From an unicellular cyanobacterium SU3 (lineage in GTDB: Bacteria; Cyanobacteriota; Cyanobacteriia; Cyanobacteriales; Microcystaceae), in assembly GCA_002172675.1 (NCBI GenBank), contig NETF01000182.1, positions 62,001-126,000 on the forward strand: DNA of 64,000 nt, given 5' to 3'. This document shows positions 1-64,000 of this stretch, piece after piece. The notes under the pieces are model-generated. The model searched no databases and was not told the DNA's origin. It saw only the letters and a list, made by a program, of their open reading frames with translations. How positions within the stretch are numbered: position 1 is the stretch's first letter; the number at the start of each line of letters is the position of its first letter. Both the position numbers and the translations under genes were made by a program.

Positions 1-760
1 CTCGCAAACCAAAACGTAGAATAATCACTTCTTTTTGTCTAGGAGATAGATTCTCTAACATACGATTGATTTGAGAAACCTTCTCTTGTTGTTTCACAAA
101 ATCACTCGGAGAAACCCCATCTTCATCAGGTAATAATTGCCCTAACTCTGTGTTATTTTCATCGATAACAATGTTCAAACTTCGAGACTTTGTTTTGAAC
201 GCTGCTTGCTGTAGAAATCGTAACTTATCAACCGAGATATCCATGTTTTCAGCAATCTCTTGTTGAGTGGGTTTTCTACCCAATTTTAAAGTTAATTCTC
301 GGATAGATTTACGATATTTGTTGAGGTTTTCATTAATATGAATGGGTAAACGAATGGTACGACTTTGTTCTGCGATTGCCCTTGTTATTCCTTGTCTTAT
401 CCACCAATAGGCATAGGTAGAAAACTTATAACCACGAGAGGGATCAAATTTCTCTACCCCGCGAATTAATCCTAAGCTTCCTTCTTGAATTAAGTCTAAT
501 AAAGATAGGCCAGAATTTAGGTATTTCTTAGCAATGGATACTACCAGACGTAAATTAGCCTGGATCATTTTATCCCTTGCTCTTTGTCCTATTACGACAA
601 TTTTCTTTTCTTCTTTGGTTAACTCTTCTTTTTCTAATAAGGGTAACATTGCCTGAATTTCTTCGGCTAGTTTGATTTCTTCAGCCCCTGAAAGTAAGGG
701 GGTTTTACCAATAGACTGAAGGTAATGACGGACGGTATCTACTTTTTTCTTGGTTGGCAT
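1..760 (-). CDS. Group 2 sigma-70 factor (N-terminal 253 residues, 3' end cut by window edge)
   Basis: This is an RNA polymerase sigma subunit of the primary-like (group 2) class; it directs core polymerase to -10/-35 promoters. The minus-strand frame starts at the ATG at 760-758 (protein starts [15 protein letters not shown]) and stays open to the edge. Region 1.2 is visible ([14 protein letters not shown]). Region 2 follows with [19 protein letters not shown], then [13 protein letters not shown], the -10 recognition and melting helix, then region 3 and the start of region 4 ([16 protein letters not shown]). Acidic region 1.1 is absent, which argues against the housekeeping SigA. Whether it is SigB, SigC, SigD or SigE cannot be decided without the C-terminus and a tree. 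Confidence 0.93.
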
Positions 761-1098
761 GTTTAGTTAACTCTTTAATTATTTGTGTTTACAGGTATTG
801 TGAGGGAAAAATACGCGGACAATTATTATCTAAATCTCGATCGCGATTTCTTTTTTTCTTAGCAAAATGTCACTCAGTATTCAGTATTGATAGGACTTAT
901 CTATACCCTAATTGTAAAGGAAAATTAAATTTTTTGCAAGTTGTTACCCTGTACTAACTGAAAAATTGTTATCATTAATGTCTCAACTAAATAGTGGGAC
1001 AGGAAAAAGAGAATAAATTCAGCAGTTAGTAATCGGTAGCTTTTTCCTTTAAAATAGAAATAAGGCATAACCTTTGATAGCTTAATGTGTGACTTTGA
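761..1098. other. Intergenic region between divergent sigma factor and helicase genes
   Basis: This 338-base AT-rich spacer must hold both divergent promoters. I see no palindrome, tandem repeat or credible small gene in it. Short open frames here have no recognisable composition or ribosome binding site. Confidence 0.6.
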
Positions 1099-4011
1099 GT
1101 GAAACAATCATTAACCTCTAGTGAACTAAATATTCAAGACCTATTCCCCTTTCAACTTGACCGCTTTCAAGTAGAAGCGATCGCTGCGTTAAATCAAGGA
1201 AAATCTGTGGTAGTCTGCGCCCCAACTGGCTCAGGAAAAACAGTGATAGGAGAATTTGCCACATATCGGGCTTTACATTTAGGTAAACGGATTTTCTATA
1301 CTACTCCTCTAAAAGCTCTCTCAAATCAAAAATTCCGCGACTTCCAGGAAAAATTTGCCAATACAAAAGAAGGCATAGAAGAAGACAAAGTCGGACTAAT
1401 CACAGGGGATACAGTCATCAACCCCAACGCCGATATTGTGATTATGACTACAGAAATTTTTCGTAATATGCTTTACGAGACCCCCATCGGTGAAGTAGGG
1501 ACTTCCTTAGAAAATGTGGCCACGGTAATATTAGATGAATGCCATTATATTAGTAATCGCGGACGGGGTACGGTATGGGAAGAATCCATTATTTATTGTC
1601 CCCCCACCATTCAATTAGTCGCCCTCTCTGCAACCATCGGCAACCCAGAAGAATTAACCGACTGGATCAACCAAGTCCGAAAAACCGCCCCTAACGTAGC
1701 CCCAGAAGAAACCGCTATCAGCTTATGTGAACTGATTAACTCCGATTTTCGCCCTGTTCCCCTGCGCTTCTACTTCAGTCAAAAAAACGGCCTCTATCCC
1801 CTCCTCAACCAACAACAAACCGCCCTTAACCCCCGTCTCAAACCCAAAGGCAACCGCAAAAAACGCAGACGCATCAAACGGAGTGAATGTCCCACCCCAA
1901 TGATGGTGGTCAAACAACTCTATGACAAAGACCTCTTACCCGCGATTTACGTCATCTTTAGCCGTCGAGAATGCGATCGCGCCGTACAAAAACTAGAAGG
2001 GGTGGTTTTAGTCTCTCCCGAAGAGGCACACGCCCTACAATATAACCTCCTCACCTTCTTTTTAGGCGAAAACCCCAACCTCCAAGAAACCCTCCTCAAA
2101 GCAGTCGCCACAGAAACCCCCCCCTTATACGACCCCTTAAAAGATTTTCTCGACACCCTTTCGCCTCAGTCCCGTTTATTTCCCTATCTAGCAACCGATG
2201 AAGACAGTAAAATACACCTATTCGGGATTTTAGCTGATCTTTGCCAGCTAGTTAGAGGGGAACAACTCGAACCCCTAACCAGAGGCATCGCAGCCCACCA
2301 TGCAGGAATTTTACCCCTCTGGAAAGAATTAGTTGAACAACTCTTTGAAGTTGGCTTAGTCAAAGTGGTCTTTGCCACAGCAACCCTATCCGCCGGCATC
2401 AATATGCCAGCTAGGACCACCGTTATCTCAGCCCTGTCCAAACGAAACGACACCGGACACAGTATGTTAACCCCGTCAGAATTCCTGCAAATTGCTGGTC
2501 GGGCAGGACGAAGAGGGATGGATGAGGTAGGCCACGTCGTAGCCATTCAAACCCCCTTTGAAGGGGCAACAGAAGCAGCCTATTTAGCCACAGCAGAATC
2601 AGAACCCCTCAGAAGTTGTTTTACTCCCTCCTATGGCATGGTGTTAAACCTTCTGCAAAAACACACCATCAAAGAAGCTAAAGACCTTCTAGAAAGAAGT
2701 TTCGCCGAATATTTAGCCCAACTAAAACTAGAACCCGAACAACAGGCGATCGCTAATCTCAGTACAGAATTAGCTAAACTCGACATTGAATTAGGAGGAC
2801 TGCAAGAAAAAGAGATTATAGAATACGAGAAATTAAACGCTCGTTTAAAAGAAGAAAAAAGACTGATCAAGATTCTCCAAGATCAAGCAGAAGAAAAGCG
2901 CAAAAAAGAAATTTCAAGCCAACTGGGCCAATTAAATATAGGAGACTTAGTTTATTTAAAAGGTAAACGCCTGAGAACCTCAACCCCTCAATTAGCCGTT
3001 ATTGTAGCTATGGTTCCGGGATCAGGACAAAGTTTTGACTTGCTGTGTTTAGGGGACAATAACTACTGGTATTTACTCAAACGAGGGGATATTGTTGATT
3101 TTTATGGGGCTTCTTTACCCTTATCTCTCATTGATCCTTTAGTTCTACCGGACTTAAGAAGATTATCCCTAGGAAGAGGGCCAAAAGGAGACGAAATCTC
3201 TAAAGGAATTACACAACAGATAAGCGATCGCGCCTTTGGGAGAATTACTCCCCCAGAAGTAGTAGAACAGCAAAAACGAATCGATCACGTTCAAGACTTA
3301 TTAAACAATCATCCTCTTACTAAAGGTAGAGATTTTAAACGGTTATTAAAGTCCCATCATCGACGCTTAGAATTACGAGAACAACTCCATAACCGACAAA
3401 TTAAATTTCAAAAATTACAATCTAATCAATCTTATTACTGGCAAGAATTTCTAAATTTAATTGAGATTTTACGAGAATTTAATGCCCTAGATCATTACAC
3501 CCCTACCACCCTCGGCAAAGCAGCCGCCACCATGCGCGGAGAAAATGAGTTATGGTTGGGATTAGTGTTTATGTCGGGGATTTTAAACCATTTAGAACCT
3601 CATCAATTAGCAGCCGCCGTCAGTGCGATTATTACCGAAACCCTTAGACCCGATACTTGGACTAATTATTTACCCTCTCCAGAAGTCTTAAAGTTGTTTA
3701 GAGAGTCCCCAGAACAAGGGGTAAGCATTGGGGAAATGCGCCGTTTATTGAACCAAACCCAACGACGGTATCAAATTACCATTCCTGTCTGGTTAGAGTT
3801 AGAATTAATCGGATTAGTCGAACAATGGGCTTTAGGAGGAGACTGGCAAGAAATTTGTGAAAATACCAGTCTAGACGAAGGAGATTTAGTCCGTTTGCTA
3901 CGGCGTACTATCGATCTACTGTGGCAAATTCCCCAAACCCCCGGTATTTCTAATTATTTGGCCGCGACTGCAAAAGAAGCGATCGCTTTATTAAAACGAT
4001 TTCCTATTTAA
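1099..4011 (+). CDS. Ski2/Mtr4-like DEAD/DEAH RNA helicase
   Basis: This is a superfamily 2 helicase of the Ski2/Mtr4 type, expected to unwind structured RNA in ATP-dependent RNA processing or decay. Motif I is APTGSGKT (residues 41-48), motif II is DECH (146-149), motif III is the SAT in LVALSATIGN, and motif VI is QIAGRAGRRG. After the two RecA-like domains come a coiled-coil and beta-rich insertion and a C-terminal DSHCT-like helical domain. At 970 residues it matches cyanobacterial homologues. The start is GTG; no in-frame ATG lies closer to the conserved FPFQLDRFQ segment. The DECH variant is normal for this family. The substrate is not deducible here. Confidence 0.93.
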   Translation: MKQSLTSSELNIQDLFPFQLDRFQVEAIAALNQGKSVVVCAPTGSGKTVIGEFATYRALHLGKRIFYTTPLKALSNQKFRDFQEKFANTKEGIEEDKVGLITGDTVINPNADIVIMTTEIFRNMLYETPIGEVGTSLENVATVILDECHYISNRGRGTVWEESIIYCPPTIQLVALSATIGNPEELTDWINQVRKTAPNVAPEETAISLCELINSDFRPVPLRFYFSQKNGLYPLLNQQQTALNPRLKPKGNRKKRRRIKRSECPTPMMVVKQLYDKDLLPAIYVIFSRRECDRAVQKLEGVVLVSPEEAHALQYNLLTFFLGENPNLQETLLKAVATETPPLYDPLKDFLDTLSPQSRLFPYLATDEDSKIHLFGILADLCQLVRGEQLEPLTRGIAAHHAGILPLWKELVEQLFEVGLVKVVFATATLSAGINMPARTTVISALSKRNDTGHSMLTPSEFLQIAGRAGRRGMDEVGHVVAIQTPFEGATEAAYLATAESEPLRSCFTPSYGMVLNLLQKHTIKEAKDLLERSFAEYLAQLKLEPEQQAIANLSTELAKLDIELGGLQEKEIIEYEKLNARLKEEKRLIKILQDQAEEKRKKEISSQLGQLNIGDLVYLKGKRLRTSTPQLAVIVAMVPGSGQSFDLLCLGDNNYWYLLKRGDIVDFYGASLPLSLIDPLVLPDLRRLSLGRGPKGDEISKGITQQISDRAFGRITPPEVVEQQKRIDHVQDLLNNHPLTKGRDFKRLLKSHHRRLELREQLHNRQIKFQKLQSNQSYYWQEFLNLIEILREFNALDHYTPTTLGKAAATMRGENELWLGLVFMSGILNHLEPHQLAAAVSAIITETLRPDTWTNYLPSPEVLKLFRESPEQGVSIGEMRRLLNQTQRRYQITIPVWLELELIGLVEQWALGGDWQEICENTSLDEGDLVRLLRRTIDLLWQIPQTPGISNYLAATAKEAIALLKRFPI

Positions 4012-4293
4012 CCGCTATCAGCTATCAGCCGTCAGCTATATTCTCATAACACTGTTCGCGCTTAGCCGAAACTTCGCTCTCGGAACTGCTGACCAGTTTT
4101 TTAATCAGAAGAAAAGATTGAAGCAGTTAGTCAATTGGTTGTATTCCATGCAAATTTATCTCTAAAGTTGATTGTTTTCTCCTCACAAAAATAATTCTCT
4201 AGATAGATATAATTTAGTCGAAAAATCATTATATTGAAACACAGAATAAACGAAATTCGTGCAATTTTTACTATTGAACAGGAAAAAAATTAT

Positions 4294-5121
4294 ATGTTTA
4301 AACAAAGCTATCATAGTTTTCAGTGGACAAGAAAAACTGCAACTTGTCTAGGGGCGATCGCTCTGTCTTCTTCTATAATGGTTGTGTCTGGATGTACTCA
4401 ACCAGATACCACCACACCGGATAATGTGACAAGTGAAACAGTTGTAGAAGAAACCGAACAACTGATCGGACAAACGGTTACTATCAGAAGTGAAATTGAA
4501 GAAATGCTCGGAAATGAGGGTTATGTAGTCGAGTCCGATGAGTTTTTCGGTGGAGAAGAAATTTTAATTATTGATGCCACTGGCACGCCAATGAATCTCT
4601 CCGACGCAGAAGATATTCCCATACAAGTCACTGGGGAAGTCGTGCAATTTGTCATTGCTGATATTGAGAGAGAATATGGTATTGGCTTAGATCCTAATCT
4701 TTATGCCGAGTACGAAGAACAGCCTGCTATTATTGCTCAATCTATCGCCTTAGCCCCCGATCCCGAAGAGTTGGCAGAAAACCCAGAAGCTTATTACAAT
4801 CGAGTTGTTGCTGTAGAAGCTGAAGTGGCCGAGGTTTATTCTCCTAGTGCCTATACGATAGGAGAAGAAGGTTGGTTTAGTGATGGTGAACTGTTAGTGG
4901 TTGGTGTTACGCCAAACTCTGAACTGATGACTGAAAATGAGCCAGAAGAGCGATATGTGACTGTAACTGGTGTGTTACGCCCTTATATTACCAGTGAATT
5001 TGAGCGAGACTACGACTTGACCTGGGATTTAGATTTACAACAAGAAATAGAAGCAGAATTTCAAGAAAAACCTGTCTTAGTTGCTAGTGATGTTTATCCT
5101 TCGGCAAGAGAAGAATATTAA
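4294..5121 (+). CDS. Lipoprotein with duplicated domain, function unknown
   Basis: A 275-residue secreted lipoprotein of unknown function. I chose the ATG at 4294 because AGGAAAA precedes it and it gives a normal lipoprotein signal: basic n-region, hydrophobic segment and lipobox VSGC with the lipidated Cys at residue 34. The upstream TTG at 4234 would add 20 unlikely residues. The mature protein is very acidic and contains two copies of one module, roughly residues 61-152 and 168-268. The ends of the copies align visibly: IQVTGEVVQFVIADIEREYG in the first and VTVTGVLRPYITSEFERDYD in the second, each followed by an acidic helix and a strand ending IIAQS or LVASD. The fold may be OB-like (inference). 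Confidence 0.8.
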   Translation: MFKQSYHSFQWTRKTATCLGAIALSSSIMVVSGCTQPDTTTPDNVTSETVVEETEQLIGQTVTIRSEIEEMLGNEGYVVESDEFFGGEEILIIDATGTPMNLSDAEDIPIQVTGEVVQFVIADIEREYGIGLDPNLYAEYEEQPAIIAQSIALAPDPEELAENPEAYYNRVVAVEAEVAEVYSPSAYTIGEEGWFSDGELLVVGVTPNSELMTENEPEERYVTVTGVLRPYITSEFERDYDLTWDLDLQQEIEAEFQEKPVLVASDVYPSAREEY

Positions 5122-5272
5122 GACATATTATTTTCAGGGATTTAAACTCATATCTTGCACCTTCGATTAAATTAGCTAGTTTATAAGCGTTCAGCCAATA
5201 CTACTCGGATAAGCTTGAAAAGTTGATGAAATAGCGAGTGTGGGGAGAATTAAGCAATCACGGACATCTCAC

Positions 5273-5294
5273 GGTGGGCAACTCGTTGCCCACC
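5273..5294. repeat. GGTGGGCAAC-TC-GTTGCCCACC palindrome
   Basis: Perfect 10-base arms around a 2-base centre. It shares its outer arm GGTGGGCA with palindromes at 18521-18543, 61973-61989 and 63223-63245. Confidence 0.9.
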
Positions 5295-5311
5295 TGTGTC
5301 CTCACAAATAG

Positions 5312-5509
<198 letters not shown>

Positions 5510-5593
5510 TTGAAAGTTAAAGTTAGTTTTTAATGAATAACTCTTCTAATATGTCATTAATATTTTTGGCTGTTAGCATTAGTTGACCTTGAC

Positions 5594-6793
5594 TTACACA
5601 AAATTAGCTGGATCTTGATCTCGTCGATGTTTGACTGGAATGGGTATTCCTTGGCGATCGCCGACTAAATTTGCAGTGGTTTCTAACGCTTCTCTCAACC
5701 GTTTCCCTGCATATATAGACATATCCCGTGGTACATTAATTCTATCCCGTAAATATCGTAACGCTACATCTGATCCTTTAGGGGGTTGACAAGGTTCCCC
5801 TGTCATCATGGTAGTTAACGCACACCGTAACGCTTTATCGAACATCTCATCGTTTCCAGGGTTAACCTGAATAATATTATGACGGTGTTTAATAACTCGT
5901 TGCAATGCTTCTTGACGGGAGGTTTCGGGTTCGGGATACATGACATCTGGTAAACCCAACCAAGGACCGTTATCTACCCTGTCTTGATTAATTTTTGTTT
6001 GTTCTTCCCTATTACTGTAACATCCACCCATTTGTGGAGGTAAGTCGTGAACATGGGTGTGAAAGTCGCTTTGAGTTCCTCGATAAGTCAAACGGGTTTC
6101 CATCGCATCAAACCACTGACCAAAACCCTCATTTTCTTCTCGTAAAGAATACCCTTTATAGTAGTATAAGCTGGCATTCATGCGTTCAACATAAGGAGTA
6201 AAAATAACATCTACTGTACCAAACTTCTCTAAAAAATAGGGACTTGGAGTATCCCCTAAAGCTTTTTCTACCATCCCTACCACTTTAACGAACTGTTCAC
6301 GGTTTTGTTGTTCTTGTTTGTGTGACCAAGTGGGATAACATAACCAAGTACACCAAGCCCGAAATAATAACCTTTCTAACTGTCGGAAAGGAATAACGTT
6401 TGCATCTTTCATACTGTGGGTTAATGGGCTAAATGCTGCTTCTAAGGCCAATAAAATATCATCACTTTCGGTTATTAAACGTCCATCTAATTCAACCGCC
6501 GGCAACATCCCGGATGGTACAATTTTTTTATACCATCGTTCTTTTTGTCCGTAACAAAACATGGTAATTTTTTTGATACGGTAAGGAATTTGTTTTTCTT
6601 CTAACCATAACCAAATTTTTTGACAGTAGGGACACCAAGCATGGTTATCACGGTAAAGGGTAACTCTAACGTCATTTTCTTGATGACCAAAAAGCCGTAA
6701 AATAGCTTGAGAATTAGTCGGACCATTAATATTATCTCTAGACCAGTTGGTCAAGTTTTCGAGTTCTTTCCAGCTTAAAGGTGATGTCGTCAT
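5594..6793 (-). CDS. Glutathione S-transferase family protein, CPYC active site
   Basis: A 399-residue thioredoxin-fold protein of the glutathione S-transferase superfamily. The glutaredoxin-like active site CPYC lies in [20 protein letters not shown], followed by the GST cis-proline region ([19 protein letters not shown]) and a helical C-terminal domain. I use the ATG at 6793 ([14 protein letters not shown]); the upstream ATG at 6859 adds 22 residues rich in Lys and Tyr with no homology signal. It is longer than classical GSTs (about 200-230), with about 45 residues before the thioredoxin fold and a long tail. A disulfide or glutathione-dependent redox role is likely; the substrate is unknown. 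Confidence 0.85.
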
Positions 6794-7005
6794 TTTATCA
6801 ATTAAGTAAGTATTTTTTTTAGGGTAACTGTTGATAATATAACACTTTTTTATGTTCATTACATAACCTATATTAGACCCAATTTCTTTAAAATTTGCAA
6901 TACTTGGGATAATTTATGTTGTCGAGCTAACAGAGAAAATTCTCTAGAAATATCCTATGTAGATTTTCCCTCATCCTCATGAGAAGAATCAAAAAGTATT
7001 TTAAT

Positions 7006-7356
7006 TTATTTTATACTGCTTTGAAGTTTATCAATTAATTCTTCTGCACTTTTCATTTTTTTTAATTCATCTTTATTAATGAGTTCATGGAATTCATTAT
7101 TTTTGTTACTCGTTAAAATAATAGGGTACTCTCTGACTTGTTTATATTTTTTCTCAAATTCATCTTTATGTAAAAATTCTAACTCATGATTTGATGATTC
7201 TCGAAATGCTTTCCATTCTTCTTTTTCCTTTAAGATGCCATAAGTAATATTACAAAGATTACAGTTATAAGTCTCTGGACTAATAATTTTATGCCTAATA
7301 TCTAAAACAGTATTTATGAGACCACTATTAGCATTGTAAACGAAAATGATTTTCAT
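7006..7356 (-). CDS. Conserved hypothetical protein with CxxC motif
   Basis: A 116-residue soluble protein. It opens with a strand-like segment MKIIFVYNANSG, then an NTVLDIRHKIISPETYNCNL segment carrying the first Cys of a C-x2-C pair (CNLC), followed by ITYG, a charged helical middle and LINKDELKKMKSAEELI near the C-terminus. I have a general memory of such proteins in diverse bacteria with a conserved YNANSG start, but no function. The layout would fit a small thioredoxin-like domain (inference). It lies alone on the minus strand, 106 bases downstream of mutL. Confidence 0.7.
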   Translation of the reverse strand: MKIIFVYNANSGLINTVLDIRHKIISPETYNCNLCNITYGILKEKEEWKAFRESSNHELEFLHKDEFEKKYKQVREYPIILTSNKNNEFHELINKDELKKMKSAEELIDKLQSSIK

Positions 7357-7462
7357 CTGATGAACTATTTAACTCCTATTAAACCATGTTTGAGTTTTCA
7401 TCCATCTAGTATAAACCTTTTGTCAAAAAAAATAGGTTATCATGATTCAAAATTAATAATTA

Positions 7463-9127
7463 TTAAATACCATGACTTTTTCCAATCACCCAATGACGAC
7501 GAAAAAAGTGAGATAAAGAGGATTCTTCTAAAGATAAATAAATAGGTCTTCCATGGGGACAAGTTCGAGGATTACGAGTTTTTTTCCAACTATCTAAAAG
7601 GTCTTGCATTTCCTTTAATTCTAATTCCATTCCATTACGAATGGCACTACGACAAGCCACTGCAACTTGTGCTGTTTCTAAGTCTCCTCCTAAACTTAAT
7701 TCTACCAAAGCCTCTGTATAATCTTCTCTACTTTCTAATAATTTGGGAAGATTACGAATAGCCCAAGTTTTTTCTCCAAATGTTTCAATCTCTAAACCAA
7801 TTCTTTCTAATTGTTCCACTTGTTGACTTGATAATTCTGTTAAAATAATGGCTTGTTTTACAGGAATTAATTGCCATTCATCTTGTATCTGTTCATATAA
7901 TACCCTTTCATGAGCAATATGTTGTTCAACTAACCATAAACCTTGGGAATGTTCAGCTACAATATAAGTTTTATTCACTTGTCCTACTGCTCTTAATTTG
8001 ATTAATTCTAATTCAGTTGAACTCGAAGATTCAATATTATAAGTTCCTTTATTTTCTGAAGCTTTAAGTAACTTTTTAACACGCTGATTTTGTTGTATTG
8101 TGGTAATAGTAAGAGGCGACAATTTTAAGGCTTTTTCGATAATTTCTGTAACTTGATCCTGCCAAAATTCCAAAGATTGTAAATAAATTTCTGTTTTAGC
8201 CGGATGACGATTCCAATCAATTTCCGATGGTGGTATGGTTAGATGAAGAAAGCCAATGGGAAAACGGCCTTTCGGTAACGTACGGCTTAACGCTATTAAT
8301 ACCGTTTGTTCTAATTGAGGCGATCGCACGACACGACCATTAACCGCTATTTTCAACCAATCTAAACGGCCTCTTGAGGTGCGATCGGGCAACCCTAAAA
8401 CCATCTCTAGTTTAGCTTGTTCTTGGGAAGGGGTAACAACTGTCTCAGAGAGAAATTGTAAATCATGAAAATGAACTGATTTGAGTAACTGGGGTAAAAT
8501 CTGCTGTGGGGTTTTCCCTGCACTAATACTAAACCAAGGTTTATGATTGTGGTGAACTTGCCAAGTAATCTGGGGATGACATAGGGACATATTGTCAATC
8601 ATGCCCTGTATTGCCTTTAATTGTTGCTTTAAGGTGGGTAAACCTTGACGACGGACAGGAATAGACCCGAATAGATCAGAAGCCGTCACAATTGTTCCTG
8701 GTGCCATTGGTGAGGTTTCTTCTTTGATAACTTCCCCTTGCTGATTATAATTAACACACCATCCCACTTGATAGTCCGTAGCGTCTCGACTTTTGATGGT
8801 TAACTGGCCGACTTGAGTAATACTAAATAAAGCTTCTCCCCTAAACCCTAAACTGGTAATTTTCCAAAGATCATCTAAGTCACAAATTTTGCTAGTATGA
8901 TGGGCTTTAGCACAGTGACGTAAATTTTCTAACGATATTCCCTTACCATTATCAGCCACTTCTACCTGCCATCGTTCAGGAAAGATTGAAATGGTTAAGC
9001 GGGTCGCCTCTGCATCAATGGCATTTTCCACTAATTCACGAACAACAGCAGCTAATGAGTCAATTACTTCTCCTGCTGCGATTAAATTAACAATCTCAGA
9101 AGAAAGAAGTCGAATGGGGGGTGACAT
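7463..9127 (-). CDS. mutL: DNA mismatch repair protein MutL
   Basis: MutL couples MutS mismatch recognition to strand removal. The N-terminal GHKL ATPase is clear: ELVENAIDA (31-39) with the Mg-binding Asn, DNGKG (59-63), and TSLGFRGEAL with the lid region. The C-terminal dimer domain carries endonuclease-type motifs: EQHIAHERVLYE (401-412), ACRSAIRNG and CPHGRP. The first motif is normally DQHA-x2-E-x4-E, so here the first Asp is Glu while both later Glu are kept. At 554 residues it is a normal cyanobacterial length. It lies downstream of rpaA on the same strand with a 158-base gap. Confidence 0.96.
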   Translation of the reverse strand: MSPPIRLLSSEIVNLIAAGEVIDSLAAVVRELVENAIDAEATRLTISIFPERWQVEVADNGKGISLENLRHCAKAHHTSKICDLDDLWKITSLGFRGEALFSITQVGQLTIKSRDATDYQVGWCVNYNQQGEVIKEETSPMAPGTIVTASDLFGSIPVRRQGLPTLKQQLKAIQGMIDNMSLCHPQITWQVHHNHKPWFSISAGKTPQQILPQLLKSVHFHDLQFLSETVVTPSQEQAKLEMVLGLPDRTSRGRLDWLKIAVNGRVVRSPQLEQTVLIALSRTLPKGRFPIGFLHLTIPPSEIDWNRHPAKTEIYLQSLEFWQDQVTEIIEKALKLSPLTITTIQQNQRVKKLLKASENKGTYNIESSSSTELELIKLRAVGQVNKTYIVAEHSQGLWLVEQHIAHERVLYEQIQDEWQLIPVKQAIILTELSSQQVEQLERIGLEIETFGEKTWAIRNLPKLLESREDYTEALVELSLGGDLETAQVAVACRSAIRNGMELELKEMQDLLDSWKKTRNPRTCPHGRPIYLSLEESSLSHFFRRHWVIGKSHGI

Positions 9128-9285
9128 AAATGGAAACTATGATTCCTTGAATGGTTTGATCGTTGAATCTACCATCTTAATCCATCGTTCAGTTGTTTTT
9201 AGGGAACCGATGTTTAAGATGTCCCCCCCACTTCCACATAATTCAGGGATTTTGTCACCAACAAATCCCTACCTTTCGGAACCAT

Positions 9286-10026
9286 TTACACCACTGCAGC
9301 ATCAGTAGACAAAGGTAACTGTTCAGAACTCGGTAACTCTAAACAGTAACCAGCCCCGTAAACGGTTTTGATATAACAAGGATGTCTGGGATCTGGTTCC
9401 AATTTTGTCCGTAAATGACGAATATGAACCCGAATGGTTTCAATATCGTCATCGGGATCATAACCCCACACTTCTTTGAGAATTTCGCTAGGGGACACGG
9501 TTTGGCCATGACGCTGAAGTAAACAGTGCAGTAACTCAAATTCGAGGTGAGTTAACTTGACGGTATCCTCAAACCATATTGCTTCAAATCGTTCAGGAAT
9601 TAAGGTCAATGGACCATAATTCAAGATTTCCGAATGTTTGGCCGCTTGAGGAATGCGATCCGTTCGTCTTAATAAAGCCCGTACCCTAGCCAGCATTTCT
9701 GCTAACTCAAAGGGTTTGGTGAGATAATCATCAGCCCCGGCGTTAAACCCTTCAACTTTGTCTTGGGTTTGGCCTAAAGCTGATAACATCAACACGGGAA
9801 TATCGGCGGTTCGGTCGTCCCGTCGTAGTCTTTGACAAACCGTAAACCCATCCACTTTGGGCAACATTAAATCCAGCATGATTAAATCAGGCTGTAATTG
9901 AACCGCTAAGGCTTGTCCTTTGATCCCGTCTGGGGCTTGTTTGATGTCATAACCCGCCATCTCTAGGTTGGTGGCGATAAGGTCTCTAATGGCATCATCA
10001 TCTTCAATTACGAGTATTCGAGGCAT
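9286..10026 (-). CDS. rpaA: Response regulator RpaA (circadian and phycobilisome-associated output)
   Basis: An OmpR/PhoB-class response regulator. The receiver domain (1-120) has the acidic pocket EDDD at 8-11, the phospho-acceptor D52 in LIMLDLMLP and the conserved Lys in DDYLTKPFE. The winged-helix DNA-binding domain follows ([20 protein letters not shown]). The segment [20 protein letters not shown] is typical of RpaA and distinguishes it from RpaB. RpaA is the main transcriptional output of the KaiABC clock, phosphorylated by SasA and dephosphorylated by CikA in Synechococcus elongatus (established knowledge). In diazotrophic unicellular species it should help separate photosynthesis and nitrogen fixation in time (inference). 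Confidence 0.95.
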
Positions 10027-10409
10027 TGCAACAAAAAGATAACTAAATGTAAACGTTAACTAAGAACTATGTTCAGATCATAATGAATCCTGTACCGATT
10101 ATAAGCATGATTTCTCAAATCGTTGTCGAATTGTTAAATTTTCCAGATAAAATCAGCAAACCAACCCCAATAAGTTAAGAATTGTTAAGAAATATTTTAA
10201 ATAAAATGACGGTTAATTTTTTCTGTTACTTTGATGAAACAGCCAACGAGATCCCTACTAAACTCAATAAGATAAAGTCATTATGATTATCGCTTATTTC
10301 AACAGACCCACCCTATAACCTTTATTGTTGGGGAAATGCTCTGGCTCGATTTGAGATAGAATGGCAAGGGAACCTCGATTTTGCTAGGATACCTCGGACA
10401 CAATCATTG
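10027..10409. other. Intergenic region between divergent rpaA and histidine kinase
   Basis: A 383-base spacer between divergent genes that must hold both promoters. It is AT-rich, with no strong palindrome or tandem repeat and no credible small ORF. Confidence 0.6.
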
Positions 10410-12512
10410 ATGAGCAGATCAAAATCGGTTTTAACACAACTGTTGCAAATTTTTCCTCAATGGAGGCCTCAGATGTATTTTAAGGCTTCCTTAACTGCCC
10501 TGTCTCATGCTATGGAAGATCAGGTATTAGCAGGATCAGAACAACCATTAGTCATGGCGAGTTTTCAACGAGAACGATTTTATCGTCAAGAAGCCCAACG
10601 ATATCGGCGTATTGCTCAAAAAAGCGATCAAGTTTACGTTTTGGCCGCCCCAGAAACGGACTTTAAACATCGGTCCCAGGACTATGAAACCGTCGCTTTT
10701 GATGTGGACGATCCCTTAACAAAAGAATGGCATTTAATCGTTTTAGGAAAAAATTATGCTAGTTGTTTAATTTGTCAAGAAAAAAATAATTTTACCCGTC
10801 AAGAAATGACGGCGGATATGGATAATAACCGCCGTTTTGAAGGAATTTGGACGTTTGATCGCCAAGTCACCCAACAGGCGGCCAATATTCTTCTAAAAAC
10901 AATTGTTGATTATCGCCCAGAATTAGCAGAAAAAGTCCAACAAGCCCGCGATCGCTATATACCGTCTTATATTTTAAGAGGGGAACCTCCTCAAACAAAA
11001 GAGGTAGATAATACTAAGTGGGATGTGACCCAAAACAACCCCGATCCCTTTGTACAGCGATTAGTCACCTATTTACAAGCAGGGCAATATAAACTAATTA
11101 AAGCGAATCGGACTCTATCGACGAAAGAACATAAAGAAAGATTAATTAATTCAGTCACCACAGCCATTCGTTTATCCTTAGATCCCGATGAAATTCTACA
11201 AATTGCAGTACAAAAGCTAGGGGAAGGGTTAGGGGTTTGTCGTTGTTTGGTTTATCGCTGCAAGGAAACCGACACCACCGCCACCATTGAACACGAATTT
11301 CTTAACAAAGAGATTTCCTCAATAAAAGGACAAACTTGGCCACTAGAACATAACCCTCTATTTCAGGAGGTGGTTGAGTTGAGAGATCCCTTAACCATTG
11401 ATAACGTTCCTAACGATCCTCGCTTGACTAATGGAAAAACAGGAACATCCTCATCACAACAATCATTAAAAATATTAGTCAGTAGTTGTTCGATTTTATC
11501 CTGGATGCTAGTACCAATTTTTTACAGTGGTCGACTGTTGGGGATGTTGGAGTTGCATCATTGTGGACCTAAACCCATTACCTGGAAAGAAGAAGATGTG
11601 GCCTTAGTGAATGCGATCGCCACACAGATTGGGGTAGCCCTCATACAAGCAGAAGCTTATGCGAATCTTCAGGATCTTAATGAACAATTAGAAGCCCTCG
11701 ATCGCACTCGTTCTAATTTAGTGGCCATCACTGGCCATGAATTACGGACCCCTTTATCCACTATTCAGGTGTGTTTAGAAAGTTTAGCCACAGAACCGGA
11801 TATGTCCCCTGAGTTGCGTCAAGTCATGCTGAATACAGCCTTGCAAGATGCTGAACGAATGCGAAAACTGGTACAAGATTTCTTGACCTTATCCCAGTTA
11901 GAAAGTGGACGGGTAGAGTGGAATATTGAAGCGTTAGATTTACACGAATGTGTTGAATTATCCTTAAGCAACGTTAGGGCCCGTCACAAGGAAACAAAAC
12001 TCCCTACTATTGAAAATTTAGTGATGGAAGAATTACCCCTGATTAAAGCAGACGGAGAATGGTTAGTGGAAGTTTTAGCCAAATTATTAGACAACGCTTG
12101 CAAATTTACCAGCGAAGAAGGCAAAATCACCATTGAAGTTAGTTGCAATAGTCCCCATCACTTAGAGGTAACAGTAGCTGATACAGGGCGAGGTATTGAA
12201 CCAAAACGATTAGAAACTGTCTTTGATCGTTTTTACCAGGAAGAAGGGGCATTACGGCGCAGTACAGGGGGAACTGGTTTAGGGTTAGCTATATGCCGTC
12301 AAATTGTTCAGGGTTGGGGGGGAAAAATTTGGGCTGAGTCCCAAGGAAAAGATCACGGTAGCAAATTTCACTTTACCGTCCCTATTTATATCGATCAAAT
12401 GTCCAGTCAATCCTCTCCTAAAACGATTACCTCTTCCCGTCAATCACGGCAACAGGCAAGGGGCAAAAGGGTTCAAGGTAAAAGGCAACAGGCAAAAGGC
12501 AACCGTGAGTAA
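10410..12512 (+). CDS. DICT-GAF sensor histidine kinase
   Basis: A soluble hybrid-free sensor kinase of 700 residues. The N-terminal part (about 30-200) is a DICT domain (SEQPLVMASFQRERFYRQEA), a module linked to light and two-component sensing. A GAF domain follows (about 235-410), then HisKA with the phospho-acceptor H443 in ITGHELRTPLST, and an HATPase domain with the N box LLDNACKFT, DTGRGIEPKR and GTGLGLAICRQIV. The ATG at 10410 is preferred to the adjacent TTG. The last 25 residues (SRQQARGKRVQGKRQQAKGN and so on) are encoded by GGCAA-type heptamer repeats and look like recently acquired tail. It is divergent from rpaA, so a partnership is possible but unproven. Confidence 0.92.
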   Translation: MSRSKSVLTQLLQIFPQWRPQMYFKASLTALSHAMEDQVLAGSEQPLVMASFQRERFYRQEAQRYRRIAQKSDQVYVLAAPETDFKHRSQDYETVAFDVDDPLTKEWHLIVLGKNYASCLICQEKNNFTRQEMTADMDNNRRFEGIWTFDRQVTQQAANILLKTIVDYRPELAEKVQQARDRYIPSYILRGEPPQTKEVDNTKWDVTQNNPDPFVQRLVTYLQAGQYKLIKANRTLSTKEHKERLINSVTTAIRLSLDPDEILQIAVQKLGEGLGVCRCLVYRCKETDTTATIEHEFLNKEISSIKGQTWPLEHNPLFQEVVELRDPLTIDNVPNDPRLTNGKTGTSSSQQSLKILVSSCSILSWMLVPIFYSGRLLGMLELHHCGPKPITWKEEDVALVNAIATQIGVALIQAEAYANLQDLNEQLEALDRTRSNLVAITGHELRTPLSTIQVCLESLATEPDMSPELRQVMLNTALQDAERMRKLVQDFLTLSQLESGRVEWNIEALDLHECVELSLSNVRARHKETKLPTIENLVMEELPLIKADGEWLVEVLAKLLDNACKFTSEEGKITIEVSCNSPHHLEVTVADTGRGIEPKRLETVFDRFYQEEGALRRSTGGTGLGLAICRQIVQGWGGKIWAESQGKDHGSKFHFTVPIYIDQMSSQSSPKTITSSRQSRQQARGKRVQGKRQQAKGNRE
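12450..12503 (+). repeat. GGCAANN heptamer repeats at the 3' end of the kinase gene
   Basis: Units GGCAACA, GGCAAGG, GGCAAAA and later GGCAACA, GGCAAAA, GGCAACC run through the last codons of the kinase. The same unit family occurs at 21654-21681 and 59082-59153. Confidence 0.85.
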
Positions 12513-12575
12513 ATTGAAAAAATATTCTTAATTTATGAAAAAAATATGTTATCATTATAAATCGGACAATAAAAT

Positions 12576-12656
12576 GCGGACGTGGCGGAATTGGTAGACG
12601 CGCTAGATTTAGGTTCTAGTGTCTTAGGCGTGAGAGTTCGAGTCTCTCCGTCCGCA
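12576..12656 (+). tRNA. tRNA-Leu (anticodon TAG)
   Basis: The acceptor arms GCGGACG (12576-12582) and CGTCCGC (12649-12655) pair perfectly and are followed by discriminator A. The anticodon stem CTAGA/TCTAG encloses loop TTTAGGT with anticodon TAG, reading CUA. A long variable arm and the GTTCGAGTC T-loop confirm a class II leucine tRNA. The 3' CCA is not encoded. Confidence 0.97.
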
Positions 12657-12667
12657 TAGAGCAACCC

Positions 12668-13108
12668 TTAATAAAGATAAATTGCACCCGTATTTTGCAA
12701 ATTAATGGAACGGTGTCCTAAAAAACTAGGCTTATCTTTTGTCACCGATACGTTAACAATATTGTTGTCTTCATCCACTTCGACTTTATAACGTAAATTA
12801 AATTCTGTTGCATCGTTAACTAACGGATAAATAACAATATTAGCTGAACTTCCAAACCCTTTTAAATTACCAGTTTCTTCTGGTTGTAAAGATTGGGGAT
12901 TCATGGCTTCGATATCGGTTAAATCAAATTCGATGGGAATATCAGTTTGATTAATAATATTAACTTCTACAATGCGTTTGGTATCAAACCTTGCCACCGG
13001 TTGCCAATAACCCGGTTGATAAGTTTCGGCAGGGGGATCTTGTGCTTGGGTGACAGTAACATTAAAAACCCCTAATGTTAATAACAAAATAAGTGATAAT
13101 GATTTCAT
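12668..13108 (-). CDS. Secreted hypothetical protein
   Basis: A 146-residue protein with a Sec signal peptide (MKSLSLILLLTLGVFNVTV, likely cleavage after TQAQ or nearby). The mature part is beta-rich, with no Cys and no motif I recognise. Segments such as RIVEVNIINQTDIPIEFDLT and YKVEVDEDNNIVNVSV suggest an immunoglobulin-like or beta-sandwich fold (inference). It lies downstream of rnj on the same strand but behind a strong terminator, so it probably has its own promoter. Confidence 0.75.
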   Translation of the reverse strand: MKSLSLILLLTLGVFNVTVTQAQDPPAETYQPGYWQPVARFDTKRIVEVNIINQTDIPIEFDLTDIEAMNPQSLQPEETGNLKGFGSSANIVIYPLVNDATEFNLRYKVEVDEDNNIVNVSVTKDKPSFLGHRSINLQNTGAIYLY

Positions 13109-13203
13109 AGAATTATGGATTCAAAGTCATGGTTTATTATCTATTTTATCAACTAATTTTAATCAGTCAGTTTTCTATGGCCAGTTTTTTTAACTGTCTA
13201 TAA

Positions 13204-13231
13204 AAGTAGGGGTCAACAGTCGTTGACCCCT
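13204..13231 (-). terminator. Rho-independent terminator of rnj
   Basis: On the minus strand, AGGGGTCAAC and GTTGACCCCT form a perfect 10-base stem with a 4-base loop, followed by a T-rich run. It sits 25 bases past the rnj stop codon. Confidence 0.85.
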
Positions 13232-13256
13232 AGAACAATATTGAGAAAGTATTAAC

Positions 13257-15026
13257 TTAAGAAGCCGTTGAAGCCGTAGGACGACGACGACGATAAACTT
13301 TGCGGTTCGAGGTTTGTTCTGACTTAGAAGGCTGTTCTGGGGTTTGTAACAAGAAGATAACCAAAGGATAACTCCGTAATTCTCGTTTAACTAGCCTTTG
13401 TAGGGTGTTTTCAATTTCTTCTTGTAAGTAATCCCAGTCTACCTCTGTTTTGCCATTGCTAGAGGCAAAATCATCCCAACGGTTTTCTAGCACATTCTCA
13501 ATGGCGCGAATAATCAATTGTTTAATTAAAGAATATTCAACCTTACTAACAACACCCCGTAAGTCCACTTCAGGAGGAGTCAATAATTTTCCTTCCCAAC
13601 TAATGGCTGCGGCCACTGTAACTACCCCATCTTGGGCAAGTTGTTGACGATCTTCCATGACGTGTTCATGAACCACCCCTGCTTGATCGACTAATTCGAT
13701 ACCGGACGGAACTTTTCCTGCAACGCCAATACTATCTTCGGAAACTTCAACAATGTCACCATTGTTAATAATGACGATATTTTCTGCAGGAACGCCCATC
13801 TTATAAGCAGTTTCAGCGTGTTTAACCAGCATTCTGTGTTCTCCGTGAACAGGAACAAAGAACTTAGGGCGGGTTAAGGCTAACATCAATTTATGGTCTT
13901 CTTGACAACCATGACCGGAGACATGAATCCCATGATGACGGCCATAAATTACTTTTGCCCCTTGCATCATCAGGCGATCAATTGTATTAACTACCGCAAT
14001 AGTATTCCCTGGGATGGGATTAGCAGAAAAGACAATGGTATCTCCCGGACGTACTTTAATATGACGGTGAGACCCCCTCGAAATACGGGTTAGGGCTGCT
14101 AAGGTTTCTCCTTGTGACCCAGTGGTTAAAATTAAAACTTGCTCATCAGGTAAATTATTGGCTGCTTTGAGGGAAACAAAGAGATCGTCAGGACATTTAA
14201 GATAACCTAATTCCCTGGCGTGGGCGATGACGTTTAACATCGAACGTCCTACCACAGCTACTTTGCGCTTATGTTTTTGTGCTAGTTGTAAGATAATATT
14301 GACTCGATGCACTGAAGAGGCAAAGGTCGTAATCATTAACCTAGCTTCGGCCTGGGCAATAATGCGATCTAAGTTGGGATAAACTGAACTTTCTGAGGGG
14401 GTACTGCCGGGTACTTCTGCATTAGTAGAGTCACTCAGTAAGCAGAGAACACCTTTTTCTCCGTGTTCAGCTAATTTTTGAAAGTCGAAGAATTCTCCAT
14501 CAACGGGGGTATGATCGACTTTAAAATCTCCCGTATGGATAACTACACCTAACGGTGTATGAATGGCTAAGGTAAAGCTATCAGCCATAGAATGGGTATT
14601 GCGGATGAATTCCACTAAAAATGAAGGACTTATCCTGACCATTTCTCTAGGACTAACGGTTTGCAGTTTGGTGCGATCGCTAACTCCTGCTTCGTCTAAT
14701 TTATCGCTGAGTAAGGACATGGCCAACTTGGGCCCGTAAATCTTAGGAATATCAAATTGCTTTAAATGGTAAGGAATTCCCCCGATATGGTCTTCATGAC
14801 CATGAGTGGCGATCATTCCTTTAATTTTATGGCGATTTTCCCGTAAATAGGTCATATCGGGTAAAACAATATTTACCCCGTGCATTTCTTCTGTGGGAAA
14901 GGCAATACCAGCATCAATGAGAATAATTTCATCATTGTACTCTAAAACACAGGTGTTTTTGCCGATTTCGTGCAGTCCCCCTAAGGGAATAATTTTTAGA
15001 TTGGGTTGCTTTTTCGTTTTACTCAT
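13257..15026 (-). CDS. rnj: Ribonuclease J
   Basis: A metallo-beta-lactamase/beta-CASP ribonuclease with 5' exonuclease and endonuclease activity in mRNA turnover and RNA maturation. The zinc motif HGHEDH is at residues 75-80. The beta-CASP motifs include SDSTNAEVPGSTPSE, FASSVHRVNII and SGHGCQEDHKLML, followed by PVHGEHRMLVKHAE. The C-terminal region ends in an Arg-rich tail (KVYRRRRP). At 589 residues it is slightly longer than Bacillus RNase J1. The order asd-dapA-rnj on one strand, with gaps of 42 and 109 bases, suggests co-transcription; a purine-rich RBS (GGAGGAAA type) precedes the ATG. Confidence 0.96.
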   Translation of the reverse strand: MSKTKKQPNLKIIPLGGLHEIGKNTCVLEYNDEIILIDAGIAFPTEEMHGVNIVLPDMTYLRENRHKIKGMIATHGHEDHIGGIPYHLKQFDIPKIYGPKLAMSLLSDKLDEAGVSDRTKLQTVSPREMVRISPSFLVEFIRNTHSMADSFTLAIHTPLGVVIHTGDFKVDHTPVDGEFFDFQKLAEHGEKGVLCLLSDSTNAEVPGSTPSESSVYPNLDRIIAQAEARLMITTFASSVHRVNIILQLAQKHKRKVAVVGRSMLNVIAHARELGYLKCPDDLFVSLKAANNLPDEQVLILTTGSQGETLAALTRISRGSHRHIKVRPGDTIVFSANPIPGNTIAVVNTIDRLMMQGAKVIYGRHHGIHVSGHGCQEDHKLMLALTRPKFFVPVHGEHRMLVKHAETAYKMGVPAENIVIINNGDIVEVSEDSIGVAGKVPSGIELVDQAGVVHEHVMEDRQQLAQDGVVTVAAAISWEGKLLTPPEVDLRGVVSKVEYSLIKQLIIRAIENVLENRWDDFASSNGKTEVDWDYLQEEIENTLQRLVKRELRSYPLVIFLLQTPEQPSKSEQTSNRKVYRRRRPTASTAS

Positions 15027-15135
15027 TTTCCTCCTTATTATGTAAGTTATGAGTTAATCATTTCGTTTGGTAAACTTTAATAAGACTCTATGGACAGTTA
15101 AAATTACTGCTCTCAGGCATCAATTTATTTATTGA

Positions 15136-16032
15136 TTACTTTTCAATTAAAGATAATTTTTCTAGAACGACTTTAACCTCTTCTGTTAAGGTTTCGGATA
15201 ATTCTACTAGGGGAAGTCTTACACTTCCTACTTGCCATCCTTGTAAGTTTAATGCTGCTTTGATGGGGATAGGATTGGTTGTACAAAATAAGACTTTGAA
15301 TAAGGGAAAAAGTTCCACATTAATCTCACTGGCTTTACTACCTTGATTATTATTAAATGCTGCGATCATTTGTTGCATTTGTGTGCCAACTAAATGACTG
15401 GCTACGCTAATAACCCCTATTCCTCCCACGGTTAACAAAGGTAAGGTTAAAAAGTCATCTCCTGCATAAATCAAAAATGAAGGCTCGGTCATGCGCCGAA
15501 TTTTACAGGCTTGTTCTAAATTTCCACTGGCTTCTTTTATAGCAATAATGTTATTAATTTCTGCTAGTTTGGCAATGGTTTCGGGGGACATATTTTGTCC
15601 GGTGCGCCCAGGTATATTATACAATATTATAGGAAAGTTGACTACACTTTCAGCAATTTTTTTAAAATGTTCATATAATCCTTCTTGAGGTGGCTTATTA
15701 TAATAAGGAACCACTTGTAATGAACCATCTAACCCCATTTTAGCAACTTTTTCGGTCATTTCAATGGCGTGTTGAGTCGAATTTGCTCCTGTTCCTGCTA
15801 ATACCTTAGCCTTTGATCCTACCGCTTTTTTAACCACTTGAAATAACTGGGATTTTTCTGACCAACTCAGAGTAGGAGATTCTCCCGTTGTTCCAGAAAG
15901 TAATAAGCTATCGCTACCATTATTAACTAAATGAACGGCTAATTTTTCTGCCATTTCATAGTTAATATTTCCCTCTTTATCAAATGGCGTTACCATTGCG
16001 GTAATCACCTTACCAAAACTTTGCTCACTCAT
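15136..16032 (-). CDS. dapA: 4-hydroxy-tetrahydrodipicolinate synthase
   Basis: Condenses pyruvate with aspartate semialdehyde at the first committed step to diaminopimelate and lysine. The family features are complete: GTTGESPTL near residue 45, YYNKPPQEG with the proton-relay Tyr, LYNIPGRTG, and the Schiff-base Lys in IAIKEASGN. Length (298) is normal. It lies 42 bases downstream of asd, which makes its substrate, so the two are probably one operon. Confidence 0.97.
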   Translation of the reverse strand: MSEQSFGKVITAMVTPFDKEGNINYEMAEKLAVHLVNNGSDSLLLSGTTGESPTLSWSEKSQLFQVVKKAVGSKAKVLAGTGANSTQHAIEMTEKVAKMGLDGSLQVVPYYNKPPQEGLYEHFKKIAESVVNFPIILYNIPGRTGQNMSPETIAKLAEINNIIAIKEASGNLEQACKIRRMTEPSFLIYAGDDFLTLPLLTVGGIGVISVASHLVGTQMQQMIAAFNNNQGSKASEINVELFPLFKVLFCTTNPIPIKAALNLQGWQVGSVRLPLVELSETLTEEVKVVLEKLSLIEK

Positions 16033-16074
16033 GAACTTGCTTATCCGTTACAGTTTTTTAGCACCTAGTTATAC

Positions 16075-17118
16075 TTATACTTTTAGGGATGATTTTGCTG
16101 TATTTAACCAACTTTTTTCCATCAATAATTCAGCAATTTGTACGGCGTTCAATGCTGCCCCTTTACGAATTTGATCCCCACAAACCCATAATTCTAAGCC
16201 ATTTACTTGAGAAATATCTTGACGAATTCTACCCACTAAAACATCATCTTTACCGGAAGCATCTATAGGCATAGGAAAATAGTTCTTTTGCCAATCTTCG
16301 AGTAATTGAACCCCAGGAGATTTGGCGATAATTTCTCTGGCGTGGGTCACAGAAAAGGGATCTTTAAATTCTAGATTGATAGCTTCTGAATGAGCCCGTA
16401 GCACTGGCACTCTAACACAAGTTGCGGTAATTTTTAAATGGGGTGTATTAAATATTTTACGGGTTTCATTGACCATTTTCATCTCTTCTTCACAATATCC
16501 CTCGTCTGTTAAGGGAGAGTTATGGGGAAAGAGATTAAAAGCGAGGGGATAGGGTAAAACTTCTGGTTTTGGCTCTTTTCCGTTTAGAATCGCTTGAGAT
16601 TGAATTTTCACCTCTTCCATTGCCCTAGCACCTGCACCACTGGCCGACTGGTACGTTGAAACCACAATGCGTTCAATGGGTTGAACTTGGTGCAAAGGGT
16701 AAATGGCCACTGCCATCAGAATCGTAGTACAGTTAGGATTAGCGATAATGCCTTGATGATGTTTGGCCGCTTCTGGGTTGATTTCTGGAACAATCAGAGG
16801 AACATCTGGGTTCATGCGAAACGCGCTGGAGTTGTCCACCATTACCGCGCCTGAGTCTACAATAGTTTGAGCCCAAGCTTTAGAGGTAGAACCACCAGCA
16901 GAAGCCAAAACAAGGTCAACGTCATCGAAAGCCTTCTGCTCTACTGCCTCAACTGTAATCGTTTCTCCCTTAAATTTAAGCGTAGTCCCTGCTGAACGAG
17001 GAGATGCTAAGAGCTTGAGGTTATTTAGGGGAAAGTGCCTGCTTTCTAAAAGTTCTAGCAACTCAGTGCCGACGGCTCCCGTTGCGCCTAGGATAGCGAC
17101 ATTGACTGACCTTGACAA
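16075..17118 (-). CDS. asd: Aspartate-semialdehyde dehydrogenase
   Basis: Reduces aspartyl phosphate to aspartate semialdehyde for lysine, threonine, methionine and diaminopimelate. The NADP-binding motif GATGAVGTEL (11-20) and the catalytic Cys130 in ANPNCTTI are present. The start is a TTG at 17118-17116 preceded by a strong GGAGGAACAG ribosome binding site; the protein then begins MSRSVNVAILGATG, exactly where the family begins. It is first in the asd-dapA-rnj run, and the homoserine dehydrogenase that uses the same product is at 35565. Confidence 0.97.
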   Translation of the reverse strand: MSRSVNVAILGATGAVGTELLELLESRHFPLNNLKLLASPRSAGTTLKFKGETITVEAVEQKAFDDVDLVLASAGGSTSKAWAQTIVDSGAVMVDNSSAFRMNPDVPLIVPEINPEAAKHHQGIIANPNCTTILMAVAIYPLHQVQPIERIVVSTYQSASGAGARAMEEVKIQSQAILNGKEPKPEVLPYPLAFNLFPHNSPLTDEGYCEEEMKMVNETRKIFNTPHLKITATCVRVPVLRAHSEAINLEFKDPFSVTHAREIIAKSPGVQLLEDWQKNYFPMPIDASGKDDVLVGRIRQDISQVNGLELWVCGDQIRKGAALNAVQIAELLMEKSWLNTAKSSLKV

Positions 17119-17346
17119 TCGACTGTTCCTCCAGAATCTGTAGAGTTTTCTATCTTACCATTATACTGAGGCTGACTGATATTCTAATTAAGTTGAGTGT
17201 GCGGAGTGTGGGAGGAATTTGTATTTTGATTAAGGATTAATTAACAACGTACTTTCAATTTTTTCTTCCTTGTATTGGTTGCTTTTTCCTCAAATGACCC
17301 ACGATCGCCTACTATATTGATTGTTATCCTTGAAATTGAAAAACCT

Positions 17347-18480
17347 ATGCGAATTGCCCTATTCACAGAAACTTTTTTACCTAAAATTGATGGTATTGTT
17401 ACCCGTTTACGGCATACGGTTGATCATTTACAACGCAACGGTGATCAAGTTTTAATTTTTTCCCCAGACGGCGGCATAAAAGAACATAAAGGTGCGAAAA
17501 TTCATGGAGTCAAAGGAATTCCTTTGCCTTTATATCCTGAATTAAAATTAGCCATTCCTACCCCTAAAGTGGGTAGAGCATTAGAAAAATTCAAACCTGA
17601 TTTAATCCACGTGGTTAATCCTGCGGTTTTGGGGGTTGGAGGAATTTATTATGCTAAAACCATGAATATTCCCTTAGTGGCTTCTTATCATACCCATTTA
17701 CCCCAATATTTACAACATTATGGCTTAGGTTCCTTAGAAGGAGTCCTCTGGGAACTATTAAAATTGGGCCATAACCAAGCGCGTTTAAACCTCTGTACGT
17801 CAACGGCAATGGTAGAAGCGTTAGAAAGTCATGATATTGAACGAGTGGACTTATGGCAAAGAGGAGTCGATACAGAAATGTTTCAACCTCATCTAGCTTC
17901 TCAATCAATGCGATCGCGTTTATCAAGAGGAAACCCAGATAAGCCTTTACTCCTCTACGTTGGCAGAGTTTCTCCTGAAAAGCAAATTGATCAGATTAAA
18001 CCTGTCCTAGAAGCTATTCCAGAGGCACATTTGGCTATTGTGGGTGATGGGCCCCATCGAGAGGCGTTAGAGACACATTTCGCAGGGACTCAGACCCATT
18101 TTATCGGCTACCTCCAGGGGTTAGAATTAGCTTCTGCTTTTGCTTCTGCTGATGCCTTTGTTTTCCCTTCTCGAACGGAAACCTTAGGGTTAGTCTTATT
18201 AGAAGCAATGGCCGCAGGTTGTCCCGTCGTAGCAGCTAATTCTGGGGGAATTCCTGATATTGTTACAGATGGGGTTAATGGCTACTTATTTGAACCAACA
18301 GACCCAAATGGAGCTATTTTAGCGACAAAACGCCTACTTGCTGCAACAGAGGAACGGGAACAGTTACGCGGCAACGCCCGACTAGAAGCAGAAAAATGGG
18401 GGTGGGCCGCAGCCACTCAGCAGTTAAGACGGTATTATGAGGCTGTTTTGTCAGAGGATACCTTCCCTCTAGTAGCTTAA
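17347..18480 (+). CDS. sqdX: Sulfoquinovosyltransferase SqdX (sulfolipid synthase)
   Basis: A GT4 glycosyltransferase that moves sulfoquinovose from UDP-sulfoquinovose to diacylglycerol, making the thylakoid sulfolipid SQDG. I use the ATG at 17347 (MRIALFTETFLPKIDGIVTR), which gives 377 residues, the length I know for SqdX. The C-terminal donor-binding motif is FVFPSRTETLGLVLLEAMAA, with YVGRVSPEKQ before it. The 24 residues added by an upstream TTG are not homologous to anything I recognise. No sqdB is in the window. Confidence 0.92.
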   Translation: MRIALFTETFLPKIDGIVTRLRHTVDHLQRNGDQVLIFSPDGGIKEHKGAKIHGVKGIPLPLYPELKLAIPTPKVGRALEKFKPDLIHVVNPAVLGVGGIYYAKTMNIPLVASYHTHLPQYLQHYGLGSLEGVLWELLKLGHNQARLNLCTSTAMVEALESHDIERVDLWQRGVDTEMFQPHLASQSMRSRLSRGNPDKPLLLYVGRVSPEKQIDQIKPVLEAIPEAHLAIVGDGPHREALETHFAGTQTHFIGYLQGLELASAFASADAFVFPSRTETLGLVLLEAMAAGCPVVAANSGGIPDIVTDGVNGYLFEPTDPNGAILATKRLLAATEEREQLRGNARLEAEKWGWAAATQQLRRYYEAVLSEDTFPLVA

Positions 18481-18520
18481 GTAATGAAGTTAATAGTGAA
18501 TGGTTATTTCTTAATAGTAG

Positions 18521-18543
18521 TAAGGTGGGCATTGCCCACCTTA
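18521..18543. repeat. TAAGGTGGGCA-T-TGCCCACCTTA palindrome
   Basis: Perfect 11-base arms with a 1-base centre, starting 41 bases after the sqdX stop codon. The T-rich DNA after it would let it work as a terminator or mRNA 3' end. Confidence 0.9.
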
Positions 18544-18652
18544 CAATATTTTATAATTTTGTTGTTATCGAATTTATTTATATCGGTGTAGGATACGAGA
18601 ATAATCTGGGAAAATATCTACTAATAATCAGATTTAACATTTTTTATTTATC

Positions 18653-19672
18653 ATGAAAACTTGTTTCAAACTAACACAACTAATTAAACTAACACAACTA
18701 ATAATTATCGTCATTCTACTAACTTTAAATTTTTCAAAGGTTACTATGGCACAAAACCTGGCTGGTGCTCCTTTACCTTCTTGGAATAAAGGAACAAACA
18801 AACAAACCATTATTAATTTTGTTGAAAATGTTACTGATCCTGAAAATCCTAATTATGTTGCTCCAGAATTCAGAATTGCTACCTTTGATAATGATGGGAC
18901 ATTATGGGCAGAAAAACCGATGTATTTTCAAGTTGCTTTTGCCCTTTCTCGTATTCGTGAATTAGCCCCTAACTTTCCTGAATGGAAAGAAAAACAACCC
19001 TTTAAAGCTGTATTAGAAAATGATCAACAATACTTAGCAAACATAACGGTTAATGAATTACTAGAAATAGCAATGGTAACTCATGCAGGGATGAGTCAAA
19101 AAGAATTTGAACAAGAAGCCAGAGAATTCTTAGATATAGCAAAACATCCCCGTTTTAATCAATTATACAAACAAGTTATTTATCAACCCATGCTTGAATT
19201 ACTGACTTATTTACAAAATAATCAGTTTAAAACTTATATTTGTTCAGGGGGAGGACTAGATTTTATACGTCTTTTTTCGGAAGAAGCTTATAGAATTTCT
19301 CCAGAAAATATCATTGGTTCTAATATTTTGAAAAAATACAAAATTGTTTCTGATCATTCTCAATTTATTCGTCAACCGCAAATCATAGAACCTATTAATG
19401 ATAAGGCCGGTAAACCTGTTAATATTGAGCGTTTTATTGGCAAAAAACCAATTCTTGCTGTCGGGAATTCTGATGGTGATATTGAGATGATGCAATATAC
19501 TGTAATTGCTCATCAACCCTCTTTAGCTTTATTAGTCCATCACGATGATGAAATGAGAGAATATCGTTATACTACAGGAACAGAAAAAGCTTTAAAACTC
19601 GCCAAAAAATATAACTGGTCAGTTATTAGTATGAAACAAGATTTTAAACAAGTGTTTTCTTTTAGTCCTTAA
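18653..19672 (+). CDS. Exported HAD-superfamily phosphatase
   Basis: A 339-residue HAD hydrolase with an N-terminal signal segment (about 1-33, cleavage near TMAQ), so it acts outside the cytoplasmic membrane. Motif I is FDNDGTLW with the nucleophile and acid-base Asp pair, motif II is ICSGGG, and motif IV is GNSDGDIEMM. It resembles phosphoserine phosphatase-like members. The start contains a small direct repeat (ACTAACACAACTAATTA twice), giving the tandem LTQLIKLTQLI in the signal peptide. The transporter gene begins 23 bases after its stop, so an operon with the next two genes is likely. The substrate is unknown. Confidence 0.85.
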   Translation: MKTCFKLTQLIKLTQLIIIVILLTLNFSKVTMAQNLAGAPLPSWNKGTNKQTIINFVENVTDPENPNYVAPEFRIATFDNDGTLWAEKPMYFQVAFALSRIRELAPNFPEWKEKQPFKAVLENDQQYLANITVNELLEIAMVTHAGMSQKEFEQEAREFLDIAKHPRFNQLYKQVIYQPMLELLTYLQNNQFKTYICSGGGLDFIRLFSEEAYRISPENIIGSNILKKYKIVSDHSQFIRQPQIIEPINDKAGKPVNIERFIGKKPILAVGNSDGDIEMMQYTVIAHQPSLALLVHHDDEMREYRYTTGTEKALKLAKKYNWSVISMKQDFKQVFSFSP

Positions 19673-19695
19673 TCAAAATAAATCATTTTTAAAAC

Positions 19696-20562
19696 ATGAT
19701 AAGTAATCCTTTGTTTCCAATTTTTGTTAAAGTTACTTTGTTTACATTAATGTTAGCCATTGGCGTAAACTTTTCCAAAGAAAAATTTATTTTTTTGTGG
19801 CGTGATCTCAATAAACTATTGCGTTCTTTATTAGCCGTTATTGTCTTAGTTCCTCTAATTGTTATATTGTTATTATGGGTGTTAAAATTACCACCAGAAT
19901 CAGCTACAGTATTAGCTCTTTTAGCGGCATCTCCAGGCGCACCTTTAACCACAAAACGCTCTGAAATGGCAGGTGTTAGTACCCCTTATTCAACCAGTCT
20001 TCAATTAACTTTAGCCATACTTGCTGTTATTATTACGCCCCTAACTGTGAGCCTTTTCGATACTATTTTTGATTTATCTATTAAAGTAACAGCAATAAAT
20101 ATAGCCAAACAAGTTATTCAAGTACAATTTTTACCCATCGGAATTGGTGTCTTATTACAAAAAATTCAACCTCAATTAACAGAAAAAATTTCTAAACCCC
20201 TAACTATTTTGGCTAATATATTATTTATTATTATGGTTTTAATTATATTACCTGTGGCTATCTCCTTAATTTTTAAAATGGATCTTTTGTCAATTATTGC
20301 CATTATAATTACTGCCCTTGCTTCTTTATTAATCGGACATTTTTTAGGAGGAACAGACTTACACGAACGATCTGCTTTAGCTATTTCTAGTATTGCTAGA
20401 AATATTGGTTTAGTGCTTTTTATTTTATTATTAAATGGCGTGGCTAAACCCTTTATTCCTGCTTTAATTTCCTATACTATTTTAGGAGCAATTATTGCTT
20501 TTCCTTACTCTTTTTGGAGTAAACGCCAACTCGCTAAACTACAATCAAATTCTTTGAGTTAA
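19696..20562 (+). CDS. BASS-family (bile acid:sodium symporter-like) membrane transporter
   Basis: A 288-residue integral membrane protein with about 8-9 hydrophobic helices. It fits the BASS superfamily: MLAIGVNFSKE in the first helices, the conserved LLAASPGAPLTTKRSEMAG crossover segment, and a second repeat with SSIARNIGLVLFILL. Family members carry organic anions, often with sodium. No substrate can be named. It lies 23 bases after the HAD phosphatase, so it could import the dephosphorylated product (inference). Confidence 0.75.
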   Translation: MISNPLFPIFVKVTLFTLMLAIGVNFSKEKFIFLWRDLNKLLRSLLAVIVLVPLIVILLLWVLKLPPESATVLALLAASPGAPLTTKRSEMAGVSTPYSTSLQLTLAILAVIITPLTVSLFDTIFDLSIKVTAINIAKQVIQVQFLPIGIGVLLQKIQPQLTEKISKPLTILANILFIIMVLIILPVAISLIFKMDLLSIIAIIITALASLLIGHFLGGTDLHERSALAISSIARNIGLVLFILLLNGVAKPFIPALISYTILGAIIAFPYSFWSKRQLAKLQSNSLS

Positions 20563-20669
20563 TCCTGTCACACAGTTGAAAGAGTCCGCAAATTTAAAAT
20601 TTTTCCAAACAAACCCCATACTTTGACTTTTGTGTGTTTAACATTAGGGTGAAATTGCTAATAGTTCTT

Positions 20670-21647
20670 ATGAAAACATTTATCTTAATCATATTTTTAT
20701 CCTTTTTCCTGCTGTTAAATACCTCAAACGTAGGTGCTAAAACGTCTTTTTCTTGTCCCGAAGGAATGACTTATATTCCTGGGGGAACCTTTCGCATGGG
20801 GTCGGATAATTCAGACTTTATTGAAGAAAAACCTGTTGATGATGTAACCGTCGATAATTTCTGTATCGATACTTACGAAATCACTAATTCACAGTTTACC
20901 GAATTTGTCAAGGAAACGGGTTACAAAACCATTGCCGAACGTCCCTTATCAAAAGAACAGTTTCCCAACTTACCCGACGAACAGAGAAAACCCGGTTCTT
21001 TAGTCTTTCAACCCCCAAATGAAGGTATCGAACGGGTTGCTTATCTCAGTTGGTGGCACTGGGTAACAGGGGCAAACTGGAAACATCCCTATGGAGAAGA
21101 TAGCGACATTATGGGCAAAGATAACTATCCGGTTGTTCATATTTCCTATGATGATGCTTTAGCCTATGCAAAATGGGCAAATAAACAACTCCCTACCGAA
21201 GCACAATGGGAATATGCAGCGCGAGGGGGACTCAAAGAAAAAGAATATGCTTGGGGCGATCAATATTCGGCAAAAAACGCCAACACTTGGCAAGGCATTT
21301 TTCCCTTCTTTAATACTAAAGCAGATGGTTATTTAGGTGCTGCGCCGGTTGGTTCCTTTCCTGCTAATGGTTATGGACTCTATGATATGTCTGGGAATGT
21401 GTGGGAATGGACTCAAGACTGGTATCAAGTGGAACGGGACAACATGGCGCATAAAACCAACCCTAAAGGTCCTAAGATGGGATATGACCCAAAAAAACCA
21501 CAAGATAAGCTCGTTCATGTCATAAAAGGCGGTTCTCATCTCTGTGCTAAGAATTATTGTAGTCGTTATCGTCCGGCAGCTAGAGAGTCTCAGTCACCCG
21601 ATACCGGAACCACTCATATTGGCTTTCGTTTAGTGAAAAATCTTTAA
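20670..21647 (+). CDS. Exported formylglycine-generating enzyme (SUMF1/FGE family)
   Basis: An FGE-sulfatase domain protein. From the ATG at 20670 it has a signal peptide (MKTFILIIFLSFFLLLNTSN) and 325 residues. The domain opens MTYIPGGTFRMGSD and includes GLYDMSGNVWEWTQDW. Near the end, GGSHLCAKNYCSRYR holds the two redox-active cysteines (C292 and C297) of true copper/oxygen-dependent FGE, which convert a sulfatase Cys to formylglycine. Many bacterial SUMF1-like proteins lack these, so this one is probably catalytically real. No sulfatase gene is in the window. The upstream GTG at 20634 would add 12 residues before the signal and is less likely. Confidence 0.88.
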   Translation: MKTFILIIFLSFFLLLNTSNVGAKTSFSCPEGMTYIPGGTFRMGSDNSDFIEEKPVDDVTVDNFCIDTYEITNSQFTEFVKETGYKTIAERPLSKEQFPNLPDEQRKPGSLVFQPPNEGIERVAYLSWWHWVTGANWKHPYGEDSDIMGKDNYPVVHISYDDALAYAKWANKQLPTEAQWEYAARGGLKEKEYAWGDQYSAKNANTWQGIFPFFNTKADGYLGAAPVGSFPANGYGLYDMSGNVWEWTQDWYQVERDNMAHKTNPKGPKMGYDPKKPQDKLVHVIKGGSHLCAKNYCSRYRPAARESQSPDTGTTHIGFRLVKNL

Positions 21648-21653
21648 ATTCAA

Positions 21654-21681
21654 GGCAAAAGGCAAGAGGCAAGAGGCAAAA
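21654..21681 (+). repeat. GGCAARA heptamer tandem repeat (4 units)
   Basis: GGCAAAA, GGCAAGA, GGCAAGA, GGCAAAA directly after the FGE stop codon, the same unit as at the 3' end of the kinase gene and at 59082-59153. Confidence 0.9.
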
Positions 21682-21829
21682 GTCAGTTTATTTACAATGT
21701 TTCCTGTAAAACCTTAGTTACTGTTAGCTGAGAGGTAACATTTAACGCTGATAATACAGGTGAAGCGATCGCATCATCTCTTTTGAGTAAGATATATCAG
21801 AGATAGTCAAAAATCTTCAACCAATAACT

Positions 21830-22357
21830 ATGTCAACATCAGAATCCCCAAAAACCGATCTTCTTCTCAAAATAATCAAGTGGAGTCGTTTTAGTAGTAT
21901 TTTAGCCATCTTTTCTTCTCTTATTAGTGCCATATTTATGTTTGGTTTGGGAACAGTAGATACGGTTAAAGTTTTTATTAGAGTTGCCACAGGGAATGAA
22001 GTGGCGAAGGGTGAAGTAGAATCAAGTATTATTATTATTGTTGATTTATTAGAAGCATTAGATGATTTTTTAGTAGCTTTAGCTTTGTTATATTTTGCTT
22101 CAGGAATTTATTTTTTATTTCTTGGATCTCAAGATAATTTAATTAATTATCCTAATTGGTTGCGGGTTAATAGTATTACTACTTTGAAAAAGACCTTACT
22201 AGAAATATTAGTTGTGTTATTAACCGTTGTTTTTATTAAAGGTATTTTAGAATCTGAAACCATTCAGACTGTAACCTGGAATATTTTAGTGATTCCTGCT
22301 TCAATTATTGCGATCGCTCTTAGTATTCGTTTGATTTTAACTGAGAAAGAAACATAA
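21830..22357 (+). CDS. YqhA-family (UPF0114) inner membrane protein
   Basis: A 175-residue membrane protein with about four hydrophobic helices. The segments FSSILAIFSSLISAIFMF and LLEALDDFLVALALLYFASG match the YqhA/UPF0114 family, whose function is not established. The ATG at 21830 is preceded by A-rich DNA without a strong ribosome binding site. It follows the FGE gene by 182 bases containing heptamer repeats, so it is probably independent. Confidence 0.8.
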   Translation: MSTSESPKTDLLLKIIKWSRFSSILAIFSSLISAIFMFGLGTVDTVKVFIRVATGNEVAKGEVESSIIIIVDLLEALDDFLVALALLYFASGIYFLFLGSQDNLINYPNWLRVNSITTLKKTLLEILVVLLTVVFIKGILESETIQTVTWNILVIPASIIAIALSIRLILTEKET

Positions 22358-22681
22358 TATTTCAGTCGTCATTGCGAGGGAAGAAGACTAATAATATAGT
22401 TTAATTTATTGTTATTATTATCCCGAACTAATCTCACTCTGATCACACCCAGTCATTGCGAGGGGAATAAACCATAATTATAGTCTGATTATTTGTCATT
22501 ATCTCCCCGAAGCCGAAGCCGCGAGGAGCAATAGCGACGTGGCGGACTCTCTATTTTCCTGTTCAGTGTATGATAGATTGCTTCGTAGGCAGAATTAAGT
22601 CTTATACTAAGATGCAGTCGAAGTTTTGCTTCCTCACAATGACAATTTACTAACGACTATTTTCTCCTATCTATAACTTAT
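22358..22681. repeat. Intergenic dispersed repeat with inverted TCATTGCGAGG ends
   Basis: Copies of TCATTGCGAGGG at 22369-22380 and 22454-22465 face a degenerate inverse, CCTCACAATGACA, near 22632-22644. Between them lie GCCGCGAGGAGCAATAGCGA and GATTGCTTCG segments. This is the pattern of a small non-coding mobile repeat (nested or partial copies). It fills most of the 324 bases between the YqhA gene and the pentapeptide gene. Confidence 0.65.
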
Positions 22682-24790
22682 ATGAAAGCATCAGCAGTTA
22701 TAAACAGTTATAAAAATGGAAGACGGGACTTCTCAGGCGAAACACTGAGGGGAGAAAATTTTGCAGGAAAAAACTTATCAAGCGCAAACTTTAGTAAGTG
22801 TGAGATCCGAGGCGCAAACTTTAGCAACTGTGATATTCGAGGGACAAACTTTAAGGACGCAAACCTTACAGGAGCAAATTTTAGTCAAGTAAAAGCTAGT
22901 ATAACTAACAAAGGATTTTTCTGTTTTATTGCTTCAATTATCCTCTTTATAGGATTATCTCAACATTTTGCATTTTATACTTTTAACAGTACCCTGGAAC
23001 TATTAAATAATAAAGAATGGCTAGAATCTATTTTTTTAGTTTTGTTTATTTTATTACCTTTTATTTATTTATACATTGCAAAGTTAGAAAACAATTTATC
23101 TCTGGCCATTGGTGTACTTTCAGCATCAATAGCTATCTCTTTCGTTATTACTCATAATATAGAAATTCTTTATATAACATTGTTGCTACTTTTATCTTTT
23201 AGCTGGATTGCCATAGGAACTGCTTTGGGTTTCGCTATTGCACTTAATAAATATATTGTGTTTTCTATTCCAATCATTAGCTTGTGTGTTTTAGGGTACC
23301 ATTCTAGTATTAATATTAAAATAATTTTAGGTACTATAATACTTACCATTCTAGGCAGTTATACAGGTTATCATGGAATTCAAGAAAAACCTGAATATAG
23401 TTGGATTCGTTACATCGCTCTACCCTTATCAAATATGTGGGGAGGAACTTCCTTTTTTAACGCTAATTTAACAGAAGTCAATTTCACAAATAGTATCCTC
23501 AGAAATACTAATTTTTCAAAAGCTAATACAACTCGAACCAATTGGAAACAATGTCAAGAAATCGAGTATTCTTTCTCTGTATTTGGCAATTCTTTTTTAC
23601 ATAATCGTCATATTAGAGAATTGTTAGTAACAAGAAACGGTAACAAAAAAAACTATCAAAATGATGATTTACGTGGCGTAAACTTAGAGGGAGCTAATTT
23701 AATAGAAGCGAATTTAGAAAAAGCAGATTTGAATGAAGCTAACTTACACAAGGCTGACTTATCGAAAGCTAGATTAGTTCAAACTAAATTAGATAATACC
23801 GACTTAACAGGAGCAACATTAACAGGAGCAACCATTCAAAATTGGAACATTACTAGCAATACTAATTTACAAGGAATTAAATGTAAATATGTATTCATGA
23901 AACAAACTACAGAAGAAAATGATAATCCACGGCGTAAGCCTGATAATTGGGACGACAATTTTAATGATGAAAATGGAGACTTTGCAACATTTATTCAACC
24001 TTTAGTAAACACTCTCGATCTATATCATAACCAAAGGATTGATCCTCGTGCCATTGCCATCGCTTTTAAACAGTTAGCAGAAGAACATCCTGACGCAGAA
24101 TTACAAATTGTCGCCATCGAAAAACGTGGTAACGATAACGTATTAATTCGAGTAGCAACATCACCAGAAGCTAATCATTCTGAGTTGAATAAAGATTATT
24201 TTACCAACTATAATAAAATACAAGCTAAGTTGAAGCAGCACGGTGATCGTATTAAAGTATTAGAAAATCAAGTTCAAGAACTACAAACAGGAAACAAAAG
24301 TCCTAGTATTGAGGATATAACAACCTCAATTTCTACAATCATTCAATATAATCAACATAATAATTATAATCTAAATATAGATATGTCTAAAAACATTGAT
24401 CAAAGTCAAAATACCAATTTAAGAGATATTAACGCCAATCAATCGACTGTTAATTTAGGAGAGATTAGTGGACAAGTTTCTAACAATATTCAACAACTTC
24501 CAGATAACGCCGAAGACGGAAAAGCAAATATTAAAGATATTTTAAAAGAATTACAAACCGCTATAGAAACCGAAGAAAATCTCAAAGCTGTTCAAAAATT
24601 TGAAGCATTAGAAGCCCTTGAAACCCTGACTCAAGCAGCTAAAAACCCAGAAGATAGTAAGCTCAAAAAATTAGCCCGACTGTCAAAAAATGCTTTATTG
24701 GGAATTACCTCAAATATACCCCACGCCACTAAATTCATTCAAGCTTGTAATGAACTTTTACCCGCGATCGCTAAGTTATTAAAATTATAA
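22682..24790 (+). CDS. Pentapeptide-repeat membrane protein with C-terminal helical module
   Basis: A 702-residue multidomain protein of unknown function. Residues about 15-75 are pentapeptide repeats (ANFSKCEIRGANFSNCDIRG). Residues about 77-245 hold roughly six hydrophobic helices. Pentapeptide repeats resume at about 255-285 and again at 330-395 (ADLNEANLHKADLSKARLVQ). A soluble region with a coiled coil follows (KLKQHGDRIKVLENQVQELQ), then a Gln/Asn-rich linker containing VNLGEISGQVSNNIQQLP and a C-terminal helical bundle ending in a hydrophobic stretch. The split of the repeat array by a membrane block is unusual. I recognise the VNLGEISGQVSN-type tail as recurring in cyanobacterial pentapeptide proteins but know no function. 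Confidence 0.85.
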   Translation: MKASAVINSYKNGRRDFSGETLRGENFAGKNLSSANFSKCEIRGANFSNCDIRGTNFKDANLTGANFSQVKASITNKGFFCFIASIILFIGLSQHFAFYTFNSTLELLNNKEWLESIFLVLFILLPFIYLYIAKLENNLSLAIGVLSASIAISFVITHNIEILYITLLLLLSFSWIAIGTALGFAIALNKYIVFSIPIISLCVLGYHSSINIKIILGTIILTILGSYTGYHGIQEKPEYSWIRYIALPLSNMWGGTSFFNANLTEVNFTNSILRNTNFSKANTTRTNWKQCQEIEYSFSVFGNSFLHNRHIRELLVTRNGNKKNYQNDDLRGVNLEGANLIEANLEKADLNEANLHKADLSKARLVQTKLDNTDLTGATLTGATIQNWNITSNTNLQGIKCKYVFMKQTTEENDNPRRKPDNWDDNFNDENGDFATFIQPLVNTLDLYHNQRIDPRAIAIAFKQLAEEHPDAELQIVAIEKRGNDNVLIRVATSPEANHSELNKDYFTNYNKIQAKLKQHGDRIKVLENQVQELQTGNKSPSIEDITTSISTIIQYNQHNNYNLNIDMSKNIDQSQNTNLRDINANQSTVNLGEISGQVSNNIQQLPDNAEDGKANIKDILKELQTAIETEENLKAVQKFEALEALETLTQAAKNPEDSKLKKLARLSKNALLGITSNIPHATKFIQACNELLPAIAKLLKL

Positions 24791-24807
24791 TAAACTCCTG
24801 ACTCTTT

Positions 24808-25365
24808 TTAATTAGAGGTTAAAATTTCTTTAATGGCTGCGATCGCTAAACAACCAATTCCCCCTAATTCTAATAGCCAATTAACTCTAATTCCTACCAA
24901 TTCCCATCCTAATAATTGATCAACATGATGAAATGAAGTTGCTCTAATAATAATAAAACCTAGCAAAAATATAATACCTAATAAGGGTAAAATAAATTGT
25001 TTTATTTTTGTTCCCATCCATTGCATTATAAACATTAAACTAGCACAACTAATAGCAATTAACCCAATAATAAAATCCTTTTGAACTAAACGCCTTTTTT
25101 CATACCATCCTTGCTCTATAGCCATTTTTTTACCCATTATAGTCAACCAAGATTGTAAATCTAATTGTTTATTAATTCCTAATAAAATTAAAATAAAGGC
25201 CAATCCCCACCAAATTAAATTAGTTTTATTATTTTTTTGTCCACATTTAAAACACAATATAGCCGTTAAAAAATAACAAATAACTGTCAGCCATCCTATC
25301 ATTGTTGGATCGCCAATCCCTGGTTTCCAGCTATTACCAACTACAATACTTAAATACGTTATCAT
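24808..25365 (-). CDS. Conserved membrane protein of unknown function
   Basis: A 185-residue protein with about five hydrophobic helices, convergent with the pentapeptide gene (17 bases between stops). Visible conserved-looking elements are LGINKQLDLQSW, EQGWYEKRRLVQKDF and RATSFHHVDQLLG, which I recall from membrane proteins in several phyla without a known role. The His pair and charged loop between helices could bind a ligand or metal (inference). Confidence 0.7.
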   Translation of the reverse strand: MITYLSIVVGNSWKPGIGDPTMIGWLTVICYFLTAILCFKCGQKNNKTNLIWWGLAFILILLGINKQLDLQSWLTIMGKKMAIEQGWYEKRRLVQKDFIIGLIAISCASLMFIMQWMGTKIKQFILPLLGIIFLLGFIIIRATSFHHVDQLLGWELVGIRVNWLLELGGIGCLAIAAIKEILTSN

Positions 25366-25783
25366 TGTATCGCTCAGAAAAATAATTTAATAACCTGTTC
25401 TTCCTTAAAAGAGTAATCAGGTTTTTATACTAAATCGAAAAAATATTTTTATTTTTTAATGATTACTCCCTATCTAGAAAAAAAGTTTTATAGTCCATAA
25501 GTTAAATTAATGATATAATAAGGGATTAATTATCAATTTTTTAATAGGGAACTGAAGGTTTTTTGATTGATTCCCTTGGCTTGATGCTTAATGAGTTTAT
25601 TAACTTATTAAAAAAATCTTTAAAATGGTATGCTAAAGATCAACAGCTAAGTGTATTATCATAATTAGACTATTATCATAGTCATGACTCATCTTTCTAG
25701 AATTTTAAGGTTAAAAAGTTTTTTTAACCTTGTTTCATGACTGTAACAAAATTTAACTTGTTCATAAATAAATATAAATTTGA
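25366..25783. other. Intergenic region upstream of the antiporter, with nested hairpin
   Basis: A 418-base AT-rich spacer between divergent genes. It holds a strong hairpin at 25707-25731, AAGGTTAAAAA paired with TTTTTAACCTT, nested inside GTCATGA (25681-25687) and TCATGAC (25735-25741). It ends about 45 bases before the antiporter start. It could be an attenuator or repressor site. Nothing else is evident. Confidence 0.7.
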
Positions 25784-26911
25784 ATGAATTTTATCTTAGT
25801 TTTTGGGTTACTTGCAGCAGGACTGGTATTGTTAGTGGTTGGGGCAGAAATTTTAGTAAGAGGGGCTGCCCGTTTAGCTGGAAGTTTGGGTATTTCTCCC
25901 CTGGTTATTGGCTTAACCATTGTTTCCTATGGAACCAGTTCGCCAGAAATGGCTGTTGCTGTCCAGTCTAGTTTAGTCGGTGAAGCGGACTTAGCTTTAG
26001 GTAATGTCATCGGCAGTAATATATTTAATATTTTAGTCATCTTAGGATTATCATCTCTAGCCATTCCCCTGATGGTAGCGCAACAATTGATCCGTTTAGA
26101 TGTGCCTATTATGATTGGGGTATTTTGTTTAACCTTCTTTTTTGGTCTTGATGGAACGATTAACCGTTCTGATGGTGTTATTCTCTTAATCGGCGGTATC
26201 ATTTATACAACATTTTTGATTTACCAAGGGTCAAGACAATTGAGTGATCCTGACTCCGAATATGAGACAGAATATGGTAGCCAAGGCCCCTTATCTACAA
26301 AACAATGGATCAAAAATATAGCCTTTATTTTATTAGGAGTAGGTTGTTTAGTATTAGGTTCAGAATGGTTAGTTGAGAGTGCTATCACTATTGCCCGTCA
26401 AATTGGAGTCAGTGACTTAATTATTGGTTTAACTATTGTGGCTGCAGGAACCTCTTTGCCAGAATTAGCTACATCTGTCGTGGCTGCCATTAAAGGAGAA
26501 CGAGATATTGCAGTAGGGAATGTAGTGGGAAGTAATATTTTTAATATTTTAACCGTATTAGCCGTATGTGCTATGGTTTCCCCGATAGGCGTTCCTGTAT
26601 CCGATGCAGTTTTACACTTTGATTTACCCGTAATGGTAGCCATTGCGATCGCTTGTTTACCCATTTTCTTTACCGGTAACGTGATCGCCCGTTGGGAAGG
26701 ATGCTTATTTTTAAGTTATTATATTGCCTACACAACTTATTTAATTTTGTATGCAACCGAACATGATGGACTGACAATCTTTAGTAGTGTCATGTTATTC
26801 TTTGTCATTCCCATTACAGTGATTACTTTAGTGATTTTGACCTTGAACAGCTTACGAAAAAAACAGCAAAGAAAACAACTGAAGAATCAATCGATAGAAG
26901 ATAAAGATTAA
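25784..26911 (+). CDS. Calcium/sodium:proton antiporter of the CaCA family (YrbG-like)
   Basis: A 375-residue exchanger with the two inverted alpha repeats of the CaCA superfamily: GLTIVSYGTSSPEMAVAVQS with GNVIGSNIFNILVILG, and GLTIVAAGTSLPELATSVVA with GNVVGSNIFNILTVLA. Each carries the ion-binding Glu in S/LPE. About ten helices are visible, with an acidic loop between halves (DPDSEYETEYGSQG) and a basic tail. Family members extrude Ca2+ in exchange for Na+ or H+. The ATG at 25784 begins directly with the first helix. Confidence 0.9.
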   Translation: MNFILVFGLLAAGLVLLVVGAEILVRGAARLAGSLGISPLVIGLTIVSYGTSSPEMAVAVQSSLVGEADLALGNVIGSNIFNILVILGLSSLAIPLMVAQQLIRLDVPIMIGVFCLTFFFGLDGTINRSDGVILLIGGIIYTTFLIYQGSRQLSDPDSEYETEYGSQGPLSTKQWIKNIAFILLGVGCLVLGSEWLVESAITIARQIGVSDLIIGLTIVAAGTSLPELATSVVAAIKGERDIAVGNVVGSNIFNILTVLAVCAMVSPIGVPVSDAVLHFDLPVMVAIAIACLPIFFTGNVIARWEGCLFLSYYIAYTTYLILYATEHDGLTIFSSVMLFFVIPITVITLVILTLNSLRKKQQRKQLKNQSIEDKD

Positions 26912-26975
26912 TTAAATTAACATTGAGTTAAGGGAAGTTAAACAAGAAAGAAAGTAGTAGGGAAGAACAGATACA

Positions 26976-27779
26976 ATGAGTTTTGTGAACAGGAAAATAG
27001 AAAACATGAACATTGTGTTGAAAATTGGCGATCAAGCAATCTCATCCGAGGAACTTTATCCCCTACTTGCCCAATATCGCTTACTGCCTCAATTAGCCAA
27101 AGAAATTATTATTGATCAAGCGATCGCCGATATAACCTGTACACCCGAAGAAACTACTCAAGCCAAGCAACTGTTCTATCAAAAACAACAAATTGGTGAC
27201 GAAACCCAACTCAAAGTCTGGTTAAATCATCATGGTATGACCCCAGAACAACTAGACAAATTAAGCGTCAGAGACTTAAAAATCGAAAAATTTAAGCACC
27301 TTACCTGGGGTGACAAATTAGACCCTTATTTTGTCAAATGTAAAGGAAAATTAGACCGAGTCGTTTACTCTTTAATTCGCACTAAAGATCCAGGAGTTGC
27401 CCAAGAACTCTATTTTCGCATTCAAGAAGGAGAAAACACCTTTAGCGAACTCGCCAGACAATATTCCCAAGGTTCAGAAGCCCAAACTGGGGGACTTCTT
27501 GGACCAGTAGAACTTAACACCCCTCATCCCAAAATCGCACAAATTCTAGCAGCCAGTCGCCCCGGACAACTATCACCCCCCACGCAAGTCGGAGATTGGT
27601 GGATTATCTTGCGTTTAGAGAAATATGTATCAGCCCAACTCGATGAAAGCACAAGACAAAGACTGCTTAACGAACTCTTTCAAGGTTGGTTACTCGCTCA
27701 ACTTCAACAAAATGTTTCGTTTGCCCCATCTGTAGCCTCCCAAGAGGACGAACAGAGTTATACTGAAAACTCTAATTGA
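26976..27779 (+). CDS. Parvulin-type peptidyl-prolyl isomerase (SurA/PpiC-like)
   Basis: A 267-residue protein with an N-terminal SurA-like helical part and a parvulin rotamase domain: VVYSLIRTKDPGVAQELYFR, then FSELARQYSQGSEAQTGGLL, and PPTQVGDWWIILRLEKY. There is no signal peptide, so a cytoplasmic or secretion-coupled role is likely. ATG codons at 26976 and 27006 are both possible; the second has AGGAAAA upstream and gives MNIVLKIGDQAIS. Its place just before an ABC exporter and HlyD gene suggests it helps fold or hold type I secretion substrates (inference). Confidence 0.87.
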   Translation: MSFVNRKIENMNIVLKIGDQAISSEELYPLLAQYRLLPQLAKEIIIDQAIADITCTPEETTQAKQLFYQKQQIGDETQLKVWLNHHGMTPEQLDKLSVRDLKIEKFKHLTWGDKLDPYFVKCKGKLDRVVYSLIRTKDPGVAQELYFRIQEGENTFSELARQYSQGSEAQTGGLLGPVELNTPHPKIAQILAASRPGQLSPPTQVGDWWIILRLEKYVSAQLDESTRQRLLNELFQGWLLAQLQQNVSFAPSVASQEDEQSYTENSN

Positions 27780-28081
27780 AATTATTGGAAAGATTCACTA
27801 TAAAAAAGAGGGTAAATAATTCTTCTTCAAGCTGAAGTTTGATGAAAACCTTAAGTCATTTTTTGAAGTTAATGACTTCTTAATTTCGTCTTAATACAAG
27901 AGTTGATCATCAACAAAAATCACGTTTAACGAGAATCCAATCATGATCAATATTTCTATTAATACTTTCTCTCCCAGTCCTAAAGACTTTTGTCAGAAAG
28001 GTTAAGTAAAAGATTGCCAAACTCCCAAGCCTAGGGATTAAAAAAACAGAATCGAAAGCTCTTAACTTGATTGCCGTCATT
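27780..28081. other. Intergenic region between parvulin and ABC exporter genes
   Basis: A 302-base spacer, AT-rich, without a clear palindrome, repeat or gene. It is long enough to hold a separate promoter for the exporter genes. Confidence 0.5.
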
Positions 28082-31075
28082 ATGACCCATACTACTAGCG
28101 ACATACAAGATTTTCTCCATCAAATAGACCCCTTTGACCAATTATCCGAAACCGCCATCACTGAAACGGCTAATAAATGTCAAATTTGGCGTTATCGTAT
28201 GGGTCAAGTGATTTTAATGCGAGGGAAACTATCATCCTACGTGACCATTCTGATAGAAGGACAAGGACGGTTATTAGGGTATGACCCTCGGACAAAAATG
28301 CCCAGTACCCTAAAAAGACTACAATCGGGTGCGATTGTCGGAGACGTTAACCTAATCAGAGGAGTTCCCTGTGAAACCGTTATCGCCTCCACAGAAGCCG
28401 TAGGATTAGCTCTTAAACAAGAAGACTTCTGGCGGTTATTAGACGAATATCCCAGGCTAAAAGAACGATTTCAAGACCAGTGTACTATTAGTGAACTTTA
28501 TGATCTTCTCGGCACTTATTTAGCCCAACAAGCTCAAGGAGACATCGATATTAAATCCCTGGCTGAAGACCTCTTAGAAGATGCTCAAGTTTACTATATC
28601 GAGCCAGGAAACAATAGTTTACCCCCAGAGCATCAGCAACAACTATGGTTAGTCAGTGGGGGAGGAAACATCGAAAATTTTGCAGTGGGTAGCCGTTTAA
28701 TGGCAGACAATGGCCAAGCATCGGTAGTGGTGCAAGGCTCTCAACCCGCTCGTGTTATTATTTTACCTCTGTTAAATTTAGGAGAAATTCAACAGCAAAG
28801 CCAGTTAAACAACGGTCAAGAATCACCGACTATCTCCCTAGAAAAAGAAGAAGAAATTCCCTATGCAGATGTAGAAGTCGTAGGAGTAGCCCCTCCCCCA
28901 GAAGAACCTGCTAGGAAACAAACAAGGCAGAAATCCTATCCATTTGTCAAAGGAAAAACCCCTTTAGGCGTTGGTTCAGCCTGTTTTCAGATGCTCAGTC
29001 AATACTTTGGGATGCCCTATCGTCGGGATGTCATTCGTCGTATTCTAGCTCAACAATTACAACGAACCGGAACCCTATCCTTACCCTTATGTGGGGCAAT
29101 TACTGAATTAATGGGACTCAACGCCCAATTAATTAAAATTCCAGCCTCCTCTTTTACCCAATTAAAAACCCCTGCCTTAATCATGTGGCAAGATAGTTTA
29201 GCTATTTTGTACGACGTGAGTGAGAAAGAAGTGGTGGTGGCAGTGCCAGAATTAGGGGTGTTACGTCGCCGTCCCCGTGATTTCTTAGAAACGTGGGGAG
29301 ACAGTGGAGAAGTTTTATTATTACAACCCACCAAAGAAACCCCTCAACAACGATTTGGGTTAAGTTGGTTTATTCCGGCATTAAGACAATATCGTCGGGT
29401 GTTAGCAGAAGTTTTTATTGCTTCATTTTTTGTGCAGTTATTCGGCTTAGCGAATCCTTTAATGATTCAGGTGATCATTGATAAAGTGATTGTCCAGAAT
29501 AGTGCAGATACCTTGCAAGTTTTAGGGACATTTTTATTAATTATTGCCATTTTTGAAGCAGTGTTAACCACCCTGCGAACCTATCTATTTGTGGACACCA
29601 CCAACCGCATTGATATGAGTTTGGGATCAGAAATTATTGATCACCTGTTGCGGTTGCCTTTACGGTATTTTGAACGGCGACCAGTGGGAGAAATTTCAAC
29701 ACGGGTTAATGAATTAGAAAATATCCGTCAATTTTTAACAGGAACTGCCCTGACAGTAGTGTTAGATGCAGTATTCTCGGTGGTTTATATTGCCGTGATG
29801 ATAGTTTATAGTCCCCTGTTAACCTTGGTAGCACTAGGAATTGTGCCGATTTTTGTGGCCATGACCTTAGTGTTCTCCCCCACCATTCGCCGTCAACTGA
29901 GAACCAAAGCAGAAAGGAATGCTCAAACTCAATCTTACTTAGTTGAAGTAATGTCAGGGATACAAACTGTTAAAGCGCAAAACATTGAACTGCGATCGCG
30001 TTGGCAATGGCAAGAAAAATACGCCCGTTACGTCTCAGCCGGGTTTAATACAGTCATAACCTCCACCCTAGCCAGTTCTACCAGTGGCTTTCTTAATAAA
30101 CTATCCGGGCTATTAGTGTTATGGGTAGGTGCCTATTTAGTGCTGCAACAAGAACTGAGTTTAGGACAATTAATCGCCTTCCGCATTATCGCCAGTTACG
30201 TAACCTCTCCCATTTTACGACTGACTCAACTGTGGCAAAACTTCCAAGAAACCGCCCTATCCTTAGAACGGTTAGCCGATATTGTGGATACGCCCCAAGA
30301 AGCAGAACGCGATCGCAGTAACATTCCCATGCCGGCTATTCGAGGGGCTGTTAAATACGAAAATGTCTCCTTCCGCTTTAAACAACACGGACCTCTACAA
30401 CTAAAAAACATCGATATAGACTTTCCGTCCGGAACCTTCATCGCCGTAGTGGGAGGCAGTGGTGCCGGCAAAAGTACCCTAACCAAACTAATTTCAAGAC
30501 TGTATGAACCAGAAGCCGGGCGTATTCTAATCGACGGCTACGATATCTCAAAAGTAGAATTGTATTCCTTGCGTCGTCAAGTCGGTGTCGTACCCCAAGA
30601 AACCCTTTTATTTGACGGTTCGGTACAAGATAACATCGCCCTAACCAACCCCGATGCCACCACTGAAGAAATCATAGAAGCCGCCACCGTTGCTGCGGCC
30701 CATGAGTTTATCATGACCCTACCCAATGGGTACAATACCAATGTAGGGGAAAGAGGTTCGGCCTTGTCCGGGGGACAACGACAACGGATCGCCATTGCTC
30801 GGTCTGTACTGCAAAATCCTCAGATCCTAGTCTTAGACGAAGCCACCAGCGCCTTAGACTACGCCACCGAACAGCAAGTCTGTATAAACCTGTTGAATGC
30901 CTTTAGCGATCGCACGGTTTTCTTTATCACCCACCGTTTAGGCACCATCAGAAGTGCCGATGTGATCTTAATGATGGACTCAGGCTCAGTGGTTGAACAA
31001 GGAACCCATGACGAATTAATGGCCCTTAAAGGTCGTTATTATTACCTCTATCAACAACAAGAAGGCCATCAATAA
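28082..31075 (+). CDS. Type I secretion ABC transporter with N-terminal cNMP-binding domain and degenerate C39 domain
   Basis: A 997-residue exporter of the peptidase-containing/HlyB type. Residues about 15-130 are a cyclic-nucleotide-binding-like domain (GQVILMRGKLSSYVTILIEG). Residues about 290-420 are a C39-like domain in which the catalytic DCG Cys is replaced (TPLGVGSACFQML) and the His and Asp motifs are also absent, so it should bind but not cut substrate. The membrane domain follows, then the nucleotide-binding domain: Walker A GGSGAGKST, signature LSGGQRQRIAIARS, Walker B ILVLDEATSALD, H-loop ITHR. I prefer the ATG at 28082 to the TTG at 28067. HlyD follows after 68 bases. Confidence 0.93.
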   Translation: MTHTTSDIQDFLHQIDPFDQLSETAITETANKCQIWRYRMGQVILMRGKLSSYVTILIEGQGRLLGYDPRTKMPSTLKRLQSGAIVGDVNLIRGVPCETVIASTEAVGLALKQEDFWRLLDEYPRLKERFQDQCTISELYDLLGTYLAQQAQGDIDIKSLAEDLLEDAQVYYIEPGNNSLPPEHQQQLWLVSGGGNIENFAVGSRLMADNGQASVVVQGSQPARVIILPLLNLGEIQQQSQLNNGQESPTISLEKEEEIPYADVEVVGVAPPPEEPARKQTRQKSYPFVKGKTPLGVGSACFQMLSQYFGMPYRRDVIRRILAQQLQRTGTLSLPLCGAITELMGLNAQLIKIPASSFTQLKTPALIMWQDSLAILYDVSEKEVVVAVPELGVLRRRPRDFLETWGDSGEVLLLQPTKETPQQRFGLSWFIPALRQYRRVLAEVFIASFFVQLFGLANPLMIQVIIDKVIVQNSADTLQVLGTFLLIIAIFEAVLTTLRTYLFVDTTNRIDMSLGSEIIDHLLRLPLRYFERRPVGEISTRVNELENIRQFLTGTALTVVLDAVFSVVYIAVMIVYSPLLTLVALGIVPIFVAMTLVFSPTIRRQLRTKAERNAQTQSYLVEVMSGIQTVKAQNIELRSRWQWQEKYARYVSAGFNTVITSTLASSTSGFLNKLSGLLVLWVGAYLVLQQELSLGQLIAFRIIASYVTSPILRLTQLWQNFQETALSLERLADIVDTPQEAERDRSNIPMPAIRGAVKYENVSFRFKQHGPLQLKNIDIDFPSGTFIAVVGGSGAGKSTLTKLISRLYEPEAGRILIDGYDISKVELYSLRRQVGVVPQETLLFDGSVQDNIALTNPDATTEEIIEAATVAAAHEFIMTLPNGYNTNVGERGSALSGGQRQRIAIARSVLQNPQILVLDEATSALDYATEQQVCINLLNAFSDRTVFFITHRLGTIRSADVILMMDSGSVVEQGTHDELMALKGRYYYLYQQQEGHQ

Positions 31076-31143
31076 AGCCAATCTCAATAACTGTTCACTG
31101 CCCTATTCAACACCCATTTAATCCTATTGCTCAGGTATGAATT

Positions 31144-32880
31144 ATGATTGACACCAATGGTAAACACGAACGAGACGATGATCTCACTCAAAAAAACTCA
31201 GATCAAGGCTCATCCGCTTTAGCCACCACGAATTCCAATGACCCCTTATCGAGCAATTTTCTTGCCCCCATCACCTCAGAACAATCCGTTATTCTCCGTC
31301 AATCTCCCAGTTGGTCTAGGGGTGTGGTTTGGACAATTATCGGTGTTACCACCGCCAGCGTTGTTTGGGCAGCGATCGCCAAAATAGAACAAGTCGTACC
31401 GGCACAAGGACAACTGAAACCCCAAGAAGCCGTCAAAGAAGTCCACGCCCCCCCAGTAAGTGGTGCAGTGGTCGAAGAAGTATTAGTCGAAGATGGGGAA
31501 AAAATTAAAAAAGGAGACATCTTAGTTATCCTAGACTCTGAAGCGAGTACCGCAGAATTAAAGTCCCTAGAACAAGTTAAGACTTCCTTAGAACAGGAAA
31601 ACCGATTTTATCGGACCTTGATGAATGCCTCTCTTGACCCCTCAGACGTAGAAAGGGCCATTGTCAAACTCGATTTACCCACTGAAGTAGCGGCTCTAGC
31701 CCGTAACCGTGCGGCCTTAATTGCAGAAAACAGCCTTTACCAAGCAGAATTAGGGAATCAAAGTCCAGGAACAGCCTTAAGTCCAGGACAACTAGCTCGA
31801 CTTAGAGCCTCTCAAGCAGAATCGTCTTCTAGAGCCTTAGCAGCCCAACTCGAAATGGATCAATTAGAAAGACAACTGAAGCAAACACAAGTCGAATTAG
31901 CCGATGCTAAACAGCAATTGCTCGACGATCGCAAAGTATTGGCCGAAATCGAACAAAGAAACAAAAAAGCGATCGCAGAAGCCGAAAAAGCCTTGGAAAT
32001 CGAAGAATCCATTCTAGACGATATTGGACCACTGGCCGAAGAAGGGGGGGTGGCTAGGTTACAAGTCGAACGACAGCGACAAACCATCGCCGAACGCAGA
32101 CAACAACTGACAGAACAACGATCAAATGGAACCATTGAACGCGATCGCCAAAAACAACAAGTTCAAGATCGTCTCAAAGAAATTGAACGCTTTACCGAAG
32201 AAGAAAAACGCTTAAAAATTGCCATTAATCAAGCACAAGCGCAATTAGTTAATACCGTTAAATTAACAGAAAAAGACCTAAGGGATAAAATTTCTGACAA
32301 TAATGAAAGAATTGCCGATATTGATAGTCAATTAAATAAATCCATCGTCGAAAATGATAAACGAATTGCAGAATTAGGCAGTCAAATCAGTCGTACCAAT
32401 GTAACCCTGAAATATCAAGAAATTAAAGCTCCTGTGGGGGGTACCGTATTCGATCTCAAAGCCGGCCCTGGTTATGTTCCTCCCCCAAACCAAACCGAAC
32501 CCCTGTTAAGAATCGTCCCCGACGATAACTTAATCGCCGAAGTCAATATTACCAACCAAGATATCGGGTTTGTGCGAGTAGGGCAAAAAGTCGATGTCCG
32601 AATCGATTCGTTTCCTTTTAGTGAATTTGGCGATATTAAAGGGGAAGTCATGTCTATTGGCTCTGATGCCCTAGAACCCGACGAAATCCATCAATTTTAT
32701 CGATTTCCCGCTAAAGTAAAACTAGATCAACAAGAGTTACAAACCGCCGATCGCGATATTCCTTTACAATCAGGAATGTCTGTGACAGCTAACATTAAAG
32801 TTCGGGAAAATCGTACAGTGCTAAGTTTAATTACAGAACTGTTCAATAAAAAAGTCGAAAGTCTCAAACAAGTTCGTTGA
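31144..32880 (+). CDS. HlyD-family membrane fusion protein
   Basis: The periplasmic adaptor of the type I secretion system, linking the ABC exporter to an outer membrane TolC-like channel. One transmembrane helix lies near residues 60-80 (GVVWTIIGVTTASVVWAAIA), followed by a lipoyl-like half (VSGAVVEEVLVEDGEKIKKG), a long alpha-helical coiled-coil hairpin (about 190-420), the second lipoyl half (YQEIKAPVGGTVFDLKAG) and a beta-barrel domain. At 578 residues it is normal for the family. No TolC gene and no RTX substrate are in the window. Confidence 0.93.
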   Translation: MIDTNGKHERDDDLTQKNSDQGSSALATTNSNDPLSSNFLAPITSEQSVILRQSPSWSRGVVWTIIGVTTASVVWAAIAKIEQVVPAQGQLKPQEAVKEVHAPPVSGAVVEEVLVEDGEKIKKGDILVILDSEASTAELKSLEQVKTSLEQENRFYRTLMNASLDPSDVERAIVKLDLPTEVAALARNRAALIAENSLYQAELGNQSPGTALSPGQLARLRASQAESSSRALAAQLEMDQLERQLKQTQVELADAKQQLLDDRKVLAEIEQRNKKAIAEAEKALEIEESILDDIGPLAEEGGVARLQVERQRQTIAERRQQLTEQRSNGTIERDRQKQQVQDRLKEIERFTEEEKRLKIAINQAQAQLVNTVKLTEKDLRDKISDNNERIADIDSQLNKSIVENDKRIAELGSQISRTNVTLKYQEIKAPVGGTVFDLKAGPGYVPPPNQTEPLLRIVPDDNLIAEVNITNQDIGFVRVGQKVDVRIDSFPFSEFGDIKGEVMSIGSDALEPDEIHQFYRFPAKVKLDQQELQTADRDIPLQSGMSVTANIKVRENRTVLSLITELFNKKVESLKQVR

Positions 32881-32901
32881 TGAGACAAACAAACAAACAA
32901 A

Positions 32902-34137
32902 ATGGATTTATTGGAATATCAAGCAAAAGAACTGTTTCATCAGGTAGGCATTCCCGTTTTACCCTCCCAACCTATTGCCAAATTAAGTGAACTCAAACAC
33001 CTTCACATCCGTTATCCCGTGGTTCTCAAATCTCAAGTCCATTCCGGGGGACGAGGCAGGGCCGGAGGGATTCGCTTTGTACAAAATACCATTGATGCAG
33101 TCGCAGCAGCCCAGGCCATTTTTAGCCTACCTATTCTAGGAGAATATCCTGAAGTCATCCTAGCAGAAGCTCGCTATGACACCCAAGAAGAATTTTTCTT
33201 ATCGATTCTCCTCGATTATCAATTACAACGACCCGTTTTAATGGGTTCAGCTAAAGGGGGTATTGACGTAGAAACCCTATTAAAACATATGCAAAAAGTC
33301 GTTCTCGATCAAGGGTTTTCTCCCTTTTATGCCCGTCGTTTAGCCACAAAAATGGGGCTTAAAGGTCGTCTCATTCATGGGGTTAGCACGATTCTCGAAA
33401 AAATGTATCAATTATTTATCGAAAAAGACCTAGACTTAATTGAAATTAACCCCCTAGCCGTTAGTGCCTCTGGCGAAGTCATGGCCTTAGACGGGAAAAT
33501 TACCGTTAATGATACAGCCTTATCCCGTCATTTAGATTTGTTGAGTTTTCTGACTCCTAAAGTTGATCGCCCCTCCACCGTCGCTCCCCAAGGAACCATC
33601 GTCACTACCCCCCCTCAAAAACCCCGTTGGCTCCGAAGTAAGGAAAAAGGGGGTAATATAGGACTCATCGTTAATGGTTCAGGACTCAGTTTAACCACTT
33701 GGGATCTCATTCTCAACCAGAAAGGAAAACCAGTGGGAGCTTTTATTATAGAAGAAAAAAGTAGCAGCAAATCCTTAATTAAACAGTTAGGAATTGCCAT
33801 GGACAAAATGCTGAGTATTCCTGAAGTAGAAGTCATTTTAATCAATATTGTTAGTAGCGAGCAAATGTCCGACTTAGTGGTTGAGGCGATGAAGGATTAT
33901 TGTCAACCTTTAGAGATAACAAGCGATAACGAAGAACCGTTATCTCGACCTACACCAGTTAATTCAGCGCCCAAAAGACAAGTTAACCCAACTAATGCTA
34001 AACCCGTACAATGGGTTTTGAGACTGGTAACAGGGGATTTAGAGTCTAGAAAAACGTCTTTTGAAAATTTACCGATTCATTGTTTTGAGGATCTCAGCGA
34101 AGCAGTGAAAAAAACCGTTACTTTAATTAGTAATTAG
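32902..34137 (+). CDS. Succinyl-CoA synthetase beta-subunit-like ATP-grasp protein with altered phosphate motifs
   Basis: The N-terminal ATP-grasp domain is standard: MDLLEYQAKELFHQVGIPVL, KSQVHSGGRGRAGG, and the metal-binding segment LIEINPLAV with ALDGKITVND. The C-terminal CoA-ligase domain is recognisable (NIGLIVNGSGLSLTTWDLIL) but two motifs differ from E. coli SucC as I recall it: GGGAT reads EEKSSS and FGGIVRCD reads VSSEQMSD. It is 411 residues against about 388, with a variable segment before the C-terminus. It begins 21 bases after hlyD and is followed 27 bases later by the alpha-like subunit. Role in succinyl-CoA/succinate conversion is uncertain for this reason. Confidence 0.8.
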   Translation: MDLLEYQAKELFHQVGIPVLPSQPIAKLSELKHLHIRYPVVLKSQVHSGGRGRAGGIRFVQNTIDAVAAAQAIFSLPILGEYPEVILAEARYDTQEEFFLSILLDYQLQRPVLMGSAKGGIDVETLLKHMQKVVLDQGFSPFYARRLATKMGLKGRLIHGVSTILEKMYQLFIEKDLDLIEINPLAVSASGEVMALDGKITVNDTALSRHLDLLSFLTPKVDRPSTVAPQGTIVTTPPQKPRWLRSKEKGGNIGLIVNGSGLSLTTWDLILNQKGKPVGAFIIEEKSSSKSLIKQLGIAMDKMLSIPEVEVILINIVSSEQMSDLVVEAMKDYCQPLEITSDNEEPLSRPTPVNSAPKRQVNPTNAKPVQWVLRLVTGDLESRKTSFENLPIHCFEDLSEAVKKTVTLISN

Positions 34138-34164
34138 ATCAATCTAATCAAAGATACAACAATC

Positions 34165-35082
34165 ATGAAATGGGAAGCCGATAGTAAAGTTTTAATTCAA
34201 GGAATCACCAGTCCGTTGGGGATCAATTATGCTGCGCGGATGAAAGCTCAAGGCACCAATATTGTCGCAGGGATCACCCTCGAAGAGCAAACAGACCAAA
34301 TGGATGATATTCCTATCTTTACTTTGGTTGAAGAAGCGGTTAAAAATGTCGGGGAAATTGATATAAGCTTAATTTTAACCCCTCCCTATGAAGTATTAGA
34401 TGCCGGTTTAGAAGCCATGGCTGCCGGCATTAAACAGTTAGTGATTGTTACCGCTTGGGTTCCTCCCCTGGATTTGATCGCCCTCCTCGAACAAGCTCAA
34501 GGGACCAATAGTTTTGTCTTAGGATCAGGGAGTGAAGGATTATTGGTTCCTGAGCAGTTTTGGTTAGGCATCATGGAACCCGAATTTTATACCACAGGAC
34601 CCGTGGGAATGATTAGCCGTTGCGATCGCCTGATGGATGAAGTGGCAAAAACCCTATCGCAAGCAGGGTTAGGGCAATCTTTAGCCATTAGTCTCGGTTC
34701 CGATACGGTGATGGGATCGAATTTTGAGCAGTGGTTACAAATCATGGAAGAAGACGAAACCACTGAAGCGATCGTTTTACTGGGCCAACCCTACAGTAGT
34801 GCAGAATTATTGGCCGCCCAGTATATCGGTTCAGCCATTGAAAAACCAGTCATTGCCTATCTCCCAGGGATTCAAGCCCCCATTCATCGTAGTTTTGGCG
34901 ATGCCACCAGCATTATTGCCAGTCAACTCTCCTATCAAACCGAAAAAACCAACGGAAATCAAACCCTTGCCGAATTCAAAAAAGCAGGGGTGAAAATTGC
35001 CAACACCATCGAAGACATTACAAAATTAACAAAGGGTGTTTTTTCCAGTCGCCGGCGTAAGTCAAGAACCGTCAGTAAGTAG
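34165..35082 (+). CDS. Succinyl-CoA synthetase alpha-subunit-like protein, phosphohistidine replaced by Asp
   Basis: A 305-residue protein with the alpha-subunit order: CoA-binding Rossmann domain (VLIQGITSPLGINYAARM) and ligase domain (GPVGMISRCDRLMDEVAKTL, SLGSDTVMGSNFEQWLQIM). The segment that holds the phosphorylated His in E. coli SucD (MGHAGAII) aligns without gaps to FGDATSII here, putting Asp246 in place of His246. The GPNCPG motif reads GSGSEG. The substitution predicts loss of the normal phosphoenzyme. It pairs with the beta-like subunit upstream. It may be an orthologue of the SucD annotated in other cyanobacteria; I cannot check whether those share the change. Confidence 0.8.
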   Translation: MKWEADSKVLIQGITSPLGINYAARMKAQGTNIVAGITLEEQTDQMDDIPIFTLVEEAVKNVGEIDISLILTPPYEVLDAGLEAMAAGIKQLVIVTAWVPPLDLIALLEQAQGTNSFVLGSGSEGLLVPEQFWLGIMEPEFYTTGPVGMISRCDRLMDEVAKTLSQAGLGQSLAISLGSDTVMGSNFEQWLQIMEEDETTEAIVLLGQPYSSAELLAAQYIGSAIEKPVIAYLPGIQAPIHRSFGDATSIIASQLSYQTEKTNGNQTLAEFKKAGVKIANTIEDITKLTKGVFSSRRRKSRTVSK

Positions 35083-35149
35083 ATAGGTGTAATTATATAT
35101 AAAATAAAAAAGCTCGTAGTCAAAGCTTCAGCATTGATAATGACCAACG

Positions 35150-35192
35150 GTCAGAGCAGGCTCCGTCGTTTTACGGCGGAGCTTGCTCTGAC
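35150..35192. repeat. Long hairpin with CGTCG-TTTTA-CGGCG core
   Basis: The 19-base arms 35150-35168 and 35174-35192 pair fully, two positions as G-U in one strand sense. Its core matches the hairpin at 59096-59132 although the outer arms differ. Confidence 0.9.
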
Positions 35193-35286
35193 TAGGTTTC
35201 TCGTCTCTTAGGACTTACTACAAACTTACGTTGATTTTTGCCTACCTACTTACAGCACTTTGCGAGTTATTAAAGTACATCTAACA

Positions 35287-35314
35287 CCTGCCTCCTGCCT
35301 CCTGCCCTCTGCCT
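35287..35314. repeat. CCTGCCT heptamer repeat (4 units)
   Basis: CCTGCCT, CCTGCCT, CCTGCCC, TCTGCCT in tandem, a typical cyanobacterial short tandem repeat tract. Confidence 0.85.
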
Positions 35315-35564
35315 CAAGCCTTAACTTCTTGTACCACACTAAGTCGAAAACTGCTGTAAATAGCAGTTATTAAAAATTTAGAATTTAGAATTTAGAATTA
35401 ATTAAATATTCTGAATTCTGTTCACCGTTTATGGATAATTGTGAAATTAGTTTAGTCCCCTTGGTAGAATAACTAAAGCATTAGCTGTTGAACAAAGAAA
35501 CCCCAAACGTAGCAAAGTGTAATTTGTGGGTATGGCATTCAGAGGAAAATAGGAGTAACATTCA

Positions 35565-36863
35565 GTGACCGTAAAAATTGGTTTACTCGGTTTGGGAACA
35601 GTAGGAACAGGAACCGCACACATCTTACTCGATCCGACAGGACGAAATCCATTATTACAAGAGATTAGCATCGGTAAAGTGGGAGTGCGATCGCTTGATA
35701 AATCCCGTCAAGTTCAACTCGCCCCAGGGGTGATCACCACAGACTTAGAAGCAATCGTCAATGATCCAGAAATTGCCATCATTGTTGAATTATTAGGAGG
35801 CATCGAACCAGCGCGATCGCTTATTTTACAAGCCATTGCTCAAAAAAAGCACGTAGTTACCGCCAATAAAGCAGTTATAGCGCGTCATGGCGACGAAATT
35901 TATGCAGCAGCCAATGATGCAGGGGTCTATGTTCTTTTAGAAGCGGCTGTTGGTGGTGGTATTCCTATCATTAAACCCCTGAAACAGTCGTTAGGAGCCA
36001 ATCGTATCAGCAGTATTATCGGTATTATCAACGGCACTACTAACTATATTTTGACCAAAATGACCACCGCCGGAGCCAATTTTACTGAAGTGCTAATCGA
36101 AGCGCAAAAATTAGGCTATGCTGAAGCTGATCCCACCGCCGACGTAGATGGGTTAGATGCGGCCGATAAAATTGCTATTTTAGCCTCGTTGGGGTTTGGA
36201 GGACGGGTTAAACGAGAGGATGTTTATTGTGAAGGCATTCGTCAAGTCAGTGCGGCCGACATTACCTACGCTGATCAATTAGGGTTTGTCATTAAACTAT
36301 TAGCCATTGCCAAAGGAGCAGAGGGCGAAATCTCCGAACTATTACAATTAAGGGTTCATCCTACCTTTGTGCCAAAAGATCATCCTCTGGCCAATATTAA
36401 TGGGGTATCTAATGCCGTTCTAGTCGAAGGAAGTCCCCTGGGACAAGTGATGTTTTTTGGACCCGGAGCCGGAGCTGGTCCAACGGCCAGCGCAGTGGTA
36501 TCGGATATTATGAATATTGTGGCTATCCTTAAAAGTAGTGGACTAACAACCACCCTTGATCCTTTGTTAAGTTGTGTTCATCAACATTTTTGTCAAATTA
36601 CTCCCATTGAAGCCATTAATACCCGTTTTTATGCCCGTTTCCTCACCAAAGATTTACCAGGAGTCATCGGCCATTTAGGGACTACTTTCGGCAACCATGA
36701 AGTAAGTCTGGAGTCGGTGGTACAAATTGGTTTTCAAGAAGAACTAGCTGAAATTGTTGTGGTCACTCATCAGGTTTGTGAAGGCAACTTTCGGACTGCT
36801 TTAGATGAAATTCGTACTTTAGAGGCAATTGATAGTATTCCCAGTATTGTCAGAGTTTTATAG
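35565..36863 (+). CDS. hom: Homoserine dehydrogenase
   Basis: Reduces aspartate semialdehyde to homoserine on the way to threonine and methionine. Residues 1-40 form the nucleotide-binding fold (VKIGLLGLGTVGTGTAHILL). The catalytic region has GGGIPIIKPLKQSL, INGTTNYILTKM and EADPTADVDGLDAADK. A C-terminal ACT domain (about 350-432, TRFYARFLTKDLPGVIGHLG) allows amino-acid feedback. The start is GTG with AGGAG nine to ten bases upstream. The length of 432 is normal. Confidence 0.96.
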   Translation: MTVKIGLLGLGTVGTGTAHILLDPTGRNPLLQEISIGKVGVRSLDKSRQVQLAPGVITTDLEAIVNDPEIAIIVELLGGIEPARSLILQAIAQKKHVVTANKAVIARHGDEIYAAANDAGVYVLLEAAVGGGIPIIKPLKQSLGANRISSIIGIINGTTNYILTKMTTAGANFTEVLIEAQKLGYAEADPTADVDGLDAADKIAILASLGFGGRVKREDVYCEGIRQVSAADITYADQLGFVIKLLAIAKGAEGEISELLQLRVHPTFVPKDHPLANINGVSNAVLVEGSPLGQVMFFGPGAGAGPTASAVVSDIMNIVAILKSSGLTTTLDPLLSCVHQHFCQITPIEAINTRFYARFLTKDLPGVIGHLGTTFGNHEVSLESVVQIGFQEELAEIVVVTHQVCEGNFRTALDEIRTLEAIDSIPSIVRVL

Positions 36864-36895
36864 AACAGTGAACAGTGACCACAAACGAGTAAATA

Positions 36896-37807
36896 ATGAT
36901 GGATTTTGCCGACAAAATAAGCTTTTTTTTACTGTTTTTATGGGTAAAAACCAATAGTTTTACAGCAAGATTGATCATTGCTTTACTTTCTGCGATCACT
37001 TGGTTCTTCTCTTTATCTGCCATCGCTCAAACTTCTTTATCGGAACTGTGTCCGACTCCTGTTTTATCCCGTTTACAACGTCATCAGGTCATCTCAGGGG
37101 AAACCATCGAAAGTATCGCTCAACAGTATAATTTAATCCCTCAAACCTTGATTGGTGTTAATCCTAGTCTGCAAAGGGGACAGGTACAAGTGGGACAAGA
37201 CATTTTAATTCCTCCCTTTAATGGCATTAAAATTACAGTACCCAATGGCGCGACTTGGCAAGACTTATCTACTGCTTATGGTGTTCGGGCCGATGTTTTG
37301 TTTGAGATCAATGGTTGCGTGGAAAGCCCAAAAGTTGCTTTTATTCCTGGAGTGAACTGGAAACCTGGGGAACGTCCGTCTCAAGATAATTATACTGGTT
37401 TAAGGGGTTATCCTTTGCCCACAGTGGGACAAGTGGGATTGACTTATGGATGGCATACTGACCCCAATACCGACGAGTCTTTCTTTCATGGAGGGATGGA
37501 TATTTTAGCTGACGAAGGAACCCCTGTCTTAGCTGCTGATTCTGGTAACGTCATTTATGTGGGACAAGAAGGCAATTATGGCTTTTTAGTTATTGTTGAT
37601 CATGGTAATGGCAGACAAAGTCGTTATGGTCATCTTAGTCGCTTTAACACACGGATTGGTCAGTCGGTACAAGTAGGAGATGTGTTGGGGTATGTGGGAA
37701 CTACGGGACGACCGGATATTTTAAATCCTCATTTACATTTTGAAGTACGGTTTAAGTCTCCTGTGGGTTGGGTGGCGCAAGATCCTCAAATTCATTTGTC
37801 TCAGTAA
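36896..37807 (+). CDS. LysM/M23 peptidoglycan endopeptidase-like protein
   Basis: A 303-residue exported protein. A hydrophobic signal (about 26-45, cleavage near AIAQT) is followed by LysM-like repeats (HQVISGETIESIAQQYNLIP and a second divergent copy) and an M23 (LytM) domain. The zinc ligands are intact: HGGMD and HLHFEV, with YGHLSR between. It probably cuts peptide cross-links in peptidoglycan during cell growth or division. The start is ambiguous between ATG 36896 and the next ATG codon. Confidence 0.9.
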   Translation: MMDFADKISFFLLFLWVKTNSFTARLIIALLSAITWFFSLSAIAQTSLSELCPTPVLSRLQRHQVISGETIESIAQQYNLIPQTLIGVNPSLQRGQVQVGQDILIPPFNGIKITVPNGATWQDLSTAYGVRADVLFEINGCVESPKVAFIPGVNWKPGERPSQDNYTGLRGYPLPTVGQVGLTYGWHTDPNTDESFFHGGMDILADEGTPVLAADSGNVIYVGQEGNYGFLVIVDHGNGRQSRYGHLSRFNTRIGQSVQVGDVLGYVGTTGRPDILNPHLHFEVRFKSPVGWVAQDPQIHLSQ

Positions 37808-38218
37808 ATAAATTTTATTTGAACTTACAAGATTCACTGAATTTTAACGACTGTTCTACTCAATTCTTTTTCTCCTGTGGCCGCATGAAATGATTTCGAC
37901 TAGCTTAATCAACCTTTGAACACCTTTACGCTTTAAAATAATACTGCTGATCTTAGAGGCGTTAATTTAACCTGCATTATTCATGAAGAAAAAATGCAAC
38001 AAAAAAAATCAGAAATGGGAATCAAGAGGGGATTTCTGTTAAATAGATTTGAAAATAGTAGGTAATATGACCAACAAAATCATAAAAAACTAGCTAAAAT
38101 GAGGTTATATAGATACACTAATACTATAAAATATAGATGTTTTTATGATGGTTTCTCTCAGACGAGAAACTTGAGCGGTGCAGCCGCACTCGCGGAGCGA
38201 GACCGCTAAAGAAATTCC
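37808..38218. other. Intergenic region with gene remnant and GC-rich repeat
   Basis: A 411-base spacer. The + frame 37946-38065 reads ADLRGVNLTCIIHEEKMQ and on to a stop, which looks like the tail of a pentapeptide-repeat gene whose body is gone (weak). A GC-rich inverted repeat, AGCGGT to ACCGCT, lies at about 38174-38207 at the broken 3' end of the IS1380 fragment. Confidence 0.5.
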
Positions 38219-38689
38219 CTAAACTCCTTTTCCTGCGTGAGAATTTCCTGGTCTTAAGTGTAAAATTAAAGGATAACCACTGTTCGCTTCATTAACTAAT
38301 ACAGGAAAATAAATTTGATGTCCATAATAACCATGGAATAAGCTTAACTGTTGATGTCCATGAGTATAAGCATCAAATCCATCTATATCTAATACTATTT
38401 GTTCTGGTGCTGAGGGATGATTTTGAAGAAATTTATCGACAAAAAAACGACGTATTCTTTTAATTTCTTGTTTAGTTATTCGATTTTCTAGTCGACTAAT
38501 TGTCGGTTGACTGGCTAATAATTCTGCTCCCATTTGGGGAATTTTATCATAAATAATCTTAAAAATTGGGTCATGACGTAAGTAATTGCTATCTAAGGTA
38601 TCTTCATATCCTGCTACTATTTGATAGATTCTTTGACTTACTAACTGAAACAGTGATAGATAAAAAGTACAGACTGTTGTTGGGGACAA
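38219..38689 (-). pseudogene. IS1380-family transposase fragment
   Basis: This minus-strand frame of 156 residues matches the N-terminal part of IS1380 transposases: QRIYQIVAGYED, LASQPTISRLENRI and VLDIDGFDAYTHGHQQLSLF, which holds the first catalytic Asp, then HGYYGHQIYFPVL. It breaks off after HLRPGNSHAGKGV, so the second Asp and the Glu are missing. The same frame extends about 24 codons upstream (IYYKALKALCYQEYG) without an obvious start. No terminal inverted repeats are evident. It is a dead remnant lying between the M23 gene and pdhB. Confidence 0.85.
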
Positions 38690-38911
38690 ATCTCCATATT
38701 CCTGATAGCATAAGGCTTTTAGAGCTTTATAGTAGATTTGTATGGGGGAAGTTCAGGTTTACTGGAGTACCAGGATGGAAGGGGTACGATGGAAACATCT
38801 ACCTCGATCCTACTGGTGAGACTTCATAAGTACAGTTGTATAGTTTTGGAAAACGATAAAATGTAGGGCTGTAATGATAGGATAACAAAGGCAAGGAATT
38901 AGTATAAATAT

Positions 38912-39895
38912 ATGGCAGAAACTCTATTATTTAATGCCCTGCGTCAAGCCATTGATGAAGAAATGGGACGAGACGACACAGTATTTGTCTTAGGGGAAGA
39001 TGTGGGTCACTATGGCGGTTCCTACAAAGTAACCAAGGATCTTTACAAAAAATACGGGGAACTGCGAGTTCTCGATACTCCCATCGCAGAAAACAGCTTT
39101 ACCGGAATGGCCGTGGGTGCTGCCATGAGTGGGTTACGGCCTATTATTGAAGGAATGAATATGGGCTTTTTATTATTAGCCTTTAACCAAATCGCCAACA
39201 ACGCCGGAATGTTACGTTATACGTCCGGGGGAAACTTCAAAATTCCCATGGTTATTCGTGGTCCTGGAGGGGTAGGACGACAGTTAGGGGCCGAACATTC
39301 CCAACGGTTAGAAGCTTATTTTCATGCGGTTCCTGGCTTAAAAATTGTGGCCTGTTCAACCCCTTATAATGCCAAAGGACTCCTCAAGGCAGCCATTCGA
39401 GATGAAAACCCTGTGCTTTTCTTTGAACACGTTCTACTCTACAACCTGAAAGAAAGCCTACCGGATAATGAATATATTGTCCCCTTAGATAAAGCAGAAA
39501 TTGTCAGAAAAGGGAAAGATGTCACTATTTTGACCTATTCGAGAATGCGTCATCATTGTTTACAGGCACTCAAACAAATTGAAGCACAAGGTTATGATCC
39601 TGAAATTATTGATTTAATTTCCCTCAAACCCTTCGACTTACAAACCATTGGGGACTCCATACGCAAAACCCATCGGGTCATCATTGTTGAAGAATGTATG
39701 AAAACGGGCGGCATCGCAGCGGAATTAATTGCTTTAATTAATGATAACTTTTTCGATGAATTAGATGCGCCAGTGGTTCGTTTATCATCCCAAGATATTC
39801 CTACCCCTTACAATGGAATGTTAGAAAGATTGACCATTGTCCAACCTCCCCAAATTTCTGAAGCAGTGGATAAGTTAATGACTCTGCATATTTAG
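38912..39895 (+). CDS. pdhB: Pyruvate dehydrogenase E1 component, beta subunit
   Basis: The beta subunit of the heterotetrameric E1 that decarboxylates pyruvate using thiamine diphosphate. It shows [18 protein letters not shown] with the active-site Glu, [16 protein letters not shown], and [20 protein letters not shown]. Length (327) is typical of cyanobacteria and chloroplasts. pdhB, secD and secF follow in order on one strand, an arrangement I recall from other cyanobacteria. Confidence 0.96.
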
Positions 39896-39983
39896 TTAAA
39901 TTAGATAATAACGGGGTTATTTAAAGTCGAAAAAGGATGGAGATGGTCAGAAGAGTAAAAACAATATTCATATTTTGCTTCCT

Positions 39984-40010
39984 CTGCTTCCCCTGCTTCC
40001 CCTGCTTCCC
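39984..40010 (+). repeat. CTGCTTCCC nonamer repeat (3 perfect units)
   Basis: Three perfect 9-base units end 30 bases before the secD start codon. Confidence 0.9.
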
Positions 40011-40040
40011 TAGTCCCAAACCTTTACAGAAGACTCCAGT

Positions 40041-41453
40041 ATGAAACAACGACGTTTGTTGATCGGTTTTATTATCGCCCTGGTAATTGGTGCGATCGCC
40101 CTTCTTAATACTATCCCATTACAACTCGGTTTAGACTTGAGGGGTGGGGCTCAGTTAACCATTCAACTCCAACCCACCGAAGACGTTCAAACCATCTCAG
40201 AAGAGGACTTAGAAGCAGCTAAAACCGTCCTACAAAACCGAGTAGATGGTTTAGGGGTGGCTGAACCTGTGGTTCAAACCCTCGGACAAGATAAAATTGT
40301 CGTGCAACTGCCAGGAGTCACAGATCCTGAACAAGCAGAACGGGTATTAGGAGGAACGGCACAATTAGAGTTCCGTCAACAACGTCAGGGGACTGAAGGG
40401 CAATTACAGGCTGAATTTACCATCAGACAGCAAAAACAAGCAGAACTAGAAGCTCTCAGACAAGAGGAACCCACTTCTGAAGAAGAACAACAGATTGCCG
40501 AGTTAAATAATTCTATAGAGGAGTCAAATCAAGCCCTTTTAGCCCTTTTTGAGTCCGTCGGATTATCTGGTAAAAACCTCGACAATGCTCGTTATGGCCC
40601 AACTCAAGGGACAGAATGGGAGGTGATTATCGACTTTGATAACGAAGGGGGTCAAAAGTTCGCAGAATTAACGAAAAATATCGCAGGAACCGGTCGCAGT
40701 ATTGGCATCTTTTTGGATGATGTCTTAATTAGTGCGCCGGTGGTGGGTCCTCAATTTGCCGCTACTGGTATTACCGGGGGAAGTGCGGTGATTACAGGTA
40801 ATTTCACCGCCGAAACCGCCAACGAATTAGCGGTACAGTTACGGGGTGGTTCTTTGCCTTTCCCGGTAGAAGTGGTAGAAAATCGCACCGTTGGGGCAAC
40901 ATTAGGACGAGAGAGTATTCAACGCAGTATCTACGCTGCTGTGGCTGGTTTAATCTTAGTTTTAATCTTTATGGCGGTTTATTATCGTCTCCCTGGAGTT
41001 TTAGCGGATTTAGCTTTAGCCATCTATACACTGTTAACTTTGGCTTGTTATTCTTTGATTGGCGTTACTTTAACCCTTCCGGGTATTGCTGGGTTTATCC
41101 TCAGTATTGGGATGGCAGTGGATGCTAATGTGTTGATTTTTGAACGAACCCGTGAAGAGTTACGCAGTGGCAAAACCTTATATAGTGGGGTAGAATCGGG
41201 ATTCTATCGAGCATTTTCTAGTATTATCGATAGTAACGTTACTACTTTAATCGCCTGTGCTGCTTTGTTTGGCTTGGGTTCTGGGTTGGTTAAAGGGTTT
41301 GCTTTAACGTTAGCGATCGGGGTATTAGTTAGTATGTTTACGGCTTTAACTTGTACTCGTACTTTCTTATTAGTAACGGTGTTAGGGTTGCCGAGTGTTC
41401 GTAAAAAACCAGAACTATTTTGTCCTAATTTACCCACAGCCAGTAAATCTTAA
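40041..41453 (+). CDS. secD: Protein translocase subunit SecD
   Basis: An RND-type membrane protein that uses proton motive force to help Sec translocation. After the first helix comes the motif LGLDLRGGAQLTIQL, then the periplasmic P1 domain (FRQQRQGTEG and the GGTAQLEF segment) and five further helices with GMAVDANVLIFERTREELR. At 470 residues it lacks the long periplasmic region of E. coli SecD, which is normal here. secF begins 31 bases later. Confidence 0.96.
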   Translation: MKQRRLLIGFIIALVIGAIALLNTIPLQLGLDLRGGAQLTIQLQPTEDVQTISEEDLEAAKTVLQNRVDGLGVAEPVVQTLGQDKIVVQLPGVTDPEQAERVLGGTAQLEFRQQRQGTEGQLQAEFTIRQQKQAELEALRQEEPTSEEEQQIAELNNSIEESNQALLALFESVGLSGKNLDNARYGPTQGTEWEVIIDFDNEGGQKFAELTKNIAGTGRSIGIFLDDVLISAPVVGPQFAATGITGGSAVITGNFTAETANELAVQLRGGSLPFPVEVVENRTVGATLGRESIQRSIYAAVAGLILVLIFMAVYYRLPGVLADLALAIYTLLTLACYSLIGVTLTLPGIAGFILSIGMAVDANVLIFERTREELRSGKTLYSGVESGFYRAFSSIIDSNVTTLIACAALFGLGSGLVKGFALTLAIGVLVSMFTALTCTRTFLLVTVLGLPSVRKKPELFCPNLPTASKS

Positions 41454-41484
41454 CCTAAATTATTGTTCTATTTAATTAAAGAAA

Positions 41485-42411
41485 ATGCAACTCAATATAA
41501 TGAAATGGGAGCGATTATGGTGGTCTATTTCTGCTTTAATTATTGCAGGTGGAATCATTGCCATGATCATTTCTTATACTACTTTTAAAGCCCCCTTAAG
41601 ACCCGGTTTAGACTTTATTGGCGGGACTCGACTACAATTACAATTAGCTTGTGCGGTAGAAGGCACTTGTGAACAATCGATTGATGTTGGAGAAGTGAGA
41701 GAGATATTAAACCAACAAGAGTTAGGCAATAGTACCATTCAAGTTTTAGAAGATAATATTCTTTCTATTCGTACTAAAACTTTAGATGTGGATGAAAGAA
41801 CCCAATTACAACAACAATTAAATGATGAGATAGGAAATTTTGATCCTGAAACCATCCAAATTGATACCGTAGGACCCACCATTGGTCAAGAATTATTTGA
41901 GTCAGGAATTTTAGCGTTATTGGTTTCGTTTTTTGGCATTATTGTCTATCTCAGTGTGCGCTTTAAGTTTGATTATGCTTTGTTTGCCATCTTAGCTTTG
42001 GTTCATGATGTCTTAGTAACTGCAGGTGTTTTTGCAGTTTTAGGATTAGTTGCCGGCGTAGAAGTTGATAGTTTATTTTTAGTGGCCTTACTTACAATTA
42101 TTGGCTTTTCTGTTAACGACACCGTAGTTATTTACGATCGCATTCGAGAAAATACAGATAGGTATATTGAAGAATTATCCATTAATGAAATTGTCGAAAA
42201 TTCGGTTAATCAAACCCTAACTCGTTCTATTAATACTACCCTGACTACTTTATTACCTCTAATTGCGATTTTCTTATTCGGGGGTGAAACTCTTAAGTTT
42301 TTTGCACTGGCCTTAATTTTAGGGTTTATTGCTGGTTCTTATTCGAGTATTTTTATTGCGAGTACCTCATTAGCTTGGTGGCGAAATCGTCAAACATTAG
42401 CTAAGGGTTAA
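41485..42411 (+). CDS. secF: Protein translocase subunit SecF
   Basis: Partner of SecD. The first helix is followed by [16 protein letters not shown], a small periplasmic domain, and five helices with [19 protein letters not shown]. It has an extra CAVEGTCE segment after the first motif, with two Cys that could form a periplasmic disulfide. Length 308 is normal. Confidence 0.96.
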
Positions 42412-42427
42412 ACATAATAAACGTTTT

Positions 42428-42754
42428 TTATTCTTCATATAAACTTTGTTGTACAGCGTGTCTAACATGAAGAATTCTAACAAAATAACTATCTTGAGTT
42501 TCAATTACAGTAAAAATTACTCGATAAGTATTCCGTCCTTTTCCATAAAGAAGCTGACGAATTTCTTGCCTAAAATGCTTATTTTCTCTAGCTAAAGCAC
42601 AACGTTTAGGCATTTTTTCTAAAGACTGAATCGCCTTTAATAATCCTTTATACCAGTCTTTAGCTCTTTCTTGGGAAAGTCTTTGGGAAATTGATAGGAA
42701 AATTTGATCAGTTTCTGCTTCAGCAACACTAGAAATAAGAATTTGATATTTCAT
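42428..42754 (-). CDS. RelE/ParE-family toxin
   Basis: A 108-residue protein with the RelE/ParE fold signature: YQILISSVAEAETDQIFLSI, then a Trp-containing helix-loop (DWYKGLLKAIQSLEKMPKRC), RQLLYGKGRNTYRVIFTVIE and VRILHVRHAVQQ at the end. RelE members cut ribosome-bound mRNA and ParE members poison gyrase; the sequence does not settle which. It lies nine bases downstream of its antitoxin gene, the usual order. Confidence 0.88.
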   Translation of the reverse strand: MKYQILISSVAEAETDQIFLSISQRLSQERAKDWYKGLLKAIQSLEKMPKRCALARENKHFRQEIRQLLYGKGRNTYRVIFTVIETQDSYFVRILHVRHAVQQSLYEE

Positions 42755-42763
42755 ACATTAGAA

Positions 42764-43006
42764 TTATAAATTGTATTTTCCATATTGTTCTTCTGCAAAC
42801 TCATCAAAAGAGCGATAATTTCCCAATTCAAAATCAGTTAATCCTCGTTGAATTCCTTTAATTGCTTCTTGACTATCTTCTGTTTCCCATTCAAGAAGGT
42901 TGGTCAGTAATTCAGTAATCAATTGATTAATTTCTTTACCTTCTTGTAAAGCTTTATTTTGTAATTTTGCTTCTAAATCTGATGATAGATTAAGTTTAAT
43001 TGTCAT
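42764..43006 (-). CDS. Antitoxin of the RelE/ParE pair
   Basis: An 80-residue acidic protein. The N-terminal TIKLNLSSDLEAKLQNKALQ fits a ribbon-helix-helix DNA-binding segment, and the C-terminal NYRSFDEFAEEQYGKYNL is a flexible toxin-binding tail. It should repress its own operon and neutralise the toxin encoded directly downstream. Confidence 0.82.
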   Translation of the reverse strand: MTIKLNLSSDLEAKLQNKALQEGKEINQLITELLTNLLEWETEDSQEAIKGIQRGLTDFELGNYRSFDEFAEEQYGKYNL

Positions 43007-43161
43007 AGTCGTCTAGTCGAGAATATTTCGATCTAATTATACTCAAAATGATTCAAATATTGCTTTATTGTGCGATCGCTGATTTGCGTCATTCTTTACA
43101 AGATAATAAAGATGAATGAAACAATTAGGGTTTAAGCGATCATTCAAGAAATTTGTCTAAG

Positions 43162-43426
43162 TCATTCTTTATATACATCTTGGCGATGTCTAATTCTGGT
43201 AATTTTAATGAGTTTATTATTATCATCTATTGTGTAAACAATCCGATAATTACCAGTACGCACCCGATATAATTAGATCGTCTCCTTTCAATTTAACAAC
43301 ACCAGAAGGTCGAGAATTTTGCTGTAATTTATCGATAATCTCACTTACCCTTTGCTTAATAAAAAGGGGTAATTTTTTACATTCTTTAGCAGCAGAACTT
43401 TTAAATTGAATTCGATAATTATTCAT
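43162..43426 (-). pseudogene. Frameshifted RelE-family toxin
   Basis: From ATG 43426-43424 the frame reads MNNYRIQFKSSAAKECKKLP and on to GVVKLKGDDL, then enters a stop. One base out of frame the sequence resumes YRVRTGNYRIVYTIDDNN and ends RIRHRQDVYKE with a stop at 43164-43162. Together these make a full RelE-like toxin broken by one extra base near 43272. The 265-base length (3n+1) agrees. Its start overlaps the intact antitoxin gene by 8 bases. Confidence 0.85.
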
Positions 43427-43610
43427 TGAGTGTATTGTCTATATCTAATTCTTGTTTTAATTCATCCCAAGAAATTTCTGTTTCATTTTCTCGACTACGA
43501 GATACTAAAATATCTGAAAAGTCTTCCCAAAGTTCTCCCCATTCTTCTAGGTCAATGAGAACGGCTTTCTTTTCACCTTTTTCATTGATAACGAAGTTAA
43601 TTCCTTTCAT
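43419..43610 (-). CDS. Phd/YefM-like antitoxin
   Basis: A 63-residue protein, MKGINFVINEKGEKKAVLID, continuing LEEWGELWEDFSDILVSRSR and an acidic tail. The start matches Phd/YefM-type antitoxins that pair with RelE toxins. Its 3' end overlaps the frameshifted toxin start, which implies translational coupling before the toxin was lost. Confidence 0.8.
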   Translation of the reverse strand: MKGINFVINEKGEKKAVLIDLEEWGELWEDFSDILVSRSRENETEISWDELKQELDIDNTLNE

Positions 43611-43798
43611 AATCGTTTAAGAAAATAGTAGATAATAGCTGATTATATCATATATAAATCAATAAGTAGGTAAGCATAATTAAAGATAAAACATTGGTAG
43701 TATTTTCTTTTCTCTTTGGAAAATGCCACCAAGTTGTTGAGATCAATAGCTAAATTGTTATGATTAGCTGGTAAGGATTTACGCTCAATATAAATGTT

Positions 43799-44503
43799 AT
43801 GGTTGCTCAAAATAACTTTCAAAATTTCTATAATTCTATTAAAAATAGTAATTTGACTATTATTAAAGAGTTAATTGATTCTGGATATGATATTAATATT
43901 CCAATAGAAGATGGATCAACTCCACTGATTTTAGCAGCTAGTCTAGGAAAATTGGACATTGTGAAATTACTTGTTGAATCTGGCGCAAATGTCAATGAGA
44001 TAGATTTTGATGGAACTACTCCTTTAATATGTGCTGCAAATCAAGGGTTTTTAGATATATTTAATTATCTTGTTCCTTTGACTAATTCAGAAATTAAAGG
44101 AATAAGCTTACTTATATCTGTATGTGATGGTGAATTAGAAATAATTAAATCTTTAATTGCTACTGGAATTGATGTTGATGCTTATAGAGAAAAAGGTGTA
44201 TGGACTGAAAATGGTAGAACTCCTTTAATAATTTCTATTTACGAAGAGTATTTAGAGATAGTAAAAGCACTTATTGAAGCTGGTGCTAATCCAAACTTAA
44301 TAGATGAGGATACAAAAAATACACCTTTAATTTGTGCTGTTAGAGTTAAAAATATTAATATAATTCGTTTACTATTACAAGCTAATGTAGATGTTAATGC
44401 TAAAAATAGTGAAGGAAAAATAGCTTTATCTTTGGCTAAAGAATTAGGAAATACCGAAATTATTAATTTACTTATTGAGATAGGAGCAAAAGAAAATATC
44501 TAA
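43799..44503 (+). CDS. Ankyrin-repeat protein
   Basis: A 234-residue protein made almost wholly of about six ankyrin repeats, for example GSTPLILAASLGKLDIVKLL followed by VESGANVNEID, and NTPLICAVRVKNINIIRLLL. There is no signal peptide. Ankyrin repeats bind proteins; no partner can be named. A second ankyrin gene with similar repeats starts 108 bases downstream, so the two probably arose by duplication. Confidence 0.9.
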   Translation: MVAQNNFQNFYNSIKNSNLTIIKELIDSGYDINIPIEDGSTPLILAASLGKLDIVKLLVESGANVNEIDFDGTTPLICAANQGFLDIFNYLVPLTNSEIKGISLLISVCDGELEIIKSLIATGIDVDAYREKGVWTENGRTPLIISIYEEYLEIVKALIEAGANPNLIDEDTKNTPLICAVRVKNINIIRLLLQANVDVNAKNSEGKIALSLAKELGNTEIINLLIEIGAKENI

Positions 44504-45060
44504 TAAATTTGAGGATATACCCCAAAAAGTAGGCAATACCTACCCTACGATTTTAGAATTTTGTTAATATATAATCACTTGGGTAATGGATATTATGTGA
44601 CATGAGTTATTATGAAAAACTCAAATAAAGATAGTAATAATATTTTATTAAATAAAGCTATTTCTAGTTTTAATTTACCGAGAATTAAAGAACTGATAGC
44701 TGAAGGGATTAATGTTAATAAAGTCAATAAAAATGATCGTTTAACTCCTTTATTACTTGCTATTAAGCTCAGGAGAGCAGATATTGTTAAGCTTTTAATT
44801 GATGCAAGTGCTAATTTACATAAAGCTATGATTTATGCAGACACTCCATTAGGTTTTGCTGCTGCAAAAGGAAATTTAGAAATTGTGAAATTATTACTTG
44901 AAGTTGGCGCAGATCCCAACAAAGGGATTTATGGTTCTCCTTTACATCGGGCTGTACTTGGAGAATATAGCGATATTGTAAAAATATTAATTGAAGCAAA
45001 AGCCAATGTTAATTTTACTGATATGTATGGAATGACACCCTGGCGTGGGGACAGAAAAAG

Positions 45061-45645
45061 CTACAAGCTAGATTGAATGAGGGATATAGCCCGTCGCCCT
45101 TGTCGATAATAGGCACATTTTCCAGGGCTTAATTGCATCAATGCCTGAGATTCAACGGCAAACAAATCGCAAGAGTCAACCCAATCTTTTCCATGTAGCC
45201 CGATATAAAAGTTACTGTGTCTCCGTCGCATTTTCTGATTTTTTCTAATTCTTCCCACATATTTAGCTAATCCTTTATCTTTAATGATTTTTCCCGAAAA
45301 TGTTGCCATTGAATAGGCTAAAATTATTAATATAATTAAGGAAGTAAGACGATGCCCAGTTAATTTGGTTCTCTCTAAATCATAACCACCTTTCTTAAAG
45401 TCCCGAAACATCTCCTCAATACCAAATCTCTTGCTTGGTGCGGCGACTTGCGCCGTGCGACGGCGCGTCGGCGCTCCGCTTTTATAAGCATCAATCGTCT
45501 CATCAAGACTCTTTAAGTTGGTGATAATAAACCAAGCTTCTTTTGTCTCTATTCCTCGGTATTTTCTCTTCCATTTGGCTACTAGATTGCTTCCTATAAA
45601 CCCTCTCGTTTTTGTGACTTTAACTCCTTGATAAAATAAAGACAT
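45061..45645 (-). pseudogene. Transposase C-terminal half with a 16-residue repeat insertion
   Basis: The frame gives MSLFYQGVKVTKTRGFIG and later KRFGIEEMFRDFKKGGYDLE, the conserved DDE C-terminal Glu block of IS4-like transposases, and TGHRLTSLIILIILAYSMAT. Between DAYK and KRFGIEE stands SGAPTRRRTAQVAAPS, encoded by 48 bases of GC-rich palindromic DNA unlike its surroundings. The N-terminal catalytic region is out of frame and partly deleted. Confidence 0.85.
45433..45480. repeat. 48-base GC-rich palindromic repeat inserted in the transposase
   Basis: The stretch contains GCGCCGT-GCG-ACGGCGC and is far richer in GC than the flanks. Its length is a multiple of three, so the frame is kept. 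Its CCGT..ACGG core resembles that of the hairpins at 35150 and 59096. Confidence 0.8.
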
Positions 45646-45974
45646 TCCTGAATATAATCCTAAATCCTTTAAAAATATAAAGGAATTCCCCTGTTATCAA
45701 TTACCAGACTCACCATCAAGATATTAATCAATCCCCATTGGGTTCTATCGATAACAATATGTAATACATCCCCAGGATTAAATGATTGTTATAAATTTCT
45801 GGTAACATTTTAGGATTTACAGAGATCGCCAATTTTAGAGCATCTTTGTTTGTACCACAGTTGGCTTAAACTGTCATCTGGCAAGGCTTTCAAGCCGTGT
45901 CCCCACGCCAGCAAAATTATCAGTTTACTCATTGAAGCAGGAGCAAAAGATAATTAATTATTCTTAAAATTTTA

Positions 45975-46021
45975 AACCCCCTCATCCCTAATAAGTCTAT
46001 GACTAAGGAGAGTAGGGGGTT
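45975..46021. terminator. Probable bidirectional terminator
   Basis: AACCCCCT (45975-45982) pairs with AGGGGGTT (46014-46021) around a long loop. T-rich DNA follows on the minus side. It would end the ankyrin transcript on + and the cbiA-side transcript on -. Confidence 0.55.
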
Positions 46022-46035
46022 AAATTTCTGTTTAC

Positions 46036-46200
46036 GGGTCTTCTGATTGAAACCTAACTGCCGGAAGGGACTCCAGCTTATTAGGTCCAGGGGGACTTAA
46101 CTTCTAGAGAACAGCCCCGGCGCACAGCCGGCTAACTTCAACCAGGAGACCCATGAGTTTACTACTATCTGACATGGGCATCACCTCCTTTCTTACCTGA
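46036..46200. ncRNA. Unassigned structured RNA element with two mini-ORFs on opposite strands
   Basis: GGGTCTTCTGATTGAA (46036-46051) pairs with TTCAACCAGGAGACCC (46137-46152) over 16 positions with one wobble and one mismatch. Inside lie GC-rich hairpins such as CCGGC-GCACA-GCCGG. A second hairpin, CCCATG (46151-46156) with CATGGG (46173-46178), shares bases with the outer stem, so the two structures compete. On the + strand the outer stem covers AGGAG just before ATG 46153 (15 codons). On the - strand AAAGGAGGTGAT stands 8 bases before ATG 46175 (23 codons, stop 46106-46104). Strand and class are not decided. I could not place it in a known RNA family. Confidence 0.5.
46104..46175 (-). CDS. 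Possible 23-residue leader-like peptide
   Basis: The peptide is MSDSSKLMGLLVEVSRLCAG plus AVL. It has an exceptionally long Shine-Dalgarno match (AGGAGGTGAT at 46189-46180) at ideal spacing and starts 49 bases after the cbiA stop codon. Both the ribosome site and start codon lie in a hairpin. It may be a regulatory uORF, a small protein, or a by-product of a structured RNA. Confidence 0.3.
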   Translation of the reverse strand: MSDSSKLMGLLVEVSRLCAGAVL

Positions 46201-46223
46201 ACGGTTATTTTCTTTAACTGAAC

Positions 46224-47660
46224 TTAGTCTAACGCAAGGTTCTCAAAAAAATCAAGGGTGTGACGAAAAAATGTTTCAGCTATTTGAGGACACCCCCCAA
46301 AATGCAGATGGAGATAGGAAGCGTGAAGGTTATAACAGTGCCATCCTTCCTCATAACTAGGGCTATTTTCGAGCCAACTCGATAGGTTAAACATGGGTTG
46401 AGGGGGAACATCGGTTAACTCAGAGCGATGAAACTCATGACCCCAAATAGTGTCCCCTTCATTCAACAGAAGACTAGAACGAGAGGCGATCGCTTTTTTA
46501 TAGCCTAGTATTAATTTCTGCCCCATTTTAGCGTTTGTGGGTAAAATACCAACCATTGGCCAGGATTTACCATTAAAATCAACAATTTCTTGACACAGAT
46601 ACATTAATCCCCCACATTCAGCATAGGTAGGCATCCCGTTGATAATCGCCTGTTTAACCGCATTTAAAGCTTTTTTATTACTTGATAACGTTTCGGCAAA
46701 CATTTCGGGAAAACCACCCCCAAAATATAGCCCTGCAGTACCTTCGGGTAAGGTTTCATCTTCTAAAGGACTCCAGTAACACAATTCAGTCCCTAACTGT
46801 TCTAAAATGTCTAAATTATCAGGGTAATAAAAGTTAAACGCTTTATCTTTGGCGATCGCTATTTTTGGTGATGGAGTAACTAGGTGATTAGGTGATGAAA
46901 TAACGGGATTACAAGACGATGGAGTAAGGTAAGGAAAAAGTTGCTCCCAATTAAAACAAGTTTGAGCTAAATGGGCTAATCTCTCAAAAAATTGATTAAG
47001 TTTTGGCAGTTCATCAGTGGGAACTAACCCTAAATGGCGATCTTTAATGGTTAAATCTATTTGACGATAAATAACTCCTAAAATTGGTATATTCAGAGGA
47101 TTTAAAGCAGTTTTGAGTAAGGTCAAATGGCGATCGCTTGCCACTCGATTTAAAATCACGCCTACAATGTCAAGATTAGGATCAAGGGAACGATATCCAT
47201 GAGCGATCGCAGCCACCGATCCCGATAATCGACTACAATCAATGACTAATACCGCAGGAATATTTAAAATTCGAGCAATATGCGCCGTACTACCATAATC
47301 CTGACAAAAACTTTCTATTTCCTCCCCTACTCCCTGCTCCCTGCTCCCTGCTCCCTGCTCCCTCTGCTTCCCGAAAGGAACCCCATCAAATAACCCCATA
47401 ACCCCTTCAACCACAGCATAATCAACCCCGTGACAGTGTTGCTCAAAACAGGATTTAACATAACTCACAGAGGTCAAAATCGGGTCTAAATTACGACAAG
47501 GCCGACCTGTGATATAACTGTGAAACATGGGATCGATATAATCGGGACCGACTTTAAAGGATTGAACCGTTGCCGATCTTTTCCTCAAAAATGCCAGTAA
47601 AGCTAAGGTTATGGTTGTTTTGCCTGTTCCACTGCGATCGCCAGCAATAATTAATGTCAC
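46224..47660 (-). CDS. cbiA: Cobyrinate a,c-diamide synthase
   Basis: Amidates cobyrinic acid at side chains a and c with glutamine and ATP, in the cobalamin pathway. The N-terminal ATPase domain has GDRSGTGKT (7-15), VGPDYIDPMFH and EGVMGLFDG. The C-terminal class I glutamine amidotransferase has the nucleophile in YAECGGLMYL and a His in WGHEFHRSE. Residues about 98-114 (KQREQGAGSREQGVGEE) are encoded by tandem GAGCAGG heptamers and look like an in-frame repeat insertion in a surface loop. Length 478 is normal. No other cobalamin gene is nearby. Confidence 0.94.
   Translation of the reverse strand: MTLIIAGDRSGTGKTTITLALLAFLRKRSATVQSFKVGPDYIDPMFHSYITGRPCRNLDPILTSVSYVKSCFEQHCHGVDYAVVEGVMGLFDGVPFGKQREQGAGSREQGVGEEIESFCQDYGSTAHIARILNIPAVLVIDCSRLSGSVAAIAHGYRSLDPNLDIVGVILNRVASDRHLTLLKTALNPLNIPILGVIYRQIDLTIKDRHLGLVPTDELPKLNQFFERLAHLAQTCFNWEQLFPYLTPSSCNPVISSPNHLVTPSPKIAIAKDKAFNFYYPDNLDILEQLGTELCYWSPLEDETLPEGTAGLYFGGGFPEMFAETLSSNKKALNAVKQAIINGMPTYAECGGLMYLCQEIVDFNGKSWPMVGILPTNAKMGQKLILGYKKAIASRSSLLLNEGDTIWGHEFHRSELTDVPPQPMFNLSSWLENSPSYEEGWHCYNLHASYLHLHFGGCPQIAETFFRHTLDFFENLALD
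47330..47357. repeat. CTCCCTG heptamer repeat inside cbiA (4 perfect units)
   Basis: Four perfect CTCCCTG units lie within the coding sequence and are followed by a CTCCCTC variant. The net effect keeps the reading frame. Confidence 0.92.
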
Positions 47661-47892
47661 GATTTTTTAAACAGATAATTGGGTAAATGTTCACTAATTT
47701 TCTAGAATTAAGTGATAATAGGCAGAAATTACCGTAAATTTTCTCCCTTACTAATCTCAATGTAAATGTTACCCTAGATAACAGACACTATCACAAAATT
47801 GTCATCATTAGAGTTCTTGTCAGTAAAACAAGCTATAATAGACAAATACTTTTGTACTAAAATTGTTGTGTAAGAATTAGATAGAGGCATTA

Positions 47893-48939
47893 ATGGCTGC
47901 GATTACAAACAATCCTGATAAAGAAAAGGCATTAGGCTTAGTTCTCAACCAAATTGAGCGAAATTTCGGTAAAGGCTCCATTATGCGTCTAGGAGACGCA
48001 GCCAGAATGAAGGTGGAAACCATCTCAACCGGGGCTTTAACCTTAGATTTAGCCTTGGGAGGTGGACTCCCTATGGGAAGAGTGGTTGAGATTTACGGGC
48101 CAGAAAGTTCTGGGAAAACAACCCTCGCCCTTCATGCGATCGCAGAGGTGCAAAAGGCTGGTGGTGTGGCGGCTTTTGTGGATGCAGAACACGCCTTAGA
48201 TCCCACTTATTCGGCTGCTTTGGGAGTCGATATTAATAACTTATTAGTGGCTCAACCGGACACGGGAGAATCTGCCTTAGAAATTGTTGATCAATTAGTG
48301 CGATCAGCTGCTGTAGATGTGGTGGTGATCGACTCGGTTGCGGCTTTAGTTCCCCGTGCAGAAATTGAAGGGGAAATGGGGGATACTCAAGTGGGTTTGC
48401 AAGCCCGTTTAATGAGTAAAGCCTTACGAAAAATTGCCGGAAACATCGGTAAATCGGGCTGCGTGGTCATTTTCCTTAACCAGTTACGGCAAAAAATTGG
48501 GATTACTTATGGGAGTCCCGAAGTTACCACCGGAGGAACCGCACTGAAGTTTTACTCATCGGTGCGTTTAGATATTCGTCGCATTCAAACCCTGAAAAAA
48601 GGCACTGGAGGAGAGTATGGAATTCGAGCTAAAGTGAAAGTAGCTAAGAATAAAGTTGCTCCTCCTTTTCGTATTGCTGAATTTGACATCATTTTTGGTC
48701 AGGGTATTTCTCAGATGGGCTGTATGTTAGATTTAGCTGAACAGAGTGACGTGGTTCTTCGTAAAGGGGCTTGGTATAGTTACAACGGGGATAATATTTC
48801 TCAAGGAAGAGATAACGCCGTCAAATATTTAGAAGAGAATCCCAAGATTGCTGAAACCATTGAACAACAGGTACGTGAAAAGTTAGAACTGGGATCTTTG
48901 AGCTTTGCCATTTCTCAAGGAGATGGAGAAGAAGAATAA
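47893..48939 (+). CDS. recA: Recombinase RecA
   Basis: Forms ATP-dependent filaments on single-stranded DNA for homologous recombination and repair. It has Walker A GPESSGKT, the MAW segment [33 protein letters not shown], and the L2 loop region [20 protein letters not shown]. At 348 residues it is normal and ends in the usual acidic tail (DGEEE). GAGG lies just before the ATG. The 232-base upstream region shows no clear cyanobacterial LexA box. Confidence 0.98.
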
Positions 48940-48977
48940 GAAGAAAAGTAGTAAAATTCTTTTCTTATATGATGTTA

Positions 48978-49004
48978 ATGGATCGGTTGGCGATCCATTT
49001 TTTT
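48978..49004 (+). terminator. Rho-independent terminator of recA
   Basis: ATGGATCG and CGATCCAT form a perfect 8-base stem around GTTGG, followed by seven T. It begins 39 bases after the recA stop. Confidence 0.93.
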
Positions 49005-49119
49005 ATGGAGAATTTTTATAGAGTCGTTTCAAATAAGTTTGAGACAGACCGAATGTGAGCATTCTGCTCACTATACTAACAATACAGTCTAGGTTTTGTC
49101 TCCTTTCTATTTGAATTAA

Positions 49120-49398
49120 CTACAATTCATTAGGATCAAGTCCCAAACTTCTAAGTCTTTCTTCTAGTCTTTTTGCTTTTTCTTGTGCTTTTTTAGCTTC
49201 TTCTTGAGGGGTTAAATAGCGTTTACCTTGTTGATCATACCAGTATAACCATTCTCTTTCTACTCCTTGATAAACACTGATTTCTCTTCCTATTCCTAAA
49301 TTAATTTCTGCTAACCAAATGGGTTCCCCTGATAATAATTCATACTGTCCATTGCTTAATTGATACACTTCTAAACGGGGATTATAGTTTAATAACAT
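49120..49398 (-). pseudogene. C-terminal fragment of a Uma2-family endonuclease-like protein
   Basis: The 92 residues match the C-terminal part of cyanobacterial Uma2 (DUF820) proteins: LEVYQLSNGQYELLSGEPIW, a REWLYWYDQQGKRYLTPQEE segment, and a coiled KKAQEKAKRLEERLRSLGLD end. The catalytic PD-(D/E)XK-like part that should precede it is absent; the DNA upstream (after 49398 on +) shows no continuation. I call it a truncated remnant, though it starts with ATG and might still be translated. Confidence 0.65.
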
Positions 49399-49546
49399 TG
49401 TTAAAAATTGAATTCCCTTAGTACAGCTTTTATAATTATATCATTATCGTTATCTCTTCTTAAATAAGTGTAATTAAATATAAAATAGAAAAGTTTGTAC
49501 TTAAAGCTTTAAGTATCATAATATCTAGAAATAACTAGGGAAGCGA

Positions 49547-49573
49547 TAAAAAAAGCCCACTAAAAGTAGGCTT
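49547..49573 (-). terminator. Rho-independent terminator of ndhD1
   Basis: On the minus strand AAGCCTAC and GTGGGCTT pair (one G-U) around a short loop and are followed by seven T. It lies about 27 bases after the ndhD1 stop codon. Confidence 0.9.
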
Positions 49574-49599
49574 CTTAATTATTAAAATAGGCTTAATTC

Positions 49600-51186
49600 C
49601 TATTTAATCATCGGGGCTTTCACTGCCATATCATAGCGAGAAGCCACTTCTACCTCTTCGACTAAACTAGGGACAGATTGACGCAATATACTGGTTAATT
49701 GTGTGGTGGTTGAATCGTAAATCTGAGTAACGATTTTTGGATACAAACCAATGCCAATAATAGGAATTAATAAACACCCAATAATAAACACTTCCCTCGG
49801 TTCTGCGTCAATTAGTTTGGTATGAGAAACTAACTCTTTATTTTCTGGTCCATATAACATTTCCCGTAACATGGACAGTAAATAAATGGGGGTTAAAATG
49901 ACACCGACGGCAGCTAAAAAGACGATGATAACTTTGAAAGTCGAATTATAAGCGTCGCTGGTTGCAAAGCCCACAAATACCATTAATTCTGCTACAAACC
50001 CACTCATTCCAGGTAATGCTAAAGAAGCCATTGAACAAGTGGTCCACATCGCAAACACTTTCTTCATTTTCTTCCCAACACCGCCCATTTCATCTAACAT
50101 TAGGGTATGGGTACGGTCATAGGTTGCCCCTACCATAAAGAACAGACTCGCCCCAATTAAACCGTGGGAAATCATCTGTAACATGGCCCCACTCAAACCA
50201 ATATCGGTAAACGAAGCGATACCTATCAAGACAAACCCCATGTGAGAGATAGAGGAATAGGCGATTTTTCGTTTTAGGTTTCGTTGGGCAAAGGAGGTTA
50301 AGGCAGCATAGATAATATTAACCACCCCTAAAATGACTAACACCGGAGCAAAATAGGCGTGAGCATCCGGTAACATTCCGGCATTCATCCGTAGCAGAGC
50401 ATAACCTCCCATTTTTAAGAGAATACCAGCCAGTAACATATGTGCCGGGGCTGTCGCTTCTCCGTGGGCATCCGGTAGCCAAGTATGCAGGGGAAAGATG
50501 GGTAATTTTACTCCGTAGGCGATGAGGAAACCAGCATACAAGAACAATTGTAGATTGAGGGGAATATCTTTGGCGGCAATGGCACTCATATCAAAGGTGA
50601 CGGTATCCCCAAAAAAGGCCATGGTTAATGCACCCACCAGGATAAACAAAGAACCGCCGGCAGTATAGAGGATAAACTTAGTAGCTGCGTATAATCTCCG
50701 TTTTCCGCCCCATATTGACAAAATTAGATAAACTGGAACTAATTCTAATTCCCAAACCAAGAAGAAAAGTAGCATATCCTGCACAGCAAAGACGGCTATT
50801 TGTCCACCGTACATAGCTAACATGAGGAAATAAAAGAGTTTGGGTTTAAAAGTAACCGGCCAAGCGGCCATGGTTGCCAACGTGGTGATAAAGCCAGTTA
50901 ATAAAATAAGAGGCATGGCTAACCCATCGGCCCCGACAGACCATTTTAGATCAAGTTCCGGAACCCACGCATAGCTTTCGACTAGCTGTAGGTTGGGGTT
51001 GCTGAGGTCATACCCTGTATAAAAAGCGTATACAATAATAGCAAAATCGATCAAACCCACTGTTAAAGCGTACCAGCGCACGGTTTTACCATCTTTATCG
51101 GGAATGATGGGTATTAACAACGCTGCCACAATGGGAAAGAGAATAATGGTAGTTAACCAAGGAAAATTAGCAAGGTTCATTGACAT
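49600..51186 (-). CDS. ndhD1: NAD(P)H-quinone oxidoreductase chain 4 (NdhD1)
   Basis: An antiporter-like proton-pumping membrane subunit of the photosynthetic NDH-1 complex. It is 528 residues with about 14 helices. The conserved [18 protein letters not shown] segment contains the essential Glu, followed by [20 protein letters not shown] and [20 protein letters not shown]. The sequence fits the D1 type of the respiratory and cyclic-electron-flow complex rather than the CO2-uptake NdhD3/D4 types (by recall). It is alone on the minus strand, as is usual for ndhD1. Confidence 0.95.
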
Positions 51187-51492
51187 TTTCTAAGCATTCA
51201 TCAATATTTCGGGTATTGGTCAGGAGGCTTGATAGTGAATAGTTAAGAAAATGAGTATTCTCTATTACTTTTTCTCTTTTGCCTGACACCAGACCCGTTA
51301 AGATATGATCGGAGTGAACCGTTAAACTGTGAAGACAGACAAACAATCCAAACGATCATCATTCACTCCTAAATCTAACAAGATTTTTCTGGAGATACTA
51401 TTGTAAAAACCTTAAATTTTTTGAAAATTATTATAATTTGCTTTATCTGTGACTAATTGATAATTCTACATTCTAAATTCTACATTCTATCT
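51187..51492. other. Intergenic region with ATTCTAM heptamers before the DUF512 gene
   Basis: A 306-base spacer between divergent genes. Four heptamers (ATTCTAC, ATTCTAA, ATTCTAC, ATTCTAT) occupy 51463-51490, directly against the start codon at 51493. No other structure is evident. Confidence 0.75.
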
Positions 51493-52821
51493 ATGACTTT
51501 ATCTTCTGTTCGTCCTGCTAAAATTACCAATGTTTTACCCGGTTCTATTGCCCAAGAGGTTGGCTTTGAAGTTGGGGATGCTATTGTATCTATTAATGGA
51601 ACTCAACCCCGTGATTTAATTGATTATAATTTTTTGTGTGCTGATGAATTTTTGGAGTTAGAGGTATTAGATAGTCAAGGTAAAATTCATCAAGTGGAAA
51701 TTGAAAAAGAATATGATGATAATTTAGGGCTAGAATTTGAATTTGCTTTATTTGATGGTCTAATTCAATGTAATAATCATTGTCCGTTTTGTTTTATTGA
51801 CCAACAACCCCCCGGAAAACGAGATAGTTTATATTTGAAGGATGATGATTATCGCTTAAGTTTTCTTTATGGCAGTTATTTAACTTTAACAAATTTAACC
51901 CAAAAAGAATGGCAACGTATCGAAGCTATGCGGTTATCTCCTTTATTTGTTTCGGTACACGCAACGGAACCCGATATTAGAATTAGACTATTAAAAAATG
52001 AACGAGCAGGATTAATCAAAGAACAGTTTAAATGGTTCCAAGAAAGACGATTACAACTTCATGCTCAAGTTGTGGTTTGTCCTGGGATTAATGATGGTGT
52101 TCATTTGGAAAAAACTCTTAAAGATTTAGCTGAATTTCATCTGGAAGAAATCCCCACTATTATATCGGCAGCCGTGGTTCCTGTGGGGTTAACTAAGTTT
52201 CGTCCCAGAGAAGATGAATTAATTCCTGTGAGTCAAGAAAAAGCACAAGAAGTCATCAAACAAGTGCAAAGTTTACAACAAGAATTTTATCAAAAGTTTA
52301 ACAGTCATTTTGCTTGGTTAGCTGATGAATGGTTTTTAATTGCACAAGCAGAATTACCCCCAGAATCTCATTATGAAGACTATCCCCAAATTGGTAATGG
52401 AGTGGGATCAATTCGTCAATTTATTAAAGAATTTCATGACACAGCCAAACAATTATTACCGAAAAAAATAGAGAAGAACAAAACGTTAACTTGGGTAGTG
52501 GGTAATGCTGTAGAAAAAGCCTTTCAACCTTTAGTTAAACAGTTAAATCAAGTAGAGAATTTAAATATAAAATTAGCTGCTTTAAATAGTGACTATTGGG
52601 GACAAGAAATTACAGTTACAGGATTATTAACAGGAGAAGATGTCATCTCAAAATTGAAAGATAAAAACCTAGAAGATGGTATTTTATTACCTTCTATTAT
52701 GTTAAAGCAACATGATACAGTCTTTTTAGATGATATGAGTGTCGAAAAAGTCTCTAAAACTTTAAACACGCCTATTATTATTGTTGATAGTATTTCAGAT
52801 TTAATTGAAAATTGTTATTAA
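51493..52821 (+). CDS. PDZ-radical SAM-like-DUF512 protein (TIGR03279 type)
   Basis: A 442-residue conserved cyanobacterial protein of unknown reaction. A PDZ-like domain (about 1-60, ITNVLPGSIAQEVGFEVGDA) precedes a radical SAM-like domain with the iron-sulfur motif CNNHCPFC and FIDQQPPGKRDSLYLKDDDY, then a C-terminal DUF512 domain (LLTGEDVISKLK, DDMSVEKVSK). I use ATG 51493 (MTLSSVRPAKITN); the upstream frame to 51457 is encoded by repeat DNA. The motif CxxxCxxC is intact, so SAM chemistry is plausible. Confidence 0.88.
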   Translation: MTLSSVRPAKITNVLPGSIAQEVGFEVGDAIVSINGTQPRDLIDYNFLCADEFLELEVLDSQGKIHQVEIEKEYDDNLGLEFEFALFDGLIQCNNHCPFCFIDQQPPGKRDSLYLKDDDYRLSFLYGSYLTLTNLTQKEWQRIEAMRLSPLFVSVHATEPDIRIRLLKNERAGLIKEQFKWFQERRLQLHAQVVVCPGINDGVHLEKTLKDLAEFHLEEIPTIISAAVVPVGLTKFRPREDELIPVSQEKAQEVIKQVQSLQQEFYQKFNSHFAWLADEWFLIAQAELPPESHYEDYPQIGNGVGSIRQFIKEFHDTAKQLLPKKIEKNKTLTWVVGNAVEKAFQPLVKQLNQVENLNIKLAALNSDYWGQEITVTGLLTGEDVISKLKDKNLEDGILLPSIMLKQHDTVFLDDMSVEKVSKTLNTPIIIVDSISDLIENCY

Positions 52822-53154
52822 ATTCTCTGTGATATCTCTGGAAGATTTTTAATAACTTTCTTTTATATTTTTTGTGAAACGTAGTTTCCCTGTCAGGGAA
52901 ATTACTGATTTTAAAGAATTCATATTTTAATTTTTCAGTATTTTTACCCATGAATCAGTGATAACTTGGATGCTCAAAAGGGTACTTTAGAACTGTAAAC
53001 CACATAGTTGGAATTGCCTATTGATATTATTCTGTAAAATCAACAGGTAAACAAACCTTTAAACAATAGTGTTTTGTAAACTATGAGTGTTTCTATGGTT
53101 AGGTATTTAACCCTAACCCAAATATTTTAAGATTGTTGCTAAGTATTAATAACT
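52822..53154. other. Intergenic region with hairpin
   Basis: A 333-base AT-rich spacer. GTAGTTTCCCTG and CAGGGAAATTAC (52881-52905) form a hairpin with one wobble. It has no T-run on either side, so it is not a standard terminator. Nothing else is evident. Confidence 0.6.
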
Positions 53155-54513
53155 ATGATTTTCAACTATTTAACATTATTCCGCTTCTATTTCAACTCCA
53201 AGAAACATCATAATACAGGTTTTGCACTATTTATGGTGATGGTACTGGGAACCGTTGGAACCGTTGCTACAGCAGCTTTACTTGCACGAAGCCATAATCT
53301 AAGTAATAATATCGAAACATCTATTACCATTAGTCAGCAAAATCTCAGTGTAGCTGAAACAGCAAAAGTTAATCTTCAAGCTTTATTAATTGAACATAAT
53401 GAATTACTTGAATATAATTTAGATGATTGGAAAAAATATTTAAAATCTCCTAATTTGTCTGAAACATCCCGTGAGTTTAATCATAATTTACGTTTGTGTA
53501 AAAAAGAAAAAGATTGGAAAAATACAAAACAGAAAATTTTAAACCTAGCTGAACATAATACCATTGATGCACCGATGGGAGAATTTTCTCTGCTCAATTT
53601 CCAAAAAGTTGATAGAAATAACATTTTAGCGACAATTAAAACCCAAAATACACAAGAAAATCAGGCACAGTATGAAATAAATATTAGTTTTAATGATAAT
53701 TATTTGTCAAAAGCTGTTCCTGTGTTATGGTTAACAGGAAACAAACAAAGTGGTGGAATTGGAAAGGCTAAAGTTAATGGAAATCTTTGGGCAAATGACT
53801 GTAGTTTTCCTGTTGAAAAAGCTGATTTAGTGGCAGTTGATGGAAATCAAGCAAAATATACAGGAGTAAAAATTCCTGAGTTACCTAATATAGAAGTAAT
53901 TAAAGAAAGATTACCAGAAAATCGCTATTTTCCCTCAATAGCAGAAGAACAGGAAAACCAAGAGCAAGAAAATAAAATTTCTTTAAAATTACCACGATTA
54001 GAAGATAAACCCACAAAAAAAGAAGGAGAAAAAAATATTTATGAATATTTCATTAATAAGATTGAGGAAATAGATTCATTGATTATTAACTCTGATTTTC
54101 AAGGTGAATCTATGATCATTTTATATGTTGTTGGAGATATTAATATATCTGAAATTGTCCATAAATGTGAGTCGTCTAATCCCTGTTCCCCTGAAAATTT
54201 AATGATTGTGGCTTACGAAGAAGCTAAAATGTGTTTACAATTTGAGAATTTATCCGCTTTTATCATTGCACCTGATTATGAATTAGGAATCAAAACCAAT
54301 AATCCCAATCAAGAATCTGCTAAATTTACTGGTAGTATTTGGACTAATAAATTGTTAACGACAGGAGAATGTGGAAGTGAAAAAGTGGAATTTAATGAAG
54401 CTTGGAAATGGGCTGATTTACCTAATGAATTTCAATCAATTCATCCTATTCCTAAACTCATTCAAGTCAATTTAAAAGAGTCTATTAAATCTGATATTTC
54501 AAAAGAACAGTAA
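53155..54513 (+). CDS. Pilin-like (PilX-type) membrane-anchored protein
   Basis: A 452-residue protein with a basic N-terminus, then TGFALFMVMVLGTVGTVATA as a single hydrophobic helix at about residues 21-44, and a long extracellular part. The KKHHNTG-F junction resembles a class III (type IV prepilin) signal, but the usual Glu at position +5 is Met, as in PilX-like or atypical minor pilins. The rest has paired Cys (ANDCSFPVEK, KCESSNPC, TTGECGSEK) that could form disulfides. There is an acidic, Glu/Gln-rich linker around residues 262-300. No pil genes are adjacent. Function is not established. Confidence 0.65.
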   Translation: MIFNYLTLFRFYFNSKKHHNTGFALFMVMVLGTVGTVATAALLARSHNLSNNIETSITISQQNLSVAETAKVNLQALLIEHNELLEYNLDDWKKYLKSPNLSETSREFNHNLRLCKKEKDWKNTKQKILNLAEHNTIDAPMGEFSLLNFQKVDRNNILATIKTQNTQENQAQYEINISFNDNYLSKAVPVLWLTGNKQSGGIGKAKVNGNLWANDCSFPVEKADLVAVDGNQAKYTGVKIPELPNIEVIKERLPENRYFPSIAEEQENQEQENKISLKLPRLEDKPTKKEGEKNIYEYFINKIEEIDSLIINSDFQGESMIILYVVGDINISEIVHKCESSNPCSPENLMIVAYEEAKMCLQFENLSAFIIAPDYELGIKTNNPNQESAKFTGSIWTNKLLTTGECGSEKVEFNEAWKWADLPNEFQSIHPIPKLIQVNLKESIKSDISKEQ

Positions 54514-54573
54514 GTTGTCTAGAAGATAAGTTTACATTCATCCCTATCTAAAATTTGGGTGTTTTTTGAGAAT

Positions 54574-55911
54574 TTATAGATGGGGACTTCTTTCAACATT
54601 TTTGTGAAAACGATAAGTTACCCCGGCAATGGCTGATAATAATAACCAACCAATTAAATTCACTCTCAAATCAAAAATACTCACATCTAAGAGATTAAAA
54701 ACAATGCACAAACCAAAGGAAACTAGATAAGTAAACAACAGCAAAAAATCTGCTTCATTTTCAGATAAATTGTTTATTTTTCCATTTTTTTCTAATTTCT
54801 TAAAATTCTGATGAATTCTAGTCATTAATATCATAGCTTTAGCTAAAATGATACCCACTAAGCCACTGAATAATAAAGTCCCAATGATACCAATTTCCGC
54901 CAATAACATCAAAAATAAATTATGAGGATGGCCCATCCAAACATTCATTTCTTCTTGATAAATAGGGGTAAAATTTCGTAGTCCCCACCCCCAAAAAGGA
55001 CGCTGTAACATCATCTTCCAAGCTACACCCCATTGAGTCGTTCGCAAGGCGGTAACATAACGATCATCGTACAACTCATCTGTCAATCTTGCCCAAAAAT
55101 AACTAGGAACAACTTGACGCATAAAATCTTGATAAACAGGAATCCAAGCAGCCCAAATTACCACAAAGATAACCAAGAAAACACTAATAATAATCCAATA
55201 CCAACGTAAATAAATAGAAAAAGCCATTAAACCTAAAATAGCAAGTCCCCAGGCACTCCTAGAATTAGTTACAATTAGTCCTATCCCATTGAAAAAAATA
55301 GCTACTGTTAAAACTAATAATTGCCTATTAATTCGACCATTTTTAATAATAGAATCACGACGATAATGTAAAATCCATAAACCAATGGATAAAGTAAAAG
55401 CAACCACCAAAAAAAAGGCTAACGTATTAGCATACATTAACAAAGAAGACATCCTGCCATCAGGATGACCATAAGCAATCATTTTAATGCCAATACGATG
55501 TAAAAATAACGGGGTTTCCCAACCAGCAAATAATTGCATAAACCCCAAAAAACACACAGGAATAGATGTTAAAACTAACCACCAAGCGAGTTGATATAAT
55601 CGCCTGAAGCTATTGAAAAAGAAGGGAAAAGATGCTATCATCAAAAAAGATGGTAAAAAGTTCCCTAACCCTTCCCAACTATAGCGAGAATGAACCGCTA
55701 AAAGGGAAGATAGAATTAACCAAAGAAATAGAAGTCCCCAACCCCAATTAATGGGGTTAGTAATGATTTTTTTAAATTTTTGTTGCCATAAACCTATGAG
55801 GACAAGGCCAAAGGCAGTGGCTCCAAAATCAGCCGAAAAAGGCAAAAGAAACACCCCAAACTTGAGGGTATTTCCTAACCAATGAACTTTATTTTTATTT
55901 AATTGATTCAT
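54574..55911 (-). CDS. O-antigen ligase/polymerase family membrane protein
   Basis: A 445-residue protein with about 11 hydrophobic helices. The large periplasmic loop carries QRPFWGWGLRNFTPIY and WMGHPHNLFLMLLAEIGIIG, the typical O-antigen ligase (Wzy_C) signature with the conserved HN. Such proteins join glycan units or ligate glycans at the periplasmic face. IctB-like membership is possible. No other glycan gene is near, so the substrate is open. It is convergent with the pilin-like gene. Confidence 0.83.
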   Translation of the reverse strand: MNQLNKNKVHWLGNTLKFGVFLLPFSADFGATAFGLVLIGLWQQKFKKIITNPINWGWGLLFLWLILSSLLAVHSRYSWEGLGNFLPSFLMIASFPFFFNSFRRLYQLAWWLVLTSIPVCFLGFMQLFAGWETPLFLHRIGIKMIAYGHPDGRMSSLLMYANTLAFFLVVAFTLSIGLWILHYRRDSIIKNGRINRQLLVLTVAIFFNGIGLIVTNSRSAWGLAILGLMAFSIYLRWYWIIISVFLVIFVVIWAAWIPVYQDFMRQVVPSYFWARLTDELYDDRYVTALRTTQWGVAWKMMLQRPFWGWGLRNFTPIYQEEMNVWMGHPHNLFLMLLAEIGIIGTLLFSGLVGIILAKAMILMTRIHQNFKKLEKNGKINNLSENEADFLLLFTYLVSFGLCIVFNLLDVSIFDLRVNLIGWLLLSAIAGVTYRFHKNVERSPHL

Positions 55912-55967
55912 GGGTAAAGAAACTTATCTTGATGATTAACTATTAATTATTGATTATTAGTTAGTTA

Positions 55968-56813
55968 TTAAGCAAGTTCCCAAGTTTCTGTGCGAGTTAG
56001 ACGAATTTGAGCTAGAGCGAAAATAACAGGAATAATACGCCCATAGTTAGTAGCGATCGCTCGCCAACCGAGATCCGCCACAAACCAACCCCATAACACA
56101 GGACCCACAAAAGATAAAACCCCTCTCACCACACCATAACGGGCTGCTGTCATAGCCATTCCTCGTCGTGCGGTATTTACTGCCACTTGGTTAGCCACAG
56201 CGGCACCACCGCGAATCATGGCTTGTTGAGCTACTTGGTAACGGGCAAAATGTAGAGCAAACTGTTGAGCAATATGTTTGAGTAACAAAGGTTTAACAAT
56301 GGAATTAACTGCAAAGGCACTGCTACCTTTTAACACGAGCTTCATAGGATTATGTTGGAGTTGCACCGGTAGAGCATCAGGAATATTCGATTTTGCCAAA
56401 GATGCTTGTATTTGTGCCATTAAGCTATTCTGTTGAGCAGGGGGCAGATTTTTCCACGCTTTCCCCAATAAATTTAAGAAAATATCCGCTTCAATGTCGA
56501 TGGTGGACATTTTATTAGAGTAAGGAATTTTCAGGTAGTGACAAACACGAATTAAAGTTTGACGATAACTAAACCGTTGAGTTTTGCGTTTTATAACCGT
56601 TAACCCGTCGGAGGCCAAAAAACGAAATCTCGCTTCAATTTTGTCTAACCATTGATCCCAGTCTTGACTCTCTACTTCAATGGGATCTGGGGTTTGTAAA
56701 TAATCAAGAGGATTAAATTTACGGCAAAAGAGAACTTGAGTTAACTGACGTAATTCCTCTTCTGTAGCCATTTCTAAGGCCGATCGCAGTTCATCCAAAA
56801 TCAGTCCCTCCAA
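55968..56813 (-). CDS. YaaW-family protein
   Basis: A 281-residue protein. The segment SNKMSTIDIEADIFLNLLGK with AWKNLP matches the YaaW/UPF0174 family, whose function is unknown. The N-terminal part (LDELRSALEMATEEELRQLT) is helical, and the C-terminal part has Ala/Gly-rich, moderately hydrophobic helices (GVLSFVGPVLWGWFVADLGW) that may contact membrane. The family is often annotated as a ubiquinol-cytochrome c chaperone-like protein without proof. Confidence 0.75.
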   Translation of the reverse strand: MEGLILDELRSALEMATEEELRQLTQVLFCRKFNPLDYLQTPDPIEVESQDWDQWLDKIEARFRFLASDGLTVIKRKTQRFSYRQTLIRVCHYLKIPYSNKMSTIDIEADIFLNLLGKAWKNLPPAQQNSLMAQIQASLAKSNIPDALPVQLQHNPMKLVLKGSSAFAVNSIVKPLLLKHIAQQFALHFARYQVAQQAMIRGGAAVANQVAVNTARRGMAMTAARYGVVRGVLSFVGPVLWGWFVADLGWRAIATNYGRIIPVIFALAQIRLTRTETWELA

Positions 56814-56967
56814 ACAGGGTATTAGGTGGTATCTAGAAAATCACCTCTATTATCATACTAAAAAAATCCGTCAGCAAAAGATATACAATGTACTATTTTC
56901 CTTTGGCCTAGTACAAGTTTAACAGCCATCAGCTATTTTAATATAACACTGACTGCTGACCGCTTTT

Positions 56968-57930
56968 TTAACGTTCTGTGTATTCTCGTTCACGATAATA
57001 ATTCTTGATAGGTTCATCCCCAACTTCTAAGGCAGGGGGATATTGTTCAATCTGGCTACGAGTTTGAGCAATATTAGTTAAAAGAACGCCATAAACAACT
57101 TTAGAAAAAATATCAGCCATTGTGAACAGAAATTGTCTTGTAACTGCAGCCCATCCACCCCAAGCAGGATAGAGGTGCCAGCCAAAAGGAACTAAATAAG
57201 CAAGAGGATAAAGTGTCCAAGAGATTAAGAGTAGCCACCAAACCCCTTTAAACATTTTAGCTGGTTTTTCTGGTAAACTTTGACCTGATTTGCCGATGAC
57301 GTTTCCCACTAAAAAGAGAATATAGACATAGAAAACCGTACTAATCAAACCCCAGATTAAGAAAGCAGGGATATTACTAAGTTCAAAATATTGACCAATG
57401 TAGCCCGTATAAATCATTAATAATCCTGCAGTAATAAATTTAATCCGCAGGCGACGTTTATGACCTCTATTAAGATCAAATAAAAATAACATTTGTGTTA
57501 ATAATAAGGGAACATCAATAGACCAATTAAGGTAACGATAGCCATTATTAAAGGTACTTTCGGTAAACGTCCCTAACTCACTAACAGTTAGCCGCCAAAC
57601 TCTACCATCAAATTCAAAGGCATCTAACCAACCATTTAGCTGTCGAAATAAAATTAAGAAAGCTGATACCATTACAACGGCTGATAAAATAGAAGAAATT
57701 TGATAACGAGGGGCTGAACGTTTAAGAGTAACAATAAAATAAACAAAACCACAAGCCATGGTACTGACTCCCAAAGTTAAAAGATGAGAAATAAGTTGTC
57801 TTTGAATGGGAGTATATTCGAGATAATTTTCTAGGTTAATACCTGGAATAAAGTTGGCTTGAGACTGAGCAAAAAAGGTGGTTATGGATGAAAAGTAATA
57901 TAAAATTACTCCATCACTAATAATATCCAT
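56968..57930 (-). CDS. Type 1 (microbial) rhodopsin with NDQ sodium-pump motif
   Basis: A seven-helix retinal protein of 320 residues. Helix C reads YRYLNWSIDVPLLLTQM: R132, N135, D139 and Q146 stand at bacteriorhodopsin positions 82, 85, 89 and 96, giving the N-D-Q motif of light-driven sodium pumps such as KR2. Helix F has W238 and YP (241-242) in ISWTLYPLAYLVP. Helix G has D273 and the retinal Schiff-base Lys277 in TMADIFSKVVYGVLL. Long stretches agree with KR2 from memory (ILSAVVMVSAF, TGYIGQ). A charged 30-residue tail is extra. The ATG is preceded by GGAG at 57940-57937. No retinal-forming oxygenase gene is in the window. Confidence 0.94.
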   Translation of the reverse strand: MDIISDGVILYYFSSITTFFAQSQANFIPGINLENYLEYTPIQRQLISHLLTLGVSTMACGFVYFIVTLKRSAPRYQISSILSAVVMVSAFLILFRQLNGWLDAFEFDGRVWRLTVSELGTFTESTFNNGYRYLNWSIDVPLLLTQMLFLFDLNRGHKRRLRIKFITAGLLMIYTGYIGQYFELSNIPAFLIWGLISTVFYVYILFLVGNVIGKSGQSLPEKPAKMFKGVWWLLLISWTLYPLAYLVPFGWHLYPAWGGWAAVTRQFLFTMADIFSKVVYGVLLTNIAQTRSQIEQYPPALEVGDEPIKNYYREREYTER

Positions 57931-58340
57931 AAAATTCTCCAGTAATTAGGAATTCCAAAAATCTAAATTTATCATAGGAAAACAGATTTTAATAATTCCT
58001 CTATCGAAAGTATTAAATTCCTGTTTAACTCCGTTTTATTCTTATTTTTTTAGTCATTATTGAAGGTTCCCTAATAGGAAAGTCATTACTTAGGATTCTT
58101 CACGGGTGATTTAAGTATTTATTTCCAATATAAAAAACAAAAACCAGTAAATTTAGGCAATTTTATTGGTTTATCGCCTAATTGAACAATTTTTTATTTT
58201 TTTTTACCTTATAGCACCCCTCTAAACCCTCTTAAATTCATCACTAACTGCTATTAATTTTTCTCTAACACTATTCAGAAATACCCCATTCAGACTAAAC
58301 TAGAAGTTTGCAAAATCATTGTTGATGTAGATTATTGAAA
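57931..58340. other. Intergenic region between divergent rhodopsin and tpiA
   Basis: A 410-base AT-rich spacer that holds both promoters. A TATGAT box on the minus strand near 57972 could be the rhodopsin -10 element (weak). No repeat or small gene is evident. Confidence 0.55.
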
Positions 58341-59072
58341 ATGGCTGTAGGAAAAATTATCATTGCAGGTAACTGGAAAATGCACAAAACTCAGGCCGAA
58401 GCCTTAGAGTTTTTAACAGTATTAAAATCAAAAGTAGAAGAGACAGACGAAAACAGAGAGATTGTTCTCTGTGTCCCCTTTACAGTCCTTAGTATCCTCT
58501 CCAAAAGCTTGCATGGGGGAAAAGTGCGTTTAGGGGCCCAAAACGTTCACTGGGAAGATAAAGGAGCTTACACCGGCGAAATTTCGGGACCCATGTTAAC
58601 GGAGTTGAGTGTAGATTATGTGGTTATCGGTCATAGTGAACGTCGTCAATATTTTGGAGAAACGGACGAAACTGCTAATTTACGGGTGATTACCGCCCAA
58701 CGTCATGGCCTCACCCCTATTCTCTGTGTGGGAGAAACTAAGCAACAACGGGACGCAGGAGAAGCCGAAAGCGTTATCATTAATCAGTTACAAAAAGGGC
58801 TAGTAGATGTAGACCAGAGCAAATTAGTGATTGCTTACGAACCCATCTGGGCCATTGGAACCGGAGATACTTGTGACGCAGAAGAAGCTAACCGAATTAT
58901 TCGCCTTATCCGCGATCAATTATCTAATAAAAACGTCACTATTCAATATGGTGGTTCGGTGAAACCGAATAATATTGACGAAATTATGGCCCAGTCCGAT
59001 ATTGATGGGGCTTTAGTTGGGGGTGCAAGTTTAGACCCGGTTAGTTTTGCCCGTATTGTTAATTATCAATAA
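58341..59072 (+). CDS. tpiA: Triosephosphate isomerase
   Basis: Interconverts dihydroxyacetone phosphate and glyceraldehyde 3-phosphate in glycolysis and the Calvin cycle. GNWKMHKTQ holds the substrate Lys, [11 protein letters not shown] the His, and [13 protein letters not shown] the catalytic Glu. From the ATG at 58341 it is 243 residues, a normal length. folP follows on the same strand after a repeat-filled gap of 252 bases. Confidence 0.97.
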
Positions 59073-59081
59073 CATTTTTAA

Positions 59082-59153
59082 GGCAAGAGGCAACAAGTGT
59101 CTAATTCGTCGTTGTACGGCGAATTAGACACTCAAGACAGGCAAGAGGCAAGA
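59082..59153. repeat. Hairpin inserted in GGCAAGA heptamer repeats
   Basis: GGCAAGA and GGCAACA (59082-59095) and two GGCAAGA units (59140-59153) flank a hairpin with 16-base perfect arms (59096-59111 and 59117-59132) and core CGTCG-TTGTA-CGGCG. The hairpin looks inserted into a tandem repeat. Confidence 0.88.
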
Positions 59154-59324
59154 GTCAACTGTTTTTCTGCTTTCTGCCTTCCTTGAAAGGTTTTTTACAG
59201 CAGTTTTTAATTGAGTGTATTAAACAGCTAAGTGGGTATGGGGTGTAGGAGGTAACGGGAAGAATTTGCACTTTACTCTGAATTCTATACAAATGAAAAT
59301 GGCTTTTAATAATTAATATGAAAA

Positions 59325-60164
59325 ATGAATAATTTAACAATTAGAAATACTATTTTTGACTGGGAAAAACGCACTTATTTAATGGGAATCTTAAATGTGA
59401 CTCCTGATAGCTTCAGTGATGGGGGACAATATAACAGTATTGAAACTGCATTAGAACAAGCTAAAAAGATGATGGATAATGGTGCAGATATCATTGATAT
59501 TGGTGGCCAATCTACTCGTCCAGGTGCCGAAGAAATTACCCTAGAAGAAGAGTTAAATCGAGTTATTCCTATTATTCAAAAATTGCGTAAAAATAGTTTA
59601 ATTCCTATCTCTATTGATACCACAAGATCCCAAGTAGCTCAAGTTGCCATTGAAGCAGGGGCAGATATTGTTAACGATATTTCTGGGGGAACGTTTGACG
59701 AAAAAATGTTTTCAACTGTGGCAAGTTTAGACGTTCCTATGATTATTATGCACATTCGAGGAACCCCTAAAACCATGCAACAAAATACTGATTATCAAGA
59801 CTTAGTTAATGAGGTCATAGAATGGTTAAATTGTCAAGTTAATCAAGCCATTAAAGCAGGAATTGATCAGCATAAAATTATTATTGATCCTGGTATTGGT
59901 TTCGCTAAAACCTATCAACAAAATATAGAATTATTACAGAATTTAGCACAGTTTCATCGTTTAAATTGTCCTATTTTAGTGGGGGTTTCTCGTAAAAGTT
60001 TTATTGGACATATTTTAAAGCAAAAAGACCCTAAAAAAAGAGTCTGGGGAACCGCAGCAGCTTGTTGTAGTGCGATCGCTTCTAAAAGTCATATTTTACG
60101 GGTTCATGATGTAGCAGAAATCAAAGATGTCGCTCAAGTCGCTGATCAAATTTGGCGTAATTAA
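59325..60164 (+). CDS. folP: Dihydropteroate synthase
   Basis: Joins 4-aminobenzoate with hydroxymethyl-dihydropterin diphosphate in folate synthesis. It has ILNVTPDSFSDGG, DIGGQSTRPGAEEI, PISIDTTRSQVA, NDISGG and DPGIGFAKT, and closes with VGVSRKSFIG and the RVHDV motif. Length 279 is normal. Confidence 0.97.
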   Translation: MNNLTIRNTIFDWEKRTYLMGILNVTPDSFSDGGQYNSIETALEQAKKMMDNGADIIDIGGQSTRPGAEEITLEEELNRVIPIIQKLRKNSLIPISIDTTRSQVAQVAIEAGADIVNDISGGTFDEKMFSTVASLDVPMIIMHIRGTPKTMQQNTDYQDLVNEVIEWLNCQVNQAIKAGIDQHKIIIDPGIGFAKTYQQNIELLQNLAQFHRLNCPILVGVSRKSFIGHILKQKDPKKRVWGTAAACCSAIASKSHILRVHDVAEIKDVAQVADQIWRN

Positions 60165-60436
60165 TGAATAATTAACAATTAATAATTAATAATTATTTTT
60201 TAAGAAAGTATCAAAAATGAACACTTTTCCCTATTCCCTATTAAGATTAATTAAAATTCAATAACCAAAAAGTTGCTAAAATACCCCTCAAACCTAGTGA
60301 AAATAAGGTCTAGAGCCTATTTTGCTTTATGTAACATTATTTAAGCAAACACTCAATAAACGCAACAACTTTGAGACAATCAAAAACAGCTTATCAGCGT
60401 GTCATTATCGCGTCTTAACTATATTAGGAGAATTCT

Positions 60437-61963
60437 ATGAAACTGGCTTATTGGATGTATGCAGGTCCGGCACACATTGGCACCCTACGCATTGCTAGTT
60501 CTTTTAAAAACGTCCATGCTATTATGCACGCACCCCTAGGGGATGATTATTTTAACGTCATGCGATCGATGTTAGAAAGAGAAAGAGACTTTACTCCTGT
60601 GACTGCCAGTATTGTTGATCGCAACGTTTTGGCCCGGGGTTCTCAAGAAAAGGTAGTCGATAATATTGTTCGCAAGGATGGGGAAGAAAAGCCAGATTTA
60701 ATTGTTTTAACCCCCACTTGTACCTCTAGCATTTTACAAGAAGATTTAGCCAATTTTGTCGAACGGGCCCAAATGGATGCTCAAGGGGATGTTTTATTAG
60801 CCGATGTTAATCATTATCGTTACAACGAGTTACAGGCAGCCGATAGAACTTTACACCAAATTGTTAAATTTTACCTGGAAAAAGCCCGTAAAAAAGAGCA
60901 ATTACCCCAAGGAAAAACAGCTAATCCCTCTGTTAATATTATCGGTATTTCTACCCTTGGCTTTCATAACCAACATGACTGTAGAGAGTTAAAACAGTTA
61001 ATGAAAGATTTGGGAATTGAAGTCAATGAAGTGATTCCCGATGGTGCTTCGGTTCACAATTTAAAAAACTTACCGAAAGCATGGTTTAACTTAGTTCCTT
61101 ATCGAGAGTTAGGGGTGGCAACGGCTCAATATTTAGAGGAAGAATTTAATATTCCTTATGTGGATATTACCCCGATGGGAGTGGTAGAAACAGCGAGATG
61201 TATTCGCAAAATTCAACAGATTATTAATGAACAAGGGGCAACTGTTGACTATGAAGAATTCATCAACGAACAGACATTATATGTGTCTCAAGCGGCTTGG
61301 TTTTCTCGTTCCATTGACTGTCAAAATTTAACCGGTAAAAAAGCTGTTGTCTTTGGAGATAATACCCACGCTGCTGCGCTTACTAAAATATTAGCAAGGG
61401 AGATGGGAATTCATGTGGTTTTAGCCGGAACTTATTGTAAATATGATGCCGACTGGTTTAAAGAACAAGTCAGTGAATATTGCGATCAAGTATTAATTAG
61501 TGATGATAATGGAGAGATTGGTGATGCGATCGCACGTATCGAACCTTCTGCTATTTTTGGCACCCAAATGGAACGTCATGTAGGTAAAAGATTAGACATT
61601 CCTTGCGGTGTAATTGCTGCACCGATTCACATTCAAAACTTCCCTATTGGTTATAAACCTTTCTGTGGTTATGAAGGCACAAATCAGATTGCTGATTTAG
61701 TTTATAATTCCTTTACGTTGGGCATGGAAGATCATCTTTTAGAAATCTTTGGAGGACATGATACCAAAGAAGTGATTACTAAAGGAATTTCTGCTGATTC
61801 TGATTTGAATTGGAATAAAGAAGCACAAGCAGAATTGAATAAAGTTCCTGGTTTTGTTCGGGGTAAAGTGAAGCGAAACACGGAAAAATTTGCCCGTGAA
61901 AGAGGATTTTCTGAAATTAGTTTAGAAGTCATGTATGCAGCAAAAGAAGCTGTAGGCGCATAA
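60437..61963 (+). CDS. chlB: Light-independent protochlorophyllide reductase subunit B
   Basis: With ChlN forms the catalytic component that reduces protochlorophyllide in the dark; it is nitrogenase-like and oxygen sensitive. The 508 residues open [20 protein letters not shown] and include [13 protein letters not shown] with the cluster-ligand Cys, PVGV-type [17 protein letters not shown] and a C-terminal [25 protein letters not shown] stands close to the ATG. A GGTGGGCA palindrome follows the stop by 9 bases. Confidence 0.98.
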
Positions 61964-61972
61964 TTAAAGTAG

Positions 61973-61989
61973 GGTGGGCAATGCCCACC
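61973..61989. repeat. GGTGGGCA-A-TGCCCACC palindrome after chlB
   Basis: Perfect 8-base arms with a 1-base centre, followed by a T-rich run (CTTTTAAATTTTT), so it can act as the chlB terminator. Confidence 0.88.
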
Positions 61990-62035
61990 TTTTAAATTTT
62001 TATTAATTTTATTACCTTATATCCTAATAAATAGG

Positions 62036-62296
62036 ATGACAAGTATTCAATTATTTCAATGGGTAGAATTAAAATTCGATGTCCCTAATAGTCTAGTTAA
62101 AAAAGGGGATAAAGGAGTGGTTTTAGAGTATTTAAAACCCACAAAAAAACAGTCAGAACCTGGCTATAATTTAGAAGTGTTCAAAGATGGAGAAACTTTA
62201 GATATTATTTCCATTTCTATTTCCTGGGTAATACCTTTACCTGAAATGTGGGGAGAAAATCAATACGATCATCTAAAATTAAAAGAAATGACTTAA
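62036..62296 (+). CDS. DUF4926-like small protein
   Basis: An 86-residue protein. FDVPNSLVKKGDKGVVLEYL followed by a YNLEVF segment and a WVIPLP motif near the end fits DUF4926 proteins, small beta-rich proteins often next to DUF2283 genes and sometimes treated as toxin-antitoxin-like pairs without proof. The next gene starts 1 base after its stop. Confidence 0.75.
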   Translation: MTSIQLFQWVELKFDVPNSLVKKGDKGVVLEYLKPTKKQSEPGYNLEVFKDGETLDIISISISWVIPLPEMWGENQYDHLKLKEMT

Positions 62297-62297
62297 T

Positions 62298-62504
62298 ATG
62301 GACAACCTAAAAATTTATCATGATCAACAAGCAAAAACTTTAACCATTTGGTTTGATGACCCAAAAAAAGAATTTTTAGTTGATGAAGTAGAAGAAGATT
62401 TGTCTTTAATTAAAGACCAACAAGGAAATATTATTGGAATTGAAAGATTAAACTATTTAGGAACTAAACTAGATGCTTCAAAAGTTGAATTTGTTGATTT
62501 CTAG
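62298..62504 (+). CDS. DUF2283-like small protein
   Basis: A 68-residue protein, KIYHDQQAKTLTIWFDDPKK then IKDQQGNIIGIERLNYLG. The pattern fits DUF2283. It is encoded immediately after the DUF4926-like gene and is surely co-translated with it. Confidence 0.78.
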   Translation: MDNLKIYHDQQAKTLTIWFDDPKKEFLVDEVEEDLSLIKDQQGNIIGIERLNYLGTKLDASKVEFVDF

Positions 62505-62715
62505 CTCTACTTTAAATCATAGGGTACATCTGAAAAAAGATCGATAGCTTGACCAAGATTCAACATAAAACCCTCTAAGAATTTACGAAAGCTGACTTAA
62601 AACATTCTAATATTATCAGTTTTAATGAATTACCGAACCGTGATCTCGGTCACACATTAGCTATAAATATCCTTTTAAGTAACATTGTTTTAAATATATT
62701 ACTAATACTCAATCT

Positions 62716-62976
62716 TTAATCTATTTCATCATCATCGGGTAAAGTTTCCATTTCTTCAGCAATTAAGTCTTGAAAACTTTCGCCACAATGAACTTGTAAA
62801 TGAATAGTTGCTGTTAATAGTTCGGCTAAAATTTGTGCTTTTTGTTTTTCTGTAATATCAGATAATTGTAATTGATTAATCAAAATAGTAACGTTATTAC
62901 ATTCTTCAGATAATTCTGAAAGTAAATGATTTAAAGTATTATTTTTAATCGGTAAAATAGTTTTCTTGAGTTGCAT
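62716..62976 (-). CDS. Small hypothetical protein in the hupL downstream cluster
   Basis: An 86-residue, mostly helical protein (LNHLLSELSEECNNVTILIN, AQILAELLTATIHLQVHCGE) with an acidic end (LPDDDEID). It starts 3 bases after the stop of the 61-residue gene upstream, so the two are translationally coupled. I do not recognise a family. Confidence 0.65.
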   Translation of the reverse strand: MQLKKTILPIKNNTLNHLLSELSEECNNVTILINQLQLSDITEKQKAQILAELLTATIHLQVHCGESFQDLIAEEMETLPDDDEID

Positions 62977-62979
62977 GAT

Positions 62980-63165
62980 TTATTTCCCTAATCTTTTATA
63001 AGCTTGTTTAATTCCTTTTTCAAACGCAGCTATTTCTGCTTGCCAATGATGAATAAGTCCCTCATCAGGTAGTTCTTTAGCGTACTCTTGTCTAATTTTT
63101 TCGTGATGTTCTTCAATGCGTTTTGTTAAAGAACGAATTGTTTTCTTATGGTTTTTCTTGCCCAT
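62980..63165 (-). CDS. Small helical hypothetical protein downstream of hupL
   Basis: From the ATG at 63165 the protein is MGKKNHKKTIRSLTKRIEEH and on to KGIKQAYKRLGK, 61 residues, very basic and helical. The longer frame to 63249 runs through the GGTGGGCA palindrome and is unlikely. It lies 86 bases after hupL on the same strand. Small genes follow hupL in other diazotrophic cyanobacteria, but no function is known to me. Confidence 0.7.
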   Translation of the reverse strand: MGKKNHKKTIRSLTKRIEEHHEKIRQEYAKELPDEGLIHHWQAEIAAFEKGIKQAYKRLGK

Positions 63166-63222
63166 GAAAATTGTCCATGAGTTTAGAGTAGTTAAAATAA
63201 GCCTAATCAAATAATAAACAAA

Positions 63223-63245
63223 TAAGGTGGGCAATGCCCACCCTA
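63223..63245. repeat. TAAGGTGGGCA-A-TGCCCACCCTA palindrome after hupL
   Basis: Near-perfect 11-base arms. On the minus strand it lies 6 bases past the hupL stop and is followed by T-rich DNA. Confidence 0.88.
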
Positions 63246-63251
63246 CCAATA

Positions 63252-64000
63252 TTAATTAGTGCGGAACCTTGCTAATTCCTTGCCGGTCTTAGCATCATGA
63301 GCATGAACCGTACAAACCAAACAAGAATCAAACGATCGCGCTACATGACCCACTTCTACGGGGTTGCTACTATCTTCGATAGGAATACCCACTAACGCCT
63401 CTTCAATAGGTCCTCTGATGTGTTGACCATCCCGTGGTCCAACGTTCCAGGTGGTAGGTGCAATCACTTGATAATTCTTGATTTTACCCTTTTCGACTTC
63501 AACCCAGTGGCATAACGCGCCACGACTTGCTTCTGTACCACCCCAACCGCGGCCATCTTTTTCGGTGGGTTTGATGTACCAGGGATCATTTAATTTAAAC
63601 TCACGCAGACATCTTTCAACTTCCCGATATAGTTTAACCGACTCGTGCATCCGTGCAAACTCTCGGAGATGGATACTAGGGCCACCCATCTTTTTGAACA
63701 TATCCAAGATTAAACCATCGTAATGCTGCCAACTTTCCCCATGCTTTCCACCAGCAACCAACTGACGCGCTAGAGATCCTACTTCCATACGGCCTAAATC
63801 TTTATGAGACACAGCAGTAGACCAGGAATATTTACCCTCGTAGTCTCCTGTATTTATATGTTTAGGTTGAGTGGTGCGATCAAAGGGATGAACGTCTGCG
63901 GTTCCTTCTTCATACCACGCATGGCTGGTATTTTCCCGTGCAAAGGTATGGTCCACCATATGGTGCATATCGGTAAAGCTATCATATACACCCCCTTTCA
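63252..64000 (-). CDS. hupL: Uptake [NiFe]-hydrogenase large subunit, C-terminal part (5' end outside window)
   Basis: The large subunit recycles hydrogen made by nitrogenase. About 249 codons are present and the frame is open to the edge, so the start is beyond 64000. The C-terminal nickel-binding motif reads DSCLVCTVH, and the end (ELARFRTN) is the peptide that a specific protease such as HupW removes after metal insertion. HCHMVDHTF-like and GGTEASRGALCHW segments are family typical. Its presence implies a diazotroph. Confidence 0.95.
   Translation of the reverse strand, partial: KGGVYDSFTDMHHMVDHTFARENTSHAWYEEGTADVHPFDRTTQPKHINTGDYEGKYSWSTAVSHKDLGRMEVGSLARQLVAGGKHGESWQHYDGLILDMFKKMGGPSIHLREFARMHESVKLYREVERCLREFKLNDPWYIKPTEKDGRGWGGTEASRGALCHWVEVEKGKIKNYQVIAPTTWNVGPRDGQHIRGPIEEALVGIPIEDSSNPVEVGHVARSFDSCLVCTVHAHDAKTGKELARFRTN

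Follow-up and report, generated by a model that had tools for sequence, protein, structure and literature searches.

Which kind of rhodopsin does the unicellular cyanobacterium SU3 encode, and could it pump sodium in a photosynthetic, nitrogen-fixing cell? That sodium-pump-type rhodopsins (NaRs) occur in cyanobacteria is already known, and the protein described here is a further member of that kind. In the accessible parts of the two surveys, Hasegawa 2020 counts one NaR gene in cyanobacteria and Hasegawa-Takano 2024 (PMC11528372) six among 102 cyanobacterial rhodopsin genes, the latter holding cyanobacterial NaRs to derive from non-cyanobacteria; both deal with NaRs in cyanobacteria, as our set does, and, as the genes go unnamed in those parts, may include some of ours. 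The NaR of Lyngbya aestuarii gave no photocurrent in ND7/23 cells, which was ascribed to poor membrane expression (Tsunoda 2017, PMC5531490, accessible part). In the open-access literature, among the matches listed, we found no cyanobacterial NaR reported to pump Na+, and the accessible parts of PMC9617919, PMC12587747, PMC5468372 and PMC7979833 contain no assay of one.

The window encodes an intact NDQ rhodopsin

The gene lies on the minus strand of the 64,000-nucleotide stretch analysed here (the window; Table 1), exactly where a first-pass annotation, which gave no strand, had placed it; it begins with ATG and has no internal stop. Its product matches the Pfam family Bac_rhodopsin (E 1.6e-41) and none of the NCBIfam families, and it is the one PF01036 match in the SU3 genome at E 0.001, compared with matches in 0 of 14 control genomes. 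Comparing the sequence with solved structures, named here after their entry titles, showed IaNaR (8jh0, E 3.4e-66) and KR2 (E 2.5e-65) to be nearest, with about 45% identity to both, followed by NTQ chloride pumps (best E 9.6e-51), ErNaR (1.4e-48) and xanthorhodopsin (4.9e-34).

Table 1 Features of the rhodopsin locus, in window positions
Feature	Position	Strand	Basis or remark
NDQ microbial rhodopsin, 320 aa	56968..57930	-	complete ORF; nearest solved structures IaNaR and KR2; model pLDDT 91.1
Helix C: R132, N135, D139, Q146 (NDQ motif)	57493..57537	-	alignment to KR2; coordinates by codon arithmetic
Helix G: D273 (second counter-ion) to K277 (retinal Schiff-base lysine)	57100..57114	-	alignment to KR2
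Helix B: I93 (KR2 L74) to Q97 (KR2 Q78), Subgroup 1 active-site residues	57640..57654	-	residue table
Lengthened BC loop, residues 113-126, includes E124, S125	57553..57594	-	S125 = place of KR2 D102
Segment of ~1.4 kb that congeners G006, G002, G007 lack	56859..58251	.	sole long ORF = rhodopsin
Left neighbour, no Pfam match	55968..56813	-	present in 5/8 congeners
Right neighbour, triosephosphate isomerase (tpiA, by eye)	58335..59072	+	present in 7/8 congeners

Alignment to KR2 paired R132 with R109, N135 with N112, D139 with D116, Q146 with Q123, D273 with D251 and K277 with K255. The six residues named by the first-pass annotation are thus all in place, and the NDQ signature of light-driven Na+ pumps that it had reported is accompanied by the catalytic residues of such pumps. 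Nine of the ten key KR2 positions given in the accessible part of PMC7195465 are kept (H30, S70, R109, N112, D116, Q123, R243, D251, S254), as are S64, E160 and K255 (KR2 numbering). With KR2 and IaNaR the protein shares the NDQ motif, R109, D251, K255, S70, Q78, L/I at position 74 and the fold; it differs from KR2 in Y25 (R44), N81 (G100), D102 (S125) and G220 (L243). KR2 G263 is replaced by T285. IaNaR has threonine here too, as do 34 of the 56 rows of the Bacteroidota-type group, which contains both KR2 and IaNaR and also a few members of other phyla. Among the 73 rows outside the cyanobacterial groups, ten columns hold one residue in at least 93% of rows and are departed from by the window protein; KR2 G220 is one of them, and none is catalytic. 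A glycine at KR2 G171 can open a carotenoid window; the equivalent G194 is glycine in every row of the residue tally.

The AlphaFold2 monomer model, built from a 32-sequence alignment, reached a pLDDT of 91.1 and a pTM of 0.86, with lower confidence in residues 1-30, the BC loop (pLDDT 77-82) and the C-terminal end. The 50 Foldseek matches listed all belonged to KR2 or IaNaR, with a best E of 8.8e-20 and TM scores of 0.91 by target and 0.78 by query. VIA-align returned an NTQ chloride pump first, together with KR2, ErNaR and IaNaR structures at Z 33.7-36.0; because the first rows are tied, the fold fails to separate Na+ from Cl- pumps.

A Subgroup 1 active site is joined to a subunit interface predicted to differ from that of KR2

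In its accessible text, PMC11006869 uses the residues RNDQDK as a filter for NDQ rhodopsins, divides these by L/I (Subgroup 1) or E (Subgroup 2) at KR2 L74, and describes an inter-protomer Na+ site, formed by the Y25 and D102 side chains, as thought common to all of Subgroup 1. The window protein carries RNDQDK on a seven-helix retinal protein, which makes it an NDQ rhodopsin (NaR) by this definition, and I93 assigns it to Subgroup 1 and not to Subgroup 2. At the inter-protomer site, its sequence has R44 for Y25 and S125 for D102. The same holds across the four rows of its clade in the residue table (clade I: window, L014, L015 and L016; the tree adds L119-L122, outside the residue tallies), where Y25 is replaced by R, H, H and H and D102 by S, S, S and T, with an acidic residue (E or D) directly before the D102 place in 4/4. 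In the Bacteroidota-type rows, D102 is present in 48/56 and Y25 in 49/56; their absence is therefore not unique to cyanobacteria. The span from W101 to Y133 comprises 33 residues in the window protein and L014, four more than the 29 of KR2, and 25 in L015, L016 and six rows of a second cyanobacterial group. The protein of L016, which we identify from the species name as the Lyngbya aestuarii NaR (WP_052001698.1), belongs to the same cyanobacterial clade as the window protein at about 60% identity, but has a shorter BC loop.

That second group (L018, L019, L020, L041, L023, L007) shares the NDQ motif with ErNaR-type Subgroup 2 and with the window protein, but carries E at L74 and L/I at Q78 where the window has I and Q, and keeps D102 in three of six rows. 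One of its members, L007:1456-2373 (genome G236), is the exception at KR2 D251: it carries G there, and the other tallied rows, including its near relative L023, have D. Read from its residues, the window protein is a mosaic in which a Subgroup 1 active site (I93, Q97) is joined to the loss of the KR2 inter-protomer Na+ side chains.

The cyanobacterial clade lies outside the KR2 core

Relatives were drawn from three samples. In the scan of named genomes, the best 80 of 199 relatives, a cut that under-samples distant NDQ proteins, included nine loci from eight named cyanobacteria. Among 386 genomes of the phylum, nine matched at E 1e-10, three of them with NDQ (G000, G051, G236) and the remaining six with a motif that begins D-T. 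In the sample from the order (388 genomes), a match at E 1e-20 was found in 15; ten of them carry an NDQ gene or remnants of one, and the other five show 30-34% identity (motif read in two of these). The cyanobacterial NDQ proteins form two groups, clade I with I at position 74 and the second group with E. Both occur in Gloeocapsopsis crepidinum, with a single gene per group, the clade I copy being interrupted by a stop. On viral contigs, a search pattern was matched by 73 stretches, none of which encodes a relative.

The careful tree comprised 46 rows and was rooted with an XLR outgroup (DTE-type root). The distant types L004, L005 and L013 were excluded from all trees and L017 from the careful tree and the residue tallies, and L014 was retained with X at its stop; in the quick tree, L017, L018, L027, L029, L043, L053 and L071 were represented by their longest between-stop piece, the stops of L018 lying behind the gene. 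In line with the first-pass annotation, the window rhodopsin groups with NDQ proteins. It joins the protein of genome G577 at 100/100, and clade I as a whole holds eight rows, all cyanobacterial (support 100/99). KR2 falls in a separate 18-row clade (100/100) of Bacteroidota, Balneolota, Chloroflexota, one Rhodothermota and one Pseudomonadota, so that the window protein, at about 45% identity to KR2 and IaNaR, stands outside their Bacteroidota-type core. An NTQ chloride pump falls among the NDQ rows, and the deep branches have no firm order. Also in the careful tree, the NDQ rhodopsin of Hymenobacter arizonensis (L022) pairs (93/94), on a long branch, with the chain of the NTQ chloride pump, a placement under which the NDQ group would not be cleanly monophyletic; the quick tree puts it next to clade I (support 82).

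In AU tests, for which the groups were chosen once the first trees were known, placing clade I within a 14-row KR2 core (Bacteroidota, Balneolota, one Rhodothermota, one Pseudomonadota) was rejected at p 9.2e-6. Neither the placement of clade I as sister to the entire KR2 clade (p 0.47) nor a single clade of both cyanobacterial groups (p 0.159) was rejected. Because these alternatives stand, the tree does not fix the number and source of transfers into cyanobacteria. The assignment to the "KR2 class" made by the first-pass annotation therefore holds as far as NDQ rhodopsins are concerned, whereas its strict sense is ruled out by the rejected nesting in the core, and the KR2 inter-protomer Na+ side chains are absent as well. 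Taken together, the window gene is, by sequence, an intact NDQ rhodopsin of a distinct clade, with a predicted subunit interface unlike that of KR2.

The gene was probably gained at a variable site and decays in some relatives

None of eight congeners (completeness 79-99%) has a rhodopsin match at E 0.001. Three of them (G006, G002, G007) carry both neighbours on one contig, and the gene is absent from all three readable gaps. Flank homology to the congeners ends near 56858 and restarts at 58252; the gap between aligned flanks measures about 0.1 kb in G006 and is likewise short in G007, and the segment has a GC content of 33%, compared with 38% for the window. In G002 the gap (L106:4218-4872) holds a HEPN/nucleotidyltransferase-like pair of ORFs (by eye), and since this pair fills the same place, the site beside tpiA looks like an insertion spot. 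Gain of the gene is the simpler reading, although it may instead have been lost across all congeners. A misbinned contig was ruled out by the synteny of both flanks with congeners. Between the window and G577, rhodopsin identity (76-80%) is below that of ChlB (90%), so that identity alone gives no sign of a recent transfer between the two.

Long synteny among 17 cyanobacterial NaR loci is confined to family f17, the others sharing small scattered sets. Neighbours of the window gene (ORFs of at least 100 aa, 49001-64000) had no match at the other NaR loci of this set, and for this reason we propose no accessory gene. A scan of the locus gave six promoter-like sites (6.0 expected) and no terminator-like site (1.4 expected). 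Elsewhere in the window, an ORF at 63252-63968 resembles, by eye, part of an uptake hydrogenase large subunit.

Six f17 genomes carry the gene, which is intact in G442, G453 and G488, interrupted by a stop in G051, split over two frames in G476 and reduced to a fragment with four stops in G464. Since the f17 loci have neighbours in common, this decay happened in place. The clade I rhodopsin of a Phormidium tanganyikae MAG (L017:6001-6915) is interrupted by a stop, and its helix C is garbled, possibly by assembly error. With broken copies in three of six f17 genomes and in this MAG, the trait looks dispensable. For the three pairs of intact f17 copies, dN was 0.025-0.033 and dS 0.60-1.10, which indicates that these copies are under purifying selection; the selection figures concern the f17 copies, dS between the window and G577 being saturated.

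The host encodes a likely retinal source and sodium-side partners

The genome has six RPE65-family genes. Two of their proteins were compared with solved structures, and for both the Synechocystis ACO was best (E 4e-134 and 2e-68), the former value being that of L096 against 2biw. The BCD/Blh family PF15461 had no match in the genome and none in the controls. The genome thus likely encodes a Diox1-like oxygenase as retinal source; a source had been anticipated in the first-pass annotation, but as a beta-carotene dioxygenase and not as the Diox1-type apocarotenoid oxygenase found here. One nifH match above the curated cut-off bears out its description of the host as diazotrophic, and the SbtA family has one match.

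Two ATPase c subunits are encoded, one in the usual F-ATPase cluster (L145) and one in a second set (L146; G000:C110:105000-115000). The latter comprises beta, epsilon, AtpQ, AtpR, a, c, b and alpha (epsilon, b and alpha assigned by eye), an order that we take to be that of N-ATPases. AtpR (E 2.5e-30) and the AtpQ domain PF09527 (E 1e-14) were recognised, beta, a and c score above the cut-offs of the "alternate F1F0" models, and the c subunit (VESTAIY) presumably carries Na+ ligands. Two features count against a working N-ATPase: b and alpha are separated by a toxin-antitoxin-like pair (by eye), and the gamma-like ORF runs in the opposite direction. N-ATPases have been named in three cyanobacteria (PMC4154653, accessible part).

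Proposed function and alternatives

We consider it quite probable that the protein is an NDQ-group pump that works on its own and uses light to export Na+, that it belongs to a cyanobacterial clade separate from the KR2 clade proper, and that its gene was gained by single-gene transfer. Retinal from the Diox1-type oxygenase would bind K277. By residue identity with KR2, light would isomerise the retinal and the Schiff-base proton would pass to D139, cytoplasmic Na+ would enter past S83 and Q146 and bind transiently near N135, D139 and D273, and return of the proton would release Na+ outside. Its exit probably leads past Q97 without the KR2 inter-protomer relay, since the equivalents of Y25 and D102 are gone. 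The lineage most likely gained the gene in one such transfer, perhaps from a cyanobacterial donor, into the variable site beside tpiA, when the retinal enzyme would already have been present in the host. The Na+ gradient would aid salt export and Na+-coupled uptake, for example by SbtA.

KR2 itself pumps Na+ where Na+ is much above H+ and otherwise moves H+ (PMC7195465, accessible part), and in a low-Na+ host, for example in freshwater, the window protein might act mainly as an outward H+ pump. This is unlikely in view of the retained Na+-site residues (N112, D116, Q123 and D251 in KR2 numbering) and of the Na+-side partners in the genome, the N-ATPase gene set and SbtA. The lack of a match in the eight congeners, the broken copies in f17 and the Phormidium MAG and the Lyngbya protein without current (PMC5531490, accessible part) would fit a dispensable recent acquisition heading for loss, with little or no function, but the window copy is intact with its catalytic residues kept, and the strong purifying selection among intact f17 copies makes this reading improbable. 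That K+ or an anion is moved, or that the protein is a light sensor, we hold to be very improbable. Structure entry titles call KR2 G263F potassium-pumping and the window has T285 at this place, one NTQ chloride pump falls within the NDQ part of the tree, and NTQ chloride pumps head the structural comparison in a tie with KR2; however, many members of the group, among them IaNaR, have threonine at the G263 place, D139 stands where, from the motif name, an NTQ chloride pump has T, and no transducer-like neighbour was seen by eye near the gene.

Beyond the outward Na+ pump that we favour, cyanobacterial clade I could represent a third working NDQ design, a KR2 active site without the inter-protomer relay, which in this diazotroph would drive a light-powered Na+ circuit with the N-ATPase. 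This wider reading is doubtful, and the circuit linking rhodopsin and N-ATPase is conjectural; if true, ATP or Na+-coupled uptake would be driven by light without either photosystem. The cyanobacterial clade puts in doubt the inter-protomer Na+ site as a universal trait of Subgroup 1 and supplies intact proteins for testing it. If the protein pumps as proposed, a photosynthetic, N2-fixing cell would gain a Na+ gradient independent of photosynthetic electron flow.
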